Shown: piece by piece, positions 1 to 64,000 of the stretch | Position numbering within the stretch: the first letter of the stretch is position 1 | How the letters are laid out: every line of letters starts with the position of its first letter | NCBI GenBank assembly: GCA_010206265.1 | Contig: VIQV01000026.1 | Location: 1-64,000 of the forward strand | Direction: 5' to 3' | Length of the DNA: 64,000 nt | Source: Lachnospiraceae bacterium MD329 | GTDB lineage: Bacteria; Bacillota; Clostridia; UBA1381 | Program-made: the position numbers and the translations under genes | The notes under the pieces: generated by a model | Databases searched by the model: none | Seen by the model: only the letters and a program-made list of their open reading frames with translations | What the model was told of the DNA's origin: nothing

Positions 1-41
1 TCGTGCTTGTCCTTTGCAACATCAATACCGACTAAAATCAT
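1..41 (-). CDS. IS110 family transposase, N-terminal fragment
   Basis: Reading the minus strand from 41 gives MILVGIDVAKDKH, the N-terminus of the RuvC-like DEDD domain of IS110 transposases. The first catalytic Asp is in GIDVAKDKH. A ribosome site (GAGGTG) lies about 6 nt before the start. The gene leaves the window after 13 codons, so it cannot be said whether it is intact. In this family the enzyme cuts and joins donor and target DNA under guidance of an RNA encoded just upstream. Confidence 0.8.
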   Translation of the reverse strand, partial: MILVGIDVAKDKH

Positions 42-73
42 AAAAACACCTCATTTTAATAAATTTTTGACAC

Positions 74-233
74 TGTTTAGACCCACAGGGACTCTCTGCG
101 ATTGTAACCTTGTTCTAAATAAACCGTCATGCGGTATCTAACTGATTAACAACTGTACAAAGAGACTGTGGTTAGAGCCTCATTCAAACCATCAAGTGGT
201 AGGAGGAATTAACTAATCCACAGTATCTAAACA
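74..233 (-). ncRNA. Putative IS110 bridge RNA (target- and donor-binding loops)
   Basis: Two consecutive stem-loops lie between the element end and the transposase start, in the order expected for bridge RNA read on the minus strand. Loop 1 (165-224): ACTGTGG/CCACAGT plus TTAG/CTAA with one bulged base, an internal loop, then CCTC/GAGG and an ACCA/TGGT tip. Loop 2 (91-165): CTCT/AGAG, TTGTA/TACAA (102-106 with 156-160), TTGTT/AACAA (110-114 with 148-152) and an ACCG/CGGT tip (123-126 with 132-135). An outer 8-bp pairing joins 74-81 and 226-233. Loop 2 carries GTATCTAA, identical to 223-230 at the element end, as a donor guide should. Folding was done by eye. Confidence 0.65.
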
Positions 234-300
234 CAGTATAGCACATATCCAGAAAAAAGGATATTTAAACTATAACTATATAATACAAGGAGGTAATTTT

Positions 301-2343
301 ATGGAATATAAATTTAAAAATTACGAGGAAACGCCTCTTTTGGAAAAGCATTTAAATATGGGCGGAAAAAATCCTGACGGCGAAGAAATTAATGTTACAA
401 GCCGTTATTTCACGCGTGGCGGTAAACCGTGGATTGGAGTTATGGGAGAATTCCATTTTTCACGGTATTCACGAAATGAGTGGTACAGGGAGCTTTGTAA
501 AATGAAGGCAGGAGGTATCACGATTGTTTCAACGTATCTTTTCTGGATTTATCACGAGGAAACAGAAGGGAAATTTGATTTTTCGGGTGATAATGACATA
601 CGTACATTTATAACGGATTGTCAGAGAGCAGGACTGGACGTTGTGATAAGAATAGGACCGTGGGCGCACGGCGAATGCCGCAACGGCGGTTTGCCTGACT
701 GGCTTTTGACAAAACCGTATAAAATACGATGTAACGATACTGAGTACCTTGAAAAGGTAAAAAATTGGTATGAGCGAATTTATGAAGAGGTAAAGGGCTT
801 GTTCTATAAAGACGGCGGAAATATAATTGCCGTACAGCTTGAAAATGAGCTTACAGACGACGCAGAACATCTGGCAACGCTTAAAGAGATGGCTATTGAA
901 ATCGGAATGGTTGCGCCTATATATACGGTTACGGGCTGGAACAGCGCGTCAGGCGCAAAAATACCTGTGGACGAGGTTGTGCCCGTATTCGGCGGTTACT
1001 GCGAGGCGCCTTGGGAGAATCATACGCACCGTTTAAGTCCGTCGCCGCACTATTTCTTTAACAGAATGAGAAATGATTCGGCTATAGGCACCGATTTGAT
1101 TGCAGTTTCTGATGACAGTGACTGGCAGCTGCCGTATGACAAATATCCTTTTGCGACGTGTGAACTTGGCGGCGGTATACAGGTTACACATCACCGCAGA
1201 CCGATTATCAAACCTATGGACATATATGCAGTATCGCTTGTAAAGCTGGGTGACGGTAATAACCTTGCAGGCTATTATATGTACCACGGAGGTACAAATA
1301 AAATCGGTAAGCTGTCAACGCTTAACGAATCAAAGGCTACGGGTTACCCGAATGATTATCCGATACTGTCATATGATTTTCAGGCGCCGCTGTCTGAATA
1401 CGGCGAAGTGCGTGAGCATTACGGAATGTTAAATATGCTTCATATGTTTGTTCGTGATTTTGGTGAAAGTTTTGCGCCTATGGAGGCAGTTGACGCTCAG
1501 ATGCCGGTTACACCTGACGACACTTCTTCACTCAGATACGGTATGCGTACAGACGGCAAAAGCGGATTTGTATTTATAAATCATTATCAGCGTTTGACGA
1601 GGCTTGAAGATATTGAAAATGTTGTTATAAATACGGGTAATGTGATTTTTCCACCGATTAATGTCAGAGGTGATGTAAGCTTTTTTATGCCGTTTAATAT
1701 GGATTTGGGCGGAAATATGCTTGAATATGCAACTGCTCAGCCATTATTAAAGCAGGATAACGCATACTTTTTTGTCAGAATTCCAAATGTAAAAGCCGAA
1801 TATAAAATCAATGGAAAAGTGTATTCGGGAGATGTTATTGAATATGACGGAATAAAAATTGTAACGCTTTCGTTCGACGAGGCGCGTTATACCCGCAGAC
1901 TTGACAGCGGTATATTTATAGGCGGAGGGTGCGACCTGTATGAGGAAAACGGAAAAATTGTTTCCGTGCAGGACGGTGAATTTGTATGTAAAAAATGGAA
2001 CGGCAGTGAGTTTGAAACATTTACAGTAAATCAGCAGATATTTGACTGTGAAGTGACTATCGAAGATATTGAAACAGAACCGTTTGAACCGCTATATAAA
2101 GAGGAATTGAATATTGAGTGTGAGCGAAAGAGAACGTGGAAAAAAATAACCGTAAGCAGTGAATATGGTTTTGCTGAAACTAATTATACGGGTGACGCAG
2201 CCCAGATATACGCGGACGGTAAACTGATTGCGGACGATTATTGGTACGGTGTGCCGTGGAGAGTGCCGTGCAGACTGCTTTACGGAAGGGAATGTTATAT
2301 GGTAATATCCGAAATGAAGAACGATTTTTACAGGGAGGCATAA
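301..2343 (+). CDS. Glycoside hydrolase family 35 beta-galactosidase-like protein
   Basis: 680 aa. GH35 enzymes are retaining beta-galactosidases of clan GH-A that release terminal galactose, for example from pectic galactan. Visible here are the N-terminal substrate segment (GVMGEFHFSRY, about 46-56), RIGPWAHGEC (117-126), the acid/base region VQLENEL with probable acid/base E183, a probable nucleophile E288 in CELGGG, and the family signature YMYHGGTN near 327-334. There is no signal peptide, so it probably acts in the cytoplasm on imported oligosaccharides. An AAGGAGGT ribosome site precedes the ATG. uxuA follows 2 nt after the stop with its ribosome site inside the 3' end of this gene, so the two are co-transcribed. 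Confidence 0.88.
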   Translation: MEYKFKNYEETPLLEKHLNMGGKNPDGEEINVTSRYFTRGGKPWIGVMGEFHFSRYSRNEWYRELCKMKAGGITIVSTYLFWIYHEETEGKFDFSGDNDIRTFITDCQRAGLDVVIRIGPWAHGECRNGGLPDWLLTKPYKIRCNDTEYLEKVKNWYERIYEEVKGLFYKDGGNIIAVQLENELTDDAEHLATLKEMAIEIGMVAPIYTVTGWNSASGAKIPVDEVVPVFGGYCEAPWENHTHRLSPSPHYFFNRMRNDSAIGTDLIAVSDDSDWQLPYDKYPFATCELGGGIQVTHHRRPIIKPMDIYAVSLVKLGDGNNLAGYYMYHGGTNKIGKLSTLNESKATGYPNDYPILSYDFQAPLSEYGEVREHYGMLNMLHMFVRDFGESFAPMEAVDAQMPVTPDDTSSLRYGMRTDGKSGFVFINHYQRLTRLEDIENVVINTGNVIFPPINVRGDVSFFMPFNMDLGGNMLEYATAQPLLKQDNAYFFVRIPNVKAEYKINGKVYSGDVIEYDGIKIVTLSFDEARYTRRLDSGIFIGGGCDLYEENGKIVSVQDGEFVCKKWNGSEFETFTVNQQIFDCEVTIEDIETEPFEPLYKEELNIECERKRTWKKITVSSEYGFAETNYTGDAAQIYADGKLIADDYWYGVPWRVPCRLLYGRECYMVISEMKNDFYREA

Positions 2344-2345
2344 AT

Positions 2346-3419
2346 ATGGAAATGACATTGCGCTGGTACGGCTCTGAATTTGATACCGTATCTCTAAAAC
2401 AAATACGTCAGATTGCAGGTGTAACAGGGGTTATAACTACGCTTTATGATGTTCCGGCAGGAGAAATGTGGACGCGTGAGGCAATCAGGAAAATGAAGTC
2501 GGAGGTCAGTGACGCGGGACTTCATATAAGCGGAATTGAGAGCGTAAATGTTCACGAAAAAATCAAAATAGGAGCGTCTGACAGGGATAAATATATAGAG
2601 AATTATATTAAAACACTCGAAAATCTGGGTGAGGAGGGGCTTAATCTTGTATGCTACAATTTTATGCCCGTATTTGACTGGACGCGCAGTGAGCTGGCGC
2701 GCAGCCGCGCGGACGGCTCAACCGTACTCGCGTATAATCAGGAGGACATTGACAAAATAGTTCCGGAGAAAATGTTTGAGAGTATTGCAGGAGATATGAA
2801 CGGTACTGTAATGCCGGGGTGGGAGCCTGAACGAATGGAAAGAGTTAAACAGCTTTTTGAAATGTATTCTGATATTGATGAGGAAAAATTGTTTGCAAAT
2901 TTGGAATATTTTCTTAAAGCAATAATGCCTGTCTGTAATAAATATGACATTAAAATGGCTATACACCCTGACGACCCTGCGTGGAGCGTGTTCGGGCTTC
3001 CACGTATTATTATAAATAAGAAAAACATTCTGCGTATGATGAATATGGTGGACGACGTTCATAACGGAGTAACGTTTTGTTCGGGTTCGTATGGTACAAA
3101 CCGTGAAAATGATTTGCCTGATATGATACGCTCATTAGAGGGCAGAATACATTTTGCCCACGTCAGAAATCTGCGTTTTAATTCAGATACCGATTTCGAG
3201 GAGGCGGCTCACCTGTCTGCGGACGGTTCATTTGATATGTATGAAATAATGAAAGCCTTGTATGAAACAGGCTTTGACGGGCCTATCCGTCCCGACCACG
3301 GCAGAATGATTTGGGACGAAAAAGCAATGCCGGGCTATGGCCTTTACGACAGGGCGCTTGGCGCGTCGTACCTGAACGGACTGTGGGAGGCTATAAAAAA
3401 GAACAATAAAACAATATAA
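2346..3419 (+). CDS. uxuA: Mannonate dehydratase
   Basis: 357 aa. Converts D-mannonate to 2-keto-3-deoxygluconate in the glucuronate branch of uronic acid catabolism. The start LRWYG, the block ESVNVHEKIKIG, the phrase CYNFMPVFDWTR, AIHPDDPAW (probable metal-binding His/Asp), FCSGSYG and IRPDHGR near the C-terminus are all typical of UxuA. The chosen ATG at 2346 has GGGAGG at about 2332-2337, within the end of the GH35 gene. A longer reading from 2241 would overlap GH35 by over 100 nt and has no family similarity. Its place beside a beta-galactosidase and a rhamnogalacturonan esterase supports a role in pectin or glycan use. Confidence 0.93.
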   Translation: MEMTLRWYGSEFDTVSLKQIRQIAGVTGVITTLYDVPAGEMWTREAIRKMKSEVSDAGLHISGIESVNVHEKIKIGASDRDKYIENYIKTLENLGEEGLNLVCYNFMPVFDWTRSELARSRADGSTVLAYNQEDIDKIVPEKMFESIAGDMNGTVMPGWEPERMERVKQLFEMYSDIDEEKLFANLEYFLKAIMPVCNKYDIKMAIHPDDPAWSVFGLPRIIINKKNILRMMNMVDDVHNGVTFCSGSYGTNRENDLPDMIRSLEGRIHFAHVRNLRFNSDTDFEEAAHLSADGSFDMYEIMKALYETGFDGPIRPDHGRMIWDEKAMPGYGLYDRALGASYLNGLWEAIKKNNKTI

Positions 3420-3500
3420 TATCTCAAAATACTGATATAATTAAAATCCCAACTATGATAAAATATAGCTGAATAGTTTTATTAAATAGGAGGGATTTTT

Positions 3501-6500
3501 ATGTGGAGCAAAAAAATTACTGCGTTAGTATCGGCGCTGGCAATTGTATTTTCTATAATTGCACCGTGGGCGGCATATGCGGAGGAAACTGTTAAGCCTT
3601 CAATTAATGCCGTAAGATATGAAAACGGAAATACTGTGGTAACGCTTAGTAATATTTCAGGCGGTGAAGTCATTGCCGTGAAATATGACAGAGGTGTTGT
3701 TGCCGCTGTTAAACGGGCAGAAGTGACAGGAGATACTGCTACACTGGAAGGAATTGAGGCTGATAAAGTTATGGTATGGAATTCACTGAACGGAATGAAA
3801 CCAATTTGCGAAGCTTATAGCGTTAAATCAGATATACCGCCTTTGACCGAGCCAATCAGCGTAGATTTTACGACAATGTCAGAGGTTGTTAAATATACGG
3901 AAACAAACGGACAGGGGTTTGTGGAAAAGTCAGGTGCAATAATGCCGTCGGGCTATGAAAGAACGGTTGCTCCTGTATCGGAAATCAGACTTTCAACAGA
4001 CGGAGCAAGTGTTACGGAAACAAACGGTACATATCTTCACTCTAAGCAGAACAGTGACGATGGAGATGATTATAATAACGGCGGACTTATATACCGTATA
4101 GATACAGGTAAGCCGGGCGCATATCATATTGAAGTCGAGGTGACGGGTACAAAAGATGATACGCGCGTTGCGCCTACGGGTATGGACTCAGGAAAGCTTA
4201 CAGGAACAGGAAACTGGGATAATGCAAATATGGTTAAGAGGACTGTAAGCGCGGTATGGTCGGGAAATAAATGGTCATATGATTTTGCTACAGGTGAGGA
4301 TTTTGTGGAAATAGAAATTGAACCTGTAAAGCTTGCTAATGTGTCTGCTCCGCAAACTGTAGGAGTTAAACGTATAACGGTTACGCCTATTGAAAATATA
4401 ACGGCGGACAAACCGACAATTCATATTATCGGTGATTCAACTCAGAAAACCTACACGTTTAATGAAACGATAAGCGCGTGGGGTCAGACGCTTGTGAATT
4501 ATTTTGATACGTCAAAAGTGAATGTAATTAATTATTCAATGGGCGGACGCGCAATGAAGTCAAATTACTGCGAGGGACGTTTTGATGAAATTCTTATAAA
4601 AGGCAGGCAGGGCGATTTTGTATTTATCCATTCCGCGCATAATGATGAAACTATAAGCACAAACAGATTTTCGCGCGGCGCAGGCACGAAAAAAGACGAC
4701 CTTACAGCAAATAATGCAAGCTATAATGAATGGCTTAATATGTATGTTGAGGCTGTCAAGGCAAGAGGAATGACGCCTGTGCTTGTTACCGCTATGCCGA
4801 GGGTTAACGGTTCAACTGGAAAGTATTCTGAAAGCACATTGAAACCTAACGGATTTAACCCCGATTCTCCTGAAAATATGAGAAAGAAGGCGGCAAGTGA
4901 CAATAAAGTTGGTCTGGCAGAATTATACAAAGGAGCAAAAGCATATATAGATAAGCTCGACGGAAAAGAAGTTGCCTATATCTATAATAATACAGAGGCA
5001 GGGGAAACTCCTGCAAATAATGCGGCAAACGGCGCAAACGGTGACGGTACGCATTACAAGGAGGCTGCGTCAAAGCAGTGGTCGCGTATAATACTTCAAA
5101 GTATTTATGACCAGTCGGTTTCTGATGAGGATATATATACTGATAAAGATATAATGACAGAGCTGGTTTCTTATATGAAACAGGAGGTGCAGGAGGCGGC
5201 GCAGTCGGGAGATTGGTCAGCAGTATTCCCTGAAATGGCGAGTGATGTAAGCACTGTGGATATAAATCCTAATGCTCAGAAACAGGCGGAAAGCAGTTAT
5301 TATTACAGAAACAATATAGAAAAAGCTTTACAACTCGGCTTATTGCATAAAGACTCCGATAATTTGTTTAAGCCTATGGAAACGGTGACAGTAGGAGAGT
5401 TTGCGCGCGGTATTGAAACTGCGTTTGGTCTTGGAGAAAATACACTTTCAAGCTATACAAAAACATATGCCGAATTATTGTCGGAGCATTCTCCTGCAAG
5501 TATTCAAGAGGTGCCGGAGATTTCTTCATTTGAGGAGGGTGAATTTACTGTAACAGTGAATCAGACCGAGGGAGGAACCGTAACTGTTTATAATAACAGC
5601 GCATTCCATAGCGCAACGGCGGATATATCGGCTGATGTAACGGAAAATGCGGTTATTTCAGATAACGCTTATTTTACACTTCAGGCTCCGTCTGTGGTGG
5701 TTAAGAAAATAGATAAAAACGGTGTGTTTACGAATAAGGCTGTTACAACAAATGCCATAGAGGTACGCAATGACGGAGTAAAGCAGCCTGTATATACGGC
5801 GAAAGAAAGCGGAACTCTGACAATGTATCTGTATTTTGATAATACAAAGATTATTACCTGTGAAAATAAAACAGACGGAACAAAATCTGAAAAATATATA
5901 GAGGGTGAAAAAGCGTCAGCCGATAAACGCGCCAATGTATTCGGAGAGGTTACGTTTAACGTCGAGGAAGGTAAAACCTACGAGATTTACACAAACGGAG
6001 GTACAGGCAGACTATTCGGAGTAATGTATGCCTCTAATGACTATCCTAACAGTACGTCTTCGCTTACGGTAAACAGCGGAGATGAAATAAAGGTGGTTGC
6101 GGTTCCGAATGAAAATTATATTAATAAATCAATTCTTGTAAACGGCGAAATAAAAACAACGTCTAAGGAATATGTGTTTACAGTTACGGGTAATACAACA
6201 ATTACCGCTGAATTTACATCAGAACCTGCTCTGGTTGAAACAACCAGAATTGCCTCTGACGCGCCTTTGACGCGTGAGGCAATGGGAGCAGTTTTATATG
6301 ACGCTTATCTTGCAAAATATGGTAAAGATGATGACGGAAAATGGAATAAGACGGATTATATGAAACAAAACGGTTCAATTCCGTCGCCTGATGACCCTAA
6401 TTATGACCCCAACATACAATATGAGGGTTCACCGTATATTCCTCTTACAGGCTGGGGCGCACTTGAGGATACTGACACTTTAAACAGTGTTCTGTATAAG

Positions 6501-6758
6501 AAGGTTAAAGAAGTGTATAATCTGGGACTTATAAGAAGTGAAACGGGTATAGCAAGGGGAGCAATTTCAAACGGAAAAATGCTTGAGCCGAAAGCAGAGG
6601 TAACAAGAGCAAAAGCGGCAAAGACGCTTGTATTTGCATTTATTCTGACTCAGCCTTTAAATGGCGAAAGTCAGACAATTCCTGAGGGCTATGGTATAAA
6701 AGAGCCCTCTGAAATAGCTTTGCCGAATACTGAGGCATTAACAACGGTATTTAATTAA
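3501..6758 (+). CDS. Secreted SGNH esterase (rhamnogalacturonan acetylesterase-like, CE12 type) with SLH-like domains
   Basis: 1085 aa with a clear signal peptide ending near AYAEE. Residues ~115-300 form a beta-rich module resembling carbohydrate-binding or malectin-like domains. The SGNH catalytic domain follows: IIGDST with nucleophile S313, HSAHND with oxyanion N381, and DGTH with D515 and H518. This layout matches rhamnogalacturonan acetylesterases, which remove acetyl groups from RG-I. Residues ~600-650 (NIEKALQLGLLHKDSDN) and ~965-1065 look like S-layer-homology segments, separated by a beta-rich part and an InlB-B-like repeat (~855-910). The protein is probably displayed on the cell wall, feeding sugars to the GH35 and UxuA encoded upstream. 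Substrate is inferred, not proven. Confidence 0.8.
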   Translation: MWSKKITALVSALAIVFSIIAPWAAYAEETVKPSINAVRYENGNTVVTLSNISGGEVIAVKYDRGVVAAVKRAEVTGDTATLEGIEADKVMVWNSLNGMKPICEAYSVKSDIPPLTEPISVDFTTMSEVVKYTETNGQGFVEKSGAIMPSGYERTVAPVSEIRLSTDGASVTETNGTYLHSKQNSDDGDDYNNGGLIYRIDTGKPGAYHIEVEVTGTKDDTRVAPTGMDSGKLTGTGNWDNANMVKRTVSAVWSGNKWSYDFATGEDFVEIEIEPVKLANVSAPQTVGVKRITVTPIENITADKPTIHIIGDSTQKTYTFNETISAWGQTLVNYFDTSKVNVINYSMGGRAMKSNYCEGRFDEILIKGRQGDFVFIHSAHNDETISTNRFSRGAGTKKDDLTANNASYNEWLNMYVEAVKARGMTPVLVTAMPRVNGSTGKYSESTLKPNGFNPDSPENMRKKAASDNKVGLAELYKGAKAYIDKLDGKEVAYIYNNTEAGETPANNAANGANGDGTHYKEAASKQWSRIILQSIYDQSVSDEDIYTDKDIMTELVSYMKQEVQEAAQSGDWSAVFPEMASDVSTVDINPNAQKQAESSYYYRNNIEKALQLGLLHKDSDNLFKPMETVTVGEFARGIETAFGLGENTLSSYTKTYAELLSEHSPASIQEVPEISSFEEGEFTVTVNQTEGGTVTVYNNSAFHSATADISADVTENAVISDNAYFTLQAPSVVVKKIDKNGVFTNKAVTTNAIEVRNDGVKQPVYTAKESGTLTMYLYFDNTKIITCENKTDGTKSEKYIEGEKASADKRANVFGEVTFNVEEGKTYEIYTNGGTGRLFGVMYASNDYPNSTSSLTVNSGDEIKVVAVPNENYINKSILVNGEIKTTSKEYVFTVTGNTTITAEFTSEPALVETTRIASDAPLTREAMGAVLYDAYLAKYGKDDDGKWNKTDYMKQNGSIPSPDDPNYDPNIQYEGSPYIPLTGWGALEDTDTLNSVLYKKVKEVYNLGLIRSETGIARGAISNGKMLEPKAEVTRAKAAKTLVFAFILTQPLNGESQTIPEGYGIKEPSEIALPNTEALTTVFN

Positions 6759-6766
6759 ACGATATA

Positions 6767-6806
6767 TTTAAGGCGCTGCATTTATGTGCGGCGCCTTAAA
6801 TGTTTA
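6767..6806 (+). terminator. Terminator after the esterase gene
   Basis: Perfect 10-bp stem TTTAAGGCGC (6767-6776) with GCGCCTTAAA (6791-6800), loop of 14 nt, followed by a short T-rich run. It closes the GH35-uxuA-esterase transcription unit before the feo promoter. Confidence 0.75.
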
Positions 6807-6833
6807 ATACAACTAAAATAAAAGAAACAGAAC

Positions 6834-6943
6834 TTAGGTTAGTCTGTGCAAACTGACGAAAGTTTGGATTTTTGTGAGAATATATTGACAATCGGAGTTT
6901 TGTGGAGTAAAATAACAATGCGAGTTAGCATAGAACAACTAAC
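6834..6943 (+). promoter_or_regulatory. feo promoter with DtxR/IdeR-like half sites
   Basis: TTGACA (6885-6890), 17-nt spacer, TAAAAT (6908-6913). Upstream, TTAGGTTAGTCT (6834-6845) resembles the left half of the DtxR/IdeR iron box. Downstream of the -10, GTTAG (6924-6928) and CTAAC (6939-6943) form an inverted pair. The sigma-A promoter is clear; iron control through a DtxR-type regulator is an inference. Confidence 0.6.
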
Positions 6944-6978
6944 ATTAACATATACTGACGGAATAGGAGGAGATTATA

Positions 6979-7188
6979 GTGCCCTTATCAATGGCAAGTG
7001 TGGGAGATGTGCAATGTATCAGAAGAATAACAGGCAGGGACGAGGTCAGAAGTTTTCTTGAAAAGCTTGGTTTTGTGGAAGGCAGCAGCGTAACTGTTAT
7101 ATCCGAGAACAGAGGGAATCTTATTGTAAATATAAAGAATACGCGAGTGGCGATAGACCGCGCAATGGCAAATAGAATTATTGTGTGA
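6979..7188 (+). CDS. feoA: FeoA-family ferrous iron transport protein (first copy)
   Basis: 69 aa, GTG start preceded by AGGAGGA. FeoA is a small SH3-like cytoplasmic protein that supports the FeoB Fe(II) permease. The phrase RSFLEKLGFVEGSSVTVISE and the C-terminal VAIDRAMANRIIV fit FeoA (LxxLGfxxGxxV...A...I). A second feoA starts 20 nt later. Paired FeoA proteins before FeoB are common in Clostridia. A longer frame from 6846 overlaps it, but its translation has no FeoA similarity. Confidence 0.88.
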   Translation: MPLSMASVGDVQCIRRITGRDEVRSFLEKLGFVEGSSVTVISENRGNLIVNIKNTRVAIDRAMANRIIV

Positions 7189-7208
7189 AAAATAATGGAG
7201 GTATAGTA

Positions 7209-7430
7209 ATGCGAACATTAAAAGAGGCTAAGATAGGCGAAACGGTAACAGTTTCGCGGCTTAAAGGCGAAGGCGCGGTAAAGCGCAGAATTATGGATAT
7301 GGGAATAACCAGAGGAGTGGAAATTTACATAAGAAAAGTTGCACCGCTGGGCGACCCTGTGGAAGTAACTGTTCGCGGCTACGAGCTGTCGCTAAGACGC
7401 GCGGACGCTGAAATGATTGAACTTGTGTAA
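7209..7430 (+). CDS. feoA: FeoA-family ferrous iron transport protein (second copy)
   Basis: 73 aa. The ATG at 7209 has GGAGGT about 7 nt upstream; an in-frame start at 7185 overlaps the first feoA. Motifs LKGEGAVKRRIMDMGITRG and APLGDPVEVTVRGYELSLRR are the classic FeoA core (the second stretch is the conserved APLGDPxxxxxxGYxxxLR). This copy is more canonical than the first, so the two may have different roles at FeoB. Confidence 0.92.
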   Translation: MRTLKEAKIGETVTVSRLKGEGAVKRRIMDMGITRGVEIYIRKVAPLGDPVEVTVRGYELSLRRADAEMIELV

Positions 7431-7481
7431 TTTTTTGAAGATAAGTTAGCTAAAGGTAATAGAAGTTGGAGGTATATAAAT

Positions 7482-9608
7482 ATGTCTGTAAAAATAGCTC
7501 TTGCAGGAAACCCTAATTCGGGGAAAACAACATTGTTTAATGCGCTGACCGGCTCAAATCAATTTGTCGGTAACTGGCCGGGGGTTACGGTGGAAAAGAA
7601 AGAGGGTAAGTTAAGGGGATATAAAGATGTAATAATCACCGACCTTCCCGGTATTTACTCGCTTTCGCCATATACGCTTGAAGAGGTTGTCGCAAGAAAC
7701 TACCTTATAACAGAGCGTCCCGACGTCATACTTAATATTGTTGACGGAACAAATCTTGAAAGAAATCTGTATCTTACTACTCAGCTTACGGAGCTTGGAA
7801 TACCGGTGGTAATGGCTGTGAATATGATGGACATTGTCAATAAAAACGGTGATATTATTGACTTTGATAAAATAGCAGAGGCTATAGGCTGTGAGGCAGT
7901 TGCAATTTCTGCCCTGAGAGGTACGGGAATTAAAGAGGCGGCGGAGCGGGCAGTTGCGGCGGCAAAGAAGAAGTCGTTCAATTCTGTACATAAATTTGAC
8001 GATAAACTTGAGATGGTGTTGGATAAAATCGCGTCGCAGATTAACGCGGAAGAAGAACAAAAACGTTTTTATGCAATAAAACTGTTTGAACGCGACGAAA
8101 AAATAGCAGAGGCTATGACAAACACTCCCGACGTATCGGATATTATTAAAGAGGCGGAGGCGGATATGGACGATGACAGTGAAAGTATTATTACAAATGC
8201 GCGTTATAGTTATATTACGTCAATAATAGACGGCTGCTGTCAAAAGAAGAACAAAAGGAAAATGACCGTATCAGACAAAATTGACCGCATTGTAACAAAC
8301 CGCTGGCTGGCACTGCCTATTTTTGCGGCGGTAATGATAATAGTTTATTACATATCAGTAACGACAGTAGGAGCGTGGGCGACTGACTGGGTGAATGACA
8401 GTTTATTCGGTGAAACTGGAATACCTATGTTTATTGAGAATGTACTGGAGGCTATGGGCACCGCTGAGTGGCTGGACAGACTGATTGTAGACGGTATTGT
8501 TTCAGGTGTCGGAGCTGTACTTGGTTTTGTGCCACAAATGCTTGTATTGTTTATATTTCTGGCGTTTCTTGAGGCGTGCGGATATATGGCGCGTATTGCG
8601 TTTATTATGGACAGGATTTTCAGAAAATTCGGTTTGTCCGGCAAATCGTTTATTCCTATGCTGATAGGCACGGGCTGCGGTGTGCCGGGTATTATGGCGT
8701 CGCGTACGATTGAAAATGACCGTGACAGGAAAATGACGATAATGACAACTACATTTATACCGTGCGGAGCAAAAATGCCGATTATTGCGCTGATTGCAGG
8801 CGCATTGTTCAGCGGAGCGTGGTGGGTTGCGCCGAGCGCATATTTTGTAGGAGTTGCCGCAATTATAGTATCGGGAATAATTTTAAAGAAAACAAGAATG
8901 TTTGCCGGTGACCCTGCGCCGTTTGTAATGGAGCTGCCTGCATACCATATGCCTACTGTCGGAAATGTACTTCGCAGTATGTGGGAACGCGGCTGGTCAT
9001 TTATAAAAAAGGCGGGAACTGTTATTCTTATTTCTACAATAGTTCTATGGTTTTTGCAGGGATTTGGTTTTGAGAATGGTTCTTTTGGAATGGTTGAAGA
9101 TTTAAATAACTCTATTCTTGCTGTGATAGGCGGTGTTATTGCACCGATATTTGCTCCGCTTGGCTGGGGTGACTGGAAAGCGGCGGTGGCGGCAGTTACG
9201 GGACTTATCGCAAAAGAAAATGTTGTAGGTACTTTTGGTATTCTTTACGGTTTTGCCGAGGTTGCCGAGGACGGCGCAGAGGTATGGGGCTCGCTTGCAA
9301 CAAGCTATACGCCGATAGCGGCATATTCGTTCCTTGTATTTAATCTGTTATGCGCGCCGTGTTTTGCGGCAATCGGAGCGATTAAACGTGAAATGAACAG
9401 TGCTAAATGGACTTGGTTTGCCATAGGTTATCAGTGCGTATTTGCATATGCGGTTTCAATCTGTGTTTATCAGCTTGGTAATTTATTCAGCGGTGGTGTG
9501 TTAGGGATTGGGACAATAGCGGCGATACTTGTTGTGATTGGAGTTGTATATCTTGTTTTCCGTCCGCATAAGTCACGTACAATGAAAACCAAAGCGATAA
9601 ATATATAA
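7482..9608 (+). CDS. feoB: Ferrous iron transport protein B
   Basis: 708 aa. Membrane permease for Fe(II) with a cytosolic GTPase domain. G1 is GNPNSGKT (9-16), G3 is DLPG, G4 is NMMD. The GDI-like helical region follows to about 265, then the transmembrane part with gate motifs, including FIPMLIGTGCGVPGIMASR and a second repeat-like stretch TTFIPCGAKMPI, with conserved Cys residues thought to line the path. The gene follows feoA with its own GGAGGT. High-affinity Fe(II) uptake fits an anaerobe rich in Fe-S radical enzymes, several of which (PflA, ThiH) are encoded nearby. Confidence 0.96.
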   Translation: MSVKIALAGNPNSGKTTLFNALTGSNQFVGNWPGVTVEKKEGKLRGYKDVIITDLPGIYSLSPYTLEEVVARNYLITERPDVILNIVDGTNLERNLYLTTQLTELGIPVVMAVNMMDIVNKNGDIIDFDKIAEAIGCEAVAISALRGTGIKEAAERAVAAAKKKSFNSVHKFDDKLEMVLDKIASQINAEEEQKRFYAIKLFERDEKIAEAMTNTPDVSDIIKEAEADMDDDSESIITNARYSYITSIIDGCCQKKNKRKMTVSDKIDRIVTNRWLALPIFAAVMIIVYYISVTTVGAWATDWVNDSLFGETGIPMFIENVLEAMGTAEWLDRLIVDGIVSGVGAVLGFVPQMLVLFIFLAFLEACGYMARIAFIMDRIFRKFGLSGKSFIPMLIGTGCGVPGIMASRTIENDRDRKMTIMTTTFIPCGAKMPIIALIAGALFSGAWWVAPSAYFVGVAAIIVSGIILKKTRMFAGDPAPFVMELPAYHMPTVGNVLRSMWERGWSFIKKAGTVILISTIVLWFLQGFGFENGSFGMVEDLNNSILAVIGGVIAPIFAPLGWGDWKAAVAAVTGLIAKENVVGTFGILYGFAEVAEDGAEVWGSLATSYTPIAAYSFLVFNLLCAPCFAAIGAIKREMNSAKWTWFAIGYQCVFAYAVSICVYQLGNLFSGGVLGIGTIAAILVVIGVVYLVFRPHKSRTMKTKAINI

Positions 9609-9621
9609 CGGAGGTGGCAGA

Positions 9622-9780
9622 GTGATTGCAACAATAATAATTACGGGAATTATCCTTACGCTTGTCGCTTGGATTATTATAAATAAAATCCGTAACAGGA
9701 GAAACGGACACGGCGGCTGCGGCTGTGGGTGTCAGGGCTGTGCGATGTCTGAAATATGTCATAAGGAAAACTGCGGATAA
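9622..9780 (+). CDS. FeoB-associated Cys-rich membrane peptide
   Basis: 52 aa, GTG start with GGAGGT at 9610-9615, 13 nt after feoB. One N-terminal transmembrane helix (ATIIITGIILTLVAWIII), a basic linker KIRNRRN, then a Cys-rich tail with GGCGCGCQGC and two further Cys (46 and 51). This is the architecture of the small FeoB-associated Cys-rich family found after feoB in Firmicutes. The function is unknown; a metal-handling role at FeoB is plausible from the six cysteines and context. Confidence 0.88.
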   Translation: MIATIIITGIILTLVAWIIINKIRNRRNGHGGCGCGCQGCAMSEICHKENCG

Positions 9781-9874
9781 AAAAATTCAGTGAAGTTTTT
9801 TCCCTTATTTTGCTTGCTTAAATTATAAAAATCATATATAATGAGAATGTTATAAATAATTAATATTTATTGTT

Positions 9875-9894
9875 ATTGTAACACTATTGTAACA
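9875..9894 (+). promoter_or_regulatory. Direct repeats upstream of the prsA-pfl promoter
   Basis: ATTGTAACA occurs at 9875-9883 and again at 9886-9894, 11 nt apart (one helical turn), ending 9 nt before the -35 box. TTATTGTTA (9867-9875) and TAACAATAA (9890-9898) also form inverted arms over the same place. The position suits an activator or a redox regulator. The regulator is unknown. Confidence 0.45.
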
Positions 9895-9903
9895 ATAATG
9901 TAA

Positions 9904-9932
9904 TTGCAAAAACAGATGTTGGGTGTTATAAT
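9904..9932 (+). promoter_or_regulatory. Sigma-A promoter for prsA and the pfl genes
   Basis: TTGCAA (9904-9909), 17-nt spacer, TATAAT (9927-9932). The start of transcription would be near 9939, giving an untranslated leader of about 70 nt that contains the palindrome at 9950-9967. Confidence 0.65.
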
Positions 9933-9949
9933 TGAAAAACGGGAATTAT

Positions 9950-9967
9950 ACCACAATATATTGTGGT
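9950..9967 (+). promoter_or_regulatory. Perfect 18-bp palindrome, NrdR-box-like core
   Basis: ACCACAATATATTGTGGT is identical to its reverse complement. It lies roughly +11 to +28 from the predicted start. The core CAATATATTG fits the NrdR-box core pattern CwATATATwG, but NrdR sites usually come in pairs before nrd genes and only one is visible here. It looks like a repressor operator; the protein is not identified. Confidence 0.55.
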
Positions 9968-10007
9968 TATATGATATAAAATTTAATCAGCAAAAGGAGA
10001 AATTAAA

Positions 10008-10964
10008 ATGAAATTTGTAAAATTAGCAGGTGTTGTAACGGCAGCGTCATTGTTGCTTTGCGGTTGTTCTTCGGACAACAAAAAGCTGGCAATGCAGATA
10101 GGTGACGAAGAGATAACTGTCGGAGCAGTTAAGTTTGTGGCTCAGTATGGTCTGAATTCCGCAACCGCTCAGCAGGCAGTAGATGTTATTGAGCAGAACT
10201 ATATTATAAATGAAATTGCAGAAAAAGATAATATTGAACTCAGTGACGAGGATAAAAAGCAAATCCGTTCAGCTGTGGCAAGCTTTAAAGCTGATATGGG
10301 AGGAAGAACGGCAGCCGAAAAACTGTTAAAAGAATACGGTTTAAAGGACGACGATATTTTAGAGGGTATTTTCTCTGCGTCGGCATATGCTGAAAAGGTT
10401 CTGGACACACTAACTGTAGAAGAAGCGACAGATGATGAAGTGAAAAAATATATTTCTGAAAATTATCTTCACGCAAAACACGTTCTTATTGCGACAAAGG
10501 ATTCTCAGACAGGTGAAGAATACGGTGAGGACAAGCTGGCTGAGGTAGAAAAGACAGCAAACGAAGTTTTGGAAAAGGCAAAAAGCGGCGCTGATTTTGA
10601 CGAGCTTGTAAAAGAATACGGAGAAGACCCCGGTATGGAATCAAATCCCGGCGGTTACTATTTCGGAGCAAATGAAATGGTTGCTGAATTTGAGAATGCA
10701 ACGCGTTCAATTCAGCCCGACGAAATTACAATGTGTAAATCGGATTTTGGCTATCACATTATAAAAAGACTGCCAATTGATGAGGCGTCAGAGGACTTCA
10801 AGACATACTATGAAGGCAATGCTGATATGGTAAAAGGAAATGTGACTAAAGATAAGAGAATAGAGGCTCTCAAAAAAAGAGCAGAGGAACTTGGAATAGA
10901 AATCACTATAAATCAAGAAGTTATTGATGCTATAACATTTGATACCGATAAAGACGATAAATAA
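10008..10964 (+). CDS. prsA: PrsA-type foldase lipoprotein, PpiC-class peptidyl-prolyl isomerase
   Basis: 318 aa. Lipoprotein signal peptide with lipobox LLCGC, so lipid-anchored outside the membrane at Cys near residue 20. A SurA/PrsA-like helical N-domain (~25-145) is followed by a parvulin PpiC domain (~148-255: HAKHVLIAT, GADFDELVKEYGEDPG, GGYYFG, FGYHIIK). Parvulin foldases help secreted proteins fold, useful here because of the large SLH proteins. The pfl genes follow 30 nt later with no terminator between, so they may share a transcript, an unusual pairing. Confidence 0.9.
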   Translation: MKFVKLAGVVTAASLLLCGCSSDNKKLAMQIGDEEITVGAVKFVAQYGLNSATAQQAVDVIEQNYIINEIAEKDNIELSDEDKKQIRSAVASFKADMGGRTAAEKLLKEYGLKDDDILEGIFSASAYAEKVLDTLTVEEATDDEVKKYISENYLHAKHVLIATKDSQTGEEYGEDKLAEVEKTANEVLEKAKSGADFDELVKEYGEDPGMESNPGGYYFGANEMVAEFENATRSIQPDEITMCKSDFGYHIIKRLPIDEASEDFKTYYEGNADMVKGNVTKDKRIEALKKRAEELGIEITINQEVIDAITFDTDKDDK

Positions 10965-10994
10965 TTCACTCAAAAGCATCAGGAGGTAAATAAT

Positions 10995-13058
10995 ATGCAA
11001 AACGTAAAAAGAGAAGAATGGGCAGGCTTTACGGAGGGTAAATGGACAAAATCCGTTGATGTCCGCGACTTTATTCAGAATAACTATACGCCTTATGACG
11101 GCAACGGTGATTTCCTTGCGTCTGCGACCGATTCAACAAAAAAGCTCTGGGATATGGTAATGGAGCTTTCTAAAAAAGAACGCGAGGCTGGCGGTGTGCT
11201 TGATATGGACACAAAGATTGTGTCTACCGTAACATCTCACGGCGCAGGATATCTTGATAAAAATCTTGAAACAATAGTCGGTTTCCAGACTGATAAGCCG
11301 TTTAAACGTTCACTTCAGCCGTTCGGAGGCATAAGAATGGCACAAAATGCCTGCAAAGAGAACGGATATGAGGTAGACAGTGAGGTTGTTGATATATTTA
11401 CAAAATACAGAAAAACTCATAATCAGGGTGTATTTGATGTTTACACGCCTGAAATGCGTATGGCGCGTAAGTCTGCTATTATAACAGGACTTCCGGACGC
11501 TTACGGACGAGGAAGAATTATCGGCGACTACAGACGAGTTGCACTGTACGGTATAGATTTATTGATTGAGGATAAGCAAAAGCAGCTTGAAACATCTCTC
11601 GTAAGAATGACCTCAAAGAATATAAGACTTCGCGAGGAGCTTGCCGAGCAGTTAAGAGCGCTTGAGGATTTAAAGGAACTTGGAAACATTTACGGCTTTG
11701 ATATTTCAAAGCCTGCTAAGAATGCAAAAGAGGCAGTACAGTGGCTGTATTTCGGATACCTTGCGGCAGTTAAGGAACAGAACGGAGCGGCTATGAGCCT
11801 TGGCAGAACTTCTACATTCCTTGATATTTATTTTGAGCGCGACCTCAAAAACGGCGTGATTACAGAAGAAGAGGCACAGGAATATATAGACCATTTCATT
11901 ATGAAACTGCGTCTTGTTAAATTTGCGAGAACTCCCGAATATAACGAGCTGTTTTCGGGCGACCCGACGTGGGTAACCGAGTCAATAGGCGGTATCGGAA
12001 TTGACGGCAGACATATGGTAACAAAAAATTCGTTCAGATATCTGCATACTCTTGAAAATCTTGGTACTGCGCCTGAACCGAATATGACGGTGCTTTGGTC
12101 AACAAGACTTCCGCGAGAATTTAAACTTTACTGTGCTGAAATGTCGATTAAAACCTCGTCAATTCAGTATGAAAACGACGACCTTATGCGTGTTACGCAC
12201 GGTGACGATTACGCTATTGCGTGTTGTGTATCGTCAATGAGAGTGGGTAAGGAAATGCAGTTCTTTGGTGCGAGAGCGAATTTGGCAAAGTGTCTGCTGT
12301 ATGCAATTAACGGCGGCGTTGATGAAAGACTCGGAGTGCAGGTTGGTCCGAAATATCGCGCGGTTGAAGGTGATTATCTTGATTTTGACGACGTTATGCA
12401 GAAGTATGACGATATGATGGAATGGCTTGCAGGCTTATATGTGAACACGCTTAATGTAATACATTATATGCACGACAAGTATTGCTATGAGAAATTACAG
12501 ATGGCTCTGCACGACAGAGAGGTTAAAAGATATTTTGCTACAGGTATAGCAGGACTTTCAGTTGTTGCCGATTCTTTGAGCGCTATTAAGTATGCAAAGG
12601 TTAAGTGCATAAGAAATGAGGACGGTGTAGTTGTTGATTATGCTGTGGAGGGAGATTTCCCGAAATATGGTAACAACGACGACAGAGTTGATTCTATAGC
12701 CGCAGGTATTGTAGAATCATTTATGAACAAGATAAGAAAGCACCATACTTACCGTGACAGTATTCCTACAATGTCAATCCTTACGATTACATCTAATGTC
12801 GTATACGGTAAAAAGACAGGAAATACTCCTGACGGCAGAAAAGCAGGAGTTCCGCTTGCGCCGGGTGCAAACCCAATGCACGGACGTGACAGTCACGGTG
12901 CGGTGGCGTCACTTTCATCAGTGGCAAAACTGCCGTTTAAGGACGCGCAGGACGGTATTTCAAATACGTTCTCAATTATTCCGGGCGCGCTCGGTAAAGA
13001 TGATAAAGTATTTATGGGAGATTTGGCAGTGGAGCTGGACAAGGGCTGCTGCGAATAA
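10995..13058 (+). CDS. pflB: Formate C-acetyltransferase catalytic chain, lacking its glycyl-radical domain
   Basis: 687 aa. Pyruvate formate-lyase converts pyruvate and CoA to acetyl-CoA and formate. The PFL N-domain ([19 protein letters not shown]), the catalytic Cys pair C410-C411 in ACCVSSMR, and the late block [19 protein letters not shown] are all present. The chain stops after [16 protein letters not shown] plus a divergent tail ending in KGCCE, just where normal ~750-residue PflB would continue into the C-terminal radical domain. That domain is encoded as a separate 77-residue gene 35 nt downstream with its own ribosome site. Together they equal one standard PflB, so the enzyme is probably active as two chains. 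Confidence 0.93.
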
Positions 13059-13093
13059 TAAGGTATAAGGCTATTAAAAAAGGAGGAAGAATT

Positions 13094-13327
13094 ATGTCAC
13101 AACAGGCAGAAAACTTGGTAGAATTATTAGACGGCTACGTTGAAAAAGGCGGACATCATTTAAACGTAAACGTATTTACGCGCGAAACACTTCTTGACGC
13201 GCAGAAACACCCAGAAAAATATCCGCAGCTGACGGTAAGAGTTTCAGGTTATGCGGTAAACTTTATAAAGCTCACTAAGGAACAGCAGGACGATATAATC
13301 AGCCGAACGTTCCACGACCAGATATGA
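13094..13327 (+). CDS. Stand-alone glycyl-radical subunit of pyruvate formate-lyase
   Basis: 77 aa, preceded by AAAGGAGGA. Contains [33 protein letters not shown] and the end [14 protein letters not shown], which is the C-terminal glycyl-radical domain of PflB. The radical residue is G52 in RVSGYA. It resembles GrcA/YfiD, the spare glycyl-radical domain of enterobacteria, but here it replaces a domain missing from the catalytic chain upstream instead of duplicating one. Its stop overlaps the pflA start (ATGA), so supply of radical domain and activase are translationally linked. Confidence 0.93.
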
Positions 13328-14058
13328 CAGGGCACATTCATTCTATAGAATCATTTGGAACTGTCGACGGACCTGGGATAAGACTTGTAGTATTTTTTAA
13401 GGGCTGTCCTATGCGCTGTCTGTACTGCCATAATCCAGATACTTGGAAAATGTCGGGCGGTATTGATATGACAGCGGAGGAAATCCTTGATGAATATGAG
13501 AAGGGAAAGAGCTTTTACAAAAGCGGAGGTATAACCGCTACAGGCGGAGAACCGCTTATGCAGATGGAGTTTTTGACTGAGCTTTTCACTAAAGCAAAGG
13601 AAAGAGGGATACACACCTGCCTTGACACGTCCGGAATTTTATTTTCAGAGGAAAGAGCAGCGGAGTTTGACGCATTGACAGAGGTGTGTGACCTTGTAAT
13701 GCTGGATATAAAGCATATTGATGATGCCGAGCATAAAAAGCTTACAGAACATTCAAACAAAGCAGTTTTGGAATATCTTGCTTACCTTGCTGGAAAGGAT
13801 AAACCTGTATGGATACGGCACGTAGTTGTGCCCGATATTACGCTTGATGACAACTATCTGGAACGTCTTGGACAGTATCTTGCCCGATACAGGAATATAC
13901 AGGCGCTTGACGTACTTCCGTATCATTCTATGGCAAAGAAAAAATATAGTGAGCTGAATATGGAATATCCGCTCGGAGATACTCCCGACGCTACCAATGA
14001 TGACGCGGCGAGAGCAAGAAAAATTATAATAGAAAGTATGAAAAAGGAGCTTTGGTAA
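13324..14058 (+). CDS. pflA: Pyruvate formate-lyase activating enzyme
   Basis: 244 aa radical-SAM protein that uses a 4Fe-4S cluster and S-adenosylmethionine to make the glycyl radical of PFL. The cluster motif CPMRCLYC gives C28, C32 and C35. [18 protein letters not shown] is a typical activase start and TGGEPL is the SAM-binding GGE motif. It overlaps the glycyl-radical subunit gene by 4 nt. The small size (no extra ferredoxin domain) is normal for PflA. Confidence 0.95.
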
Positions 14059-14097
14059 TCAGCGGACTTCGGGTTAAAGAAGTATTGTAAAATTGAG

Positions 14098-14127
14098 CGG
14101 CATAGTCAGTTCTGGCTATGCCGTTTT
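14098..14127 (+). terminator. Terminator after pflA
   Basis: CGGCATAG (14098-14105) pairs with CTATGCCG (14116-14123), with an inner CAG/CTG extension, then TTTT. It ends the prsA-pfl-pflA unit. Confidence 0.85.
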
Positions 14128-14179
14128 GCTGATTGGTCAATTATGACGGCGTTAAAGCGGAATTTGAGGAGAAAAAGGT

Positions 14180-15016
14180 ATGAAAAATATAACACGAAAA
14201 GGCGCAAGAACAACAAAAGATATTCCTATGGAAATTCTGGAAAAGTTGAATTGTGGAGAGATAGAAACTGCAAATATTGTAGAATGGTTTGCAATTGACA
14301 GAAGAAAATTACTTTCTGTTGTATTACTGCAAAATAATAGAGAAATATATTTGGAACCTATTTTAAAACACGTCAATCAACTGAAAAAACAGACATCTAA
14401 CACCATAAGCGAAGCAATTGGAGAGGGACTTTTTTTGCAGTCGGACAAGCATTGTGATAAGGAGTGTCTGAAAATAATTGCAAATCACTCCTCTGATTTG
14501 GTTCGCAGCTGGGGATGTTTTATGGTAGGAAAGAATAATTCCTTAAGTCTTAGCCAAATGTTTAAGGAAATAGAAGACTTTGCAAAGGATAGTCATTTTA
14601 ACGTTAGGGAAGAGGCGTGGGTAGCTGTACGTCATTTGGTTATTTCTGATTTGTATGAGAGTATCGGAATATTGTCAGAGTGGGTATTGGATGAGAATGA
14701 ATATATTCGGCGTTTTGCAAGCGAGATTACACGTCCCAGGGGTGTTTGGTGTAAGCACATTGAAGCATTAAAAACAAATCCTGAATTGGCTTTGTCAATT
14801 TTAGAACCTCTAAAATCAGATAAATCCAAGTATGTTCGGGATAGTGTTGCAAACTGGCTAAATGATGCAAGCAAAACGCAACCGGATTTTGTTAGAAATC
14901 TCTGCGAGAGATGGGAGGAAGAAAGCAATACGGATGAAACAAGATATATTATCAAGAAAGCATTGAGGACGCTCCGAAAATCATCTTTACATCGTTCCAA
15001 GTTTATGTTACAATAA
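14180..15016 (+). CDS. DNA alkylation repair protein, AlkD-related HEAT-repeat family
   Basis: 278 aa. All-helical, with repeated phrases of about 35-45 residues (SDLVRSWGCFMVG, NVREEAWVAVRHLV, NEYIRRFASEITRPRGVWC, KYVRDSVANWLND), typical of the HEAT-like AlkC/AlkD DNA glycosylase superfamily, especially the YhaZ-like branch. Known members remove 3-methyl- or 7-methyl-purines without base flipping. Activity for this branch is less certain. It stands alone between two terminators. The lysine-rich start MKNITRKGARTTKDIP agrees with family members. Confidence 0.8.
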   Translation: MKNITRKGARTTKDIPMEILEKLNCGEIETANIVEWFAIDRRKLLSVVLLQNNREIYLEPILKHVNQLKKQTSNTISEAIGEGLFLQSDKHCDKECLKIIANHSSDLVRSWGCFMVGKNNSLSLSQMFKEIEDFAKDSHFNVREEAWVAVRHLVISDLYESIGILSEWVLDENEYIRRFASEITRPRGVWCKHIEALKTNPELALSILEPLKSDKSKYVRDSVANWLNDASKTQPDFVRNLCERWEEESNTDETRYIIKKALRTLRKSSLHRSKFMLQ

Positions 15017-15065
15017 CATCAATAGTGGTTATAAAAACCCGTTTACACATAAAAGGAGGAAAAGT

Positions 15066-16013
15066 ATGTATATAGGAATAGATTTAGGCGGTACTAATAT
15101 CGCGGTAGGACTTGTAACTGACGAGGGAAAGCTCGTAACAAAAGCGTCCCTGCCTACTCTTGCAGGAAGAGATTATAAAGAAATTGTAAGTGATATGGCG
15201 AAACTCTGCAATATGGTTACAGCCGAGTCAAATGTAAATATGGACGAGGTAAAGGCTATAGGTATAGGAAGTCCGGGAAGTATTGACAGTAAAAACGGAA
15301 TTGTGGTTTTTGCGGGCAATCTGGCACTGGACAAAGCGCCTGTAGCAGAAGAACTCGGTAAATATTTTGATATTCCCGTACATATGGAAAATGACGCCAA
15401 TGCCGCGGCATATGGCGAATATATTGCCTGCGGTATTGATTCTGACAGTTTTGTTTTTATAACTCTAGGAACAGGTGTCGGTGGAGGAATTATTATAAAT
15501 AAAAAGATTTACAGCGGATTTAACGGTATAGGCGCTGAAATCGGACATATGACTCTTAAAATGGACGGTGAGAAGTGTAACTGCGGTAATTACGGATGTT
15601 ATGAGAAGTACGCGTCTGTTACGGCTCTTATAGAACAGACGGGAAAAGCCATAGAAGAGAATCCCGACTCAATTATGAATGATTGGGTAAAGGAAAACGG
15701 ACATATCAGCGGAAGAACGGCATTTGAATGTGCAAAACGAGGTGATGCCGCCGCAACGGAGGTAAGAGATAATTATATCAGATATGTTGCAGAGGGAATA
15801 GTGAGCGTGGTAAATATTTTTCAGCCTGAATTGGTTGTAATAGGCGGAGGTATCAGCAAAGAGGGAGATGTGATTCTAAAACCTTTAAAGGATTTTGTAA
15901 ATAATCGTGAATTTAATAAAGATATGCCGAAAACAGATATAAGAATAGCTCAGCTCTTTAACGATGCAGGAATTATCGGTGCTGCAATGGCGGCAAAGAA
16001 TGTAGATAAGTAA
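15066..16013 (+). CDS. glcK: ROK family glucokinase
   Basis: 315 aa. Phosphorylates glucose with ATP. The phosphate-binding start IGIDLGGTNIAVGLV, GIGSPGSID, the catalytic-region MENDANAAAYGE, TLGTGVGGG and the ROK zinc site CNCGNYGCYEKYAS (with the preceding His of EIGHM) are all present. The size is typical of Firmicutes GlcK. Preceded by AAAGGAGGAAA. A strong terminator follows, so it is monocistronic. Confidence 0.92.
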   Translation: MYIGIDLGGTNIAVGLVTDEGKLVTKASLPTLAGRDYKEIVSDMAKLCNMVTAESNVNMDEVKAIGIGSPGSIDSKNGIVVFAGNLALDKAPVAEELGKYFDIPVHMENDANAAAYGEYIACGIDSDSFVFITLGTGVGGGIIINKKIYSGFNGIGAEIGHMTLKMDGEKCNCGNYGCYEKYASVTALIEQTGKAIEENPDSIMNDWVKENGHISGRTAFECAKRGDAAATEVRDNYIRYVAEGIVSVVNIFQPELVVIGGGISKEGDVILKPLKDFVNNREFNKDMPKTDIRIAQLFNDAGIIGAAMAAKNVDK

Positions 16014-16020
16014 GAGAAAG

Positions 16021-16048
16021 CAGAGCCTTTAGAGGCTCTGTTTTTTTT
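16021..16048 (+). terminator. Terminator after glcK
   Basis: CAGAGCC (16021-16027), loop TTTAGA, GGCTCTG (16034-16040), then eight T residues. A textbook Rho-independent terminator. The ~160 nt that follow to murA contain no other gene that I can see. Confidence 0.93.
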
Positions 16049-16212
16049 CGACAAATTGTGCATTGTTACATTGATATTAAGGGTATATTATATTTAGGAG
16101 TCAGGGCTTAAAAAATTATAAAAGATGTGGTAGAATAGTTACTGTAACAAAAATACATCTCGATTCGTATTATATGACAGAATAATTTAGTATAATGCGA
16201 GGTGTTTAAAAA

Positions 16213-17463
16213 GTGGGCAAACTTATTATAGACGGCGGAAAAACGGTAAGCGGTGAAATTTGCGTACAAGGCGCAAAAAATGCTGTACTGCCGATTCTTG
16301 CCGCAACAGTAATGGCTGACGGTGAAAGCGTCATCAAAAACTGCCCCCGCCTTCGAGATGTTGATAAAACAACTCTTGTATTGGAACGGCTCGGATGCGG
16401 AGTGAAACGCGAAGGAGATGCGGTTATCGTAGACACGCGTGATATGCACGATTGTGAAATATGTGAAGACTTAATGCGTGAAATGCGTTCGTCCATTATA
16501 TTTCTTGGAGCTATTATTTCACGATGCAAGCGGGCGGTGGTAAGTATGCCGGGCGGGTGTCCGATTGGTCTGAGGCCAATTGACCTGCATTTAAAGGCGT
16601 TACGTCAAATGGGCGTAGAAATACGCGAGGAACACGGGTACATAAAATGTAGTGCGCCGCGGCTGACGGGAGGAAATATCCATCTGGACTTCCCGAGTGT
16701 CGGCGCAACGGAAAATATTATGCTTGCGGGAGTGTGCGCTTCCGGCACAACGACTATTTCAAATGCGGCACGTGAACCTGAAATTGTTGATTTGGGTAAC
16801 TTTCTTAACAAAATGGGTGCGAATGTAAGGGGAATGGGTACGAGCGTAATAACGATAGAAGGCGTAGAAAAGCTTGAAAGTGTGGAATATACAATAATGC
16901 CTGACAGAATTGTTGCGGCAACGTATCTTGCCGCGTCGGCAATTACAGGCGGTGAAATTTGTCTTACAAAAGTAAATCCTCAGGATATGGGAGCTATGCT
17001 GTATGTGCTTTCAGAAATGGGAGTAAGACTGCATTGTGAAAGGGACAGAATAATTCAGACAGCGCCGGAACGCCTCAAAAGCGTACATACGGTAAGAACA
17101 ATGCCGTATCCGGGATTCCCGACAGATATCCAATCGCCTTTTATGTCGCTTGCGGCTATGGCACAGGGAACAAGTGTATTTATAGAAACGATATTTGAAA
17201 ACAGGTTCCAACATATTGATGAGCTTAGCCGTATGGGCGCTGATATAAAAGTGGAAGGTCGCAGCGCGGTGGTACGCGGAGTTAACTCGCTTGAGGGCGC
17301 TAATGTTGTTGCGCGCGAACTGCGCGGAGGCGCAGCGCTTGTAGTGGCGGCGCTTGCCGCGTCGGGGACTACAACGATAGGGGGTACGGAATTTATAGAC
17401 AGGGGCTATGAAAATATAGAAAAATATCTTACAAGCTGCGGTGCAAAAATAAGACGCGAATAA
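16213..17463 (+). CDS. murA: UDP-N-acetylglucosamine 1-carboxyvinyltransferase
   Basis: 416 aa, GTG start with GAGGTG upstream. First committed step of peptidoglycan synthesis: transfers enolpyruvate from PEP to UDP-GlcNAc. K22 and N23 in GAKNAVLP bind substrate; the PEP-reactive cysteine is C116 in PGGCPIGLRPIDLH; FPTDIQSPFMSLA is the late conserved loop. C116 is the residue targeted by fosfomycin in this family. ftsQ and ftsZ follow, a shortened form of the division and cell wall cluster. Confidence 0.96.
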   Translation: MGKLIIDGGKTVSGEICVQGAKNAVLPILAATVMADGESVIKNCPRLRDVDKTTLVLERLGCGVKREGDAVIVDTRDMHDCEICEDLMREMRSSIIFLGAIISRCKRAVVSMPGGCPIGLRPIDLHLKALRQMGVEIREEHGYIKCSAPRLTGGNIHLDFPSVGATENIMLAGVCASGTTTISNAAREPEIVDLGNFLNKMGANVRGMGTSVITIEGVEKLESVEYTIMPDRIVAATYLAASAITGGEICLTKVNPQDMGAMLYVLSEMGVRLHCERDRIIQTAPERLKSVHTVRTMPYPGFPTDIQSPFMSLAAMAQGTSVFIETIFENRFQHIDELSRMGADIKVEGRSAVVRGVNSLEGANVVARELRGGAALVVAALAASGTTTIGGTEFIDRGYENIEKYLTSCGAKIRRE

Positions 17464-17505
17464 ATTTTTATACGCCGTATGCTGACAGAGAAAGGTTGTG
17501 TAATA

Positions 17506-18420
17506 ATGTCGGATAATAACAATCGAAATATTCGCCTTGTAAAAACAGGCGGTCGCCGAGTTACACGTAATACAACCGAATATGATTGGAACAGCCTTAA
17601 TAAAAGAACGGCATCTGAGCATACGGCGTCAAAACCTCAGCGGAGTGAAAGCAAGCTGCAAAGACGGGTGCGTTATCAGAAACGCCAGAAACAACGGCGG
17701 CTTAAAATGCAGCGTATACGAGCAATTTTAATACTTGTTTTGACAATAATAACTGTAGCTGTTATAATGTTTATGACACCAGTATTTAATATACGGTCTG
17801 TTACGGTGGACGGAAATGTGCTGGTTACGGCAGAGGAGTTTCAGGAAATGCTAAAACCGCTGATTGGCGAAAATCTATTCAGGACCGGCGGCGGCAAAAT
17901 TGAAAAAATGCTTAAGGTTAATCCGTACATCAAAGGTGTAAGCGTACAGAAAAAGACGATTCCTCCGGCTGTTTCGGTGACGGTGACGGAGTATGTCCCT
18001 GCAGGTATTCTCCGCGCGGAGGGAAAGACACTTCTTGTAAGCAGCGGTTTGAATGTACTGGAATCGGGCGGTGAAATATCGGCAGCAGTGCCTGTGGTTA
18101 CGGGTATGAGCATAAGTGAGGGCGACGCAGGCGGTATTGCAAAAAGCGATGAAACCGAAAAACTTGAAATTGTTGAAATCGCTCTTACAACACTTGAAAA
18201 GACAGGTGTTATCGGGAATGTAATAGAAATAGATGTAAATGATGTAACGAATATTACGATGAATTATGACAACAGGCTGACCGTAAAATGCGGTACACAG
18301 CTTGATTTAGAGCGTAAACTGCGTCTTTTCCGTGAAACGGTTATGAATAATTATTTTGCTGAAAATGTACGCGGAACAATTGAATTTACAGAGAGTGGAA
18401 AAGCAGTGTATACACCATAA
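17506..18420 (+). CDS. ftsQ: Cell division protein FtsQ/DivIB
   Basis: 304 aa. A basic cytoplasmic N-terminus of ~75 residues (RRVRYQKRQKQRR), one membrane helix (AILILVLTIITVAVIMF), then an extracellular POTRA domain (FNIRSVTVDGNVLVTAEEF ... IPPAVSVTVTEY) and a beta domain. This is the FtsQ/DivIB layout, linking early and late divisome proteins. The ATG at 17506 is preceded by GAGAAAGG; a start at 17479 is possible but poorer. Position between murA and ftsZ supports the call. Confidence 0.88.
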   Translation: MSDNNNRNIRLVKTGGRRVTRNTTEYDWNSLNKRTASEHTASKPQRSESKLQRRVRYQKRQKQRRLKMQRIRAILILVLTIITVAVIMFMTPVFNIRSVTVDGNVLVTAEEFQEMLKPLIGENLFRTGGGKIEKMLKVNPYIKGVSVQKKTIPPAVSVTVTEYVPAGILRAEGKTLLVSSGLNVLESGGEISAAVPVVTGMSISEGDAGGIAKSDETEKLEIVEIALTTLEKTGVIGNVIEIDVNDVTNITMNYDNRLTVKCGTQLDLERKLRLFRETVMNNYFAENVRGTIEFTESGKAVYTP

Positions 18421-18518
18421 AAGGCAATATGCACAAATCAAGAGAGAAAAAACAAGATAATATTGGGTATATTTAACCCCCAATTTAATAACTTTGTTGG
18501 AAAAAACTATTGAATAAG

Positions 18519-18547
18519 TTGACAAAACATAGTAAAATAAATATATA
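18519..18547 (+). promoter_or_regulatory. ftsZ promoter
   Basis: TTGACA (18519-18524), 17-nt spacer, TATATA (18542-18547). The leader then holds a CCCCT/AGGGG hairpin (18559-18563 with 18574-18578) shortly before the ribosome site. An imperfect hairpin ATTGGG/CCCAAT (18462-18484) upstream may end the murA-ftsQ transcript. Confidence 0.65.
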
Positions 18548-18602
18548 TGCGGAGATTTCCCCTATGTTGTATAAGGGGTAAACTACGAAGGAGGATATTT
18601 AG

Positions 18603-19763
18603 ATGAGTGCAATGCCTATCGATTTAGAAGAGAATACAACAATAGACGGTGCAAGAATAAAAGTTATCGGTGTTGGCGGCGGCGGCAACAATGCTGTTGA
18701 CCGTATGATTGAGGCCGGTGTTACAAAGGCTGAATTTATTTGTGTTAACACAGATTCTCAGCAGCTTGCTAATGTAAAAGCGCCTACGGTGCTTCAGATT
18801 GGGGGAAAGCTTACCAACGGTCTTGGTGCCGGTGCTAAGCCTGAAATCGGAAGACAAGCGGCTGAAGAAACAAAGGACGAGATTAAGAACATAGTAAAAG
18901 ATACTGAAATGGTATTTGTAACTGCCGGTATGGGGGGCGGTACAGGTACAGGCGCGGCGCCTATTATAGCCGAGGCTGCAAAGTCATTGGGTGTGCTTAC
19001 TGTTGCTGTTGTGACAAAGCCGTTCTTCTTTGAAGGACCTCAGAGAATGAGAAATGCTGAGGAAGGCATTAAAAACCTTGCTGAGAAAGTTGACGCTATT
19101 GTTACCATTCCTAATGATTTGTTACTTAAAATCGCTGACAAAAAGGTTACCATTAAGGATTCCTTTAAGCTTGCAGACGATGTTCTTCGTCAGGGTGTGC
19201 AGGGAATTATTGAGGTAATTACTCAGCGTGGTATTATGAATTGTGACTTTGCCGATGTCAGAACCATTATGAAGGACAGCGGTGTCGCTCATATGGGTAT
19301 CGGTGTGGGTAAAGGCGAAAATGCCGCTTCAGACGCAGTCCGCGCGGCAATTGAAAGTCCGCTTCTGGAAACAAGTATTGAAGGGGCTGAAAATGTACTT
19401 CTTAACATTACGGGCGGAAGTGAGTTCTCACTTGTTGATATGGGCGAAGTTTCAAGCATTGTTCGTGATTTGGTAAGTGAAGAGGCAAATATTATTGTAG
19501 GTACTGCTATGGACGATAATCTTAAAGACGAAATTAAAGTTACTCTTATTGCTACGGGTCTTGACGGTTCTGTTAAGAGAGGCAAGGAGAATAGTAATGA
19601 GCTAAAGAGATTGACTCCGAAATTTGCAGGCGGCAATGGTGTAAGCGGCGGAAGAAATGCTCATACATCATCTGATTTAGATGATAATTCTATCTTTAAC
19701 AGAAAGTTAAAGCCTGGTATGAGTAATATTGACGTTCCTGATTTCTTTAAACCGGGAAGATAA
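18603..19763 (+). CDS. ftsZ: Cell division protein FtsZ
   Basis: 386 aa tubulin-like GTPase that forms the Z ring. GVGGGGNNAVDRM (23-35), the tubulin signature GGGTGTGAAP (111-120), NDLLLK and the T7-like region (GITD-type loop replaced by DFADVRTIM) are visible. A variable linker with HTSSDLDDNS precedes the conserved C-terminal peptide IDVPDFFKPG, which binds partners such as FtsA or SepF. GGAGG precedes the start. Confidence 0.97.
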   Translation: MSAMPIDLEENTTIDGARIKVIGVGGGGNNAVDRMIEAGVTKAEFICVNTDSQQLANVKAPTVLQIGGKLTNGLGAGAKPEIGRQAAEETKDEIKNIVKDTEMVFVTAGMGGGTGTGAAPIIAEAAKSLGVLTVAVVTKPFFFEGPQRMRNAEEGIKNLAEKVDAIVTIPNDLLLKIADKKVTIKDSFKLADDVLRQGVQGIIEVITQRGIMNCDFADVRTIMKDSGVAHMGIGVGKGENAASDAVRAAIESPLLETSIEGAENVLLNITGGSEFSLVDMGEVSSIVRDLVSEEANIIVGTAMDDNLKDEIKVTLIATGLDGSVKRGKENSNELKRLTPKFAGGNGVSGGRNAHTSSDLDDNSIFNRKLKPGMSNIDVPDFFKPGR

Positions 19764-19777
19764 TTTGAATTTATGGG

Positions 19778-19826
19778 AAAGCTGTAAACAAAGCATTAGT
19801 AGTTTTGTTTACAGCTTTTGTTTTTG
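19778..19826 (+). terminator. Terminator after ftsZ
   Basis: Perfect 15-bp stem AAAGCTGTAAACAAA (19778-19792) with TTTGTTTACAGCTTT (19804-19818), followed by TGTTTTTG. Confidence 0.92.
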
Positions 19827-19855
19827 TTGACAAATACAGTGTATTGATGTACAAT
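19827..19855 (+). promoter_or_regulatory. Promoter of the class II aldolase gene
   Basis: TTGACA (19827-19832), 17-nt spacer, TACAAT (19850-19855), directly abutting the ftsZ terminator. Near-consensus sigma-A promoter. Confidence 0.8.
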
Positions 19856-19889
19856 ATTATTGTATAAATAGCACAAGGGAGGAATTAAA

Positions 19890-21182
19890 ATGAATTTAGA
19901 AATGCTTCATCCTGCCGACCAGCTCGTAATGTTTATGGAAAGAATATACGGCTATGGTATGACAACAACATCAGGCGGAAATCTTTCGGTTTTAGATGAC
20001 AACGGAGATATATGGATAACTCCCGGTTCAATTGACAAGGGTTCGCTTACTCGCAATGATATGGTGCGTATAACGCCTGACGGTGAAATAATAGGTAATC
20101 ATAAGCCGTCGAGTGAGTATCCGTTTCACAGACATATTTATAAGGCTCGTCCTGATATAAAAGCGGTATTGCACGCGCATCCGCCGGCATTGGTTGCGTT
20201 TTCAATAGTGCGTAAACTGCCGAATACAAGTCTTATACCGAATGTAAAATTTTCTTGCGGTGAAATTGGTATGGCAAAGTACGGACTTCCGGGAAGTACA
20301 GACCTTGGCGATAAAATAAGCGAGGAGTTTAAAAAAGGTTTTAATACCGTTATTCTTGAAAACCACGGGGTTGTAATAGGTGCAAAGTCTATGTTTGACG
20401 CGTTTAAATCATTTGAAACACTGGATTTCAGCGCGCGTCTTGAAATTGACGCAAATAATATAGGTAAGCCAAAATCTTTGACGGCTGAACAGATTGACTG
20501 GTATAAATCACGTCAGAACGTATCAATGGACGAATTTGTGGAGAATAATATAAGCAGTGCGGAAAAAGAGGCGAGGCGTGAAATATGCAAGCTGATAAAG
20601 CGCGCGTATAATCAGCAGCTTTTTACAAGTACACAGGGTACATTTTCACAGCGTATTGACGGCGACAGCTTTATCATAACTCCTGCAGGAGCTGACAGAA
20701 AGTATCTTGAACCCGAAGATATTGTTAAGATAAACGGTGACTTGAAAGAACTCGGAAAAATACCGTCAAGGAGCGTAGAACTTCATAAAGAAATTTATAA
20801 GCAGCATCCTCATATTAATTCAATAATAATCGCTCATCCGCCTTGTATAATGGCTTTTGCAGTGACTGATGAACCGCTTGACTCACGTACAATTCCCGAA
20901 AGCTATATTCTTATGCGTACAATTCCGAAACTTGAATTTGGTTCAAACTATATGCATCCAAAGGAAACGGCGGCGGTGTTTAAGGAGAATACCCCTATTG
21001 CTATAATTAAAAATGACTGTGTAATTGTCACAGGTACGGGGCTCCTGAACGCTTTTGACAGACTGGAAGTAGCGGAATACAGTGCAAGAGCGATAATATC
21101 AGCAAAGGATTTGGGCGATGTGGTTACAATAAGCGACGAAGAAATAGGAGATATAAAAAAGGCGTTTAATCTTGCCGAGTAA
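19890..21182 (+). CDS. Tandem class II aldolase/adducin-domain protein
   Basis: 430 aa made of two class II aldolase/adducin domains. Domain 1 (~1-195) has TTSGGNLSV, ITPGS, HAHPP (zinc His pair) and ENHGVV (third zinc His), the full metal site of sugar-phosphate aldolases such as fuculose-1-phosphate aldolase. Domain 2 (~218-430) has STQGTFSQR, IITPAGADRKYL and IAHPP but reads KNDCVIV where ENHG should be, and has Ile in place of the first His of HAH, so its site looks degenerate. Substrate unknown. LemA follows 15 nt later, so it may head a small operon. Confidence 0.82.
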   Translation: MNLEMLHPADQLVMFMERIYGYGMTTTSGGNLSVLDDNGDIWITPGSIDKGSLTRNDMVRITPDGEIIGNHKPSSEYPFHRHIYKARPDIKAVLHAHPPALVAFSIVRKLPNTSLIPNVKFSCGEIGMAKYGLPGSTDLGDKISEEFKKGFNTVILENHGVVIGAKSMFDAFKSFETLDFSARLEIDANNIGKPKSLTAEQIDWYKSRQNVSMDEFVENNISSAEKEARREICKLIKRAYNQQLFTSTQGTFSQRIDGDSFIITPAGADRKYLEPEDIVKINGDLKELGKIPSRSVELHKEIYKQHPHINSIIIAHPPCIMAFAVTDEPLDSRTIPESYILMRTIPKLEFGSNYMHPKETAAVFKENTPIAIIKNDCVIVTGTGLLNAFDRLEVAEYSARAIISAKDLGDVVTISDEEIGDIKKAFNLAE

Positions 21183-21197
21183 AGAAAGGATAAAACA

Positions 21198-21761
21198 ATG
21201 AAAAAGAAAAGTATAATTATAATTGCGGTAATAGCGGCAATAGTGATAATAATAGCAACGCTTGCAGGTTCATATAACGGTCTGGTAAAGTTGGAAACTA
21301 ATACTGATACACAGTTAGCCAATGTACAGGTACAGCTGCAAAGACGTTCAGATTTGATACCTAATCTTGTAAATACAGTCAAGGGCTATGCGGCGCACGA
21401 AACAGAGGTATTTACAGCTGTTTCAGACGCAAGAGCAAAGCTTGCCGGTGCAAGTACGGTTGAGGAGATAAACACGGCAGAGGGACAGATGAATTCTGCA
21501 TTAAGCCGACTGCTTGCCATTTCGGAGGCATATCCTGAGCTAAAGTCTAATGAGAACTTTTTATCACTGCAAGATGAGCTTGCAGGAACGGAAAACCGTA
21601 TAGGCGTTGCGCGTAAAGACTATAATGACGCAGTACAGTCCTATAATGTAAAGATACGTTCATTCCCGACCAATATACTGGCAGGAATGTTCGGTTTTGA
21701 GAAGAAGGAACAGTTTACGGCTGACGAGAGCGCACAGTCTGTTCCTGATGTAAACTTTTAA
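21198..21761 (+). CDS. LemA family protein
   Basis: 187 aa. An N-terminal membrane helix (SIIIIAVIAAIVIIIATLAGSYN) and a helical domain with the family signature NVQVQLQRRSDLIPNLVNTV, then PELKSNENFLSLQDELAGTENRI. LemA proteins are widespread membrane-anchored helical proteins of unknown biochemical role, often paired with TPM-domain proteins. The next gene is exactly such a protein, 2 nt away. Confidence 0.92.
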   Translation: MKKKSIIIIAVIAAIVIIIATLAGSYNGLVKLETNTDTQLANVQVQLQRRSDLIPNLVNTVKGYAAHETEVFTAVSDARAKLAGASTVEEINTAEGQMNSALSRLLAISEAYPELKSNENFLSLQDELAGTENRIGVARKDYNDAVQSYNVKIRSFPTNILAGMFGFEKKEQFTADESAQSVPDVNF

Positions 21762-21763
21762 TT

Positions 21764-22522
21764 ATGAAGAGAACGATTAAATATACGGCATTTTTCACAT
21801 TCTTGTTGATGTTTGTGCTTAATTTATGTGCATATGCAAAAACAGAAGTGCCAAATCCTACAGACAGATTTTTTATAAACGACTACGCAAACGTCATAGA
21901 CGCTGAAACGGAAAATTATATTTTTGAAAAGGGTAAGGACTATAATGGAAACGGCGGACCGCAGGTTGTTGTTCTTACTCTTAATGATATTGGTTTATCA
22001 AGCGTTGAGGATTTCAGCATAGAAACGGCGCGTAAATGGGGGATAGGCAGTAAGGACGCGGATAATGGTGTTCTTATCCTGCTTGTTACAGACAGCCGAG
22101 ATATTAGAATTGAGGTAGGTTATGGTCTGGAGGGAATTCTTAATGATGGCAAGTGCGGACGATTTATAAGAAATGCTGCGCCTATGCTGTCGAGCGGTGA
22201 TTACAGCGGCGGTATAAAACAGATTTATAATGATATTATAGGTGAACTTGAAGAGCCTACTCCTGATGAAGAGGAGGAAGATGGAATGGCAGGTATTATA
22301 GCGCCTATAATTTTGTTGTTGCTTATAATATTTATTTCAAGTATAGGCAGACATAACAGACCTCACGGCGGACACCGCGGCGGCAGATTTACCGGAGGAG
22401 GATTTTACGGTGGTTATGGCGGCGGTTTCGGAAACGGCGGATTCGGCGGTTTTGGAGGCGGCGGTGGATTTTCCGGCGGCGGAGGCGGCTTTGGCGGAGG
22501 CGGCGCAAGCGGAAAGTTTTAG
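21764..22522 (+). CDS. TPM-domain membrane protein with Gly-rich tail (YgcG-like)
   Basis: 252 aa. Signal sequence ending near CAYAK, a TPM domain (~30-160: DYANVIDAE, VVVLTLNDIG, KDADNGVLILLVTDSRDIRIEVGYGLEG), a membrane helix (IIAPIILLLLIIFISSI), and a C-terminal tail of about 60 residues dominated by Gly and Phe with repeated GGFGG-type units. TPM domains can have phosphatase activity in other lineages; that is not shown for this branch. Forms a two-gene unit with lemA. Confidence 0.9.
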   Translation: MKRTIKYTAFFTFLLMFVLNLCAYAKTEVPNPTDRFFINDYANVIDAETENYIFEKGKDYNGNGGPQVVVLTLNDIGLSSVEDFSIETARKWGIGSKDADNGVLILLVTDSRDIRIEVGYGLEGILNDGKCGRFIRNAAPMLSSGDYSGGIKQIYNDIIGELEEPTPDEEEEDGMAGIIAPIILLLLIIFISSIGRHNRPHGGHRGGRFTGGGFYGGYGGGFGNGGFGGFGGGGGFSGGGGGFGGGGASGKF

Positions 22523-22558
22523 CCGAAAAGAAAAAAATTGAAAAAATTTTAAAATTAA

Positions 22559-22590
22559 TGCAACCTTTTGGCAGTTTGAAACGTGTTATA
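22559..22590 (+). promoter_or_regulatory. ECF-sigma-type promoter for the YcdB-SLH gene
   Basis: TGCAACCTTTT (22559-22569) and CGTGTTATA (22582-22590), with 16 nt between AACC and CGT. This is the AAC-N16-CGT pattern of extracytoplasmic-function sigma factors and does not fit sigma-A. It suggests envelope-stress control of the downstream SLH protein. No ECF sigma gene lies in the window. Confidence 0.6.
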
Positions 22591-22643
22591 AGTAGAAAGG
22601 CAAATTTACTTGATACTTTAATACAGAAAGGAGTAAATAAACA

Positions 22644-24635
22644 ATGAAGAAATTAGTATCAATAATTTCGGCTTTGACTATTGCCGCGTCAGTTTGCGCG
22701 CCTGTTCTTGCCGAAAATAACAATGAGGAAATGAAAAGCATTCTGGCAGGTGTAAAAGAACGTGTTGAAATACCTGCCGAGTGTACGGAGTTTTCGAGCG
22801 GCAGCCGTTCTGAATACGGAATTACAACATATGATTTTTTGTGGCGTACAAAAAATGTTGAGGCTGGGGAGTATAAAAATGTTAGAGTATTATGCCTTGA
22901 TGACGGAACGATAACCTCGTATTCAGCGGCAGAAACAAAAAAAGCGGACAGCCCTAAAATATCGCAGCTGACAAAGGACGAGGCTAAGGAAAGAGCAGAG
23001 GACTTTATAAAAAGAATGAACCCTGATTTTCCATATGCGGTTGTTGTTAATGATGAAGGCGCAGGCAATTTGTACGGTAATTACAACTTTAGCACACAGG
23101 TGTATATAAACGAAATTCCGATTGACGGTACAGGCAGAATAGCTGTTGACGGTGACAGCGGCAGAATAAGCAATTACTATTTAAATTATATGCCTGCTGA
23201 ATATCCGTCAGTAGAAGAGGCGATAAGCGTTGAAGACGCAAAAAAGGCATACAGTGAAAAACTGGGTCTGAAACTTGTTTATAAAACATATATGTATGAG
23301 GAAGATAACAAATCTGCATATCCTGCTTATGTGCAGAAACAGACAGGAGAGAAATATATAAACGCCCTTACAGGCGAGCTTGCTGATCTTACAGATAACC
23401 GTTATGCAAGATATACCAGTGGTTCAGGTGGAGGCGCAGCTTTCAAAACAGAGGAGGCGGCTGCCGATAACGGTTTTACGGAACAGGAATTAAGCGAGCT
23501 TGAAAACGTAAAGGGTCTTGTATCGAAGGAAAAAATAGAACAACAGCTTAGAGCAAACACTACTCTTAATATTCCGTCAGAAGTGAAGTTAAGCAATATC
23601 AGTCTTACCAAGAGATATAATAAGGACGAGTATACATACAATGTATCAATGAACAGCGACACTACATATATCCACGCTTCACTTGACGCAAAAACCGGTG
23701 AGCTTTTAAGCTACAGTCGCAGCGACAAAGACGACGACAGCAAGACAGAATATCGTAATGACAGAGCGGTTGAGGCACTTGCAGGAAATAAGTCTGACGA
23801 ATACAAGTACAATGATGAAACAAACAATTATCAGAGATATGTAAACGATATAGCCGTAGAGGGAGATACTTTATCTTTGAACTACAGAAACGGCATTTTA
23901 ACTCATTACTATATCTCATATACTGATATAGAATTTCCGTCTGTAGATGATGTGATAAGTGTAGCCGACGCTGAGAAGATAATGTTTGATAAGAACGGTT
24001 ACAATATGGCGTACAAACTGAGTTATAGCGAAGAATCAATAACACCTGTTGCGGTTTATGTTCATAACTATATCAATATAAATGCCCTTACAGGTAAAAT
24101 TGTTGGTTATGACGGTGAGGAAATAACAGACAGCAAGATAGAATATTCTGATATAGACGACCACTACGCAAAGCAGATTATTGAAACGCTCGCGTATTAC
24201 GGAATAGGCTTTGAAGGCGGAGAATTTAAGCCGAATGAAAAGATAACTCAGAAAGACTATATTCAGCTTTTGACAGCAATAACTCAAAGTCCGATAGTTA
24301 TATTGAAGAATGATAATTCGCAGTATGAAAGCGCTTATAGCAGCGCCATAAGAAGGAATATACTATCTAAGGACGAGCGTGATGACAATGCAATTGTAAC
24401 GCGTGAAACTGCGGCAATATATATGATGAGAACTATCGGAGCGGAGCCGTATGCGAAGTATGATGATATTTATACCACTCCGTTTAAGGACGTTACAAGA
24501 AATAAAGGATATATTGCATTATTAAGTGCAATGGGAATTGCGTCGGGTAACGGTGACGGTACATTCACACCTGAACGTGAAATCACACGTGCCGAAAGCG
24601 CAGTTATGATTTATAATTATCTTACAAGACAGTAA
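22644..24635 (+). CDS. Secreted YcdB/YcdC-repeat protein with C-terminal SLH domains
   Basis: 663 aa. Signal peptide ending near VLAEN. Two YcdB/YcdC (PepSY-like) repeat units are visible, each with a SVxxxISVxDA motif followed by a YINALTG motif (about 190-250 and 430-490); an additional related copy precedes each. From about 500 come S-layer-homology segments (HYAKQIIETLAYYGI, then FKDVTRNKGYIALLSAMGI and the final GDGTFTPEREITRAE), which would bind wall polymers. Function unknown; such proteins are often envelope-stress genes, in line with the ECF-like promoter. Confidence 0.85.
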   Translation: MKKLVSIISALTIAASVCAPVLAENNNEEMKSILAGVKERVEIPAECTEFSSGSRSEYGITTYDFLWRTKNVEAGEYKNVRVLCLDDGTITSYSAAETKKADSPKISQLTKDEAKERAEDFIKRMNPDFPYAVVVNDEGAGNLYGNYNFSTQVYINEIPIDGTGRIAVDGDSGRISNYYLNYMPAEYPSVEEAISVEDAKKAYSEKLGLKLVYKTYMYEEDNKSAYPAYVQKQTGEKYINALTGELADLTDNRYARYTSGSGGGAAFKTEEAAADNGFTEQELSELENVKGLVSKEKIEQQLRANTTLNIPSEVKLSNISLTKRYNKDEYTYNVSMNSDTTYIHASLDAKTGELLSYSRSDKDDDSKTEYRNDRAVEALAGNKSDEYKYNDETNNYQRYVNDIAVEGDTLSLNYRNGILTHYYISYTDIEFPSVDDVISVADAEKIMFDKNGYNMAYKLSYSEESITPVAVYVHNYININALTGKIVGYDGEEITDSKIEYSDIDDHYAKQIIETLAYYGIGFEGGEFKPNEKITQKDYIQLLTAITQSPIVILKNDNSQYESAYSSAIRRNILSKDERDDNAIVTRETAAIYMMRTIGAEPYAKYDDIYTTPFKDVTRNKGYIALLSAMGIASGNGDGTFTPEREITRAESAVMIYNYLTRQ

Positions 24636-24640
24636 AATGC

Positions 24641-24668
24641 TTGACAAAATTTAAAATTATGCTATAAT
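24641..24668 (+). promoter_or_regulatory. Promoter of the thiSG-thiH-tenI operon
   Basis: TTGACA (24641-24646), 16-nt spacer, TATAAT (24663-24668). Transcription would begin near 24675, giving a leader of about 92 nt before the thiSG ATG. Confidence 0.8.
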
Positions 24669-24674
24669 AATTTA

Positions 24675-24755
24675 TAGAGTGAAACCAAGGGTTACACGAA
24701 GGGGTCTACCACCACGGGCAGAACGCTTTTTCGTGTAGCCCTTTTATGTTGGAAA
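24675..24755 (+). ncRNA. Structured leader RNA upstream of thiSG (candidate cis-regulator)
   Basis: A 12-bp stem joins GGGTTACACGAA (24689-24700) to TTCGTGTAGCCC (24730-24741) with one G-U pair; the closed loop of 29 nt holds GGGTCTACC and GGGCAGAAC. The stem is followed by CTTTTATGTT, so it might also act as a terminator. It does not contain the TPP riboswitch consensus. A conserved RNA motif upstream of thiS genes (thiS motif) has been described in Firmicutes and this leader may belong to it, but that needs a covariance search. Confidence 0.6.
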
Positions 24756-24766
24756 GGAGAAATTAT

Positions 24767-25732
24767 ATGATAATTTTAAATGGTAAAGAGAGTAAGACGT
24801 ATGAAAGTCTTACGGAACTTCTTAATGCAAATGAATTTAGAAAAGAGCGTATTGCAGTTGAAATAAACGGCGAAATAATAAAGCGCGATAATTATGATAC
24901 GACTAAAATAAATGACGGAGATGTAATTGAAGTGGTACATTTTATGGGCGGCGGTTCAGGTGCGGCTGAGGACAAGCTTATACTCGGCGGTCACGAGTTC
25001 AATTCGCGTTTTATTCTCGGTTCGGGTAAGTATTCGCTTGACCTGATTAAGGCGGCAATTGAGTGCGCAGGCGCGGAAATAATAACTCTGGCTCTTCGCC
25101 GTGCGGCAGGTGGTGAAGTGGCTAATATACTTGATTATATACCTGACAATGTAACGCTTTTACCGAATACGTCAGGCGCGCGCAATGCGGATGAGGCTGT
25201 ACGAATTGCACGTCTGGCGCGTGAAACAGGTTGCGGAGATTTTGTTAAAATTGAGGCTATAAGGGACACTAAATATTTACTGCCCGATAATTATGAAACA
25301 CTGAAAGCAACAGAAATTCTGGCAAAGGAAGGTTTTGTTGTAATGCCGTATATGTATCCAGACCTGAATTTTGCGAGAGATTTACAGAATGCAGGCGCGG
25401 CGTGTGTAATGCCGCTGGGTTCGCCTATAGGCTCTAATAAAGGGCTTTGCACAAAGGAGTTTATCCAAATTCTTATTGACGAAATTGATTTGCCTGTAAT
25501 TGTTGACGCAGGAATAGGCAGACCGTCACAGGCGTGTGAGGCTATGGAAATGGGTGCGGCGGCAGTTATGGCAAATACTGCTATTGCAACGGCAGGCTAC
25601 GTACCGAAAATGGCACAGGCATTTAAAAAGGCAATAGAATCAGGACGTGAGGCATACCTTGCAGGTTTTGGAAACGTAGTTGAAAAGGGTGCGAGAGCCT
25701 CATCACCGCTGACAGGCTTCTTGAGAGATTAG
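24767..25732 (+). CDS. thiG: ThiS-ThiG fusion (sulfur carrier plus thiazole synthase)
   Basis: 321 aa. Residues 1-63 are a ThiS-like ubiquitin-fold sulfur carrier ([24 protein letters not shown]), with the GG pair that is normally the free C-terminus at 61-62. After a short GSGAAED linker, residues ~70-321 are thiazole synthase Thi[20 protein letters not shown], Schiff-base Lys K161 in [18 protein letters not shown] and [11 protein letters not shown]. ThiG builds the thiazole phosphate of thiamine from DXP, dehydroglycine and ThiS thiocarboxylate. The ATG at 24767 has GGAAAGGAG upstream; an earlier start at 24746 would lie closer to the leader hairpin. Fusion means the ThiS glycine is not free unless processed. 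Confidence 0.92.
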
Positions 25733-25765
25733 GGACACTAAAACGAAAGGGACACTAAAATGAAA
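25732..25765 (+). repeat. Tandem 17-bp direct repeat at the thiG-thiH junction
   Basis: GGGACACTAAAACGAAA (25732-25748) and GGGACACTAAAATGAAA (25749-25765) differ by one base. The second copy contains the thiH start codon and the first copy ends with part of its AAAGGG ribosome site. The core AGGGACACTAAA also occurs at 25262-25273 and, with an A or T difference upstream, at 44390 and 45360. Confidence 0.85.
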
Positions 25766-26914
25766 GAGCGAACAAACCATATGGAATATATGGAGGGTAT
25801 GGAAATAATAGATTCCAATATGATGGGTCAGGTTATAGACGCAATGAACAGCTATGATTATGACAGATATACAGAAAATGACGTGAGATCGGCACTGGCG
25901 CGTGAAACGCTTACACCGGAGGACTTTGCGGCTCTTTTGTCGCCTGCGGCACTGCCGTTTTTGGAGGATATGGCGCAGAGGGCGCAAATTGAAACGAGAA
26001 AGCATTTTGGTAATTCAATTGCAATGTTTACTCCTCTTTACATAGCAAATTATTGTGAAAATTATTGTATTTACTGTGGATTTAACTGTTATAATAAAAT
26101 TCGTCGCGCAAAGCTAAGCTCAGAGGAAATTGAGAGTGAAATGCAGACTATTTCAGAAACAGGGTTGCAGGAAATATTGATTTTAACAGGCGAGAGCCGA
26201 AAAATGTCGGATGTTGACTATATAGCAGACGCTTGCAGAATAGCGAAGAAGTATTTTAAGGTAGTCGGAGTTGAGGTGTATCCGATGAATAGCGATGAAT
26301 ACGCTAAATTGCATCAAAACGGTGCTGATTTTGTAACAGTTTTTCAGGAAACCTATAACAGCGATAAATATGAAACACTTCATCTTGAAGGACATAAACG
26401 GATATTTCCGTATCGGTTTTATGCGCAGGAGCGCGCTTTAAAGGGAGGAATGAGAGGCGTCGGCTTTGCGGCTCTTCTGGGACTGGACGATTTCAGAAAG
26501 GACGCGTTTGCAACGGGTATGCACGCATACTTACTGCAAAAAAAATATCCGCACGCAGAAATTGCATTTTCCTGTCCGCGTTTGCGTCCGATAATTAACA
26601 ATGATAAAATCAACCCGAAAGATGTACACGAACCTCAGCTTTTGCAGGTTATATGTGCATACAGAATTTTTATGCCGTTTGCAAGCATAACAATATCTAC
26701 GCGTGAATGTGAGCGATTCAGAAATAATGTAATAAAAATTGCCGCAACAAAGATTAGCGCAGGAGTTGACGTGGGTATAGGCGGTCATTCCGACGGCGAG
26801 AAAAAGGGTGATGAGCAGTTTGAAATATCTGACCCGCGTAATGTTGACGAGGTGTTTAAGGCTATTGAGGAGCAGGGGTTACAGCCTGTAATGAGTGATT
26901 ATATCTATGTTTAA
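25760..26914 (+). CDS. thiH: 2-iminoacetate synthase
   Basis: 384 aa radical-SAM tyrosine lyase that splits tyrosine to give 2-iminoacetate (dehydroglycine), the glycine unit used by ThiG. Cluster cysteines C99, C103 and C106 in CENYCIYC, followed by GFNCYNKIRRAKL. EILILTGES is the SAM-binding strand and FSCPRLRP is a late ThiH signature. Use of ThiH, not glycine oxidase ThiO, is expected for an anaerobe. The tail carries two nearby Cys fewer than some homologues. The last codons overlap the next gene by 8 nt. Confidence 0.95.
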   Translation: MKERTNHMEYMEGMEIIDSNMMGQVIDAMNSYDYDRYTENDVRSALARETLTPEDFAALLSPAALPFLEDMAQRAQIETRKHFGNSIAMFTPLYIANYCENYCIYCGFNCYNKIRRAKLSSEEIESEMQTISETGLQEILILTGESRKMSDVDYIADACRIAKKYFKVVGVEVYPMNSDEYAKLHQNGADFVTVFQETYNSDKYETLHLEGHKRIFPYRFYAQERALKGGMRGVGFAALLGLDDFRKDAFATGMHAYLLQKKYPHAEIAFSCPRLRPIINNDKINPKDVHEPQLLQVICAYRIFMPFASITISTRECERFRNNVIKIAATKISAGVDVGIGGHSDGEKKGDEQFEISDPRNVDEVFKAIEEQGLQPVMSDYIYV

Positions 26915-27476
26915 AATAATTTGCGTAACAAACAGAAAACTATGCGTGGGAGATTTTTTATCGCGCGTGGGTGAACTTCATAAAGAGGGAGTAACAGTAA
27001 TTCTGCGTGAAAAGGACCTTAATGAAAGTGAATACGCGGAATTGGCGGAGAAGGTAATTAAGGTATGTCCCGACGTGATACTTCACACCTATACAGAGGC
27101 GGCAAAACGCCTTAATGCAGACAAAATACATTTGCCTTATTCTATGCTTAACCCTAATATGGGTTTTAAAATCACGGGCGTGTCGGTTCATTCCGCAAAA
27201 GAGGCGGCAGACGCGGAGAAACTGGGAGCAGACTATGTAACGGCAGGACATATATTCCACACTGACTGTAAAAAAGGACTTGCGCCGCGAGGACTTGAAT
27301 TTTTAAAAGAATCGGTAGACGCAGTCAGTATTCCCGTGTATGCTATCGGAGGTATAACGCCGGATAATATTGCCGAGATAAAAGAAACAGGCGCGGCAGG
27401 CGCGTGTATAATGTCAGGATTTATGCAGTGTGAAAATGTCGGAAAATATATGGAAAAAGTGCGGAAAGTTGATTGA
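26907..27476 (+). CDS. ThiE/TenI family protein, probably TenI-like thiazole tautomerase
   Basis: 189 aa TIM-barrel of the thiamine phosphate synthase superfamily (ICVTNRKLC, VILREKDL, KIHLPYSML, GVSVHSAKEA, YAIGGI, GACIMSGFM). The loop GHIFHTDCKKGLAPRG resembles TenI (DCKKGL) more than ThiE, whose loop is usually GPIFPTxTK. TenI aromatises the thiazole carboxylate made by ThiG. The ATG at 26907 overlaps the thiH stop; an upstream GTG start at 26895 is also possible. Annotation pipelines would probably call it thiamine phosphate synthase. Confidence 0.8.
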   Translation: MFKIICVTNRKLCVGDFLSRVGELHKEGVTVILREKDLNESEYAELAEKVIKVCPDVILHTYTEAAKRLNADKIHLPYSMLNPNMGFKITGVSVHSAKEAADAEKLGADYVTAGHIFHTDCKKGLAPRGLEFLKESVDAVSIPVYAIGGITPDNIAEIKETGAAGACIMSGFMQCENVGKYMEKVRKVD

Positions 27477-27501
27477 AAAAATATACCGTATCATATATAA
27501 T
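27473..27501 (+). promoter_or_regulatory. araA promoter
   Basis: TTGAAA (27473-27478), 17-nt spacer, TATAAT (27496-27501), overlapping the stop codon of the preceding gene. Gives a leader of about 30 nt. Confidence 0.7.
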
Positions 27502-27536
27502 GATGTTATAAATTATACATTAAAAGGAGAATACTT

Positions 27537-29015
27537 ATGAAATCAATAAAGGAATTTGAATTTTGGTTTATAACAGGCAGTCAGCACCTTTACGGAGAAG
27601 AAACACTTGAACAGGTTGCAAAGGATTCCAAGTCAATGGTTGAAGGACTGAATGAGGCAGGTACAATGCCGTGTAAAATTGTTTGGAAACCGACAGTTAA
27701 AACTCCGTCAGAGGTTACAAAAATCTTTAAGGAAGCGAGCTATGACGATAAATGTGCAGGCGTTATAACGTGGATGCATACATTCAGCCCTTCAAAGATG
27801 TGGATAAACGGACTAAAAGACTTTAAGAAACCGTACTGCCATTTTCATACACAGTTTAACCGTGAGATACCTTGGAATGAAATTGATATGGACTTTATGA
27901 ATCTTAATCAGTCTGCGCACGGGGACAGGGAACACGGTTTTATAGGTTCAAGACTTCGTATGCCGAGAAAGATTATCGTAGGCTACTGGGAGGACGAAAA
28001 GCCGCAGAGAAAGCTGTCGGACTGGATGAGGAGCGCGTGTGGATACGCTCTGAGTCAGGAACTTAAAATGGTACGTTTCAGCGATAATATGCGTCAGGTT
28101 GCTGTTACAGAGGGTGATAAGGTAGAGGCTGAGATTAAATTTGGCTGGGACATTGAATACAGAGCAGTGGGTGACCTTGTAGATGTATTAAATGAAGTTA
28201 CGGACTCGGAAATTGAAGCAAAAATGACTGAATATAAGAACCGTTACGATATGGACACAGACAACATTGACGCTGTACGCTATCAGGCTAAAGAAGAAAT
28301 CGCAATAAGAAAGATTTGTGAAGAATATGACTACAGCGCGTTTGTAACTCACTTTGACACTCTTCACGAGCTTGAGCAGCTGCCAGGACTTGCGGTTCAG
28401 AATATGATGGCTGACGGTTATGGATTCGGCGCGGAGGGTGACTGGAAAGTTGCGGCTATGGACGCCATAATGAAAGCTATGTCGGAGGGAATGACAGGCG
28501 GTACAGCTTTTATGGAGGATTACACATACCATCTTGAAAAAGGAAATGAACATATTCTCGGTGCTCATATGCTGGAGGTGTGTCCGCTTGTTGCGGCTGA
28601 CAGACCTAAAATTCAGGTTCATCCGCTTGGTATAGGCGGTAAGGGCGACCCTGCAAGACTTGTTTTTGATTCGAAGAAGGGTGACGCTATTGTCGTATCG
28701 CTTGTTGATATGGGCGGAAGAATGAGGCTTATTGTGAATGATATTAAAGCTTGCAATCCGTTAAAGCCAATGCCTAAGCTGCCTGTTGCAGGCGTTATGT
28801 GGAAACCGCTGCCGTCGCTTGAAGTGTCGGCTGAATGCTGGATTTTGGCAGGCGGTGCTCATCATAGTGTGCTTTCATATGATGTTACGGCTGAAATGAT
28901 GAAAGATTGGGCTAATATGATGGGTATTGAGTTTGTGCATATAGGTGAAAATACGACTGTAGAGGAGTTTGAAAAAGAACTTTTCTGGAATGATATAGCG
29001 TATAAATTAAAGTGA
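27537..29015 (+). CDS. araA: L-arabinose isomerase
   Basis: 492 aa. Interconverts L-arabinose and L-ribulose, first step of arabinose use. Start FWFITGSQHLYGEETLEQV is diagnostic; WMHTFSPSKMWI, the Mn2+-binding region GFGAEGDWK, HMLEVCPLV, and the late VEVSAE-type phrase LEVSAECWILAGGAHHSVLS are all present. Normal length. No araB or araD nearby. Arabinose is a main side-chain sugar of rhamnogalacturonan I, so it fits the cluster at 301-6758. Confidence 0.97.
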   Translation: MKSIKEFEFWFITGSQHLYGEETLEQVAKDSKSMVEGLNEAGTMPCKIVWKPTVKTPSEVTKIFKEASYDDKCAGVITWMHTFSPSKMWINGLKDFKKPYCHFHTQFNREIPWNEIDMDFMNLNQSAHGDREHGFIGSRLRMPRKIIVGYWEDEKPQRKLSDWMRSACGYALSQELKMVRFSDNMRQVAVTEGDKVEAEIKFGWDIEYRAVGDLVDVLNEVTDSEIEAKMTEYKNRYDMDTDNIDAVRYQAKEEIAIRKICEEYDYSAFVTHFDTLHELEQLPGLAVQNMMADGYGFGAEGDWKVAAMDAIMKAMSEGMTGGTAFMEDYTYHLEKGNEHILGAHMLEVCPLVAADRPKIQVHPLGIGGKGDPARLVFDSKKGDAIVVSLVDMGGRMRLIVNDIKACNPLKPMPKLPVAGVMWKPLPSLEVSAECWILAGGAHHSVLSYDVTAEMMKDWANMMGIEFVHIGENTTVEEFEKELFWNDIAYKLK

Positions 29016-29138
29016 TAAATCACGCGGTCATTACTATCATTTCGGGTACTATTTCACAAAAAAGTGCGTACTTGTAAAATGCGGAAAATATGATATTATA
29101 ATTGCAGGTACCTAAAACATAAGAAAGGAATGATGTAA

Positions 29139-29651
29139 ATGGACTTTTTACAGATTGCAAAGAGCCGTTATTCGGTTCGTAAATACAAGGATATGCCTGT
29201 AGAAAAAGAAAAACTGGACAAAATTCTTGAGGCAGGCAGAGTTGCGCCGACAGGTGTTAATGCACAGCCGCAGAGGATAATTGCTGTTACAAGCCGTGAG
29301 GGACTGGAAAAACTGGGCAAGGGCGCAAAAACCTTTAATGCGCCTGTCGTACTTATAGTGTGCACCGATAAAGACAGTGCTTGGGTTCGTCCTGCAGATG
29401 GTAAAAACATTGCGGAGATTGACGCGTCTATTGTTACGGACCATATGATGCTGCAGGCAACGGAACTGGGACTTGGTACAGTCTGGATGTGTTGGTTTAA
29501 GCCCGACGTAATCAGAGAAGAATTTAATATACCTAACAGCTATGAAATAGTAAACCTGCTTGCAGTCGGTTATGCGGACTGCGAACCGCTATCCGCAGAC
29601 AGACACGGTGAAATGCGTAAACGCATTGATGAAACGGTAACATATGCATAA
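29139..29651 (+). CDS. Nitroreductase family protein
   Basis: 170 aa FMN-binding oxidoreductase fold (FLQIAKSRYSVRKYKDMPVE, ILEAGRVAPTGVNAQPQ, DASIVTDHMMLQATELGLGTVWM). Family members reduce nitro groups, quinones or flavins with NAD(P)H; the true substrate cannot be told from sequence. AAAGGA precedes the ATG. Preceded by 123 nt with a possible TATTATAAT -10 region and followed by a terminator shared with the convergent gene. Confidence 0.9.
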   Translation: MDFLQIAKSRYSVRKYKDMPVEKEKLDKILEAGRVAPTGVNAQPQRIIAVTSREGLEKLGKGAKTFNAPVVLIVCTDKDSAWVRPADGKNIAEIDASIVTDHMMLQATELGLGTVWMCWFKPDVIREEFNIPNSYEIVNLLAVGYADCEPLSADRHGEMRKRIDETVTYA

Positions 29652-29653
29652 TA

Positions 29654-29683
29654 AAAGGAGCAGAACATCAGTTCTGCTCTTTC
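29654..29683. terminator. Bidirectional terminator between convergent genes
   Basis: GAGCAGAAC (29658-29666), loop ATCA, GTTCTGCTC (29671-29679), then a pyrimidine tract TTTCTCTTT on the plus strand and AAAA upstream for the minus strand. It overlaps the stop codon of the minus-strand ATP-grasp gene. Confidence 0.85.
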
Positions 29684-31008
29684 TCTTTAACAATTATTGT
29701 AGGGAGTGACATTTCACTGTACTGCGTAGAAATAATACTGTTTTTTGCGATTCTTGAATATAAGCCTGTAGGGTTTCCGCCGTAGACGTATATTCCCGTA
29801 ATGTTACTGTATTTTTTATAGGACGCGTTTTCGTCGTGGGTAATGTCAATATTAAGCGAGGCATATGGTTCGCAGTATTCCTGTAAAAGATAGTGGTTAT
29901 CAATATTTTCGGTAACTTCTTTCTGCCATTTCGCGTCTGTCATACCTTCAACACCTGCATATACACCCTTTGAGGCATAAGAGTCCTCCGGTTTGATTAC
30001 CCATCTGTCCTTGGTGTTAAGAACATCATATTTCTGAATCTGCTCCGCAGTAAGCGAGGCGGTATAGGGAATATGTTCTGATATAAATTTATTTTCTTCG
30101 TCTGTAAGGAAAGCGGCGGTCATATCGTCGTGCAATATTTTAAACACAATTTTATTATGAATAATCTGGGTCTGAAAATCACCGATAAGGCATACGTCGT
30201 TATTTTCAGCGGCGCGTATAAACGGAAGTACCTTATCATAATTACGCATAATATCGCAGGTAACGGCGCGTCGGTAAATGGCGTTTATTTGTCTGCCTGA
30301 CGGTGAAATTAATTTACCGTTCTCATATTTCAGCTCTGTTATTTCGCATATTTCACATTCCAGACCGTTTTGTTCAAAAGCCTGTTTAAATGCCGTAAAT
30401 TCACGGCTGACATCACCGTTAAAGAAATCTACTATTGCAATATACGGATTTTTAACCGCTCTATCATAGGTTTTATAAATAGCTTTAAATGCCTGAACCC
30501 AAGAGTTAAACAGTTCAAAGGTGCGTACATCATATTTTTTTATAAATTCGTTATACGCATTTGTGAGCTGTATAGCCTGATTAAGTTCCTTATCCTCATT
30601 CATTGCGCTTGAACCGTCAGCGTTAAATTCGCAGAATTTAAAAGAAAAATCGTCCTCATTAAAGAAAATATCTATTCTTGTAATCGGCAGCAGACAGTCA
30701 TAATGCCTCGGACGAAGAATGAGCTTTTCAAGACGTTCCTCAAACCCGAAAAGCGCTCGGTACTCGGCATTTTCACGATATTCAAGAATTACCTTTTCAA
30801 GAATGTTATACATTATTCTTGCCGATTTAAAAATGAAATCCGCCATTTCTTCGGTAAACATTTTCGGCATATAAAGCGTATGAACATAATACCCGTGGTA
30901 ACGCGCAGTATATTTTTTTATGTATTCCTGCTGTTTTTTTGCGCTTTCAATATTTTCTGATAAGTTGCTGTCTATAAGACTTTTATAAAATTCTTCTGCA
31001 CTTTGCAA
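29668..31008 (-). CDS. ATP-grasp peptide ligase, glutathionylspermidine-synthase-like
   Basis: 446 aa. The middle and C-terminal parts resemble the circularly permuted ATP-grasp fold of glutathionylspermidine synthase and related amide ligases: ITRIDIFF, FKFCEFNADGSSAMNED (substrate and metal-binding), IAIVDFF, AIYRRAV, and the ATP-binding segment DRWVIKPEDSYASKGVYAG, then HYLLQEYCEPY. The N-terminal ~90 residues are helical and not recognised. No amidase domain is present, unlike the bifunctional enterobacterial enzyme. The substrate is unknown. A small ABM monooxygenase precedes it by 15 nt in the same direction, so the two are probably co-transcribed. Confidence 0.72.
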   Translation of the reverse strand: MQSAEEFYKSLIDSNLSENIESAKKQQEYIKKYTARYHGYYVHTLYMPKMFTEEMADFIFKSARIMYNILEKVILEYRENAEYRALFGFEERLEKLILRPRHYDCLLPITRIDIFFNEDDFSFKFCEFNADGSSAMNEDKELNQAIQLTNAYNEFIKKYDVRTFELFNSWVQAFKAIYKTYDRAVKNPYIAIVDFFNGDVSREFTAFKQAFEQNGLECEICEITELKYENGKLISPSGRQINAIYRRAVTCDIMRNYDKVLPFIRAAENNDVCLIGDFQTQIIHNKIVFKILHDDMTAAFLTDEENKFISEHIPYTASLTAEQIQKYDVLNTKDRWVIKPEDSYASKGVYAGVEGMTDAKWQKEVTENIDNHYLLQEYCEPYASLNIDITHDENASYKKYSNITGIYVYGGNPTGLYSRIAKNSIISTQYSEMSLPTIIVKEKEQN

Positions 31009-31023
31009 AACAAACTCTCCTTT

Positions 31024-31317
31024 TTAACAAAATACTGACGGTACTTTTGTAAGCTGTTCAATTTGAACCTTACCGTCGGTAAGCGGTTTGATATCGTCCA
31101 AGAATTTAATAAAATGCTTGGCGTTGTTATGTTGTTGGATTGCTGTGTCATTCAGCCATTCTTCAATAAACGTAAATTTTGAAGGGTCTGTTCTGTTCTG
31201 ATATATTTTATATGAAAGGTTACCCTTTTCCTTACGTGTATCGCGGACAACATTGACAGCACATTTTTTAAATTCTTCAATGTTGACAGCGTTAAATTTT
31301 GCTATTATTGTAATCAT
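31024..31317 (-). CDS. Antibiotic biosynthesis monooxygenase (ABM) domain protein
   Basis: 97 aa ferredoxin-like dimeric alpha/beta barrel. ITIIAKFNA, EKGNLSYKIYQNRTDPSKFTFIEEW and HNNAKHFIKFL match the ABM/YgiN family pattern (E/KxGxxxYxxxxxxxDPxxFxxxExW...H...H). Members include quinol monooxygenases and many of unknown function. The ATG at 31317 has AAGGAG about 9 nt upstream; an in-frame start 7 codons earlier lies before that site. It comes before the ATP-grasp gene in the same transcript. Confidence 0.86.
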   Translation of the reverse strand: MITIIAKFNAVNIEEFKKCAVNVVRDTRKEKGNLSYKIYQNRTDPSKFTFIEEWLNDTAIQQHNNAKHFIKFLDDIKPLTDGKVQIEQLTKVPSVFC

Positions 31318-31382
31318 CTTGTTCAGCTCCTTAAACATTATTATACCATATTTATAATGTGTTTACAAGGCTGATTGCGGTA

Positions 31383-31721
31383 TTATTTTATTAAAAGTTC
31401 AGGCAGACAGTCTATTTGTGATTTGATTTTTTCTGTAGCCTCGTCAAAGGTCATTTCCTGCAGCATAATACATTTAAACAGATATGCCGCCGCCATAACG
31501 GCAGTTGACAAAACCTGTTCTTTTGACTGTTGTGTTGTTGCCATTACAACAAATTCACAGGCTACCAATGCGGACATTTCAGGGCTTTTGAGATTGACGC
31601 CCATTATTATTCGGTCAAGCACTTCTCCTTCCGTTAAGTTGAGAAGATCAGCGCAGTGTTCAATAAACGCTGCGGTTTGCTTCATTACACTTAGATTCAT
31701 TTCTGTCAGATAGTTTTTCAT
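31383..31721 (-). CDS. Uncharacterised small helical protein behind an attenuator-like leader
   Basis: 112 aa, no recognised family. Predicted largely helical, soluble, with a hydrophobic centre (SALVACEFVVMATTQQ, STAVMAAAYLFKCIM), two Cys near residues 23 and 55 and others at 84 and 104, and no signal peptide. A strong AAGGAGG sits 8 nt before the ATG. The complementary strand also has a long open frame over the same positions, but it has no ribosome site of this quality. What makes the gene notable is its ~200-nt leader with its own promoter and terminator-like hairpin. Confidence 0.7.
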   Translation of the reverse strand: MKNYLTEMNLSVMKQTAAFIEHCADLLNLTEGEVLDRIIMGVNLKSPEMSALVACEFVVMATTQQSKEQVLSTAVMAAAYLFKCIMLQEMTFDEATEKIKSQIDCLPELLIK

Positions 31722-31769
31722 TTTTTGTTCCTCCTTGAGTCTTTTGTATATTTGGATTTTTGCGCAATT

Positions 31770-31919
31770 AAAAAATGCGCCACGGAGTGACGCAATAAAA
31801 TGCGTTTCTCCATAGCGTATAAAACTTTAATATTCACAAAATAGAGAATTTAAAGCGGAGAAGGCATTTTTGGCAAATGCTTTCTCTATCTTGTGAAGTC
31901 ATATTAAATTTTATACGCT
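31770..31919 (-). ncRNA. Orphan leader or small RNA with long hairpin and terminator
   Basis: On the minus strand a transcript starting near 31919 would begin with AGCGTATAAAA and pair with TTTTATACGCT ending at 31814, enclosing further complementary arms (TTCACAAGATAGAGAA against TTCTCTATTTTGTGAA) and a GCATTT/AAATGC tip: a 106-nt, almost fully paired hairpin. After it, GCGTCAC (31793-31787) pairs with GTGGCGC (31783-31777) and is followed by ATTTTTT, a terminator. An alternative pairing GGAG..ACGCA with TGCGT..CTCC (31811-31784) would disrupt it. Either an attenuating leader of the 31383-31721 gene or an independent small RNA. Confidence 0.6.
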
Positions 31920-31925
31920 GGCTAT

Positions 31926-31954
31926 ATTATATCATATTAAGTAATATTTGTAAA
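31926..31954 (-). promoter_or_regulatory. Promoter of the orphan leader RNA
   Basis: Minus strand TTTACA (31954-31949), 17-nt spacer, TATAAT (31931-31926). The predicted start at about 31919 coincides with the first base of the long inverted repeat. Confidence 0.72.
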
Positions 31955-31984
31955 TGAAATTTTATATACTCTGTTTCAAATTAA

Positions 31985-32020
31985 AAAATATCATATCGTT
32001 AAAAAACGATATGATATTTT
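31985..32020 (-). terminator. Terminator of gyrB
   Basis: Perfect 14-bp stem AAAATATCATATCG (31985-31998) with CGATATGATATTTT (32007-32020), loop of 8, followed on the minus strand by a T run. It separates gyrB from the leader RNA promoter. Confidence 0.9.
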
Positions 32021-32027
32021 ATTTAGA

Positions 32028-33956
32028 TTAGATATCAAGATTTGAAACGTATTTAGCGTGTTTCTCGATAAAGTCACGTCTTGGTTCAACCTTGTCGCCC
32101 ATAAGTACCGTGAAGGTCTGGTCGGCAAGTATTGCGTCCTCCAAATCAACTCGGAGAATAGTTCTCTTTGTCGGGTCCATAGTTGTTTCTTTTAGCTCAG
32201 GTGGGTCCATCTCTCCAAGACCTTTATATCTCTGAACTTTTGCGCCGTTACCCATTTCAGCAAGTAGTCTGTCGCGTTCGTCCTCGTCGAAAGCAAAACG
32301 TTCTTCAAGATTTTTGTTCTTGCCCTTAAATACCTTGAAAAGCGGAGGCTGAGCTATATATACATTTCCGTTTTCAATAAGCGGACGCATATATCTGAAA
32401 AAGAAGGTTAAAAGCAGAGTTCTTATGTGCGCGCCGTCCACGTCGGCGTCCGCCATAATAATGATTTTACCGTATTTCAGGTTGTCAATATCGAAATCCT
32501 CTCCGATACCCGTACCGAGAGCCTGAATAATAGGGAGCAGCTTTTCATTGGAATAAACCTTGTCAATACGCGATTTTTCAACGTTAAGCATTTTACCCCA
32601 AAGCGGAAGAATAGCCTGATAACGGCGGTTACGTCCCTGCTTGGCGCTGCCTCCGGCACTATCACCCTCGACAATAAACAATTCTGCGTAATCTGCGCCT
32701 TCGTCGGTACATTTTGCAAGCTTACCCAAAAGGGAGGAGTTTGAGGCATTTGAATTTTTTCTCGTAAGCTCTCTTGCGCGTTTTGCCGCCTCTCTTGCGC
32801 GTGACGCAGTGAGTGTTTTTTCAACTATTGTTTTGGCAATACGCGGATTTTCCTCGAAAAATGCTGAAAGCTTATCATTTAACGCATTTTCAACAAGTGT
32901 ACGAGCCTCGCTGTTGCCGAGTTTTGTTTTTGTCTGACCTTCAAACTGAGCCTCGACAACCTTTACGCTTATAACGGCTGTAAGACCTTCTCTTGTGTCC
33001 TCGCCGGACAAGTTTGAATCTTTTTCTTTGAGAAGATTATATTTTCTTGCATAATCGTTCAGAACTCTTGTCAGACCTGCTTTAAAGCCTGTTTCGTGAG
33101 TACCGCCGTCGCCTGTATGAATATTGTTCGCAAAGCTTAAAAGCGCCTCGGAATATGCGGTGGTGTACTGCATTGCAACCTCAACCATCATATCATTGCG
33201 TTCTGCCTCGAAGTAAATAACCTCGTCGTGCAGAGGGTCTTTGTTCTGGTTGATATAGCTTACAAATTCTTTTATGCCGCCTTCTGCGTGTAGAGTTACG
33301 GTTTCAGGACTTTCGGCTCTGTAGTCGGTCAGAAGTATTTTAACGCCCTTGTTAAGAAATGCCTGTTCACGAAGACGTTTTAAAAGCGTTTCATAATCAA
33401 ATTCAAGAACTTCAAATATTTCAGGGTCGGGCTTGAAAGTGATTTTTGTACCTGTTTTATCTGTATCACCGATAACTTTAAGCTTACACGTCGGTTTGCC
33501 GCGTTCATAGCTTTGATAATGAACGTGTTCGCCGTCGGAAACCTCAACTTCAAGCTTTTCGGAAAGCGCGTTTACAACAGATGAACCAACGCCGTGCAGA
33601 CCGCCCGAAACCTTATAACCGCCGCCGCCGAATTTACCGCCTGCGTGAAGAATTGTAAGTACGACTTCAACCGTAGGAATACCCTGCTGAGGGTGAATAC
33701 CCACGGGAATACCGCGTCCGTTATCGGTAACGGTGATAGAATTGTCGGGGTTAATATCTACCTTGATATCAGTACAAAATCCTGCAAGAGCCTCGTCGAT
33801 AGAGTTATCAACAATTTCATATACAAGGTGGTGAAGTCCTGCTGAGGACGTTGAACCGATATACATACCCGGACGCTTTCTTACCGCGTCAAGTCCTTCC
33901 AATACCTGTATTTGGTTTTCGTCATACGTTGTTTCAATTTTTTCGATATCACTCAT
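32028..33956 (-). CDS. gyrB: DNA gyrase subunit B
   Basis: 642 aa. ATPase half of type IIA topoisomerase that introduces negative supercoils. GHKL ATPase motifs ([38 protein letters not shown]), the transducer domain, then the TOPRIM region ([30 protein letters not shown]) and the C-terminal RYKGLGEM signature. Length is standard for the Gram-positive type. gyrA is not adjacent; the gene is last in a yaaA-recF-remB-gyrB run. Confidence 0.98.
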
Positions 33957-33986
33957 TGTTTTTTCTCCTTATTATAAGCAGTTTTA

Positions 33987-34235
33987 TTAGCGTAAACCAC
34001 GCTTTGCCAATATTTTTGACGAAACAGAGGAAATGCAAACATTTGTTTTCCCGTTTCGGTTTGTTATCACAAATGATTTCGGCAAATCATTCGTGGCATT
34101 TATAATCAGACCGTTTTTCTGTGAGTCGGCAAGGAATCTTCTGCCGAGCCGTGATACGGTCGTGTTATCCATATCAAATATTCCTATAATGTCCCGTGTA
34201 TTTACAACAAGATTTTCTTCAACGCGAAGATACAT
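33987..34235 (-). CDS. remB: DUF370 family protein, RemB-like
   Basis: 82 aa. Starts MYLRVEENLVVNTRDIIGIFDMDN, typical of the DUF370 proteins. In Bacillus the same position between recF and gyrB is held by YaaB/RemB, a regulator of extracellular-matrix genes. Residues ~54-82 (KSFVITNRNGKTNVCISSVSSKIL) match the family end. Regulatory function here is by analogy only. Confidence 0.85.
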   Translation of the reverse strand: MYLRVEENLVVNTRDIIGIFDMDNTTVSRLGRRFLADSQKNGLIINATNDLPKSFVITNRNGKTNVCISSVSSKILAKRGLR

Positions 34236-34248
34236 AATTCATTCTCCT

Positions 34249-35337
34249 TTATTGCTCTGTAACCGTACCGTTTTTAACGTATATCAGCTTTGTGTCTGGG
34301 GTGCTTTCAATCAGGTCGGTATCGGTAGAAGTGATAAGCACTTGCTTGTCACGGATTTTTTCAGCCAGATATGAACGTCTGTTTATATCAAGTTCGCTCA
34401 TTATATCGTCAAGCAGCAACACGGGGTATTCACCTTTTATACGCTGAATATAGTCCGCCTGAGCGATTTTCATACTTAACGCCGCTGTGCGCTGCTGTCC
34501 CTGCGAACAGTACACGCGCGCGGTTTTACCGTTGACTGATACATCTATATCGTCGCGCTGTATTCCTACCTGCGCTGACGCAAGTTCAATTTCACGCCGC
34601 TGATTGCGTTCAAGATATTTAAAGATTGAACTTTTATCGGTTTCATCTGTCTTAATACCGGAGGAGTATGTTATTTTAAGCTGTTCACCTGAAATTTCAG
34701 ACTGTATTTTTGAGGCGAATTCGTCAAGCAGTGTCACGAAATCACGTCGGTATTCCATAATACGCGAGCCCTCCACAGCAAGCTGTTCATTCCATACGGA
34801 CAGCATTACATCTGATCGAGCGCCTTTGTATTTAAGCGTTTTTAAAAGGCTGTTTTTTTGACCGAGCGCCTTATGATAGTCAATCAGACTGGTAAGATAG
34901 CGCGGATATAGCTGACTTACAGAAGAGTCGATAAACCGTCGGCGCGCCGAGGGTGAGCCTTTGACAAGCTCTAAGTCCTCGGGTGAAAACATAACTACAT
35001 TCAGATAATTCATCAGCATACTTAGCTTTGTAATCTGGACGTGATTTACCTTGATGTTCTTTTTGCCGTTTTTTACAAGACGTATTGCCGCATTGTAATC
35101 ACGTTCGTTATCGTGAAAATCAAGCGATAACTTTGCAAATTCCTCACCGAAACGTATAAGTTCACGGTCAGTTTTTGCGCGGTGGCTTCTGCCCTGAGAA
35201 AATATGCAGACAGCCTCAAGTATATTTGTCTTGCCTTGGGCATTGTCGCCGTAAATCAGATTGGTATGCTGTGAAAATTCAATTTTCTCTGAGGAATAGT
35301 TCCTGAAATTTGAAAGTGACAGGGAAGAAATATGCAT
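34249..35337 (-). CDS. recF: DNA replication and repair protein RecF
   Basis: 362 aa SMC-like ATPase that helps load RecA at gaps. Start LSLSNFRNYSSEKIEFS, Walker A GDNAQGKTN (30-38), signature KGSPSARRRFIDSSVSQLYP, the ABC signature region CSQGQQRTAALSMKIAQ, and Walker B LLLDDIMSELD. It overlaps the yaaA stop by one base, so translation is coupled. Standard length. Confidence 0.97.
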   Translation of the reverse strand: MHISSLSLSNFRNYSSEKIEFSQHTNLIYGDNAQGKTNILEAVCIFSQGRSHRAKTDRELIRFGEEFAKLSLDFHDNERDYNAAIRLVKNGKKNIKVNHVQITKLSMLMNYLNVVMFSPEDLELVKGSPSARRRFIDSSVSQLYPRYLTSLIDYHKALGQKNSLLKTLKYKGARSDVMLSVWNEQLAVEGSRIMEYRRDFVTLLDEFASKIQSEISGEQLKITYSSGIKTDETDKSSIFKYLERNQRREIELASAQVGIQRDDIDVSVNGKTARVYCSQGQQRTAALSMKIAQADYIQRIKGEYPVLLLDDIMSELDINRRSYLAEKIRDKQVLITSTDTDLIESTPDTKLIYVKNGTVTEQ

Positions 35338-35567
35338 TATTCTTGTCCCACCTCTATAATCACTGTTGCGTCCTCAAATTCTACGGTTACGCTGTCGCCT
35401 GCACGGATTTTTTTGCCGCGCATTTCACACAATTCTCCGTTAACTGAAACGATACCGTCTAAAATCATATCTTTAGCCATAGAGCCGCTTTCTGCCAGCG
35501 CGGAGAATTTTAAAAGCTGGTCGAGCTTGATATATTCGGTTGTGATATTGATATTCATTTTTTCCAT
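35337..35567 (-). CDS. yaaA: S4-domain RNA-binding protein (YaaA-like)
   Basis: 76 aa. An S4 RNA-binding fold (IKLDQLLKFSALAESGSMAKDMILDGIVSVNGELCEMRGKKIRAGDSV in pieces: YIKLDQLLKF, VNGELCEMRGKKI). The homologous small S4 protein lies between dnaN and recF in many Firmicutes and may play a part in ribosome maturation. AAAGGA precedes the first ATG; a second ATG three codons in is also possible. Confidence 0.9.
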   Translation of the reverse strand: MEKMNINITTEYIKLDQLLKFSALAESGSMAKDMILDGIVSVNGELCEMRGKKIRAGDSVTVEFEDATVIIEVGQE

Positions 35568-35585
35568 AGCGCTGTTCCTTTATAA

Positions 35586-37847
35586 TTAGTTCTGTAATCG
35601 GGTAACCGTGGTTACACCGTGGATTTGCATAATCTTCTTTTTAAGAAGTGCGAGGTCTGAGGTGTTGCGTATTTCTACGCCAATCTGAACGACTGCAATG
35701 CCTTTTTTCGTAACGAAAGCGTTTACCGATTTAAACGGTATTTTAAGGGTTGCAAGAATGTTCGTGATTTCAAGAAGAACACCGTCGCGGTCGTGCGCCT
35801 CTACCTGAAGATTTGCAATATATGACGTACTGCGTTCGTCGTCCCACGAAACCTCAATAAATCTGCCCTTATCCTCCTCGCTCATAACGTCGGGATTCAT
35901 ATTCGGGCAATCGCTCCTATGCACGCTTACGCCTCTGCCTTTGGTTATAAAGCCGACTATGTCGTCGCCCGCAACGGGGTTACAGCAGCGTGCCAGACGT
36001 ACAAGGCAGTTATCAATATCTTTAACTACAATACCTTTGCTTGACGCGTGACGTTTTGCAGGCTCAGCCTGTACGGTGTGATTCTCCTCGTCATAAATGA
36101 CTTCGAGCGTTTTTTTCGCCTCAAGCGCCTTGTTCTGTTTTATCCATTCGTCGCGCAGGCGTACAACAACCTTTTGTGCTGTCAGACCGCCATAGCCGAC
36201 ACTGGCGTATAAATCGTCAATTGTCTGAAAACCGTAGCGTTTTATCAGTATTGAAATCCAGTCGGGTTTGAATAACTGCTCGTGCGTATTGCCGAGCCGT
36301 CTTAATTCACGTTCAATAAGCTCCTTGCCGTGTTCTATATTTTCATCACGGCGCTCACGTTTGAACCATTGATTGATTTTGTTTTTTGCCTGTGATGTAC
36401 GGCAGATTTTGAGCCAGTCACGGCTTGGACCGTGTGTATTTGCGGTTAGTATTTCAACAATTTCGCCGTTTTGTATCATATAGTTGTTCGGAACGATTTT
36501 ACCGTTTACTTTCGCTCCGCTCATTTTATAACCAACCTGTGAATGAATCGCAAATGCGAAGTCGATTACGGTGCTTTTTGCAGGAAGTGAAATAACCTTA
36601 CCCTGCGGTGTAAACACAAATACTTCGTCTTCAAACAGGTCGAATTTCAGTGTGTTGAAGAAGTCATCTGTATCTATAATGCTCGTCTGCGTGTCAAGCA
36701 GCTGACGTACCCATTCAAGCTTGGAATCCATATCGCTTGCGCCTGAAATGCCTTCTTTATATTTCCAGTGAGCTGCGATACCGTTTTCAGCTATATGGTG
36801 CATTTCCCAAGTACGGATTTGTATTTCAAGCGGTGTGCCGTTCGGTCCGATAACAGTCGTATGAAGCGATTGATACATATTCGGCTTTGGCATTGCAATA
36901 TAGTCCTTAAACCGCATAGGCACGGGCGTATATAAATCGTGCACCATTCCCAGTACGGCGTAGCAGTCTGCAACCGTATCAACAATTACGCGTACTGCAA
37001 ACAGGTCGTAAAGCTCTTCAAGCGATTTATTCTGCGTGTACATTTTACGGAAAATACTGTAGAAATGTTTTGCGCGTCCCGTAACCTGACCTTGTATCTG
37101 CATTTCCTCAAGCTTTTGACGAAGAACGTCCATAATATCGCGAATATATTTTTCTCGCTCATCTTTTTTTTGGTTGATACTTTGCGTAATCTCGTCATAT
37201 GCAACGGGGTCGAGGTATTTAAGCGACAGGTCCTCAAGCTCAATCTTGATTTTGGACATACCAAGCCTATGCGCGAGAGGTGCGTAAACGTCAAGAGTTT
37301 CCTTTGATATAAGCAGCTGTTTTGCGCGCGGCATAAAGTTCAGGGTACGCATATTGTGCAGTCTGTCGATAAGTTTTATCATAACTACGCGTATATCTTT
37401 TGCCATTGCAAGGAACATTTTACGCAGATTTTCCACTTGCTGTTCTTCGCGCGTGTTGTATTTAATCTGTTTCAGCTTTGTAACGCCGTCTACAAGTTCT
37501 GCAACACTGTTTCCGAACAAATCAGAAATATCTTCATAGGTATATGCGGTATCTTCTACAACATCGTGGAGCAGAGCGGCTGAAATAGCGGTTGAATCAA
37601 GTGAAAGCTGTGCCGCTATATAAGCAAGCTGTACAGGGTGTTCTATATACGGAGCGCCGCTGCGCCGAAACTGGTGCGAATGAGCCGATTTTGCAAGCTT
37701 ATATGCAATATAAATCATATCGGTGTTGGCATTTGGACTGTAGCCCTTTACCATACCTATTATTTTATCCACAAGAACATCGGTATCATCAATATTCTGC
37801 GGGATTTTTTCAGGGGATAGTATTACGGGATTTTCCTGTTCTGTCAT
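35586..37847 (-). CDS. relA: Bifunctional (p)ppGpp synthetase/hydrolase
   Basis: 753 aa Rel protein controlling the stringent response. The HD hydrolase domain (HQFRRSGAPYIEHP, LLHDVVEDT, DRLHNMRTL) is intact, as is the synthetase domain (MRFKDYIAMPKPNMYQSLHTTV, EIQIRTWEMH), so it should be bifunctional. TGS domain (VFTPQGKVISLPAKSTVIDFA), zinc-finger-like part (NCLVRLARCCNPVAGDDIVG) and ACT domain at the end follow. The start overlaps the recJ stop by 4 nt (ATGA). Confidence 0.97.
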   Translation of the reverse strand: MTEQENPVILSPEKIPQNIDDTDVLVDKIIGMVKGYSPNANTDMIYIAYKLAKSAHSHQFRRSGAPYIEHPVQLAYIAAQLSLDSTAISAALLHDVVEDTAYTYEDISDLFGNSVAELVDGVTKLKQIKYNTREEQQVENLRKMFLAMAKDIRVVMIKLIDRLHNMRTLNFMPRAKQLLISKETLDVYAPLAHRLGMSKIKIELEDLSLKYLDPVAYDEITQSINQKKDEREKYIRDIMDVLRQKLEEMQIQGQVTGRAKHFYSIFRKMYTQNKSLEELYDLFAVRVIVDTVADCYAVLGMVHDLYTPVPMRFKDYIAMPKPNMYQSLHTTVIGPNGTPLEIQIRTWEMHHIAENGIAAHWKYKEGISGASDMDSKLEWVRQLLDTQTSIIDTDDFFNTLKFDLFEDEVFVFTPQGKVISLPAKSTVIDFAFAIHSQVGYKMSGAKVNGKIVPNNYMIQNGEIVEILTANTHGPSRDWLKICRTSQAKNKINQWFKRERRDENIEHGKELIERELRRLGNTHEQLFKPDWISILIKRYGFQTIDDLYASVGYGGLTAQKVVVRLRDEWIKQNKALEAKKTLEVIYDEENHTVQAEPAKRHASSKGIVVKDIDNCLVRLARCCNPVAGDDIVGFITKGRGVSVHRSDCPNMNPDVMSEEDKGRFIEVSWDDERSTSYIANLQVEAHDRDGVLLEITNILATLKIPFKSVNAFVTKKGIAVVQIGVEIRNTSDLALLKKKIMQIHGVTTVTRLQN

Positions 37848-39583
37848 ACGTCCGCCTCCTTTTGGTTTTGCCCGCTTAATTTAATATCTTTAATATTAAC
37901 CTGAAGAGTCTGAGTTCCGTGATACTCGTTAATATCCATATGAAATGCAATGTCAACCAAATCGCCGCGGCGAAGTTTTGACGCGTATTCGCCAAGACCG
38001 AAACCGATACAAACGGCATAGCGGTTGTTTTTGCATATTTTCAGCTTTAAATGTCTGTTGTCCGCGCCGACAGTCGCAATATCTGCAATTTGTACCGAGG
38101 AAACTGCAAAAACAGGACGTTCATTGCTCATTCCAAACGGTTCAAGACTTGAAAGAGATTTTGCATTATCAAGTGACAGCGCGCGTTCTGAGATGGGACA
38201 GTCTATATCTACTGTAGGTATCATATCGCGCGGAGTAAGCGTATCGTCGGCATATTTATTGATTTCCTTGATAAAACCGTCTAAATCAGACATATTTATG
38301 TTAAGTCCTGCCGCAACAGCGTGACCGCCGAAGTCGGTAAGATATTTTTGACAGTGTGAAAGAGCGTCAAACAAATTGAAAGCTTTAATACTTCTGCCCG
38401 AACCCTTGCCGATACCGTTTGAATGTGAAATAAGTATACACGGTTTGTAATATATATCGGTAAGTCTTGACGCCACGATTCCGATTACGCCTTGGTGCCA
38501 GTCCTCTTTTGCCAGTACAATTACTTTTTTCTTGCCGAAATTAGGGTCTTCGGCTATCATAGAGAGAGCCTCTTCAAAAATGTCTTTTTCGGTAGCCTGT
38601 CTGAGCTTGTTTTCTTCGTCAAGCGCAGAGGCTATTTCACGGGCGTGGTTTATATCGTCAGTGAGAAGCAGTTCCACTGCTTTTGAAGCATTGCCGAGTC
38701 TGCCTGCAGCGTTAAGCCTTGGAGCTATTGCATATGCAATAGTTGAAGAGGTGACTTTTTTACCGAGAACATCAGCCACTTCCATAATAGCTCTTAAACC
38801 TGCCCTTGCAGGATTTTGCATAAGCTTTAGACCTTTATCCACAATAATTCGGTTTTCGCCCAATAGGGGAACAACGTCCGCAACAGTGCCGAGTGCGGCA
38901 ACGTCGGCGTATTTTTTGAATATTTCAGTGGTATTCAGTTTATTTTTAACTGCAAGCGCCAAAATCAGTTTAAACGCAACGCCTACGCCTGCAAGCGAAT
39001 CAAACGGATAATCACAGTCGGAACGTTTGGGGTTAAGTATTGCCGCCGCGGCTGTCGGAATACGGTCTTTACAGGTGTGATGGTCGGTTATAATAACATC
39101 CATACCCTGTAGTTTTGCAAATTCCACTTCACCTATTGCAGTAATGCCGCAGTCAACGGTTATAAGCAGTTTTATGCCTTTTTTGTAAAGCTTGTTCACC
39201 GCCATAATATTAATGCCGTAGCCTTCGCCCTTACGGTCGGGAATGTAGTATTCTGCGTCCGCGCCGAGTGATGTCAGGAATTCATATAAAATAGCGGTAG
39301 AAGTAATACCGTCAACGTCATAGTCACCGTATACTGCGATTTTTTCTTTTTTTGAAACGGCGTCTGTTATGCGTTCAACTGCCTTTTCCATATCAAGCAT
39401 AAGATTTGGATTTACTATATCGGACATTGATTTTTTTAAATAAGAGCTGATGTCATTTTCGTCTACGCCGCGGTTAAGAAGTATTGTAGATATAACACGC
39501 GGAATACGGTAAGTATCAGATATTTTGTTTATTGTATTGTCATCAAGCTTTTTATTGCGGAATGTCCAAATCTTGTCTATCAT
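37844..39583 (-). CDS. recJ: Single-stranded-DNA-specific exonuclease RecJ
   Basis: 579 aa. 5'-3' exonuclease of recombination and mismatch repair, DHH superfamily. Motifs DYDVDGITS, DHHTCKDRIP (DHH), SLAGVGVAFKL and the DHHA1 part SGRSIKAFNLFDAL ... GGHAVAAGLNI are visible, then the OB-like end (FHMDINEYHGTQTLQVNIKDI). Length is that of short clostridial RecJ. The ATG at 39583 has GGAG at a proper distance; an in-frame TTG four codons earlier is less likely. relA follows by overlap. Confidence 0.95.
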   Translation of the reverse strand: MIDKIWTFRNKKLDDNTINKISDTYRIPRVISTILLNRGVDENDISSYLKKSMSDIVNPNLMLDMEKAVERITDAVSKKEKIAVYGDYDVDGITSTAILYEFLTSLGADAEYYIPDRKGEGYGINIMAVNKLYKKGIKLLITVDCGITAIGEVEFAKLQGMDVIITDHHTCKDRIPTAAAAILNPKRSDCDYPFDSLAGVGVAFKLILALAVKNKLNTTEIFKKYADVAALGTVADVVPLLGENRIIVDKGLKLMQNPARAGLRAIMEVADVLGKKVTSSTIAYAIAPRLNAAGRLGNASKAVELLLTDDINHAREIASALDEENKLRQATEKDIFEEALSMIAEDPNFGKKKVIVLAKEDWHQGVIGIVASRLTDIYYKPCILISHSNGIGKGSGRSIKAFNLFDALSHCQKYLTDFGGHAVAAGLNINMSDLDGFIKEINKYADDTLTPRDMIPTVDIDCPISERALSLDNAKSLSSLEPFGMSNERPVFAVSSVQIADIATVGADNRHLKLKICKNNRYAVCIGFGLGEYASKLRRGDLVDIAFHMDINEYHGTQTLQVNIKDIKLSGQNQKEADV

Positions 39584-39672
39584 AGCGCGCTCCAAATCAT
39601 AATGTTTTAAAAGTAAATCTTCTTATTTATTTTAACATATTTTAACGCAAAATTCAAGTAAAACAGGCATTT

Positions 39673-39702
39673 TTGAATAAAAATATCCAAATAGGGTAAA
39701 AT
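39673..39702 (+). promoter_or_regulatory. Promoter of the Asn/Gln-rich micro-gene, possibly forespore-type
   Basis: TTGAAT (39673-39678) and TAAAAT (39697-39702) give an 18-nt-spaced sigma-A-like pair. The same bases also read GAATA, 14 nt, GGGTAAAATG, whose -10 part fits the SigF/SigG-type pattern GGnnAnAnTR. Which sigma factor uses it cannot be decided by eye. Confidence 0.4.
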
Positions 39703-39728
39703 GAAAATAGCGAAAGGGAGTGAAAGAA

Positions 39729-39866
39729 ATGAAATCAACACAAAATAACAATCTAAACAACAAAAACGACCAGACAAATACACAGAATAATCTTCAAAAC
39801 AATAAGAACCAGAATCAGAAGCAAAATCAGAATCAAAACAACAACGATTCAAACAATACTCTATAA
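39729..39866 (+). CDS. Asn/Gln-rich 45-residue protein
   Basis: Starts MKSTQNNNLNNKNDQTNTQ and continues as almost only Asn, Gln, Lys, Asp, Thr and Ser to a TAA at 39864. More than half of the residues are Asn or Gln; no aromatic residue, no Cys and no hydrophobic core. AAAGGGAG stands 8-9 nt before the ATG, and a perfect terminator begins 5 nt after the stop, so it is a proper small gene. In composition it recalls gamma-type small acid-soluble spore proteins or coat-associated peptides; no true homology is claimed. Confidence 0.6.
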   Translation: MKSTQNNNLNNKNDQTNTQNNLQNNKNQNQKQNQNQNNNDSNNTL

Positions 39867-39870
39867 CTAA

Positions 39871-39905
39871 AAAAACGTCATTGAAATAATTCAATGACGT
39901 TTTTT
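39871..39905. terminator. Bidirectional terminator after the micro-gene
   Basis: Perfect 15-bp stem AAAAACGTCATTGAA (39871-39885) with TTCAATGACGTTTTT (39890-39904), loop ATAA. T runs on both strands, so it also ends the minus-strand L,D-transpeptidase gene that stops at 39908. Confidence 0.93.
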
Positions 39906-39907
39906 AT

Positions 39908-41281
39908 TTAATAAACTACTACTGGTTCACCCGGTGAAAGAGATTTAAAAATCTTTTCAGCGGCGGAGTAGGGGAGATTGACACAGCCGTGCGAACCGTT
40001 GCCGCGGTAAATGCTGCCTCCGAAACGTCCGCGCCAAGTTGCATCGTGCAGACCTATTCCGCCGTTAAACGGCATCCAGAACGTCACAGGCGTTTCGTAG
40101 TCCTCGCCCTTTAAAACGACGTTTTTATCCTTGTATTTAAGTCTGTAAACTCCGCTTGGCGTTGAACGGCGTTTTGTTGTGTCGCCTGTTACAATATCTG
40201 TTTCTGTTACAAGCGTTCCGTCCTTGTAGAACCAAAGGTGCTGAGAGGCAATACTAATCTCGACATAAGTGCTGCCTATATCGTTTTTGCCTGATTTCAG
40301 AGCCTTTTGAGCATAGACAGGCTCGCGTTCCGTCTGCTGTCCTTCCCATATAAGACCGCATAATTCATCGCTTTCCTTTGACGCGTTGATTTTCCAGCCG
40401 TAGTCACCGCCTCCGACTGTTATATTACTGCCGCCGCTTGTTTTAAAGCTGCGTTCTGCGCCGACGGTATTATATTTTTTTGCCAGTCCGTCTACATATT
40501 CGCGGATTTTATCAGTGTTTAGCTTGACAGAACTGTTTTCACCTATGTTAACCCAGTCTTTTATGGTTGCGCTGTCAAGAATTATTGTTTCGTCGCCTAA
40601 GTTATAAGTTATTTTTGAGGCAACAAATTTGTTTGCAAGATTAAGTACGCCTTTAACTGTGTCGTCGTCATTTATTCCTTTGTAACAGCCTTCTTTTTCG
40701 AGCGACATACCAAGATACAGGTCTTTGATTTTTGCCTTTGCGCGCGAGTAAACGTCGTTTATGCTTATAACGTCTGATGTGCCATTGTCACGGGCGCGGA
40801 ACTGACCGTTTTCAAAATAAATTTTTTCTGTGTAGTCACCGACGGTTTCATTTGATTTTTTTGCAAAATCAAGCTGTGTAATTCTGTTGTAAAGTGTATG
40901 ACGGTTAAACACTGCCTCTGTTTTAAGCGGCAGTGAACGGCTTTTAAATGAGGTAAGCCAAAGAAAAGGTTTCTGCTCCTGTAAAAGTTCCTGCAAGTTA
41001 TCGGGAATTTCGGCGGTCAGACCAATTTCTTTGCCTGTAACAACCTCTGTTTTATCGTCCTTTTCGTAAAATGTGAACCCGTAATTTTCAATGTCGTTTT
41101 TTATTTGTTCTTTAGCCTCGTCTACAGTCATATTTGAGCAGTTAAAACTGCCGATTTCAGTACCGAAAAAGAAATGTGTACTGTAAAACCATACTCCCCA
41201 GAAGTATACGGCGGCAATCACTGCGGCTATTGAGGCGGCAATGATTATGATTGATTTTTTTAATCCACCCTTTTTTTCCAT
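39908..41281 (-). CDS. Membrane-anchored L,D-transpeptidase with peptidoglycan-binding region
   Basis: 457 aa. An N-terminal membrane anchor (SIIIIAASIAAVIAAVYFWGVWFY), a long region resembling the paired peptidoglycan-binding domain found before YkuD domains (~50-330), and a C-terminal YkuD catalytic domain (~335-457) with IEISIASQHLWFYKDG-type start and IGLHDATW ... GNGSHGCVNLPY. The His and Cys of SHGCVN are catalytic. These enzymes form 3-3 cross-links in peptidoglycan and resist most penicillins. The ATG at 41281 has AAAGGA upstream; a start 10 codons earlier is weaker. Confidence 0.92.
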   Translation of the reverse strand: MEKKGGLKKSIIIIAASIAAVIAAVYFWGVWFYSTHFFFGTEIGSFNCSNMTVDEAKEQIKNDIENYGFTFYEKDDKTEVVTGKEIGLTAEIPDNLQELLQEQKPFLWLTSFKSRSLPLKTEAVFNRHTLYNRITQLDFAKKSNETVGDYTEKIYFENGQFRARDNGTSDVISINDVYSRAKAKIKDLYLGMSLEKEGCYKGINDDDTVKGVLNLANKFVASKITYNLGDETIILDSATIKDWVNIGENSSVKLNTDKIREYVDGLAKKYNTVGAERSFKTSGGSNITVGGGDYGWKINASKESDELCGLIWEGQQTEREPVYAQKALKSGKNDIGSTYVEISIASQHLWFYKDGTLVTETDIVTGDTTKRRSTPSGVYRLKYKDKNVVLKGEDYETPVTFWMPFNGGIGLHDATWRGRFGGSIYRGNGSHGCVNLPYSAAEKIFKSLSPGEPVVVY

Positions 41282-41367
41282 ATTATAGATATTCCTTTCT
41301 TCATATAACATTACTTATTATACCCACAATAATACTTTTCGTCAATGCCGTTTTTAGGAAAAAAATA

Positions 41368-41396
41368 TTGATTTTTTATTCTAAAAATTGTATAAT
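41368..41396 (+). promoter_or_regulatory. birA promoter
   Basis: TTGATT (41368-41373), 17-nt spacer, TATAAT (41391-41396). The leader would be only about 20-25 nt long. Confidence 0.65.
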
Positions 41397-41426
41397 TTTG
41401 TTGTAACACTGAAGGGAATGATAAAA

Positions 41427-42383
41427 TTGAAACAAAGAATTTTAGATATGTTAAAAAGCGCAGGCGGTTATATTTCAGGTGAAAAAATCAGTGAAACGCT
41501 TGGAATAACGCGTTCTGCGGTGTGGAAACACGTCAACAGGCTTAAGAAAAACGGATATATTATAGAGTCGGTTAAAAACAGGGGATACCGGCTTGTTTCG
41601 TCGCCGGATATTATTGTTGAAGATGATATAAAAAAAAGTTTAAATACTGAATTTGTAGGTCAGAATATTTTTTTCTATGATGAAACCGATACCACGAATG
41701 AACGGGCGAAGGCAAACAGTACCGAGCCTGACGGAAGTGTGTTTATTGCAGAGGTGCAGACTCACGGAAAGGGCAGCCGCGGCAGGGGCTGGACTTCTCC
41801 GCGCGGTACGGGAATATGGCACAGTATATTGTTAAAGCCTGATATTTCTCCGTCGGAGGTATCACAGATAACCCTTGTTGCAGGTCTGGCTGTATGCCGT
41901 GCTGTAGGGTTGGGCGCTAAAATTAAATGGCCTAATGATATAGTAATATGCGGTAAAAAAATATGCGGTATTCTTACTGAAATGTCAGCTGAGATTGATA
42001 TGGTGAATTATATTGTGTGCGGTATCGGTGTTAATGTGAATATGGAGAGTTTTGACAGAGAGATTCAGCACCGCGCCACTTCAATGTATATTGAAAGCGG
42101 TGTTAAATACTGCCGTAATGATGTGATTGCGAGGCTTTTGAATGAATTTGAAGATTGCTATAAAAAATTTCTTGAAGGCGGTCTTTGTGCTATTTTGGAT
42201 GAATATAAACGGAACTGTATTACTGTCGGCAGGGAAGTGAGCGTGATTTCTAATAAGGAAACTGTTTGCGGTACAGCGGTTGATGTGGACGAAAAAGGCG
42301 CGCTTGTTGTAGAAACCGAAAGCGGACGCATAAGCGTTATGTCGGGGAATGTGGACGTAAGAGGAATTTACGGATATGTATAA
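41427..42383 (+). CDS. birA: Bifunctional biotin ligase/biotin operon repressor
   Basis: About 318-321 aa. N-terminal winged helix (RILDMLKSAGGYISGEKISETLGITRSAVWKHV in parts: GEKISETLGI, RSAVWKHVNRLK) and a biotin-protein ligase domain with HGKGSRGRGW, GIWHSILLKP, IKWPNDIV and KKICGILTEM, then the small SH3-like C-domain. It attaches biotin to carboxylase carriers and may also repress biotin genes. Start is uncertain: GAAGGGA abuts the ATG at 41418, while the TTG at 41427 has it at a proper 9-nt distance, so I chose the TTG. Confidence 0.9.
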   Translation: MKQRILDMLKSAGGYISGEKISETLGITRSAVWKHVNRLKKNGYIIESVKNRGYRLVSSPDIIVEDDIKKSLNTEFVGQNIFFYDETDTTNERAKANSTEPDGSVFIAEVQTHGKGSRGRGWTSPRGTGIWHSILLKPDISPSEVSQITLVAGLAVCRAVGLGAKIKWPNDIVICGKKICGILTEMSAEIDMVNYIVCGIGVNVNMESFDREIQHRATSMYIESGVKYCRNDVIARLLNEFEDCYKKFLEGGLCAILDEYKRNCITVGREVSVISNKETVCGTAVDVDEKGALVVETESGRISVMSGNVDVRGIYGYV

Positions 42384-42405
42384 AATATGAACAAAATGTA
42401 AAATG

Positions 42406-42432
42406 TTAGCACTCACAAGCGTCGAGTGCTAA
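42406..42432 (+). promoter_or_regulatory. CIRCE element (HrcA operator)
   Basis: TTAGCACTC (42406-42414), 9-nt spacer, GAGTGCTAA (42424-42432): the exact consensus of the CIRCE operator bound by the heat-shock repressor HrcA. It lies just before the -35 box of htpG. Confidence 0.95.
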
Positions 42433-42439
42433 TTTTGTA

Positions 42440-42468
42440 TTGACAAATTGTGGCGGCGGAGTTATTAT
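42440..42468 (+). promoter_or_regulatory. htpG promoter
   Basis: TTGACA (42440-42445), 17-nt spacer, TATTAT (42463-42468), directly after CIRCE. Confidence 0.82.
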
Positions 42469-42507
42469 AGTTATAATGATGAAAATAAACAAAGGAGTGA
42501 CTTACAA

Positions 42508-44370
42508 ATGGCAAAGGGTAATATTTCGGTCGACAGCGAAAATCTTTTCCCGATTATAAAAAAATGGCTGTATTCTGACAAGGATATATTTTTAAGAGAA
42601 CTTGTTTCAAACAGCTGTGACGCGGTAACAAAACTGAAAAAACTTGCAGGTATCGGTGAGGCGCAGATTTCGGAGGATGAAAAGTTTAAGGTTACAGTAT
42701 CAATCTTTAAGGACGCCAAAAAACTTGTAATTTCCGATAACGGTATTGGTATGACAGCGGAAGAAATCGATAAGTATATTAATCAGATTGCATTTTCCGG
42801 CGCAAGTGATTTCCTTGCAAAATACAAGGAGGAGGACGACAAGGGCGCTCAGATTATCGGTCATTTCGGACTGGGCTTTTACAGCGCGTTTATGGTTTCG
42901 GACAGTGTGGAAATTGATTCGCTGTCATATCAGGACGGAGCAAAGGCGGCAAAATGGACTTGTGACGGAAGTATGGAGTTTGAACTGTCGGAGGGTGAAA
43001 GAACCGAACGAGGTACAACGATTACTCTTAATATTGCAGAGGACAGCGAGGAATTTCTTGAAGAGGGAACAATACGCTCTATCCTTCATAAATACTGCGC
43101 TTTTCTGCCGATAGAAATATATATTGAAACGGCTGATAAAAAAGAGGAGTGTGACTGCGGTCACGAGCACGGCGAAGAGGAACACGAAGAGCCAAAGCCT
43201 ATAAACAACACCGACCCTCTATGGATGAAAAAGCCGTCGGACTGTACCGACGAGGACTATAAAGAGTTTTACCGCAATGTATTTATGGACTTTAACGAGC
43301 CGCTTTTCTGGATACATTTAAATGTTGATTATCCGTTTAATTTAAAGGGTATTCTGTATTTCCCGAAAATCAACCACGAGTTTGCAGGTCAGGAAGGACA
43401 GATAAAACTGTATAATAATCAGGTGTTCGTTGCGGATAATGTCAAGGAGGTTATTCCTGAATTTTTAATGCTGTTAAAGGGTGTTATAGACTGTCCTGAC
43501 CTTCCGCTTAATGTATCGCGCAGTTTTCTGCAGAATGACGGATATGTTAAGAAAATATCCGCGCATATCACAAAGAAGGTTGCGGATAAGCTGACGAGTA
43601 TTTATAATACCGAAAAAGAAAATTATGAAAAATACTGGGACGATATAAACGTATTTATCAAGTACGGCTGTCTTAGAGATGAAAAATTTTATGATAAAGT
43701 TAAGGACGTAATTATTTATAAAGATTTGGACGATAAATATGTAACGCTTGACGCGTATCTGGACGGCAAGGAGAAAAAGGACGTTTACTACGTTTCAGAC
43801 CCTGTAGTTCAGTCGCAGTATATTAAAATGTTCAAAGACCAAGGTCTTAATGCGCTTGTTCTGCCCACTATGATGGATACGCATTTCATATCTTTTGTTG
43901 AAATGAAACAGTCGGATGTTAAATTTAAGAGAATTGACTCGGCGATTAACGATATTTCCGATGAAGGTGAGAAGGACGAGGCGGCAAAAGCTGAGGACGA
44001 AAAGCTGATTGAAAAATTTAAGGAAAAAATCGGTGATGAAAGTCTGAAAATAGAAGTACAGGCGTTGAAGGACGAAAATGTTCCTGCGGTTATTCTGCTT
44101 GGCGAGCAGTCAAGACGTATGCAGGAAATGTATCGCGCGTACGGTCAGCAGATGGCAGGAATGGCTGATATGTTTAAAGATGAATTTACACTTGTGCTTA
44201 ATTCAAACAACACGCTTATAAAAAAGGTTGATACACTAAGCGACGAGGATGCAGAACTGGTAATCGGACACGTCTATGATTTAGCAAAGATAAGCCATAG
44301 CCCGCTCGGAGCTGAACAAATGACACGTTTTGTTGAAAGGTCAAACAAACTTTTAGGGAAATTATTCTAA
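42508..44370 (+). CDS. htpG: Molecular chaperone HtpG (Hsp90)
   Basis: 620 aa ATP-dependent chaperone. N-terminal GHKL ATPase (FLRELVSNSCDAV, ISDNGIGMT, IGHFGLGFYSAFMV), middle domain (GILYFPKI, LYNNQVFVADN, LPLNVSRSFLQND) and C-terminal dimerisation domain. The linker between N and middle domains (~210-232) holds an unusual Cys/His/Glu-rich segment with C215, C217, H219, H221 and H226, suggesting metal binding. The ATG at 42508 has AAAGGAGTGA upstream. Control by CIRCE differs from Bacillus, where htpG is outside the HrcA regulon. Confidence 0.96.
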   Translation: MAKGNISVDSENLFPIIKKWLYSDKDIFLRELVSNSCDAVTKLKKLAGIGEAQISEDEKFKVTVSIFKDAKKLVISDNGIGMTAEEIDKYINQIAFSGASDFLAKYKEEDDKGAQIIGHFGLGFYSAFMVSDSVEIDSLSYQDGAKAAKWTCDGSMEFELSEGERTERGTTITLNIAEDSEEFLEEGTIRSILHKYCAFLPIEIYIETADKKEECDCGHEHGEEEHEEPKPINNTDPLWMKKPSDCTDEDYKEFYRNVFMDFNEPLFWIHLNVDYPFNLKGILYFPKINHEFAGQEGQIKLYNNQVFVADNVKEVIPEFLMLLKGVIDCPDLPLNVSRSFLQNDGYVKKISAHITKKVADKLTSIYNTEKENYEKYWDDINVFIKYGCLRDEKFYDKVKDVIIYKDLDDKYVTLDAYLDGKEKKDVYYVSDPVVQSQYIKMFKDQGLNALVLPTMMDTHFISFVEMKQSDVKFKRIDSAINDISDEGEKDEAAKAEDEKLIEKFKEKIGDESLKIEVQALKDENVPAVILLGEQSRRMQEMYRAYGQQMAGMADMFKDEFTLVLNSNNTLIKKVDTLSDEDAELVIGHVYDLAKISHSPLGAEQMTRFVERSNKLLGKLF

Positions 44371-44382
44371 AATATAGAACAT

Positions 44383-44416
44383 AAAAAAGGGACACTAAAT
44401 TTAGTGCTCCTTTTTT
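44383..44416 (+). terminator. Terminator after htpG built from the GGGACACTAAA motif
   Basis: AAAAAAGGGACACTAAA (44383-44399) pairs with TTTAGTGCTCCTTTTTT (44400-44416) with two mismatches and almost no loop. The left arm is the same motif found at the thiG-thiH junction. Confidence 0.8.
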
Positions 44417-44511
44417 ACATCTTACATCATATTTTCAACCACTTACATAAAAATTGATGACTTATTTTAAAAGCAGTGATATACTAACATTAAAGAAAGG
44501 GGGAACGCAAT

Positions 44512-44961
44512 ATGAAAGTTATGCTTGAATATGCCGATAACGCAGAGCCTGAAATTATTATACGCGGTGATATATCAAGTCCGCAGGTGAAGAACATTGC
44601 TGAACTGCTGAGCGGAAAGAAATCTCTTCAAAAAATGTTTTTCTTTAAAAATGAAAGAGAGTATCTGTTTGATATTAAAGAAGTAACTTATTTTGAGGCG
44701 GACAATAATAAAACAATTGCCTATATCGGAGCGGAAAATTATGAGGTGCGTCATAAGCTGTATGAACTGGAGAGTATCGGACGTTCAAAGGGATTTGTGA
44801 GGATAAGCAAAGGAGTTATAGTGAATGTAGACTTTGTAAAGTCGGTAGAGGCGGAGTTTAGCGGTAATTATACTGCAATTTTAAGGGACGCGAGAACACG
44901 TCTTACTATTTCGCGAAAGTATGTAAAGGATTTTAAAGATTATATTATGGAGGTATATTAA
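44512..44961 (+). CDS. LytTR-family transcriptional regulator
   Basis: 149 aa. N-terminal ~45 residues of unknown fold, then a LytTR DNA-binding domain (~50-149: KNEREYLFDIKEVTYFEADNN in part, YEVRHKLYELES, GFVRISKGVIVNVDFVKSVE, RLTISRKYVKDF). There is no receiver domain, so it is a stand-alone LytTR regulator. It is followed one base later by a DUF3021 membrane protein, a standard pair in Firmicutes in which the membrane protein is thought to hold or control the regulator. Confidence 0.93.
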   Translation: MKVMLEYADNAEPEIIIRGDISSPQVKNIAELLSGKKSLQKMFFFKNEREYLFDIKEVTYFEADNNKTIAYIGAENYEVRHKLYELESIGRSKGFVRISKGVIVNVDFVKSVEAEFSGNYTAILRDARTRLTISRKYVKDFKDYIMEVY

Positions 44962-44962
44962 A

Positions 44963-45370
44963 ATGAAAAAGAAAGTATTAGAACATATTATTGTTGGGCT
45001 TGGAATCGGATTTGTGGTTACGACAGCGTCGCTTTGGGCATTTAGACTGTATGAAGAGTCGGGAATGATGGTTATGCGTCAGTTTACGACGTGGCTTGCC
45101 GCCTCGGCGCTTTACGGGTTGGTATCAATGATTTATGACAGTGATATTCCGTTTCCGCTGACATTGGGTATACATTTTATCGGCTGTGCGTTGATTACAT
45201 TTGCCTCAAGCATAGTTTCAGGCATTATGGAGCTTATGAAATGGTATGAGTGGTTTATATATGTACTGCCTGTATTTATAGTTATCTATATTATTATAGG
45301 TGCGACAGTTACTTTGATAACAAAATGTCAGGAAAAACAGATAAATAAAAAAATGAGTAAGGGACACTAA
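44963..45370 (+). CDS. DUF3021 family membrane protein
   Basis: 135 aa with four predicted membrane helices (IIVGLGIGFVVTTASLW, FTTWLAASALYGLVSMIY, LTLGIHFIGCALITFAS, WFIYVLPVFIVIYIIIGA), the layout of DUF3021 proteins. Ribosome site GGAGGT is inside the lytTR gene end. Its last codons (S-K-G-H-stop) are written in the GGGACACTAA motif that also forms the terminator. Probably the membrane partner of the LytTR regulator. Confidence 0.88.
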   Translation: MKKKVLEHIIVGLGIGFVVTTASLWAFRLYEESGMMVMRQFTTWLAASALYGLVSMIYDSDIPFPLTLGIHFIGCALITFASSIVSGIMELMKWYEWFIYVLPVFIVIYIIIGATVTLITKCQEKQINKKMSKGH

Positions 45371-45388
45371 AATTTAGTGCCCCTTTTA
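45359..45388. terminator. Terminator between DUF3021 gene and prfB, GGGACACTAAA type
   Basis: AAGGGACACTAAA (45359-45371) pairs with TTTAGTGCCCCTTTT (45374-45388). Convergent position lets it serve both strands. Same motif as at 44383 and 25732. Confidence 0.8.
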
Positions 45389-45391
45389 AAA

Positions 45392-46511
45392 TTATTTCTG
45401 TAATTCGCCAAGGCTTGCCGCCTTTAAATATGCATTGATAAATCCGTTTAAGTCACCGTCCATAACGGCTCCGATATTACCCATTTCAAAGCCTGTTCGA
45501 AGGTCTTTAACCATAGTATACGGCTGAAATACATATGAGCGTATCTGGCTGCCCCAGCCGTTATCCATCTGAACGCCTTTAATATCAGAAATTTTTTCTT
45601 TTTGCTGTTCCTCTGCAAGTTCAACAAGCTTTGCTTTAAGCATTTTCATTGCATAATCTCTGTTCTGGTGCTGTGAACGCTGTGTCTGACAAGAGGCGAT
45701 AATGCCTGTCGGAATATGTGTAAGACGTACAGCCGAACTTGTTTTGTTGATATGCTGACCGCCTGCGCCGCTCGCGCGGAATGCCTCCATTTTAATGTCC
45801 TCAGGACGAATGTCAACCTCTACATTATCGTCAAGTTCAGGCATAACCTCAATTGACGCAAAGGACGTCATACGTTTGCCTGCTGAGTTGAAAGGTGAAA
45901 TACGCACAAGGCGGTGAACACCTTTTTCAGCTTTAAGATAGCCATAAGCATTAAGACCGTCGATTTCTATGGTACAGCTTTTAATACCTGCTTCGTCGCC
46001 TGCGAGTGAGTCAAGAATGGTCGTAGTGTAACCATTTTTCTGCGCCCACATCTGGTACATTCTTATAAGCATTTCGCACCAGTCCTGAGCCTCTGTACCA
46101 CCTGCGCCTGCGTGGAACGTCATAATTGCATTACTGCGGTCATAGTTGCCGCTAAGCAGCGTTTCAAGAGTCATCTGCTCAATCTGATTTTCAATTTCAG
46201 TTGCTGCCTCTGTGACATCAGGGAGCATACTTTCGTCATTTTCCTCGTTGGCAAGGTCGATAAGAACAAGTGTGTCCTCCCATTTTGAGTAAAGAGAATT
46301 AAAGGATTCTACTTTATCTTTAAGCTGTTTTGTTTTTTGAAGAACCTTTTGAGAATTCTCCATATCGTCCCAAAAATCGGGTTTTGCGCTTTCTTGTTCA
46401 AGAGCGGTTATTTCACTTTCTGCACCTGCAATGTCAAAGTGAATCCCTCAAATCGTTTATGCTTTCTTCAAAGCCTTGCAGCTTTAACCTGTATTCATCA
46501 TACTCTAACAT
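45392..46511 (-). CDS. prfB: Peptide chain release factor 2, with programmed +1 frameshift
   Basis: 372 aa after frameshift. RF2 ends translation at UGA and UAA. The first frame (46511 to 46434) encodes 25 residues starting MLEYDEYRLKLQ and stops at an in-frame TGA; the ribosome then shifts +1 at CTT-TGA-C and continues from GAC at 46435 to 45392. The main part holds AGGTEAQDWCEM, the SPF-like anticodon loop region SPFNSAG and the catalytic GGQ in GAGGQHINKTSSAVR. Without the shift only a protein starting at MENSQKVL would be annotated. Confidence 0.96.
46433..46453 (-). other. prfB autoregulatory +1 frameshift site
   Basis: Minus strand GAGGGATTCACTTTGAC: the slippery CTT-T, stop codon TGA (46436-46434) followed by C, and an internal SD-like GAGGGA four bases before CTT. 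When RF2 is scarce the ribosome pauses and shifts, restoring RF2. Confidence 0.93.
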
Positions 46512-46516
46512 ATTTA

Positions 46517-46879
46517 TCACTTCTTTCTGTTTTTATCTTTATCAAGATACCCTCTGCTTGTTGATATAAGCCATTCTGAAATGTTTTCAGATGATTGTTC
46601 TTTGGTGTACAACCCTTCTGTATCTGAAGTAAAATCTTTTTTGTTTCTTATTTTTTGTATGACTTTATATATTTTATAAACAATAACGGAAATTATTGCA
46701 ATAATCACTACAATGCCTACTATAATAAGCAATGTGTCGCTTAAAACGGTTGGACCCTTCGCGCTTGCAGCAAGACGCGGACGCATAAGGTATATCATAT
46801 TGTGATTGGCAATAAGTGTAGCAAGCATTAAAACGAATAGCGCACCTATTGTTCCGAATATTATATAATACTTTTTCAT
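46517..46879 (-). CDS. Uncharacterised small membrane protein between secA and prfB
   Basis: 120 aa. Two membrane helices (YYIIFGTIGALFVLMLATLI and DTLLIIVGIVVIIAIISVIV) around a short loop with MIYLMRPRLAASAKG, then a charged cytoplasmic-looking tail ending KDKNRKK. Not recognised. The stop codon lies 5 nt before the prfB start and the prfB ribosome site is in its last codons, so the two are translated from one message. It follows secA by 8 nt. Confidence 0.7.
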   Translation of the reverse strand: MKKYYIIFGTIGALFVLMLATLIANHNMIYLMRPRLAASAKGPTVLSDTLLIIVGIVVIIAIISVIVYKIYKVIQKIRNKKDFTSDTEGLYTKEQSSENISEWLISTSRGYLDKDKNRKK

Positions 46880-46887
46880 AATATCGC

Positions 46888-49605
46888 CTACTTTCCGCAG
46901 CAGTGCTTATATTTCTTACCGCTGCCGCAAGGACACGGATCATTTCTGCCGGGTTCCTTTTTAGCGCGTTTAGGCTGGTTCGGAAGTGAACCGTCGCCGC
47001 CTGTATCCATAGGCTTCGCTACCTGTTCACGTTCAATTTTAATTCTCGGCATAGCTGAAAGCACATATCGTACAGTATCCTTTTTAATGCTGTCAAGCAT
47101 ATTTTCGTAAAGCTCACTGCCGACATTTCTGTATTCAACTACAGGGTCGTGCTGACCGTATGCACGAAGACCGATTTCACGTTTAACGTGTTCCATTTCA
47201 TCAAGGTGATCCATCCACAATGTGTCAACTACCTTCAGCATAAGCACGCGTTCAAGTTCGCGCATATTCTCTCCGAATACTTCCTCCTGCTCGGCATAAC
47301 GTGTTTCACCAAGCTCCATAAGCATATCCTTAACGTCTGCACGGGTGATGGTTTCCATATCTTCTTCAGGAATTTTAAATTCACCCTTGGCATTAAGATA
47401 CTGATTTGCAAATTCAACAATAGCGCGTATATTCCATTCCTCAGGTATTTCAGAAATACCGATATAATCATCAAGGGCGCTGTCAATAGCAGATTCCATC
47501 ATACCCTTAATAGTACCGCTTATATCTTCGCCGTCAAGTACGGTCTGGCGCTGAGCGTAAATAATTTTACGCTGTTCGTTCATAACCTCGTCATACTGAA
47601 GGACGTGTTTACGGGAATCAAAGTTACGGCTTTCCAAACTCTTCTGAGCGTTTTCAATTGCGTTTGTAAGCATTTTTGCCTCGATTGGTTCATCCTCTTC
47701 CAGACCAAGCGCGTTTACCATATTTTTAACTCGCTCACTGCCGAAGATACGCATTAAATCATCGTCAAGCGAAAGGAAGAATTTTGACGCGCCGGGGTCG
47801 CCCTGACGTCCTGCACGTCCGCGGAGCTGATTATCAATACGTCTTGATTCGTGACGTTCAGTACCTATAATAAACAGACCGCCAAGAGATTTAACCTCTT
47901 CCTGTTCGGGGCGGATTTGCTCTTTAAATTTCTCGTTAAGCTCCGTGAAGGTTTTACGGGCGTTTATAATTTCCTCGTCGTCCGTATCTCCGAAACCTGT
48001 TGCCTCTGCGATAAGCTCGTCTGAAAATCCCTGACGGGCCATTTCGTGTTTTGCCATATATTCAGCATTACCGCCGAGCATAATATCGGTACCACGACCC
48101 GCCATATTGGTTGCGATTGTAACCGCGCCTTTTTTACCTGCCTGAGCGACAATTTCAGCTTCTTTTGCGTGGTATTTTGCGTTGAGGACTTCGTGCTTAA
48201 TGCCTGCGCGCTTTAAAAGAGCAGACAAAAGTTCTGATTTATCAACGTTTACAGTACCGACAAGTACAGGCTGACCTTTTTCGTGACATTCCTGAATCTG
48301 TCTTATAACTGCAAGGAATTTACCCTTTTCTGTTTTAAATACAACGTCGTGCATATCCTCACGGATAACAGGCTTATTAGTTGGAACAGCAACGACATCA
48401 AGCTTGTAGATGTGCTGGAATTCCTCTTCCTCTGTAAGAGCGGTACCTGTCATACCTGACAATTTATTATAAAGACGGAAAAAGTTCTGGAAGGTGATAG
48501 TAGCGAGTGTTTTTGACTCGTTTTCTATTGTAACCCCCTCTTTAGCCTCAATCGCCTGATGAAGACCGTCGCTGTAACGTCTGCCGGGCATAATACGTCC
48601 CGTGAATTCGTCAACAATCATTACCTGACCGTCCTGTACAACATACTGCTGGTCGCGGTGCATAACACCGTTTGCCTGCAATGCTTGATTTATATGGTGC
48701 TGAAGTTTCATATTGTCAGGGTCAGAAAGGTTTTCAACTCCGAAACCCTGTTCAGCTTTTTTAACGCCCTGTTCGGTGAGCATAGCGGTTCTTGCTTTTT
48801 CGTCAACGATATAGTCGGCGTCTAAATCCTCGTCAAGCTGTTTATCGTCGTGTTCCGTAACAACGTGTTTTTTAAGACGTTTTACAAACATATCCGCTAC
48901 ACGGTACAATTCGTTTGCGTCCTGTCCCATACCTGAAATGATAAGAGGTGTTCTTGCCTCGTCGATAAGAATTGAGTCAACCTCGTCCACTACGGCATAG
49001 TTATGACCGCGCTGTACCATTTCTTCTTTATGAACTACCATATTATCGCGGAGGTAGTCAAAACCAAGCTCGTTATTTGTACCGTAGGTAATATCGGCAG
49101 CGTATGCTTCGCGGCGTTCTGCATTGTCAAGGTCGTGAATAATAAGACCGACGCTCATACCGAGATAACGGTAAACCTTACCCATCCATTCACTATCTCG
49201 TTTTGCAAGGTAATCATTGACGGTAACGATATGTACACCGTCGCCTGTAAGTGCATTAAGATAAGCGGGAAGTGTGGAAACAAGAGTTTTACCTTCACCG
49301 GTTTTCATTTCTGCAATACGTCCCTGATGAAGGATAATACCTCCGACAACCTGTACATAGAAATGTTTCATACCGAGTACGCGCCAGCTTGCCTCGCGCA
49401 TTACCGCAAATGCTTCGGGAAGAAGGTCGTCAAGCGTTTCACCGTTTTTTAGTCTTTCCTTAAATTCAGGTGTTTTGGCTTTCAGTTCAGAGTCCGAAAG
49501 CTTTGCCATATCGTCTTCGAGAGCCATTACCCTGTCGGCAATGGGGTATACTCTTTTAAGTTCTCTGTCAGAATATGTGCCGAATACTTTGTCAAATAAA
49601 CCCAT
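46888..49605 (-). CDS. secA: Preprotein translocase ATPase SecA
   Basis: 905 aa motor of the Sec system. Walker [88 protein letters not shown] in pieces, the helical scaffold, and a C-terminal zinc-binding SEC-C motif [15 protein letters not shown]. It exports the many signal-peptide proteins seen in this window. Length is somewhat above the Bacillus protein (841 aa), typical of Clostridia. Confidence 0.98.
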
Positions 49606-49781
49606 TTGTATTTCTCCTCTAATAATTTATCACTTTGAAAAAGCCCATAAAAAGGGATTTTACATTATCAACATATATTCTACCACAAATTTAATTGAAT
49701 TACTACTGTTTTTTATGAATTTTTTGTTAAATTACCAAAAATTTGATAGTATCAGGATAAAAAGAATTGAAATAAAAGAAA

Positions 49782-49807
49782 AAACAGTTGTCACAGGACA
49801 ACTGTTT
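49782..49807 (-). terminator. Terminator of the GGDEF gene
   Basis: AAACAGTTGTC (49782-49792) pairs with GACAACTGTTT (49797-49807), loop ACAG; a T-rich run follows on the minus strand. Between it and secA (49606-49781) lies AT-rich DNA with the secA promoter region (extended -10 TGGTAGAAT on the minus strand) and no gene that I can see. Confidence 0.85.
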
Positions 49808-49829
49808 CAGGCTTGGTTTTTGCAATGTA

Positions 49830-50354
49830 TTAGAACTCTATTCTGTTCCGTCCTGCGCGTTTGGCAGCGTACAGCTTTTTGTCAGCTGTATTTAATGCGG
49901 AAATAAAGTCTGTATTTTCTATATATGTACAGCCTGCGCTTGCCGATATGGTAATGGTATTGTTATCTATATGAAATTCGTGCAGTGACAGCGCGATAAT
50001 ACAGTTACTTATCCTGTCTTTAAAAGCGGTTTGCGGAGTATCGACAGACAGCAAAAGAAATTCGTCGCCTCCGTATCGGGCAAGATAATCGTTATCAGAA
50101 AAAACAAGCAGCTTTTTCAAAAGCGCTGCTGTTTCTTTTAATATTCTATCGCCTGCAATATGACCGTATGTGTCATTTATATCCTTAAAGCAGTCTATAT
50201 CGAAAAGAGCGAGATTTACTGAAAGTCCTTTTTTAAAAGAGTTTATAATAACGGGTTCAAAGTTTTCGTCTATATAATGTCTGCTGAATACTCCGGTAAG
50301 GCTGTCGGTATTAAGCAGTTTATACAGTTCATTGTATTTGTCTTTGTAATTCAT
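49830..50354 (-). CDS. Small GGDEF-domain diguanylate cyclase
   Basis: 174 aa, almost entirely a GGDEF domain (DSLTGVFSRHYID, LFDIDCFKDINDTYGHIAGD, LARYGGDEFLLL). The signature GGDEF and the metal Asp in FDIDCFK are intact, so it should make cyclic di-GMP. No sensory or receiver domain and no membrane helix; no RxxD inhibitory site is seen before GGDEF (the residues are SDNDYLARY). Transcribed away from an XRE regulator from a shared intergenic region. Confidence 0.93.
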   Translation of the reverse strand: MNYKDKYNELYKLLNTDSLTGVFSRHYIDENFEPVIINSFKKGLSVNLALFDIDCFKDINDTYGHIAGDRILKETAALLKKLLVFSDNDYLARYGGDEFLLLSVDTPQTAFKDRISNCIIALSLHEFHIDNNTITISASAGCTYIENTDFISALNTADKKLYAAKRAGRNRIEF

Positions 50355-50390
50355 AGTAAGCTCCTTTCTGTAGTGATTATATTCGTAGCA

Positions 50391-50419
50391 ATTATACTAT
50401 AATACTTATTATATGTCAA
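50391..50419 (-). promoter_or_regulatory. Promoter of the GGDEF gene
   Basis: Minus strand TTGACA (50419-50414), 17-nt spacer, TATAAT (50396-50391): a perfect consensus promoter. Its -35 box lies 2 nt from the inverted repeat at 50422-50448. Confidence 0.88.
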
Positions 50420-50421
50420 TA

Positions 50422-50448
50422 CTTTATCGGATAAAATATACGATAAAG
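50422..50448. promoter_or_regulatory. Inverted repeat operator between the GGDEF and XRE genes
   Basis: CTTTATCG (50422-50429), 11-nt spacer, CGATAAAG (50441-50448). The position just before the XRE ribosome site and against the GGDEF -35 suits a divergent operator for the XRE protein. Confidence 0.6.
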
Positions 50449-50460
50449 AGGGGTGATAAT

Positions 50461-50766
50461 ATGACGGTACTGGAACGTATTTTGCAGCTGAAGGATGAGC
50501 GTAATTGGAGTGAATACAGACTTTCTGAGGAGTCGGGTATTGCGCAGACGACAATATCATCGTGGTTTCGCAAAAACATAAATCCGACAATAACCTCGCT
50601 GGAGAGTTTGTGCAGGGCATTTAACATAACTATGTCACAGTTTTTTGCCTTTGACAATGCTCCGTCAGTGCTTACAAGGGAGCAGGACGAACTGCTTAAT
50701 TATTGGAACAGACTGGATGAAAACCAGCAAAAAGCGGTTTTTGAATTACTAAAGAATATGCACTGA
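50461..50766 (+). CDS. XRE-family helix-turn-helix regulator
   Basis: 101 aa. HTH domain at ~5-62 (ILQLKDERNWSEYRLSEESGIAQTTISSW in parts: YRLSEESGIAQTTISSWF, ITSLESLCRAFNITMSQFF), then a short helical tail EQDELLNYWNRLDENQQ that probably dimerises. The ATG at 50461 has GAGGGGTGA upstream. Divergent from a diguanylate cyclase with an inverted repeat between, so it may control it as well as itself. Confidence 0.9.
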   Translation: MTVLERILQLKDERNWSEYRLSEESGIAQTTISSWFRKNINPTITSLESLCRAFNITMSQFFAFDNAPSVLTREQDELLNYWNRLDENQQKAVFELLKNMH

Positions 50767-50771
50767 TACAG

Positions 50772-50808
50772 ATAAAGACCTTTCGAAAGAGAGGTCTTTA
50801 TTTTTTTT
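50772..50808 (+). terminator. Terminator after the XRE gene
   Basis: ATAAAGACC (50772-50780) pairs with GGTCTTTAT (50793-50801), extended inside by TTTC/GAGA, followed by eight T residues. Confidence 0.92.
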
Positions 50809-50885
50809 GTTCTAAATGCCTGTCCCGAATAATATATATCAAATACAAAATGACAAACAGCAGACACGAATGGAGGAAAGAAAAA

Positions 50886-51812
50886 ATGTACATAGCAACC
50901 AGTGAAACAATGAATGAGGCAAGAGGGATAGTAAGCTTTATGCCGCGCGGATTAAGGCGTTACTTGTATGGCATCAGCCTTGAGGGGGCAACCGAAATAC
51001 ATATGCGTATAGGTAAACCGCTTGTTATACATTATCCTGACGGCTGTTACTATATAAACCGTCACGGCAATCTTACGTCAATACCGACTTCGGCGGTAAA
51101 AGTAACTCGTGAGCATATTGACGAGGCTCTTGAAATAGCGACCGCCTCATCTGTGTATTCGGTAAAAGATGAAATAAGAAACGGTTTTGTTACTATTTCG
51201 GGCGGTCATAGAATAGGAGTTACGGGAACTGCCGTAATTAAGGAGGACAAGGTATCATTTATAAAAGATGTTTCTGCGCTGAATTATCGTCTGGCAGGGG
51301 AGATTCAGGGTGCGGCGGACAAGGTTATTCCGATAATTCTGCATAACGGCACAATAAGAAATACGCTTATAATATCTCAGCCGGGAGCAGGAAAAACAAC
51401 AATGCTGCGAGATATTGCGCGTCAGCTCTCGTATAAGTCATACCGCGTCAGCATAGTTGACGAAAGACGTGAAATAGCGGCAATGCGTGAAGGCAGGAGC
51501 AGTTTTGACCTCGGTTTCTCAACAGACGTATTGGAGGGTGCGGACAAGGCTCAGGGAATGTTAATGATGTTAAGAAGTATGAGCCCTGATGTAATTATAA
51601 CGGACGAAATAGGAAAGCACGAGGATATACAGGCAATTGAAAAAATAACTAACAGCGGCGCGGCTGTAATTGCCAGTATACACGGAAGAAATATAGATAT
51701 GGTAAAACGCCGTCCCGATTTAAAGCAAATGCTTAATTTCTTTGACCTTGTAGTAACGCTCGGAAAAAGCAAGGGAGTAGGCACGATTGAGGAGGCGCTG
51801 ACAAGATGGTAA
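50886..51812 (+). CDS. spoIIIAA: Stage III sporulation protein AA
   Basis: 308 aa ATPase of the secretion type, thought to power the SpoIIIA-SpoIIQ channel that links mother cell and forespore. Walker A SQPGAGKTTMLRDIARQL, Walker B-like DVIITDEIGKHED, and the preceding GGHRIGVTGTAV are typical. The ATG at 50886 has GGAGGAA; a frame from 50850 is open but lacks a ribosome site. First gene of a complete spoIIIAA-AH operon, a strong sign that this bacterium makes endospores. Confidence 0.95.
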   Translation: MYIATSETMNEARGIVSFMPRGLRRYLYGISLEGATEIHMRIGKPLVIHYPDGCYYINRHGNLTSIPTSAVKVTREHIDEALEIATASSVYSVKDEIRNGFVTISGGHRIGVTGTAVIKEDKVSFIKDVSALNYRLAGEIQGAADKVIPIILHNGTIRNTLIISQPGAGKTTMLRDIARQLSYKSYRVSIVDERREIAAMREGRSSFDLGFSTDVLEGADKAQGMLMMLRSMSPDVIITDEIGKHEDIQAIEKITNSGAAVIASIHGRNIDMVKRRPDLKQMLNFFDLVVTLGKSKGVGTIEEALTRW

Positions 51813-52297
51813 AACTGCTAGGAGCTGTAATGACAGGTCTTTCCTGCGGCTATTTTGGTTTTCGTCTTAACGCGTCACTGAAAAAGCGGATAAAATCGCT
51901 GGGGGATATAGTATCATCGCTTGAACTGCTTGAAAGTGAGATTGCGTTCAGCGCGCAGAAACTTCAGAAAGCTTTTATAAATGCGGACAGGAACGGGCTT
52001 TTTACGGCTGCCGCGGCAGGGATAGAAGAACACGGCGTTAAAAAAGCGTGGAGGAATGCAGTAAGGGAAAAGCAGAAGGAATACTGCCTTACTGCGGCGG
52101 ACTGCGAGGCGTTGTATATGCTTGCCGACAATATAGGAAAAACTGACGCTGACAACCAGATAAAGCATATTAAATATGTAAAAACGGCTGTAAGCGGACA
52201 GGCGGCGGCAGCGCAGAGCGAGTATGACCGTTTTGGAAGGGTGTATCGTAACGGCGGTGTTTTGATTGGGTTGATGATTGTAATTATATTAGCATAA
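51806..52297 (+). CDS. spoIIIAB: Stage III sporulation protein AB
   Basis: 163 aa. N-terminal hydrophobic helix (LLGAVMTGLSCGYFGF), a long helical cytoplasmic part (LGDIVSSLELLESEIAFSAQ) resembling GspF/T2SS-F proteins, and a C-terminal helix (GVLIGLMIVIILA). Overlaps spoIIIAA by 7 nt. Fits SpoIIIAB in size and order. Confidence 0.92.
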   Translation: MVKLLGAVMTGLSCGYFGFRLNASLKKRIKSLGDIVSSLELLESEIAFSAQKLQKAFINADRNGLFTAAAAGIEEHGVKKAWRNAVREKQKEYCLTAADCEALYMLADNIGKTDADNQIKHIKYVKTAVSGQAAAAQSEYDRFGRVYRNGGVLIGLMIVIILA

Positions 52298-52310
52298 AAG
52301 GAACATAAAA

Positions 52311-52505
52311 ATGAATGTGGATTTAATTTTTCAGATAGCAGGCGTAGGAATTGTCGTGGCTGTTTTAAATCAGCTTTTGACCCGTGCGGGCCGCGAGGAA
52401 CAGGCGCTTTTAACAACAATTGCAGGACTGGTTGTCGTATTGTTTATTTTAACGCAGCAAATAGGCGATTTGTTCAGCAGTGTAAAAAGTATATTCAACT
52501 TATGA
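52311..52505 (+). CDS. spoIIIAC: Stage III sporulation protein AC
   Basis: 64 aa with two membrane helices (LIFQIAGVGIVVAVLNQLL and TTIAGLVVVLFILTQQIGDLF). Typical length and sequence of SpoIIIAC. AAAGGAAC lies upstream. Confidence 0.93.
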   Translation: MNVDLIFQIAGVGIVVAVLNQLLTRAGREEQALLTTIAGLVVVLFILTQQIGDLFSSVKSIFNL

Positions 52506-52515
52506 GGAAACAGAT

Positions 52516-52908
52516 ATGGATATATTCAAAATTATCGGAATAGGTATTGTCGGCGGAGTGCTTTCAATAACCGTTAAGCAGTACAGACGTGAATACGCGG
52601 TAATGGTGGGACTTGCCACCATTTTGGCTATACTTTTTCTTACGATAGGTACGCTTGAAACGGCGATTGAAGAAATTTCGCTGATAACAGAAAAAACAGG
52701 TGTTGACATCCGTTATTTTACGGCAGTCATAAAGGTGGTGGGCATAGCGTATATAACGCAGTTCGGGGCGGAAATTCTCCGTGACGGCGGTGAAAATGCT
52801 ATTGCGCTGAAGGTGGAAATGGCAGGGAAGGTGTTTATACTGGGTCTTACAATACCGATAGTTACGGAGTTTCTGGAGGTGTGTATCAATGCGCTCTCTG
52901 TTGTTTAA
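52516..52908 (+). CDS. spoIIIAD: Stage III sporulation protein AD
   Basis: 130 aa, related to SpoIIIAC at its N-terminus (IFKIIGIGIVGGVLSITVKQYRREYA in parts: IIGIGIVGGVLSITVKQ) with further membrane helices (TILAILFLTIGTLETAI, KVVGIAYITQFGAEILRD, VFILGLTIPIVTEFLEVC). SpoIIIAC and AD may form a membrane ring. Its last 20 nt overlap the spoIIIAE start. Confidence 0.93.
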   Translation: MDIFKIIGIGIVGGVLSITVKQYRREYAVMVGLATILAILFLTIGTLETAIEEISLITEKTGVDIRYFTAVIKVVGIAYITQFGAEILRDGGENAIALKVEMAGKVFILGLTIPIVTEFLEVCINALSVV

Positions 52909-53956
52909 AGTACTGCTCCTTTTGGTATTTCTGATACCTGTAACCGCATATGCGGACGCTCCGTATCTTGATGGTGAGGATACGTTTAATGAAACGGTAG
53001 AAAAGACAATGACGGGTAATCTTTCGCTTAAACCGACTGAGATTTTAAATATGCTGTCGGACAACCTGCTTGGGGAAGTGAAGGAATGTGCGGCGGACGT
53101 GATGACCCTTTTTATCATTGCGGCGATTTCAGGGCTTATAACGGCGGTGTCAAAATCTTTTGGCGCTCCGTCTACGGGTGAAGCGGCGTTTTTTGCTTGT
53201 TTTACTCTTATGAGCGCCGCGGCGATAAAGTGTTTTTCCGTAGCTATGGATTACGGTACCGGCGTTGTCAGCTCAATGACCGATTTTATTACAAAACTGT
53301 CGCCTATGTTTATGCTGATGATGGCTGCAAGCGGACGAAGTATTTCGGCTGCCTCGTTTCAGCCTGTAATGTCGGGGGCGGTATATGTGGTTTCCGTAGT
53401 GATTGAAAAATGTCTGGTGCCGCTTATAGCGTTCAGTTCAATTTTGGCAGTTGCAGGGAATATAAGCGACAGAGTGCAGCTTTCGGGGTTCTGCAAGGTT
53501 GTGAAATCGCTTGCAAAATGGCTGATGGCGGCAATAATCACAATTTTTACGGGAATAAGCGCGATTTACGGCTTTTCTGCTCCGGCGCTTGACGCAGTAA
53601 GCGGAAAGGCAGTTAAATTTGCGGTGGGAAGTCTTGTTCCCGTAGTGGGTACGTTTTTGTCGGATACGCTGGAAACGGTGCTTAGCGGTACACGGCTCGT
53701 CAAAAACGCAGTGGGGACGGCGGGGATGATTGTGATGTGTACAATTTGCGTAATACCGATTTTGAAAATCGGCGTTATACAGCTTATGCTGAAACTAACC
53801 TCGGCAATTGCCGAACCGCTGACCGATAAACGTATCTCGTCTATGATGTGGGAGGTGTCAGAATCGGTTACAACCGTGTTTGCGGTTGTAGTGATGGTGG
53901 CTGTACTGTTTTTGATTAATATTGCATTGATGATGGCAGTAACAAGCGGAGGATAA
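52889..53956 (+). CDS. spoIIIAE: Stage III sporulation protein AE
   Basis: 355 aa polytopic membrane protein. A signal-like start (LLFKVLLLLVFLIPVTAYA), a short outside segment, then about seven or eight hydrophobic helices. DVMTLFIIAAISGLITAV, PMFMLMMAASGRSISAASFQPV and MAAIITIFTGISAIYGFSAPALD agree with the family. GGAGGTG upstream inside spoIIIAD. Confidence 0.93.
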   Translation: MRSLLFKVLLLLVFLIPVTAYADAPYLDGEDTFNETVEKTMTGNLSLKPTEILNMLSDNLLGEVKECAADVMTLFIIAAISGLITAVSKSFGAPSTGEAAFFACFTLMSAAAIKCFSVAMDYGTGVVSSMTDFITKLSPMFMLMMAASGRSISAASFQPVMSGAVYVVSVVIEKCLVPLIAFSSILAVAGNISDRVQLSGFCKVVKSLAKWLMAAIITIFTGISAIYGFSAPALDAVSGKAVKFAVGSLVPVVGTFLSDTLETVLSGTRLVKNAVGTAGMIVMCTICVIPILKIGVIQLMLKLTSAIAEPLTDKRISSMMWEVSESVTTVFAVVVMVAVLFLINIALMMAVTSGG

Positions 53957-53960
53957 ATTA

Positions 53961-54410
53961 ATGAAAGCATACATAATATCAATAATCGGTGCGACACTGC
54001 TTTCGGCAATGGCGGGTATACTTGCACCCGAAAAATGGCGCGGCTATGTTCAGGTTATAACCGGACTGGTGATAATAAGCTGTATAATTGCGCCTGTGGC
54101 AACTGTGGTAAACAGCGATATATTTTCAGGTTTTGAGAATGTTGAGGAAAACATTTCAGAGGGTGCAGACCTTCAGGCAGAGCTTGTTAAAAAAGAGCTG
54201 AAATCACGTGTTGACGAGGATATATCTGCGCGTATGAAAAAAGAGTATGGACTGAATGTGAAGTCTGACTGCTCTATACGCGTAAACGGTGAAGGTGAGA
54301 TAGAGGGAGTGGAAAATGTGCGTGTTTACGGGGATAAACTGACAGACCGTGCCAGAAACAGATTATGTGAGGTATACGGCTTAAAGCCTTATGAGGTGAA
54401 TGATGGATAA
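53961..54410 (+). CDS. spoIIIAF: Stage III sporulation protein AF
   Basis: 149 aa. Two N-terminal membrane helices (YIISIIGATLLSAMAGILA, VQVITGLVIISCIIAPVATVV) and an outside ring-building (RBM-like) domain (~75-149) ending YGLKPYEVNDG. Matches SpoIIIAF. Overlaps spoIIIAG by 11 nt. Confidence 0.9.
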   Translation: MKAYIISIIGATLLSAMAGILAPEKWRGYVQVITGLVIISCIIAPVATVVNSDIFSGFENVEENISEGADLQAELVKKELKSRVDEDISARMKKEYGLNVKSDCSIRVNGEGEIEGVENVRVYGDKLTDRARNRLCEVYGLKPYEVNDG

Positions 54411-54894
54411 AGAAGAAATTTTAAAAATATTTAAAAATAAGCATAACCGGCTGATATGTATAATATTTATAATTGGAGTTGTACTTATGGTGGTGGCAGG
54501 CGGACATAAAAAAGAAACGCCCGCCGTTAAAACTGACAATGATATAAGCGCTGCGTCGGAGGAAAAGCGTCTGGCAGGTATTCTTTCCGAGATAGACGGC
54601 GCGGGGCGTGTGTCAGTGATGATAACCTATTATTCAAGCACTGAAAAAAATATTGCTTATGAAACAAAAACTGCCTCAAGAGAGGACAAGAGCGAAGAAA
54701 GTGAAGATAAAAAGGCTGTTATGACGGACGGAGCGCCTATGGTGGTAAAAGAAGTGTACCCAAAGGTCAAGGGGGTTATTGTGACGGCTCAGGGGGCGGG
54801 GAACGCGGCTGTAAGGTCTGCGATTTCCGAGGCTGTCGCTGCTGCCCTTGACGTACCTGCGCATAGAATTTGTATATATAAAAAGGAGGAGTAA
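54400..54894 (+). CDS. spoIIIAG: Stage III sporulation protein AG
   Basis: 164 aa. One membrane helix (LICIIFIIGVVLMVVAGG), a variable linker with a Lys/Glu/Asp-rich insertion (SREDKSEESEDKKA), then a ring-building domain (EKRLAGILSEIDGAGRVSVMITYYSS in parts: GILSEIDGAGRVSVMI; VYPKVKGVIVTAQGAGNAAV). SpoIIIAG forms a large ring in the intermembrane space in Bacillus. Two ATG codons are in a row at 54400 and 54403. Confidence 0.93.
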   Translation: MMDKEEILKIFKNKHNRLICIIFIIGVVLMVVAGGHKKETPAVKTDNDISAASEEKRLAGILSEIDGAGRVSVMITYYSSTEKNIAYETKTASREDKSEESEDKKAVMTDGAPMVVKEVYPKVKGVIVTAQGAGNAAVRSAISEAVAAALDVPAHRICIYKKEE

Positions 54895-54898
54895 AACA

Positions 54899-55516
54899 AT
54901 GGTTTTAAAGAAAAAGGAGATAATTGCGGCGTCGCTGGTAGTGCTTATAGGAGTGGCAGGCTATCTGAACTGGTCGTATCAGGATACGATAAAAGTGCGT
55001 GACGGTGAAAGCTACATAGAAACAGGTAAAAAGCTGGGTGAGGCGCAGTATGTAAACGCAGTGGACGACCAAGAGGAAAAAACAGAAGAAGACGGTGAAA
55101 AGACTGAGGAAACAAACGCTGAGAATACAGAAAACAACGAGGAAAATGTGACAGAAACGGCAAACAGTGAAAATTATTTTGAACAGGCCCGTTTAAATAA
55201 AGAAAATTCCCGTTCAAAATCACTTGAAATTTTGAACCAGACAGCAGAAAACGACAGCTTTGACAGTGAAATCCGTCAGAAGGCAGGCGATAAGATTCTT
55301 GCTGTTGCCAATAATGTTCAGAAGGAATCTGAAATTGAAAGTATTGCTCAGTCAAAGGGCTACAGTGAAATATGCGTTTATGTAGATGACAGCGAGGCAA
55401 ATGTAATGGTAAGAAAGAACGGCTTTAATGACGAAGACGCCGTAAAACTTACTGCAATTGTGACAGAACAGCTTAAAATTTCTGCTCAAAATGTAAAAAT
55501 TGTTGAAGTAAAATAA
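54899..55516 (+). CDS. spoIIIAH: Stage III sporulation protein AH
   Basis: 205 aa. A membrane helix (IIAASLVVLIGVAGYLNWSY), a low-complexity Glu/Asn/Thr-rich linker (~55-95), and a YscJ/FliF-like ring domain (~100-205: YFEQARLNKENSRSKSLEIL in part, KAGDKILAVANN, EICVYVDDSEANVMV). In Bacillus SpoIIIAH binds SpoIIQ across the intermembrane space. The ATG at 54899 follows AAGGAGGAG. Last gene of the operon proper. Confidence 0.93.
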   Translation: MVLKKKEIIAASLVVLIGVAGYLNWSYQDTIKVRDGESYIETGKKLGEAQYVNAVDDQEEKTEEDGEKTEETNAENTENNEENVTETANSENYFEQARLNKENSRSKSLEILNQTAENDSFDSEIRQKAGDKILAVANNVQKESEIESIAQSKGYSEICVYVDDSEANVMVRKNGFNDEDAVKLTAIVTEQLKISAQNVKIVEVK

Positions 55517-55563
55517 AATCTGTGATATACTATTCGTATATTAAGAATACGGAGGTATCTATT

Positions 55564-56055
55564 ATGGACGAGGAAATCAGAAATGAGCTTGATGAAGTTC
55601 AGGAAGAAATTTCGGTTGAAACGCCTGACACTGCAACTGAAACTGAGGAAGAATCAATAGGAAATATTAAAATTTCAATTGATGTTGTTTCAACAATTGC
55701 AGGTATTGCGGCAAGTGAAATTGAGGGTGTGGCAGGAATGTACGGCACTTTTGCAGGCGGAATTGCAGAAATGCTCGGCGCGAAAAAAAATCCTTCAAAG
55801 GGCGTTAAGGTTGATATGGGCGACGGCTCCGTGTCAATTGACTTGTATATTGTCGTAGATTACGGTGTGAGAATACCTGAGTTGTCGTGGGAGATACAGG
55901 AAAGCGTAAAGAATAATGTAGAAACTATGACAGGTCTTGACGTGCTCAAGGTTAATATTCATATCGAAGGCGTAAGCTTTGAAAAGGAAATTGCGGAGAA
56001 AATTGAATTTGACGCAGAGGACGATACTGACGATATGGACGAAATTGCAGACTGA
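55564..56055 (+). CDS. Asp23/Gls24 family envelope stress response protein
   Basis: 163 aa. Acidic N-terminal ~40 residues, then an Asp23/Gls24 domain (ISIDVVSTIAGIAASEIEGVAGMYG, in parts VVSTIAGIAASEIEGV; VSIDLYIVVDYGVRIPE; NVETMTGLDVLKVNIHIEGV), and an Asp/Glu-rich tail. In many Firmicutes an Asp23 protein (YqhY) lies after spoIIIA and accBC and is tied to fatty acid synthesis; accB and accC are missing here. GGAGGT precedes the ATG at 55564. Confidence 0.92.
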   Translation: MDEEIRNELDEVQEEISVETPDTATETEEESIGNIKISIDVVSTIAGIAASEIEGVAGMYGTFAGGIAEMLGAKKNPSKGVKVDMGDGSVSIDLYIVVDYGVRIPELSWEIQESVKNNVETMTGLDVLKVNIHIEGVSFEKEIAEKIEFDAEDDTDDMDEIAD

Positions 56056-56063
56056 TTTAAAAC

Positions 56064-56103
56064 GGATAAATTGTTGTTTACGCTTTTAAACAACAATTTA
56101 TCC
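56064..56103 (+). terminator. Long perfect hairpin after the Asp23 gene
   Basis: GGATAAATTGTTGTTTA (56064-56080) pairs perfectly with TAAACAACAATTTATCC (56087-56103): 17 bp, loop CGCTTT. It lacks a T tract (next bases are CAAAACTC), so it may end transcription poorly or protect the 3' end. The folT promoter begins 9 nt later. Confidence 0.6.
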
Positions 56104-56111
56104 CAAAACTC

Positions 56112-56141
56112 TTGACAAAAAAGTACAAAAGAGTATATAAT
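56112..56141 (+). promoter_or_regulatory. Promoter of the riboswitch-folT unit
   Basis: TTGACA (56112-56117), 18-nt spacer, TATAAT (56136-56141). Confidence 0.8.
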
Positions 56142-56157
56142 CTAATATACAATCGAA

Positions 56158-56258
56158 CAACAGAGTAGATTTATGCGCGTAAAGTGCAGGGTGAACGGGG
56201 AGTTGTCACCTTGACGAAAAGCAGTATGCTTGCGGTGCATAAGTCGCATCCCGCTGGA
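56158..56258 (+). ncRNA. Tetrahydrofolate (THF) riboswitch
   Basis: AGAGTAGATTTATGCGCGT at the 5' side, GTGAACGGGGAGTTGTCACC in the middle, ACGAAAAGC, then GGTGCATAAGTCGCATCCCGCT at the 3' side (in parts GGTGCATAAG and GCATCCCGCT): the conserved blocks of the THF riboswitch. ATTTATGC and GCATAAGT form its P2-like pairing. It precedes a folate transporter gene, the usual target. A later hairpin (TTGGC/GCCAA around 56277-56301) just before the ribosome site may carry the off state. Confidence 0.92.
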
Positions 56259-56323
56259 AAAATAGTGAGCATCTCTTTTTTTGGCGAGTTTGATTGCCAA
56301 AAAATTTACGGAGGTGTTTTTTA

Positions 56324-56881
56324 ATGCTCAAAAAATTTAAAATGTCAGCGAAAAATCTGACAACAACCAGAGGAATTGTTTTGTCCGCTATGTTTCTTGC
56401 GATATTTGCGGTTTTAGGTATTTTTAAAATTCCTATTCCGCCTGCCGCACTGCAAAACAGGCTTACGCTTACTTTTGCGGCAACTGCGGCAGCGGCGATG
56501 GTTTTGGGACCTGTTCCGGCAATGATTGTGGGAGGCTGCGGAGATATTCTTGGTTATATGCTTAATCAGGGCGGAGGCGCGTATTTTCCGGGCTTTACAA
56601 TATCCGCAATGCTCGCCGGACTGCTTTACGGAATTTTCCTTTACCAGAGAGATAAAAAACATATGCTGTGGTGGACAATGCTTGCGGTTTTTGTGATTAC
56701 GCTGTTTGTCAATATGGTATTGAACACGTTCTGGCTGTCGGTTATGTATGCCAAAGCGTACAGCTTTTTCGCCATAGAAAGAATAATCAAGAATATTATT
56801 GCGTATCCGATACACGTTATTGTTATTTTTGCATTGTATATGTTGATTGAAAAAACGGGTATACGGAAAAAGTATCAATAA
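56324..56881 (+). CDS. folT: ECF transporter S component for folate
   Basis: 185 aa, about six membrane helices. TTRGIVLSAMFLAIFAVLGIF (in part VLSAMFLAIFAVLG), FAATAAAAMVLGPVPAMIVGG, GDILGYMLNQGGGAYFPGF match FolT-type S components, which bind folate and work with the shared EcfAAT module (not in this window). Regulation by the THF riboswitch makes the substrate call strong. The ATG at 56324 has GGAGGT; an open frame from 56294 would start inside the leader hairpin. Confidence 0.93.
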   Translation: MLKKFKMSAKNLTTTRGIVLSAMFLAIFAVLGIFKIPIPPAALQNRLTLTFAATAAAAMVLGPVPAMIVGGCGDILGYMLNQGGGAYFPGFTISAMLAGLLYGIFLYQRDKKHMLWWTMLAVFVITLFVNMVLNTFWLSVMYAKAYSFFAIERIIKNIIAYPIHVIVIFALYMLIEKTGIRKKYQ

Positions 56882-56930
56882 TGAACAAATTATTTGTCGA
56901 AATTTCATTAAAATAATTTAAATATGTCAC

Positions 56931-56959
56931 TTGAAAAAATAGCTAATATATGATATATT
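56931..56959 (+). promoter_or_regulatory. prs promoter
   Basis: TTGAAA (56931-56936), 17-nt spacer, TATATT (56954-56959). Confidence 0.6.
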
Positions 56960-57008
56960 TGAATAGTAAAAGGCAGCAAACACCGTTTTGTGCATAAGGA
57001 GATTTACT

Positions 57009-58142
57009 ATGACAAATAATTTTATAAGTGACGAAACGCCGATAGTAGGCAAACTGAGCATTATCAGTATGAAGGGCTGTGAGAATATTACAGCAAGGAT
57101 TGACGAGTATTTAAAAGCATTCCGTCATTACGAGAATTTGGAAACATATGTTACTCACGTTAACTGTCCGAGATTCGGTACAGGTGAAGGAAAATGCGTT
57201 ATTGACGAAAGTGTCAGAGGTCACGACGTGTACATAATATGTGATGTATTTAATTATGGTGTTACATATAAGATGTACGGAGTCGAGAATCATATGAGCC
57301 CTGATGACCATTTTCAGGACTTAAAGCGTGTAATTGCTGCTATGGGCGGTAAGGCAAGACGAGTTACCGTTGTAATGCCTATGCTTTACGAGGGCAGACA
57401 GCATAGACGCGCAGGACGTGAATCACTTGATGCGGCGCTTATGCTTCAGGAGCTTGTAAATATGGGTGTGGCTAATATTATCACCTTTGACGCGCACGAT
57501 CCGAGAATTTCAAATGCAATTCCGCTGTCGGGATTTGATGATGTTCAGGCTACATATCAGATGATTAAGGCAATTGTAAGAGCAGTGCCGGATATTTCTT
57601 TGAACAAACAGGATACTATGGTAATATCTCCTGATGAGGGCGGTATGTCAAGATGTATGTATTACTCGTCTGTATTAAAGCTTGACCTTGGTATGTTCTA
57701 TAAAAGACGCGATTATTCAAGAATTGTAGACGGTAAAAATCCGATAGAGGCTCACGAGTACCTTGGACGTGAGGTCAGCGGCAAGGACGTTATTATTGTA
57801 GACGATATGATTTCGTCAGGTGAGTCTGTTATAGACGTTGCGAGAAATCTGAAGAGTCAGGGAGCAAAGAGAATATTTGTTTTTGCCTCATTCGGTCTTT
57901 TCTGTAACGGTCTTGGCTGTTTTGACAATGCTTTTGAAGAAGGTGTTGTAGATAAGATTTTTACAACTAATCTTATTTACAGAAATCCTGACCTTGCATC
58001 ACGTAAATGGTACTGTGAGGTTGATATGTCAAAGTATATTTCTTTGCTTATAGATACGCTTAACCACGACGAAACAATTTCTAACCTGCTTAATCCTGTT
58101 AATAAGATTAAAGCGCTGGTTGATAAACTTGAAAATAAATAA
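57009..58142 (+). CDS. prs: Ribose-phosphate pyrophosphokinase, long clostridial form
   Basis: 377 aa, longer than the usual ~315. Makes PRPP from ribose 5-phosphate and ATP for nucleotides, His and Trp. VVMPMLYEGRQHRR resembles the ATP/flexible-loop region (RQDRK replaced by RQHRRAGRES), FDAHDPRI is the DxHxxQ-like site, and the PRPP loop is IIVDDMISSGESV. The N-terminal half has the NYG-type phrase FNYGVTYKMYG. The ATG at 57009 follows AAGGAG. A nucleotidyltransferase gene follows 11 nt after. Confidence 0.88.
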   Translation: MTNNFISDETPIVGKLSIISMKGCENITARIDEYLKAFRHYENLETYVTHVNCPRFGTGEGKCVIDESVRGHDVYIICDVFNYGVTYKMYGVENHMSPDDHFQDLKRVIAAMGGKARRVTVVMPMLYEGRQHRRAGRESLDAALMLQELVNMGVANIITFDAHDPRISNAIPLSGFDDVQATYQMIKAIVRAVPDISLNKQDTMVISPDEGGMSRCMYYSSVLKLDLGMFYKRRDYSRIVDGKNPIEAHEYLGREVSGKDVIIVDDMISSGESVIDVARNLKSQGAKRIFVFASFGLFCNGLGCFDNAFEEGVVDKIFTTNLIYRNPDLASRKWYCEVDMSKYISLLIDTLNHDETISNLLNPVNKIKALVDKLENK

Positions 58143-58153
58143 GGAGATTGCAT

Positions 58154-58906
58154 ATGCAGTGTGTATTACTTGCGGCGGGTTATGCGACGCGCCTTTATCC
58201 ATTAACGGAAAATATGCCTAAAGCGCTTTTAAAGCTTGGCGATAAGACTATACTTGATATGGTTGTGGAAAAGATTGATGAAATTGATGACGTCGAAAAT
58301 ATTTATGTAGTAACAAACGAAAGATTTTATAAGAATTTTGTGGATTGGGCAGAAGCGCATAAGGGCAAAAAGCCTGTTGAGGTTATTAATGACCATACAA
58401 CCACAAATGATAATCGTAAAGGCGCAATAGGCGACCTGAAATATGTTATTGATTTAAAGGGTATAGATGATGAAATTCTTGTAATGGCAAGTGATAATAT
58501 ATTTGATTTTTCACTTAATGATTTTGTTGACATATATCGTGAGAAGAATTGTGATATGATTTGTGCTAACAGAATTGAAAATTATGAGGATTTACACGCA
58601 ATGGGTGTTGCGGAGCTCGGAGAGGACGGGAAGGTGCTCGGATTTGAGGAGAAACCCGAAAAGCCTAAGACAGATTTAGGTGTATCTCCGTTCTATCTGT
58701 ATAAGAAAGACACTGTTCCTATGGTGGGTCAGTATTTGCAGGAGGGCAATAATCCTGACGCTCCGGGTCATTTTATACCATGGCTTATCGGTCAGAAACC
58801 TGTGTATGCGTATGTGTTTGACGCTGTACGAATTGATATCGGTACTCCTGAAAGCTATTACGACGCATTGGACAGACTTGAAAAAGGTACTTTGTTCAGA
58901 AATTAA
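58154..58906 (+). CDS. Sugar-phosphate nucleotidyltransferase
   Basis: 250 aa. Rossmann-like NTP transferase: LAAGYATRLYPLTENMPKALLKLG (in part GYATRLYPLTENMPKAL) with the pyrophosphorylase signature, DNIFDF (metal Asp), EEKPEKPKTDLGVSPFYLY, and GHFIPWLI. Similar to glucose-1-phosphate thymidylyl- or uridylyltransferases; exact sugar unknown. AAGGAGATT before the ATG at 58154. Co-transcribed with prs. Confidence 0.88.
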   Translation: MQCVLLAAGYATRLYPLTENMPKALLKLGDKTILDMVVEKIDEIDDVENIYVVTNERFYKNFVDWAEAHKGKKPVEVINDHTTTNDNRKGAIGDLKYVIDLKGIDDEILVMASDNIFDFSLNDFVDIYREKNCDMICANRIENYEDLHAMGVAELGEDGKVLGFEEKPEKPKTDLGVSPFYLYKKDTVPMVGQYLQEGNNPDAPGHFIPWLIGQKPVYAYVFDAVRIDIGTPESYYDALDRLEKGTLFRN

Positions 58907-58928
58907 AAAAGGACGTAAGTCCTTTTTT
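58905..58928 (+). terminator. Terminator after the nucleotidyltransferase gene
   Basis: AAAAAAGGAC (58905-58914), loop GTAA, GTCCTTTTTT (58919-58928). Confidence 0.92.
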
Positions 58929-59022
58929 CTTTTGTGACAGGCAGAGAATGTCCCTGTAGTCATACGTTGCTTTTTAAATGTATAGAGATAGTAGTGAATA
59001 TATTTAGAAAGGTAATGGTGTT

Positions 59023-59487
59023 ATGGTCAAAAGAAAGGCAATGAGAGTGCAGGCATTGGCTGAAGTAAGAGGCAGCAGTAAATATCCTGAATTAAGGGGA
59101 AAGGTAACCTTGACACAAATGACAAACGGAGTATTGGTTACGGCAGAAGTATTCGGACTTCCATATAAAGCCGATAAGTGTAGTAACGGAATTTTTGCAT
59201 TTCATATACATTCGGGCGGTTCTTGCAGCGGAAACGGAGAGGACCCGTTTGCAAATACAGACGGACATTATAATCCTAATAACTGCCCTCACCCGTATCA
59301 CGCAGGCGATTTGCCTCCGTTGTTTGGGAATAAGGGGTATGCGTATATGTCTGTGTTTACCGATAGATTTACGGTAAAAGAAATAATTGGTAAAACTGTC
59401 GTTATTCATTCAAGATATGATGATTTTTCTACACAGCCGGCAGGTAATGCGGGGGAGAAAATTGCTTGTGGTGTAATACGTGGTTGA
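59023..59487 (+). CDS. Cu/Zn superoxide dismutase-like protein without signal peptide
   Basis: 154 aa. Beta-rich Cu/Zn-SOD fold with most metal ligands: HIH in FAFHIHSGGSCSG, DGHYNP, HPYHAGDLPPL, and VVIHSRYDDF. The Cys in SGGSC and in KIACGVI could form the conserved disulfide, and the end GNAGEKIACGVIRG is diagnostic. Unlike most bacterial forms it has no signal peptide, so it seems cytosolic. The expected catalytic Arg near the end is not clear. Activity in an anaerobe is untested. AAAGGT precedes the ATG. Confidence 0.88.
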   Translation: MVKRKAMRVQALAEVRGSSKYPELRGKVTLTQMTNGVLVTAEVFGLPYKADKCSNGIFAFHIHSGGSCSGNGEDPFANTDGHYNPNNCPHPYHAGDLPPLFGNKGYAYMSVFTDRFTVKEIIGKTVVIHSRYDDFSTQPAGNAGEKIACGVIRG

Positions 59488-59523
59488 ATTAAAAGCAGGA
59501 AGTGATTCCTGCTTTTAATTTGT
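59487..59523 (+). terminator. Terminator after the SOD-like gene
   Basis: AATTAAAAGCAGGA (59487-59500), loop AGTGAT, TCCTGCTTTTAATT (59507-59520): perfect 14-bp stem, its first bases overlapping the TGA stop. Confidence 0.88.
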
Positions 59524-59581
59524 GTGAAAATGGGATATAATATAGAGGTGGTAAATATACGAAAAAAATTTAAAAAAAGTG

Positions 59582-59610
59582 TTGACAAAGGACAGGCTTT
59601 TTGATATAAT
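59582..59610 (+). promoter_or_regulatory. Promoter of the tRNA-Ser pair
   Basis: TTGACA (59582-59587), 17-nt spacer, TATAAT (59605-59610): full consensus. Confidence 0.9.
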
Positions 59611-59642
59611 AGACTGCGTCAGTTGAATTGACACAATAATAT

Positions 59643-59732
59643 GGAGAGATGTCTGAGTGGTTGAAAGAGCCGGTCTTGAAAACCGGTGACGGTTTGCGCC
59701 GTCCGTGGGTTCGAATCCCACTCTCTCCTCCA
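59643..59732 (+). tRNA. tRNA-Ser (UGA)
   Basis: Acceptor arms GGAGAGA (59643-59649) and TCTCTCC (59722-59728), CCA encoded at 59730-59732. Anticodon stem CGGTC..AACCG type with anticodon TGA at 59677-59679. Long variable arm (GACGGTTTGCGCCGTC), as in serine tRNAs; T loop GGTTCGAATCC. The discriminator base is T, unusual for serine. Confidence 0.93.
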
Positions 59733-59774
59733 TTTTTATATCGGTTAAACCGATTAAAATTTAATATAGGTGCT

Positions 59775-59830
59775 TGCATACAAGGCTAATTGCTAATTAG
59801 AACGGCAGCAATTAAAAGATACTGTATGCA
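59775..59830 (+). other. Hairpin spacer between the two tRNA-Ser genes
   Basis: TGCATACA (59775-59782) pairs with TGTATGCA (59823-59830), and inside it AATTGC (59788-59793) with GCAATT (59808-59813). It may guide tRNA processing. Confidence 0.5.
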
Positions 59831-59840
59831 TTTTCTTTAT

Positions 59841-59931
59841 GGAGAAGTACTCAAGAGGCCGAAGAGGCGCCCCTGCTAAGGGTGTAGGTCGGGAAACTGG
59901 CGCGAGGGTTCAAATCCCTCCTTCTCCGCCA
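59841..59931 (+). tRNA. tRNA-Ser (GCU)
   Basis: Acceptor arms GGAGAAG (59841-59847) and CTTCTCC (59921-59927), discriminator G, CCA at 59929-59931. Anticodon GCT at 59875-59877, long variable arm, T loop GGTTCAAATCC. Confidence 0.95.
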
Positions 59932-59941
59932 TTTATGGAAT

Positions 59942-59977
59942 CAACAATTTTCGAAAGAGAGTTGTTGGTTTTTGTTT
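59942..59977 (+). terminator. Terminator after the tRNA genes
   Basis: CAACAA (59942-59947) pairs with TTGTTG (59962-59967), extended by TTTTC/GAGAG-like pairs, then GTTTTTGTTT. Confidence 0.82.
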
Positions 59978-60028
59978 GCCCATAAATTATATCATAGTAA
60001 AATAGAAAACTAATGGAGGGAATCAGTT

Positions 60029-60142
60029 ATGGCACAACAAAATATATATGATAATGATACATTTTTTTATGGTTATAGAGGGTTTGTGTACAATGTTTTT
60101 AATTTAATGAATAAAAACAGGATTTTTTGTCTTTTCTATTGA
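60029..60142 (+). pseudogene. Remnant of a SAM-dependent methyltransferase N-terminus
   Basis: A good ribosome site (GGAGGG) leads to MAQQNIYDNDTFFYGY, which matches the N-terminus of common class I methyltransferases (xxNIYDNxxFFxGYxxLR). After residue ~18 the similarity ends and the frame stops at 37 codons, without a SAM-binding domain. It is most likely a deletion relic. Confidence 0.65.
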
Positions 60143-60148
60143 AGGTGC

Positions 60149-60178
60149 TTGACACAAACTGGCTCAATATGGTATAAT
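60149..60178 (+). promoter_or_regulatory. Promoter of the large secreted protein gene
   Basis: TTGACA (60149-60154), 18-nt spacer, TATAAT (60173-60178). The ~190-nt leader to 60376 is AT-rich. It holds a second possible -10 (TATAAT at 60316-60321) and no gene. Confidence 0.75.
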
Positions 60179-60375
60179 TCATAAAAACAATATTTTAATA
60201 TAACAGTACTTAACAGACTATGAGGAAACATTATAATTTTTCGCAGATATTTAATATGGGTTTGTTTAGTTAGTCTATTTAGACAATTATATTTTTGTAT
60301 TCCACAGTTAAGACTATAATGGATGTAGCTTTAATTGTGTTTTTATATGTAAAAAATTAAGAGGGGGATTTTTTT

Positions 60376-63300
60376 ATGAAACAAAAAATGCTATCACTAT
60401 TTTTAGCATTATCAATGCTAATGCCGTTAATCGGCGCTTTTCCGATAGTGTCATCAGCAGAAAATAAAGATGATGATACATATGGAAATCCTATGTCTGA
60501 TTGGACAGAGAATACAGATGAAGAGATTTACGATGATTTGGTAGACATACTTGAATCTGACGAAGTGGAAAACACTTCCCAAAATCAGGGAGAGGAGTAT
60601 GAAACTACTGTTGCTTATTCGGACAGCGCTATTCTGCAGCTTGAACAATATGATGTGCAGCTTGACGCAATTGCGGGACAGATTGGAAGTACAGACCCGT
60701 CTGTCCTTACAGAAAATGAAGAATATGTAAATGTACTGCTTAAGCGCAGACTTGTAGATAAGATAGGCTATGACAGGCTTGCTGCAAAAATGAATGAAAA
60801 TGCTGATTTTGCCGCGTGTATGGAATGGCTGTTTACCGATATTCAAATGCTGCGCTATTACTCCTATGGAGGAGAGCCTGAAGCAAACGGATATTACCAA
60901 AAAAATAGGCAGGTTACTCCGGATACATATATTAAAAGCTTTGATGTGCTGACAAGGTTATATACAAAGCACAAGGAAGATATGAATGATACTGAAAACG
61001 CGCCGCTGTATAAGCGTATGATGGCAGCGATTGCTCTTACGCACTGCGTGCCTATTTACACATGGTTTAATTTCACTCCTACCGGAAAACGTCAGTGGTT
61101 CCATGAATCTGAGCCTGTAGAGAGATACGAAATATATAAAAGGTTTTATAACCGTAATTTACTTGCAGACGAATTTACTAAATATAACGTAGAGGAGCTT
61201 CGTATGGTTGTAGGATGTCCTTTGGACAACGACCAGCTTCAATGGATACACCGCTATTACCGTGTTAATATTATGAAAAACCCTGATTATATGGATAACC
61301 CGGTAAAAGCGACAACTTCCAACGCCAACAGAGTGCCTGTAAAATATACGGTAAATGACAGAGAGCCCAATAAACCTGCCAGCGCACAATATTACGACCC
61401 TGCAAACTATGACAAATGGAACAATAAGTATACGCTTGAATATCATGACGAGATTTTTGATTACAAGGTAGATTATGGCGTAAATGAGAAGAAAAAATAT
61501 TTTGAGCCGCAGTGGCTGCCATATGAGGCAGGCGGTGTGTGCGTTGATATTTCGCTTACCGGTACTGTTACGAGAAATGCTTTTGGTCTGGCGGCAAGAT
61601 ACCTTTGTCAGCCTACTGTGCATATGTCCTATTTAACTTATTACTATAATAATGGTAAGCCGACATGTGCCAGTTCATATAATATGAGCGGAATACAGCG
61701 AAGCAACTACACAACATACGGTTATACACATGTGCCTGCAGGCTGGAGTAATTTTGGATATCACGGAATTATGAACGGCGGATATATATTCCTTGGTATT
61801 GACGCTATGTATAATAATCATAATACAAATTATGAAAAGGCTGAAAATCTTGCTTATCTTGCGGAAATTCAGACGGCAAAAGAAAATTATGAACAGGCGC
61901 TTGAAATTTATGAAAAAGTGCTTGAAGCTCAGTATTTCCATTTGGACGCGTACGTTAATATTGCAAGATTATATGAAAAGCTCGGAAAAACAGATGATGA
62001 TTATTATGCGCTTGCGGAGCGCGCCGCCGAAGCGCTTAAATGGTATCCGCATCCGATGTATGAATATATCATTAACTACCTTTATCCTAAAATTAATGAT
62101 ATTATTAAGCGTGCTGACCTTATAGGTTTTGTCAGATCAATGCTTGATATAAGCGCAAGCGCAACTGCTGAGAACAGTGGTATGTTCCAGCCGAGTCAAT
62201 GTATAGAGGGCGCGGGTTATTGCAGAACCCTGCTTGCCAAAATAGCGGAGTTTTCTTTTGAAACACAGTCTATTACATTAACCAAAAATTTTGTAAATAC
62301 GGGTAAAGACTTATTGTATTCGTTTGACAGAGGAGAAACGTGGAACAGATGGACATATGAGGAAGGCGTTATTTCTCATAAGCTTACCCCGGAGGAAGTT
62401 GCGCAGATAACAGACGCAAATGATATATATTGTAAATTTGATACCGCAAAATATTCACATATAATTCCAATATCGACAAATGCGATGCCTCCGACAAATA
62501 AAACTACTAATATACCAAATGATGATGAAGATAAGTTCATAAATCTTCAAAAAGGCCTGGAGTATTCAACAGACGGAGGACAGACATGGAAGGACTTAAC
62601 AAGTGAAGACGTGTTTGAAGGTAATGTTACTGTCTGGGTACGTAAAAAAGCGACAGGCGCGTTTCTTGCGGGTCCGCATTTTGTTGCTGAATTTACGGCT
62701 GCAGATGATACTCCGGAGCGCAGATATTTAAGAATAAGCGGAAATGTAAAGCTTTCTGACAGCCCGGAGAGTATGAAAGCTAATCCGCCTAAAAATGCTA
62801 TAGATACAAGAAAAGATACATTTTGGGAAAAGAAATATACTGTAGCGGTAATGGTGGATGAATCCGGTAATGTTGTTCCAACGTATGGCGATGAATTTAT
62901 TTTTGAGATAAGTGACCCTCACTATGTGTCTGCGATAGGATATATTCCAAAGCTCAGAACTCCGGCTGAGGATGACGGAACAATAACAGGCTGTGAAGTA
63001 TATATAAGTAATGATAAAAAGACGTGGAAACTCGCGGGAAGTACAAATAACTGGGCATATGTTAAGAGTCCAAGTGATGAATTCCCACGTGAGCAGTATA
63101 TTGATTTTGACGAGCCGGCATATACTAAGTATGTAAAAATTAAGGTTACAAAAGCAGGTGTAAAGTTTTTCTCAAATTATAACAGAGGATATGCAACCGC
63201 GGCGGAATTTAAGCTGTATGAAAATCAGGTTTGTCCGGAAAAGACAGTTAAAGAGCTTAATCTTGAAATCGCTCCGGAAAAAACAAATTATAAGGTTGGC

Positions 63301-64000
63301 GACAGACTGGATTTAGACAGCATAACCGCGCGTCTTTTATATGATGACGGCACAACAAGTATTATTCCGGCAGGCGCGCTTGAATTGAGCGAAGATGTAT
63401 TTGACTCAACAGATATAAAAGAGGTTTTGGCGTCATATAACGGAATAGAAACAAGCTTTGCTGTTTCGGTATCAGCAAATGACAGAGAAGCGACAGCGAT
63501 TTCAGCAGTTACTATTTCTGATAGAAAATATTATGCGCAGGATGAGTTTGACAAGTCAAATGTATTAGTACAGGTAACAGACGGAACAAACAAATGGTAT
63601 TTGCTTCCTAATGAGTTTGAATTTGAAAATCCTGTTCTTGCGGAAGGTAGAAATACTTTAAAGGTAGTCCACAACGGTTTATCATCTAATTTTACCGTTA
63701 ATGCTGAAAAGGCTGTAAAGGAAATTCGTATTGACACAGACGAGAACTTTAAAACACAGTACTACATAGGCGATGCTATGGATTTAAGCGGAATGAGTAC
63801 GCATCTTGTTTATTCTGACGGAACAGAAAAAGTACTTAATGAGTCAGAATATAATATGGAATTATCAAAGGACGGAAATGTTCCGATAACCGGCGATATT
63901 TTTGCAAGAACGGCGGGAACAAAGACCATTAAAGCGTCGCTTAAGGATAAGGAAGAGATTAATACTGCTTTAGATATAACAGTATTTTCATATATTATGG
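60376..64000 (+). CDS. Very large secreted multidomain protein, transglutaminase-like (3' end outside window)
   Basis: 1208 codons open to the window edge. Signal peptide ends near VSSAEN (~28). A domain around 200-480 has a possible transglutaminase-like Cys-His-Asp set: C389 in AGGVCVDIS, H463 in YHGIMNGG and D476 in LGIDAM. A TPR-like helical part (~490-570: ENYEQALEIYEKVLEAQ, YVNIARLYEKLGK) follows, then a beta region, a discoidin (F5/8 type C-like) domain (~850-950: GCEVYISNDKKTWKLAGS, YTKYVKIKV) and at least two bacterial Ig-like units (VKELNLEIAPEKTNYKVGD, EIRIDTDENFKTQYYIGD). GAGGGGG precedes the ATG. Likely a surface glycan- or wall-interacting protein; domain names are tentative. 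Confidence 0.8.
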   Translation, partial: MKQKMLSLFLALSMLMPLIGAFPIVSSAENKDDDTYGNPMSDWTENTDEEIYDDLVDILESDEVENTSQNQGEEYETTVAYSDSAILQLEQYDVQLDAIAGQIGSTDPSVLTENEEYVNVLLKRRLVDKIGYDRLAAKMNENADFAACMEWLFTDIQMLRYYSYGGEPEANGYYQKNRQVTPDTYIKSFDVLTRLYTKHKEDMNDTENAPLYKRMMAAIALTHCVPIYTWFNFTPTGKRQWFHESEPVERYEIYKRFYNRNLLADEFTKYNVEELRMVVGCPLDNDQLQWIHRYYRVNIMKNPDYMDNPVKATTSNANRVPVKYTVNDREPNKPASAQYYDPANYDKWNNKYTLEYHDEIFDYKVDYGVNEKKKYFEPQWLPYEAGGVCVDISLTGTVTRNAFGLAARYLCQPTVHMSYLTYYYNNGKPTCASSYNMSGIQRSNYTTYGYTHVPAGWSNFGYHGIMNGGYIFLGIDAMYNNHNTNYEKAENLAYLAEIQTAKENYEQALEIYEKVLEAQYFHLDAYVNIARLYEKLGKTDDDYYALAERAAEALKWYPHPMYEYIINYLYPKINDIIKRADLIGFVRSMLDISASATAENSGMFQPSQCIEGAGYCRTLLAKIAEFSFETQSITLTKNFVNTGKDLLYSFDRGETWNRWTYEEGVISHKLTPEEVAQITDANDIYCKFDTAKYSHIIPISTNAMPPTNKTTNIPNDDEDKFINLQKGLEYSTDGGQTWKDLTSEDVFEGNVTVWVRKKATGAFLAGPHFVAEFTAADDTPERRYLRISGNVKLSDSPESMKANPPKNAIDTRKDTFWEKKYTVAVMVDESGNVVPTYGDEFIFEISDPHYVSAIGYIPKLRTPAEDDGTITGCEVYISNDKKTWKLAGSTNNWAYVKSPSDEFPREQYIDFDEPAYTKYVKIKVTKAGVKFFSNYNRGYATAAEFKLYENQVCPEKTVKELNLEIAPEKTNYKVGDRLDLDSITARLLYDDGTTSIIPAGALELSEDVFDSTDIKEVLASYNGIETSFAVSVSANDREATAISAVTISDRKYYAQDEFDKSNVLVQVTDGTNKWYLLPNEFEFENPVLAEGRNTLKVVHNGLSSNFTVNAEKAVKEIRIDTDENFKTQYYIGDAMDLSGMSTHLVYSDGTEKVLNESEYNMELSKDGNVPITGDIFARTAGTKTIKASLKDKEEINTALDITVFSYIM

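What the first reader, a model, noticed from the sequence alone, without database searches (positions are those of the whole stretch)
74..233. Complete IS110 bridge-RNA architecture with a donor loop matching the element end
The sequence shows two nested stem-loops between the transposase start and the element tip, in target-loop then donor-loop order on the minus strand. The second loop carries GTATCTAA (134-141), identical to 223-230 at the presumed left end, and the facing side carries CTAAATAA (115-122), sharing CTAAA with 227-231. Bridge RNAs whose loops match donor ends are known for IS110 elements. That this one is functional, and its target specificity, are inferences. It would give a new recombinase-RNA pair whose targets could be predicted.
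Basis: partly seen in the sequence, partly recalled or inferred. Interest (0 to 1): 0.7.

Follow-up and report, generated by a model that had tools for sequence, protein, structure and literature searches.

The report
Bridge RNA aimed at ribosome-binding sites
This is the left end of a jumping gene of the known IS110 type, whose guide RNA steers it into the ribosome-binding sequence just before genes; the guide-and-target mechanism is already known, but this choice of target is unusual.

Summary
Window 1-289 (minus strand) is the left end of an IS110-family element, cut off by the contig start. It does carry a bridge RNA with target loop first and donor loop second. The true end is the CT core at window 288-289, about 55 bases beyond the proposed tip, and the outer copy of the repeated GTATCTAA is kept in only 4 of 59 relatives.

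Seven right ends in the same genome and about 110 related loci fix the real guides. Each element's own target guides match its own flanks far better than shuffled pairs do (left z=15, right z=14; 0 of 20,000 permutations each). The right donor guide covaries with the element end (21 T/A, 81 C/G, no exceptions). The excised junction builds a TTGAC-17-TATTAT promoter in 57 of 57 relatives. An exact empty site was found for one relative.

New angle: this Clostridia clade's left guides resemble the anti-Shine-Dalgarno of 16S rRNA. Of 91 insertions, 62 sit 5-15 nt before an ATG reading frame (6% at random positions). The window copy sits in the ribosome-binding site of a 680-codon gene. This is a new member of a known kind; activity is inferred, not shown.

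The parts
1..41 (-). 5' end of the IS110 transposase gene (MILVGIDVAKDKH...), cut off by the contig start
   Evidence: sequence; relatives have a full ~390-residue transposase at the same place
75..278 (-). predicted bridge RNA region (three hairpins); the 5' end by promoter position would be near 273, the 3' end is not known
   Evidence: fold of 75-278; conservation in 59 relatives
234..278 (-). 5' stem-loop of the bridge RNA
   Evidence: fold, -16.4 kcal/mol on its own
165..224 (-). target-loop hairpin
   Evidence: conserved stem with compensatory changes
201..209 (-). left target guide ATTCCTC-CT
   Evidence: matches left flanks; permutation test over the family
179..185 (-). right target guide GAATG-AG, complement of CT-CATTC
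   Evidence: seven right flanks in the same genome match CATTC at 2-4 of 5 bases; permutation test over the family
92..164 (-). donor-loop hairpin
   Evidence: fold; nearly invariant in relatives, so stems have little covariation support
138..143 (-). left donor guide AGTTAG, equal to the right end AGTTAGTCT over six bases
   Evidence: right ends of the element
109..113 (-). right donor guide ACAAG, complement of core CT plus TGT of the left end
   Evidence: A/G in the guide covaries with T/C in the left end, 102 of 102
280..285 (-). -10 box TATTAT of the junction promoter formed with TTGACT of the right end, 17-base spacer
   Evidence: 57 of 57 relatives
288..289 (-). CT core: true left end of the element
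   Evidence: breakpoint of identity among copies and relatives
290..296 (-). left target in the host DNA (gene strand GAGGTAA), part of the Shine-Dalgarno sequence
301..2343 (+). gene entered just before its start codon (680 residues, glycoside hydrolase family 35-like by eye; no family search was run)
   Evidence: orthologues in 13 genomes of the genus

Best explanation
The feature is the left end of an IS110-family element with its bridge RNA. Excision as a circle joins the right end (TTGACTTTTAATAGTTAGT-CT) to the left end (TGTATTAT...), which creates a promoter that transcribes the bridge RNA (5' stem-loop, target loop, donor loop). The donor loop pairs with AGTTAGT-CT-TGTAT of the circle. 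The target loop pairs with a site close to ATTCCTC-CT-CATTC, an antisense Shine-Dalgarno sequence. The recombinase exchanges strands at the CT core, and the element lands just before a start codon, its transposase pointing away from the gene, with GAGG left on the gene side. Shown from sequence: ends, core, guides, guide-target and guide-donor agreement, junction promoter, an empty site in a relative, and preference for start-codon-proximal sites. Inferred: transcription, binding, recombination, and that this copy is still active.
For: Own-pair guide-target matches beat shuffled pairs: left 5.22 versus 3.59 of 7 (z 15.4), right 4.67 versus 2.72 of 6 (z 14.2), 0 of 20,000 permutations; one pair per guide z 12.3 and 12.0; out-of-register matches drop to about 2.2-2.7. 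Donor base covariation 102 of 102. Junction promoter in 57 of 57. Seven right ends in the same genome. Empty site with only CT shared. Target-loop stems with compensatory changes. Transposase domains PF01548 and PF02371 and similarity to IS621, E 1e-21, in the relative P0001. 62 of 91 insertions 5-15 nt before an ATG frame versus 6.4% at random and 2 of 49 on the other side.
Against: The transposase of the window copy is not assembled, so an intact protein is not shown for this genome. The left donor guide matches only six bases of the right end and the core pairing there is imperfect. Right flanks in this genome match the right guide at 2-4 of 5 bases, not perfectly. Permutations do not correct for relatedness of elements. 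No RNA or recombination data.
Confidence: 0.93

Rival explanations
1. One reading: the element ends near 233 and the donor loop recognises GTATCTAA at 223-230.
For: The octamer is present twice.
Against: Copies remain identical to about 293-298; the outer octamer is kept in 4 of 59 relatives; right ends carry AGTTAGTCT, not GTATCTAA.
Confidence: 0.01
2. It is a bridge RNA, but the link to ribosome-binding sites is survivorship: insertions elsewhere harm the host and are lost, and the fixed C and T next to the core in the guide serve the protein or RNA structure, so the resemblance to the anti-Shine-Dalgarno is a by-product.
For: C at -1 is in 94% of distinct guides; elements with guides not resembling the 16S tail are also often before a start codon, 10 of 19.
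Against: Guide and flank match element by element beyond the fixed bases (positions -4 to -7, z 4 to 8); 71% of guides share at least five bases with the 16S tail versus 29% of shuffled guides; guides resembling the tail are start-proximal more often (54 of 68 versus 10 of 19, p 0.04).
Confidence: 0.35
3. The left ends in this genome are decayed remnants without function.
For: The transposase body is missing from the contigs.
Against: Six left ends identical over 250 bases or more and seven right ends with the same terminus, all at contig ends, point to recent multiplication and assembly collapse.
Confidence: 0.06

Closest known systems
IS621 and its bridge RNA (IS110 group; PMC11208160, PMC11208158)
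   Same: RNA upstream of the transposase in the left end, 5' stem-loop then target loop then donor loop, CT core, left guide pairs with the bottom strand and right guide with the top strand, promoter rebuilt across the circle junction, DEDD and Transposase_20 domains.
   Different: Protein only distantly similar (best stretch E about 1e-12); IS621 is described as inserting into REP elements, this clade into Shine-Dalgarno sites; found in Clostridia.
IS1111 group with seekRNA (PMC11187229)
   Same: DEDD transposase with RNA-guided choice of target.
   Different: There the guide RNA comes from the non-coding region downstream of the transposase; here the guide RNA is upstream.
ISCro4 transposase (PDB 9t56)
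   Same: Same protein family by sequence (E 2e-18).
   Different: Target and RNA were not compared here.

Membership tests
IS110 family, IS110 group | DEDD RuvC-like N-terminal domain and Transposase_20 C-terminal domain | tested here: met
   PF01548 E 6e-41 and PF02371 E 5e-21 in the full-length relative P0001; the window itself holds only the first 13 residues
IS110 family, IS110 group | Guide RNA in the left end upstream of the transposase with two internal loops | tested here: met
IS110 family, IS110 group | Target loop agrees with the flanking target on both sides of a core | tested here: met
IS110 family, IS110 group | Donor loop agrees with the element's own ends | tested here: met
   right donor guide covaries 102 of 102; left donor guide matches six bases, almost no variation to test
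IS110 family, IS110 group | Promoter rebuilt across the joined ends of the circle | tested here: met
   57 of 57 by sequence; transcription not tested
IS110 family, IS110 group | Scarless insertion with only the core shared | tested here: met
   empty site of L029 in G010; not available for the window copy
IS110 family, IS110 group | RNA-guided recombination activity | not testable with these tools
   needs an experiment
IS1111 group | Guide RNA downstream of the transposase | tested here: not met
   conserved RNA is upstream; element continues past the transposase stop for only some 120-190 bases
Rfam families | Match to a curated RNA family at gathering score | tested here: not met
   no hit in 1-300

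The most novel reading that the evidence does not exclude
A clade of IS110 elements spread through Clostridia homes to translation starts: the left target guide imitates the 3' tail of 16S rRNA (CCTCCT), so the Shine-Dalgarno sequence of very many genes is a possible target, and the surrounding guide bases choose among them. The element lands between promoter and start codon while leaving a Shine-Dalgarno sequence intact, so it may act on the expression of the genes it enters.
Probability: 0.55. Interest if true: 0.65.

Novelty: new member of a known kind. Interest (0 to 1): 0.5.

Why it matters
It supplies a large, naturally varied set of matched bridge RNAs, targets and donors (52 distinct left guides) from Clostridia, with defined ends and an exact empty site, useful for learning targeting rules. 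If the preference for ribosome-binding sites is a targeting property rather than survivorship, it is a guide RNA that finds genes by copying the ribosome's own recognition sequence. I found no report of this in the open papers searched; published large-scale IS110 surveys may hold these elements in supplements that I could not read.

Tried and rejected
A fold z-score of the single sequence is not informative. Rfam gives nothing here. An outward promoter in the left end that would drive the downstream gene: TATAAT is present at 279-284 but I saw no -35 at a proper distance by eye, so it is not claimed. A pattern search for predicted targets in the genome, one mismatch allowed, gave no excess over the backward control (37 versus 32), so it says nothing about target number. 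The exact empty site of the window copy was not found: the nearest genomes of the genus are about 70-76% identical at this gene and only show that many have a Shine-Dalgarno-like sequence just before the same start codon. Pairing of individual left and right ends in this genome was not attempted. No structure prediction was run, because similarity to IS621 was already significant by sequence. No covariance model was built, because searches with it would be circular for the loci already held.

Full report
What was checked. The window starts inside an IS110 transposase gene read on the minus strand (ATG at 41-39). The contig most likely starts there because the element is repeated: five other contigs of the same genome end in the same sequence at 100% reported identity. 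Where their sequences part from the window, the common left boundary is ...CCTC|CT|TGTATTAT, i.e. a CT core at window 288-289.

Relatives. A pattern from the conserved part of the RNA gave 83 stretches in bacterial genomes, mostly Lachnospiraceae and other Clostridia, 12 in viral contigs, and more in related genomes. Full-length relatives encode a transposase of about 390 residues directly after the RNA. The protein of one (P0001, from L143) has both IS110 domains and matches the IS621 and ISCro4 transposases of known structure.

Element ends. The left ends used here begin CT[T/C]GTAT[T/A]AT, and 55 of 57 right ends finish in AGTTAGTCT after TTGAC. The exact right-end motif occurs seven times in the window's own genome. 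Joined as a circle, the two ends give TTGAC[T/A], 17 bases, TAT[T/A]AT, a sigma-70-like promoter, in 57 of 57 elements. This is the arrangement described for IS621 (PMC11208160). One relative (L029 in G014) has inserted into an IS256-like transposase gene (assignment by eye). A genome of the same genus has the uninterrupted site at 87% identity across 310 bases, while the filled site splits into two pieces overlapping by CT only. L145 carries a paralogous empty-looking site at 79% identity across its junction.

The RNA. The stretch 75-278 folds into three successive hairpins: a 5' stem-loop, a target-loop hairpin and a donor-loop hairpin. In 59 aligned relatives the target-loop stems have compensatory changes (GC to AU in 7, GC to UA in 8, AU to GC in 16 sequences). 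The donor-loop part is almost invariant, so its stems get little support from covariation.

Target guides. For each element the 7 bases before the core in the left flank were compared with the left guide, and the 6 bases after the core in the right flank with the complement of the right guide. Own pairs match at 5.22 of 7 and 4.67 of 6 positions; shuffled pairs at 3.59 and 2.72; z 15.4 and 14.2, and no permutation of 20,000 as good. The result holds with one pair per distinct guide (z 12.3 and 12.0). Shifting the register removes the match. Shuffling does not remove relatedness among elements, so the z values are upper limits, but the guides differ widely. For the window element the guides predict ATTCCTC-CT-CATTC. 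All six left flanks end in CCTC-CT, and the seven right flanks match CATTC at 2 to 4 of 5 bases, against 1.1 on average for other elements' flanks.

Donor guides. The base after the core in the left end (T or C) agrees with its partner in the donor loop (A or G) in 102 of 102 readable cases. The left donor guide AGTTAG equals the right end AGTTAGTCT over six bases but hardly varies; L037, with AGTTAATCT at its right end, has a matching G to A change in the loop, a single instance.

Where these elements insert. 62 of 91 left flanks have an ATG opening a reading frame of at least 50 codons (25 if it runs off the contig) 5-15 bases beyond the core, reading away from the element. The rate is 6.4% at random positions in the same flanks, and 2 of 49 on the right-hand side. 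79 of 91 sites carry a Shine-Dalgarno-like 4-mer at the core, against 29 of 274 random AG positions. The guides themselves resemble the 16S anti-Shine-Dalgarno tail: 71% share at least five bases with it, against 29% when the guide is shuffled with the core kept. The 16S tail sequence was taken from general knowledge. In the window the element sits 11 bases before the ATG of a 680-residue gene, and GAGG stays on the gene side. Several orthologues in the genus have a Shine-Dalgarno-like sequence at the same place.

Reading. The mechanism is the known bridge-RNA mechanism of the IS110 group, with the details of ends and guides corrected. What I did not find described in the papers I could search is a clade that prefers ribosome-binding sites through a guide resembling the anti-Shine-Dalgarno. 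Whether that preference is targeting or survivorship is open. Guide-target matching argues for targeting; the fixed C next to the core and the 10 of 19 start-proximal insertions of elements with non-matching guides leave room for selection.

Noticed in passing
Relatives such as L056, L064, L072, L075, L077, L082, L087, L096, L120, L129, L137: The left end comes in two lengths: about 143-150 or 191-196 bases from the core to the donor loop. The longer class appears to carry a second hairpin after the usual 5' stem-loop.
   Followed up: partly
L141 and L142 (viral contigs): The two contigs share the right flank of the element but have different left flanks, as if a rearrangement had taken place between copies.
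   Followed up: no
L145 2823-2928: A paralogous, element-free copy of the insertion region lies about 1.9 kb from the element in the same viral contig, 79% identical across the junction.
   Followed up: partly
G000 contigs C67:45484-46479 and C1:261449-262450: Two other full-length IS110 transposase genes in the same genome that were not matched by this bridge RNA.
   Followed up: no
G000 contigs C13 and C45: Diverged copies of this family in the same genome; C13 has CTCGTA at its left end with ACGAGG in the donor loop, the other state of the donor covariation.
   Followed up: partly
window 56159-56258: THF riboswitch by Rfam, 91 bits.
   Followed up: no
window 59643-59729 and 59841-59928: Two tRNA genes by Rfam.
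   Followed up: no
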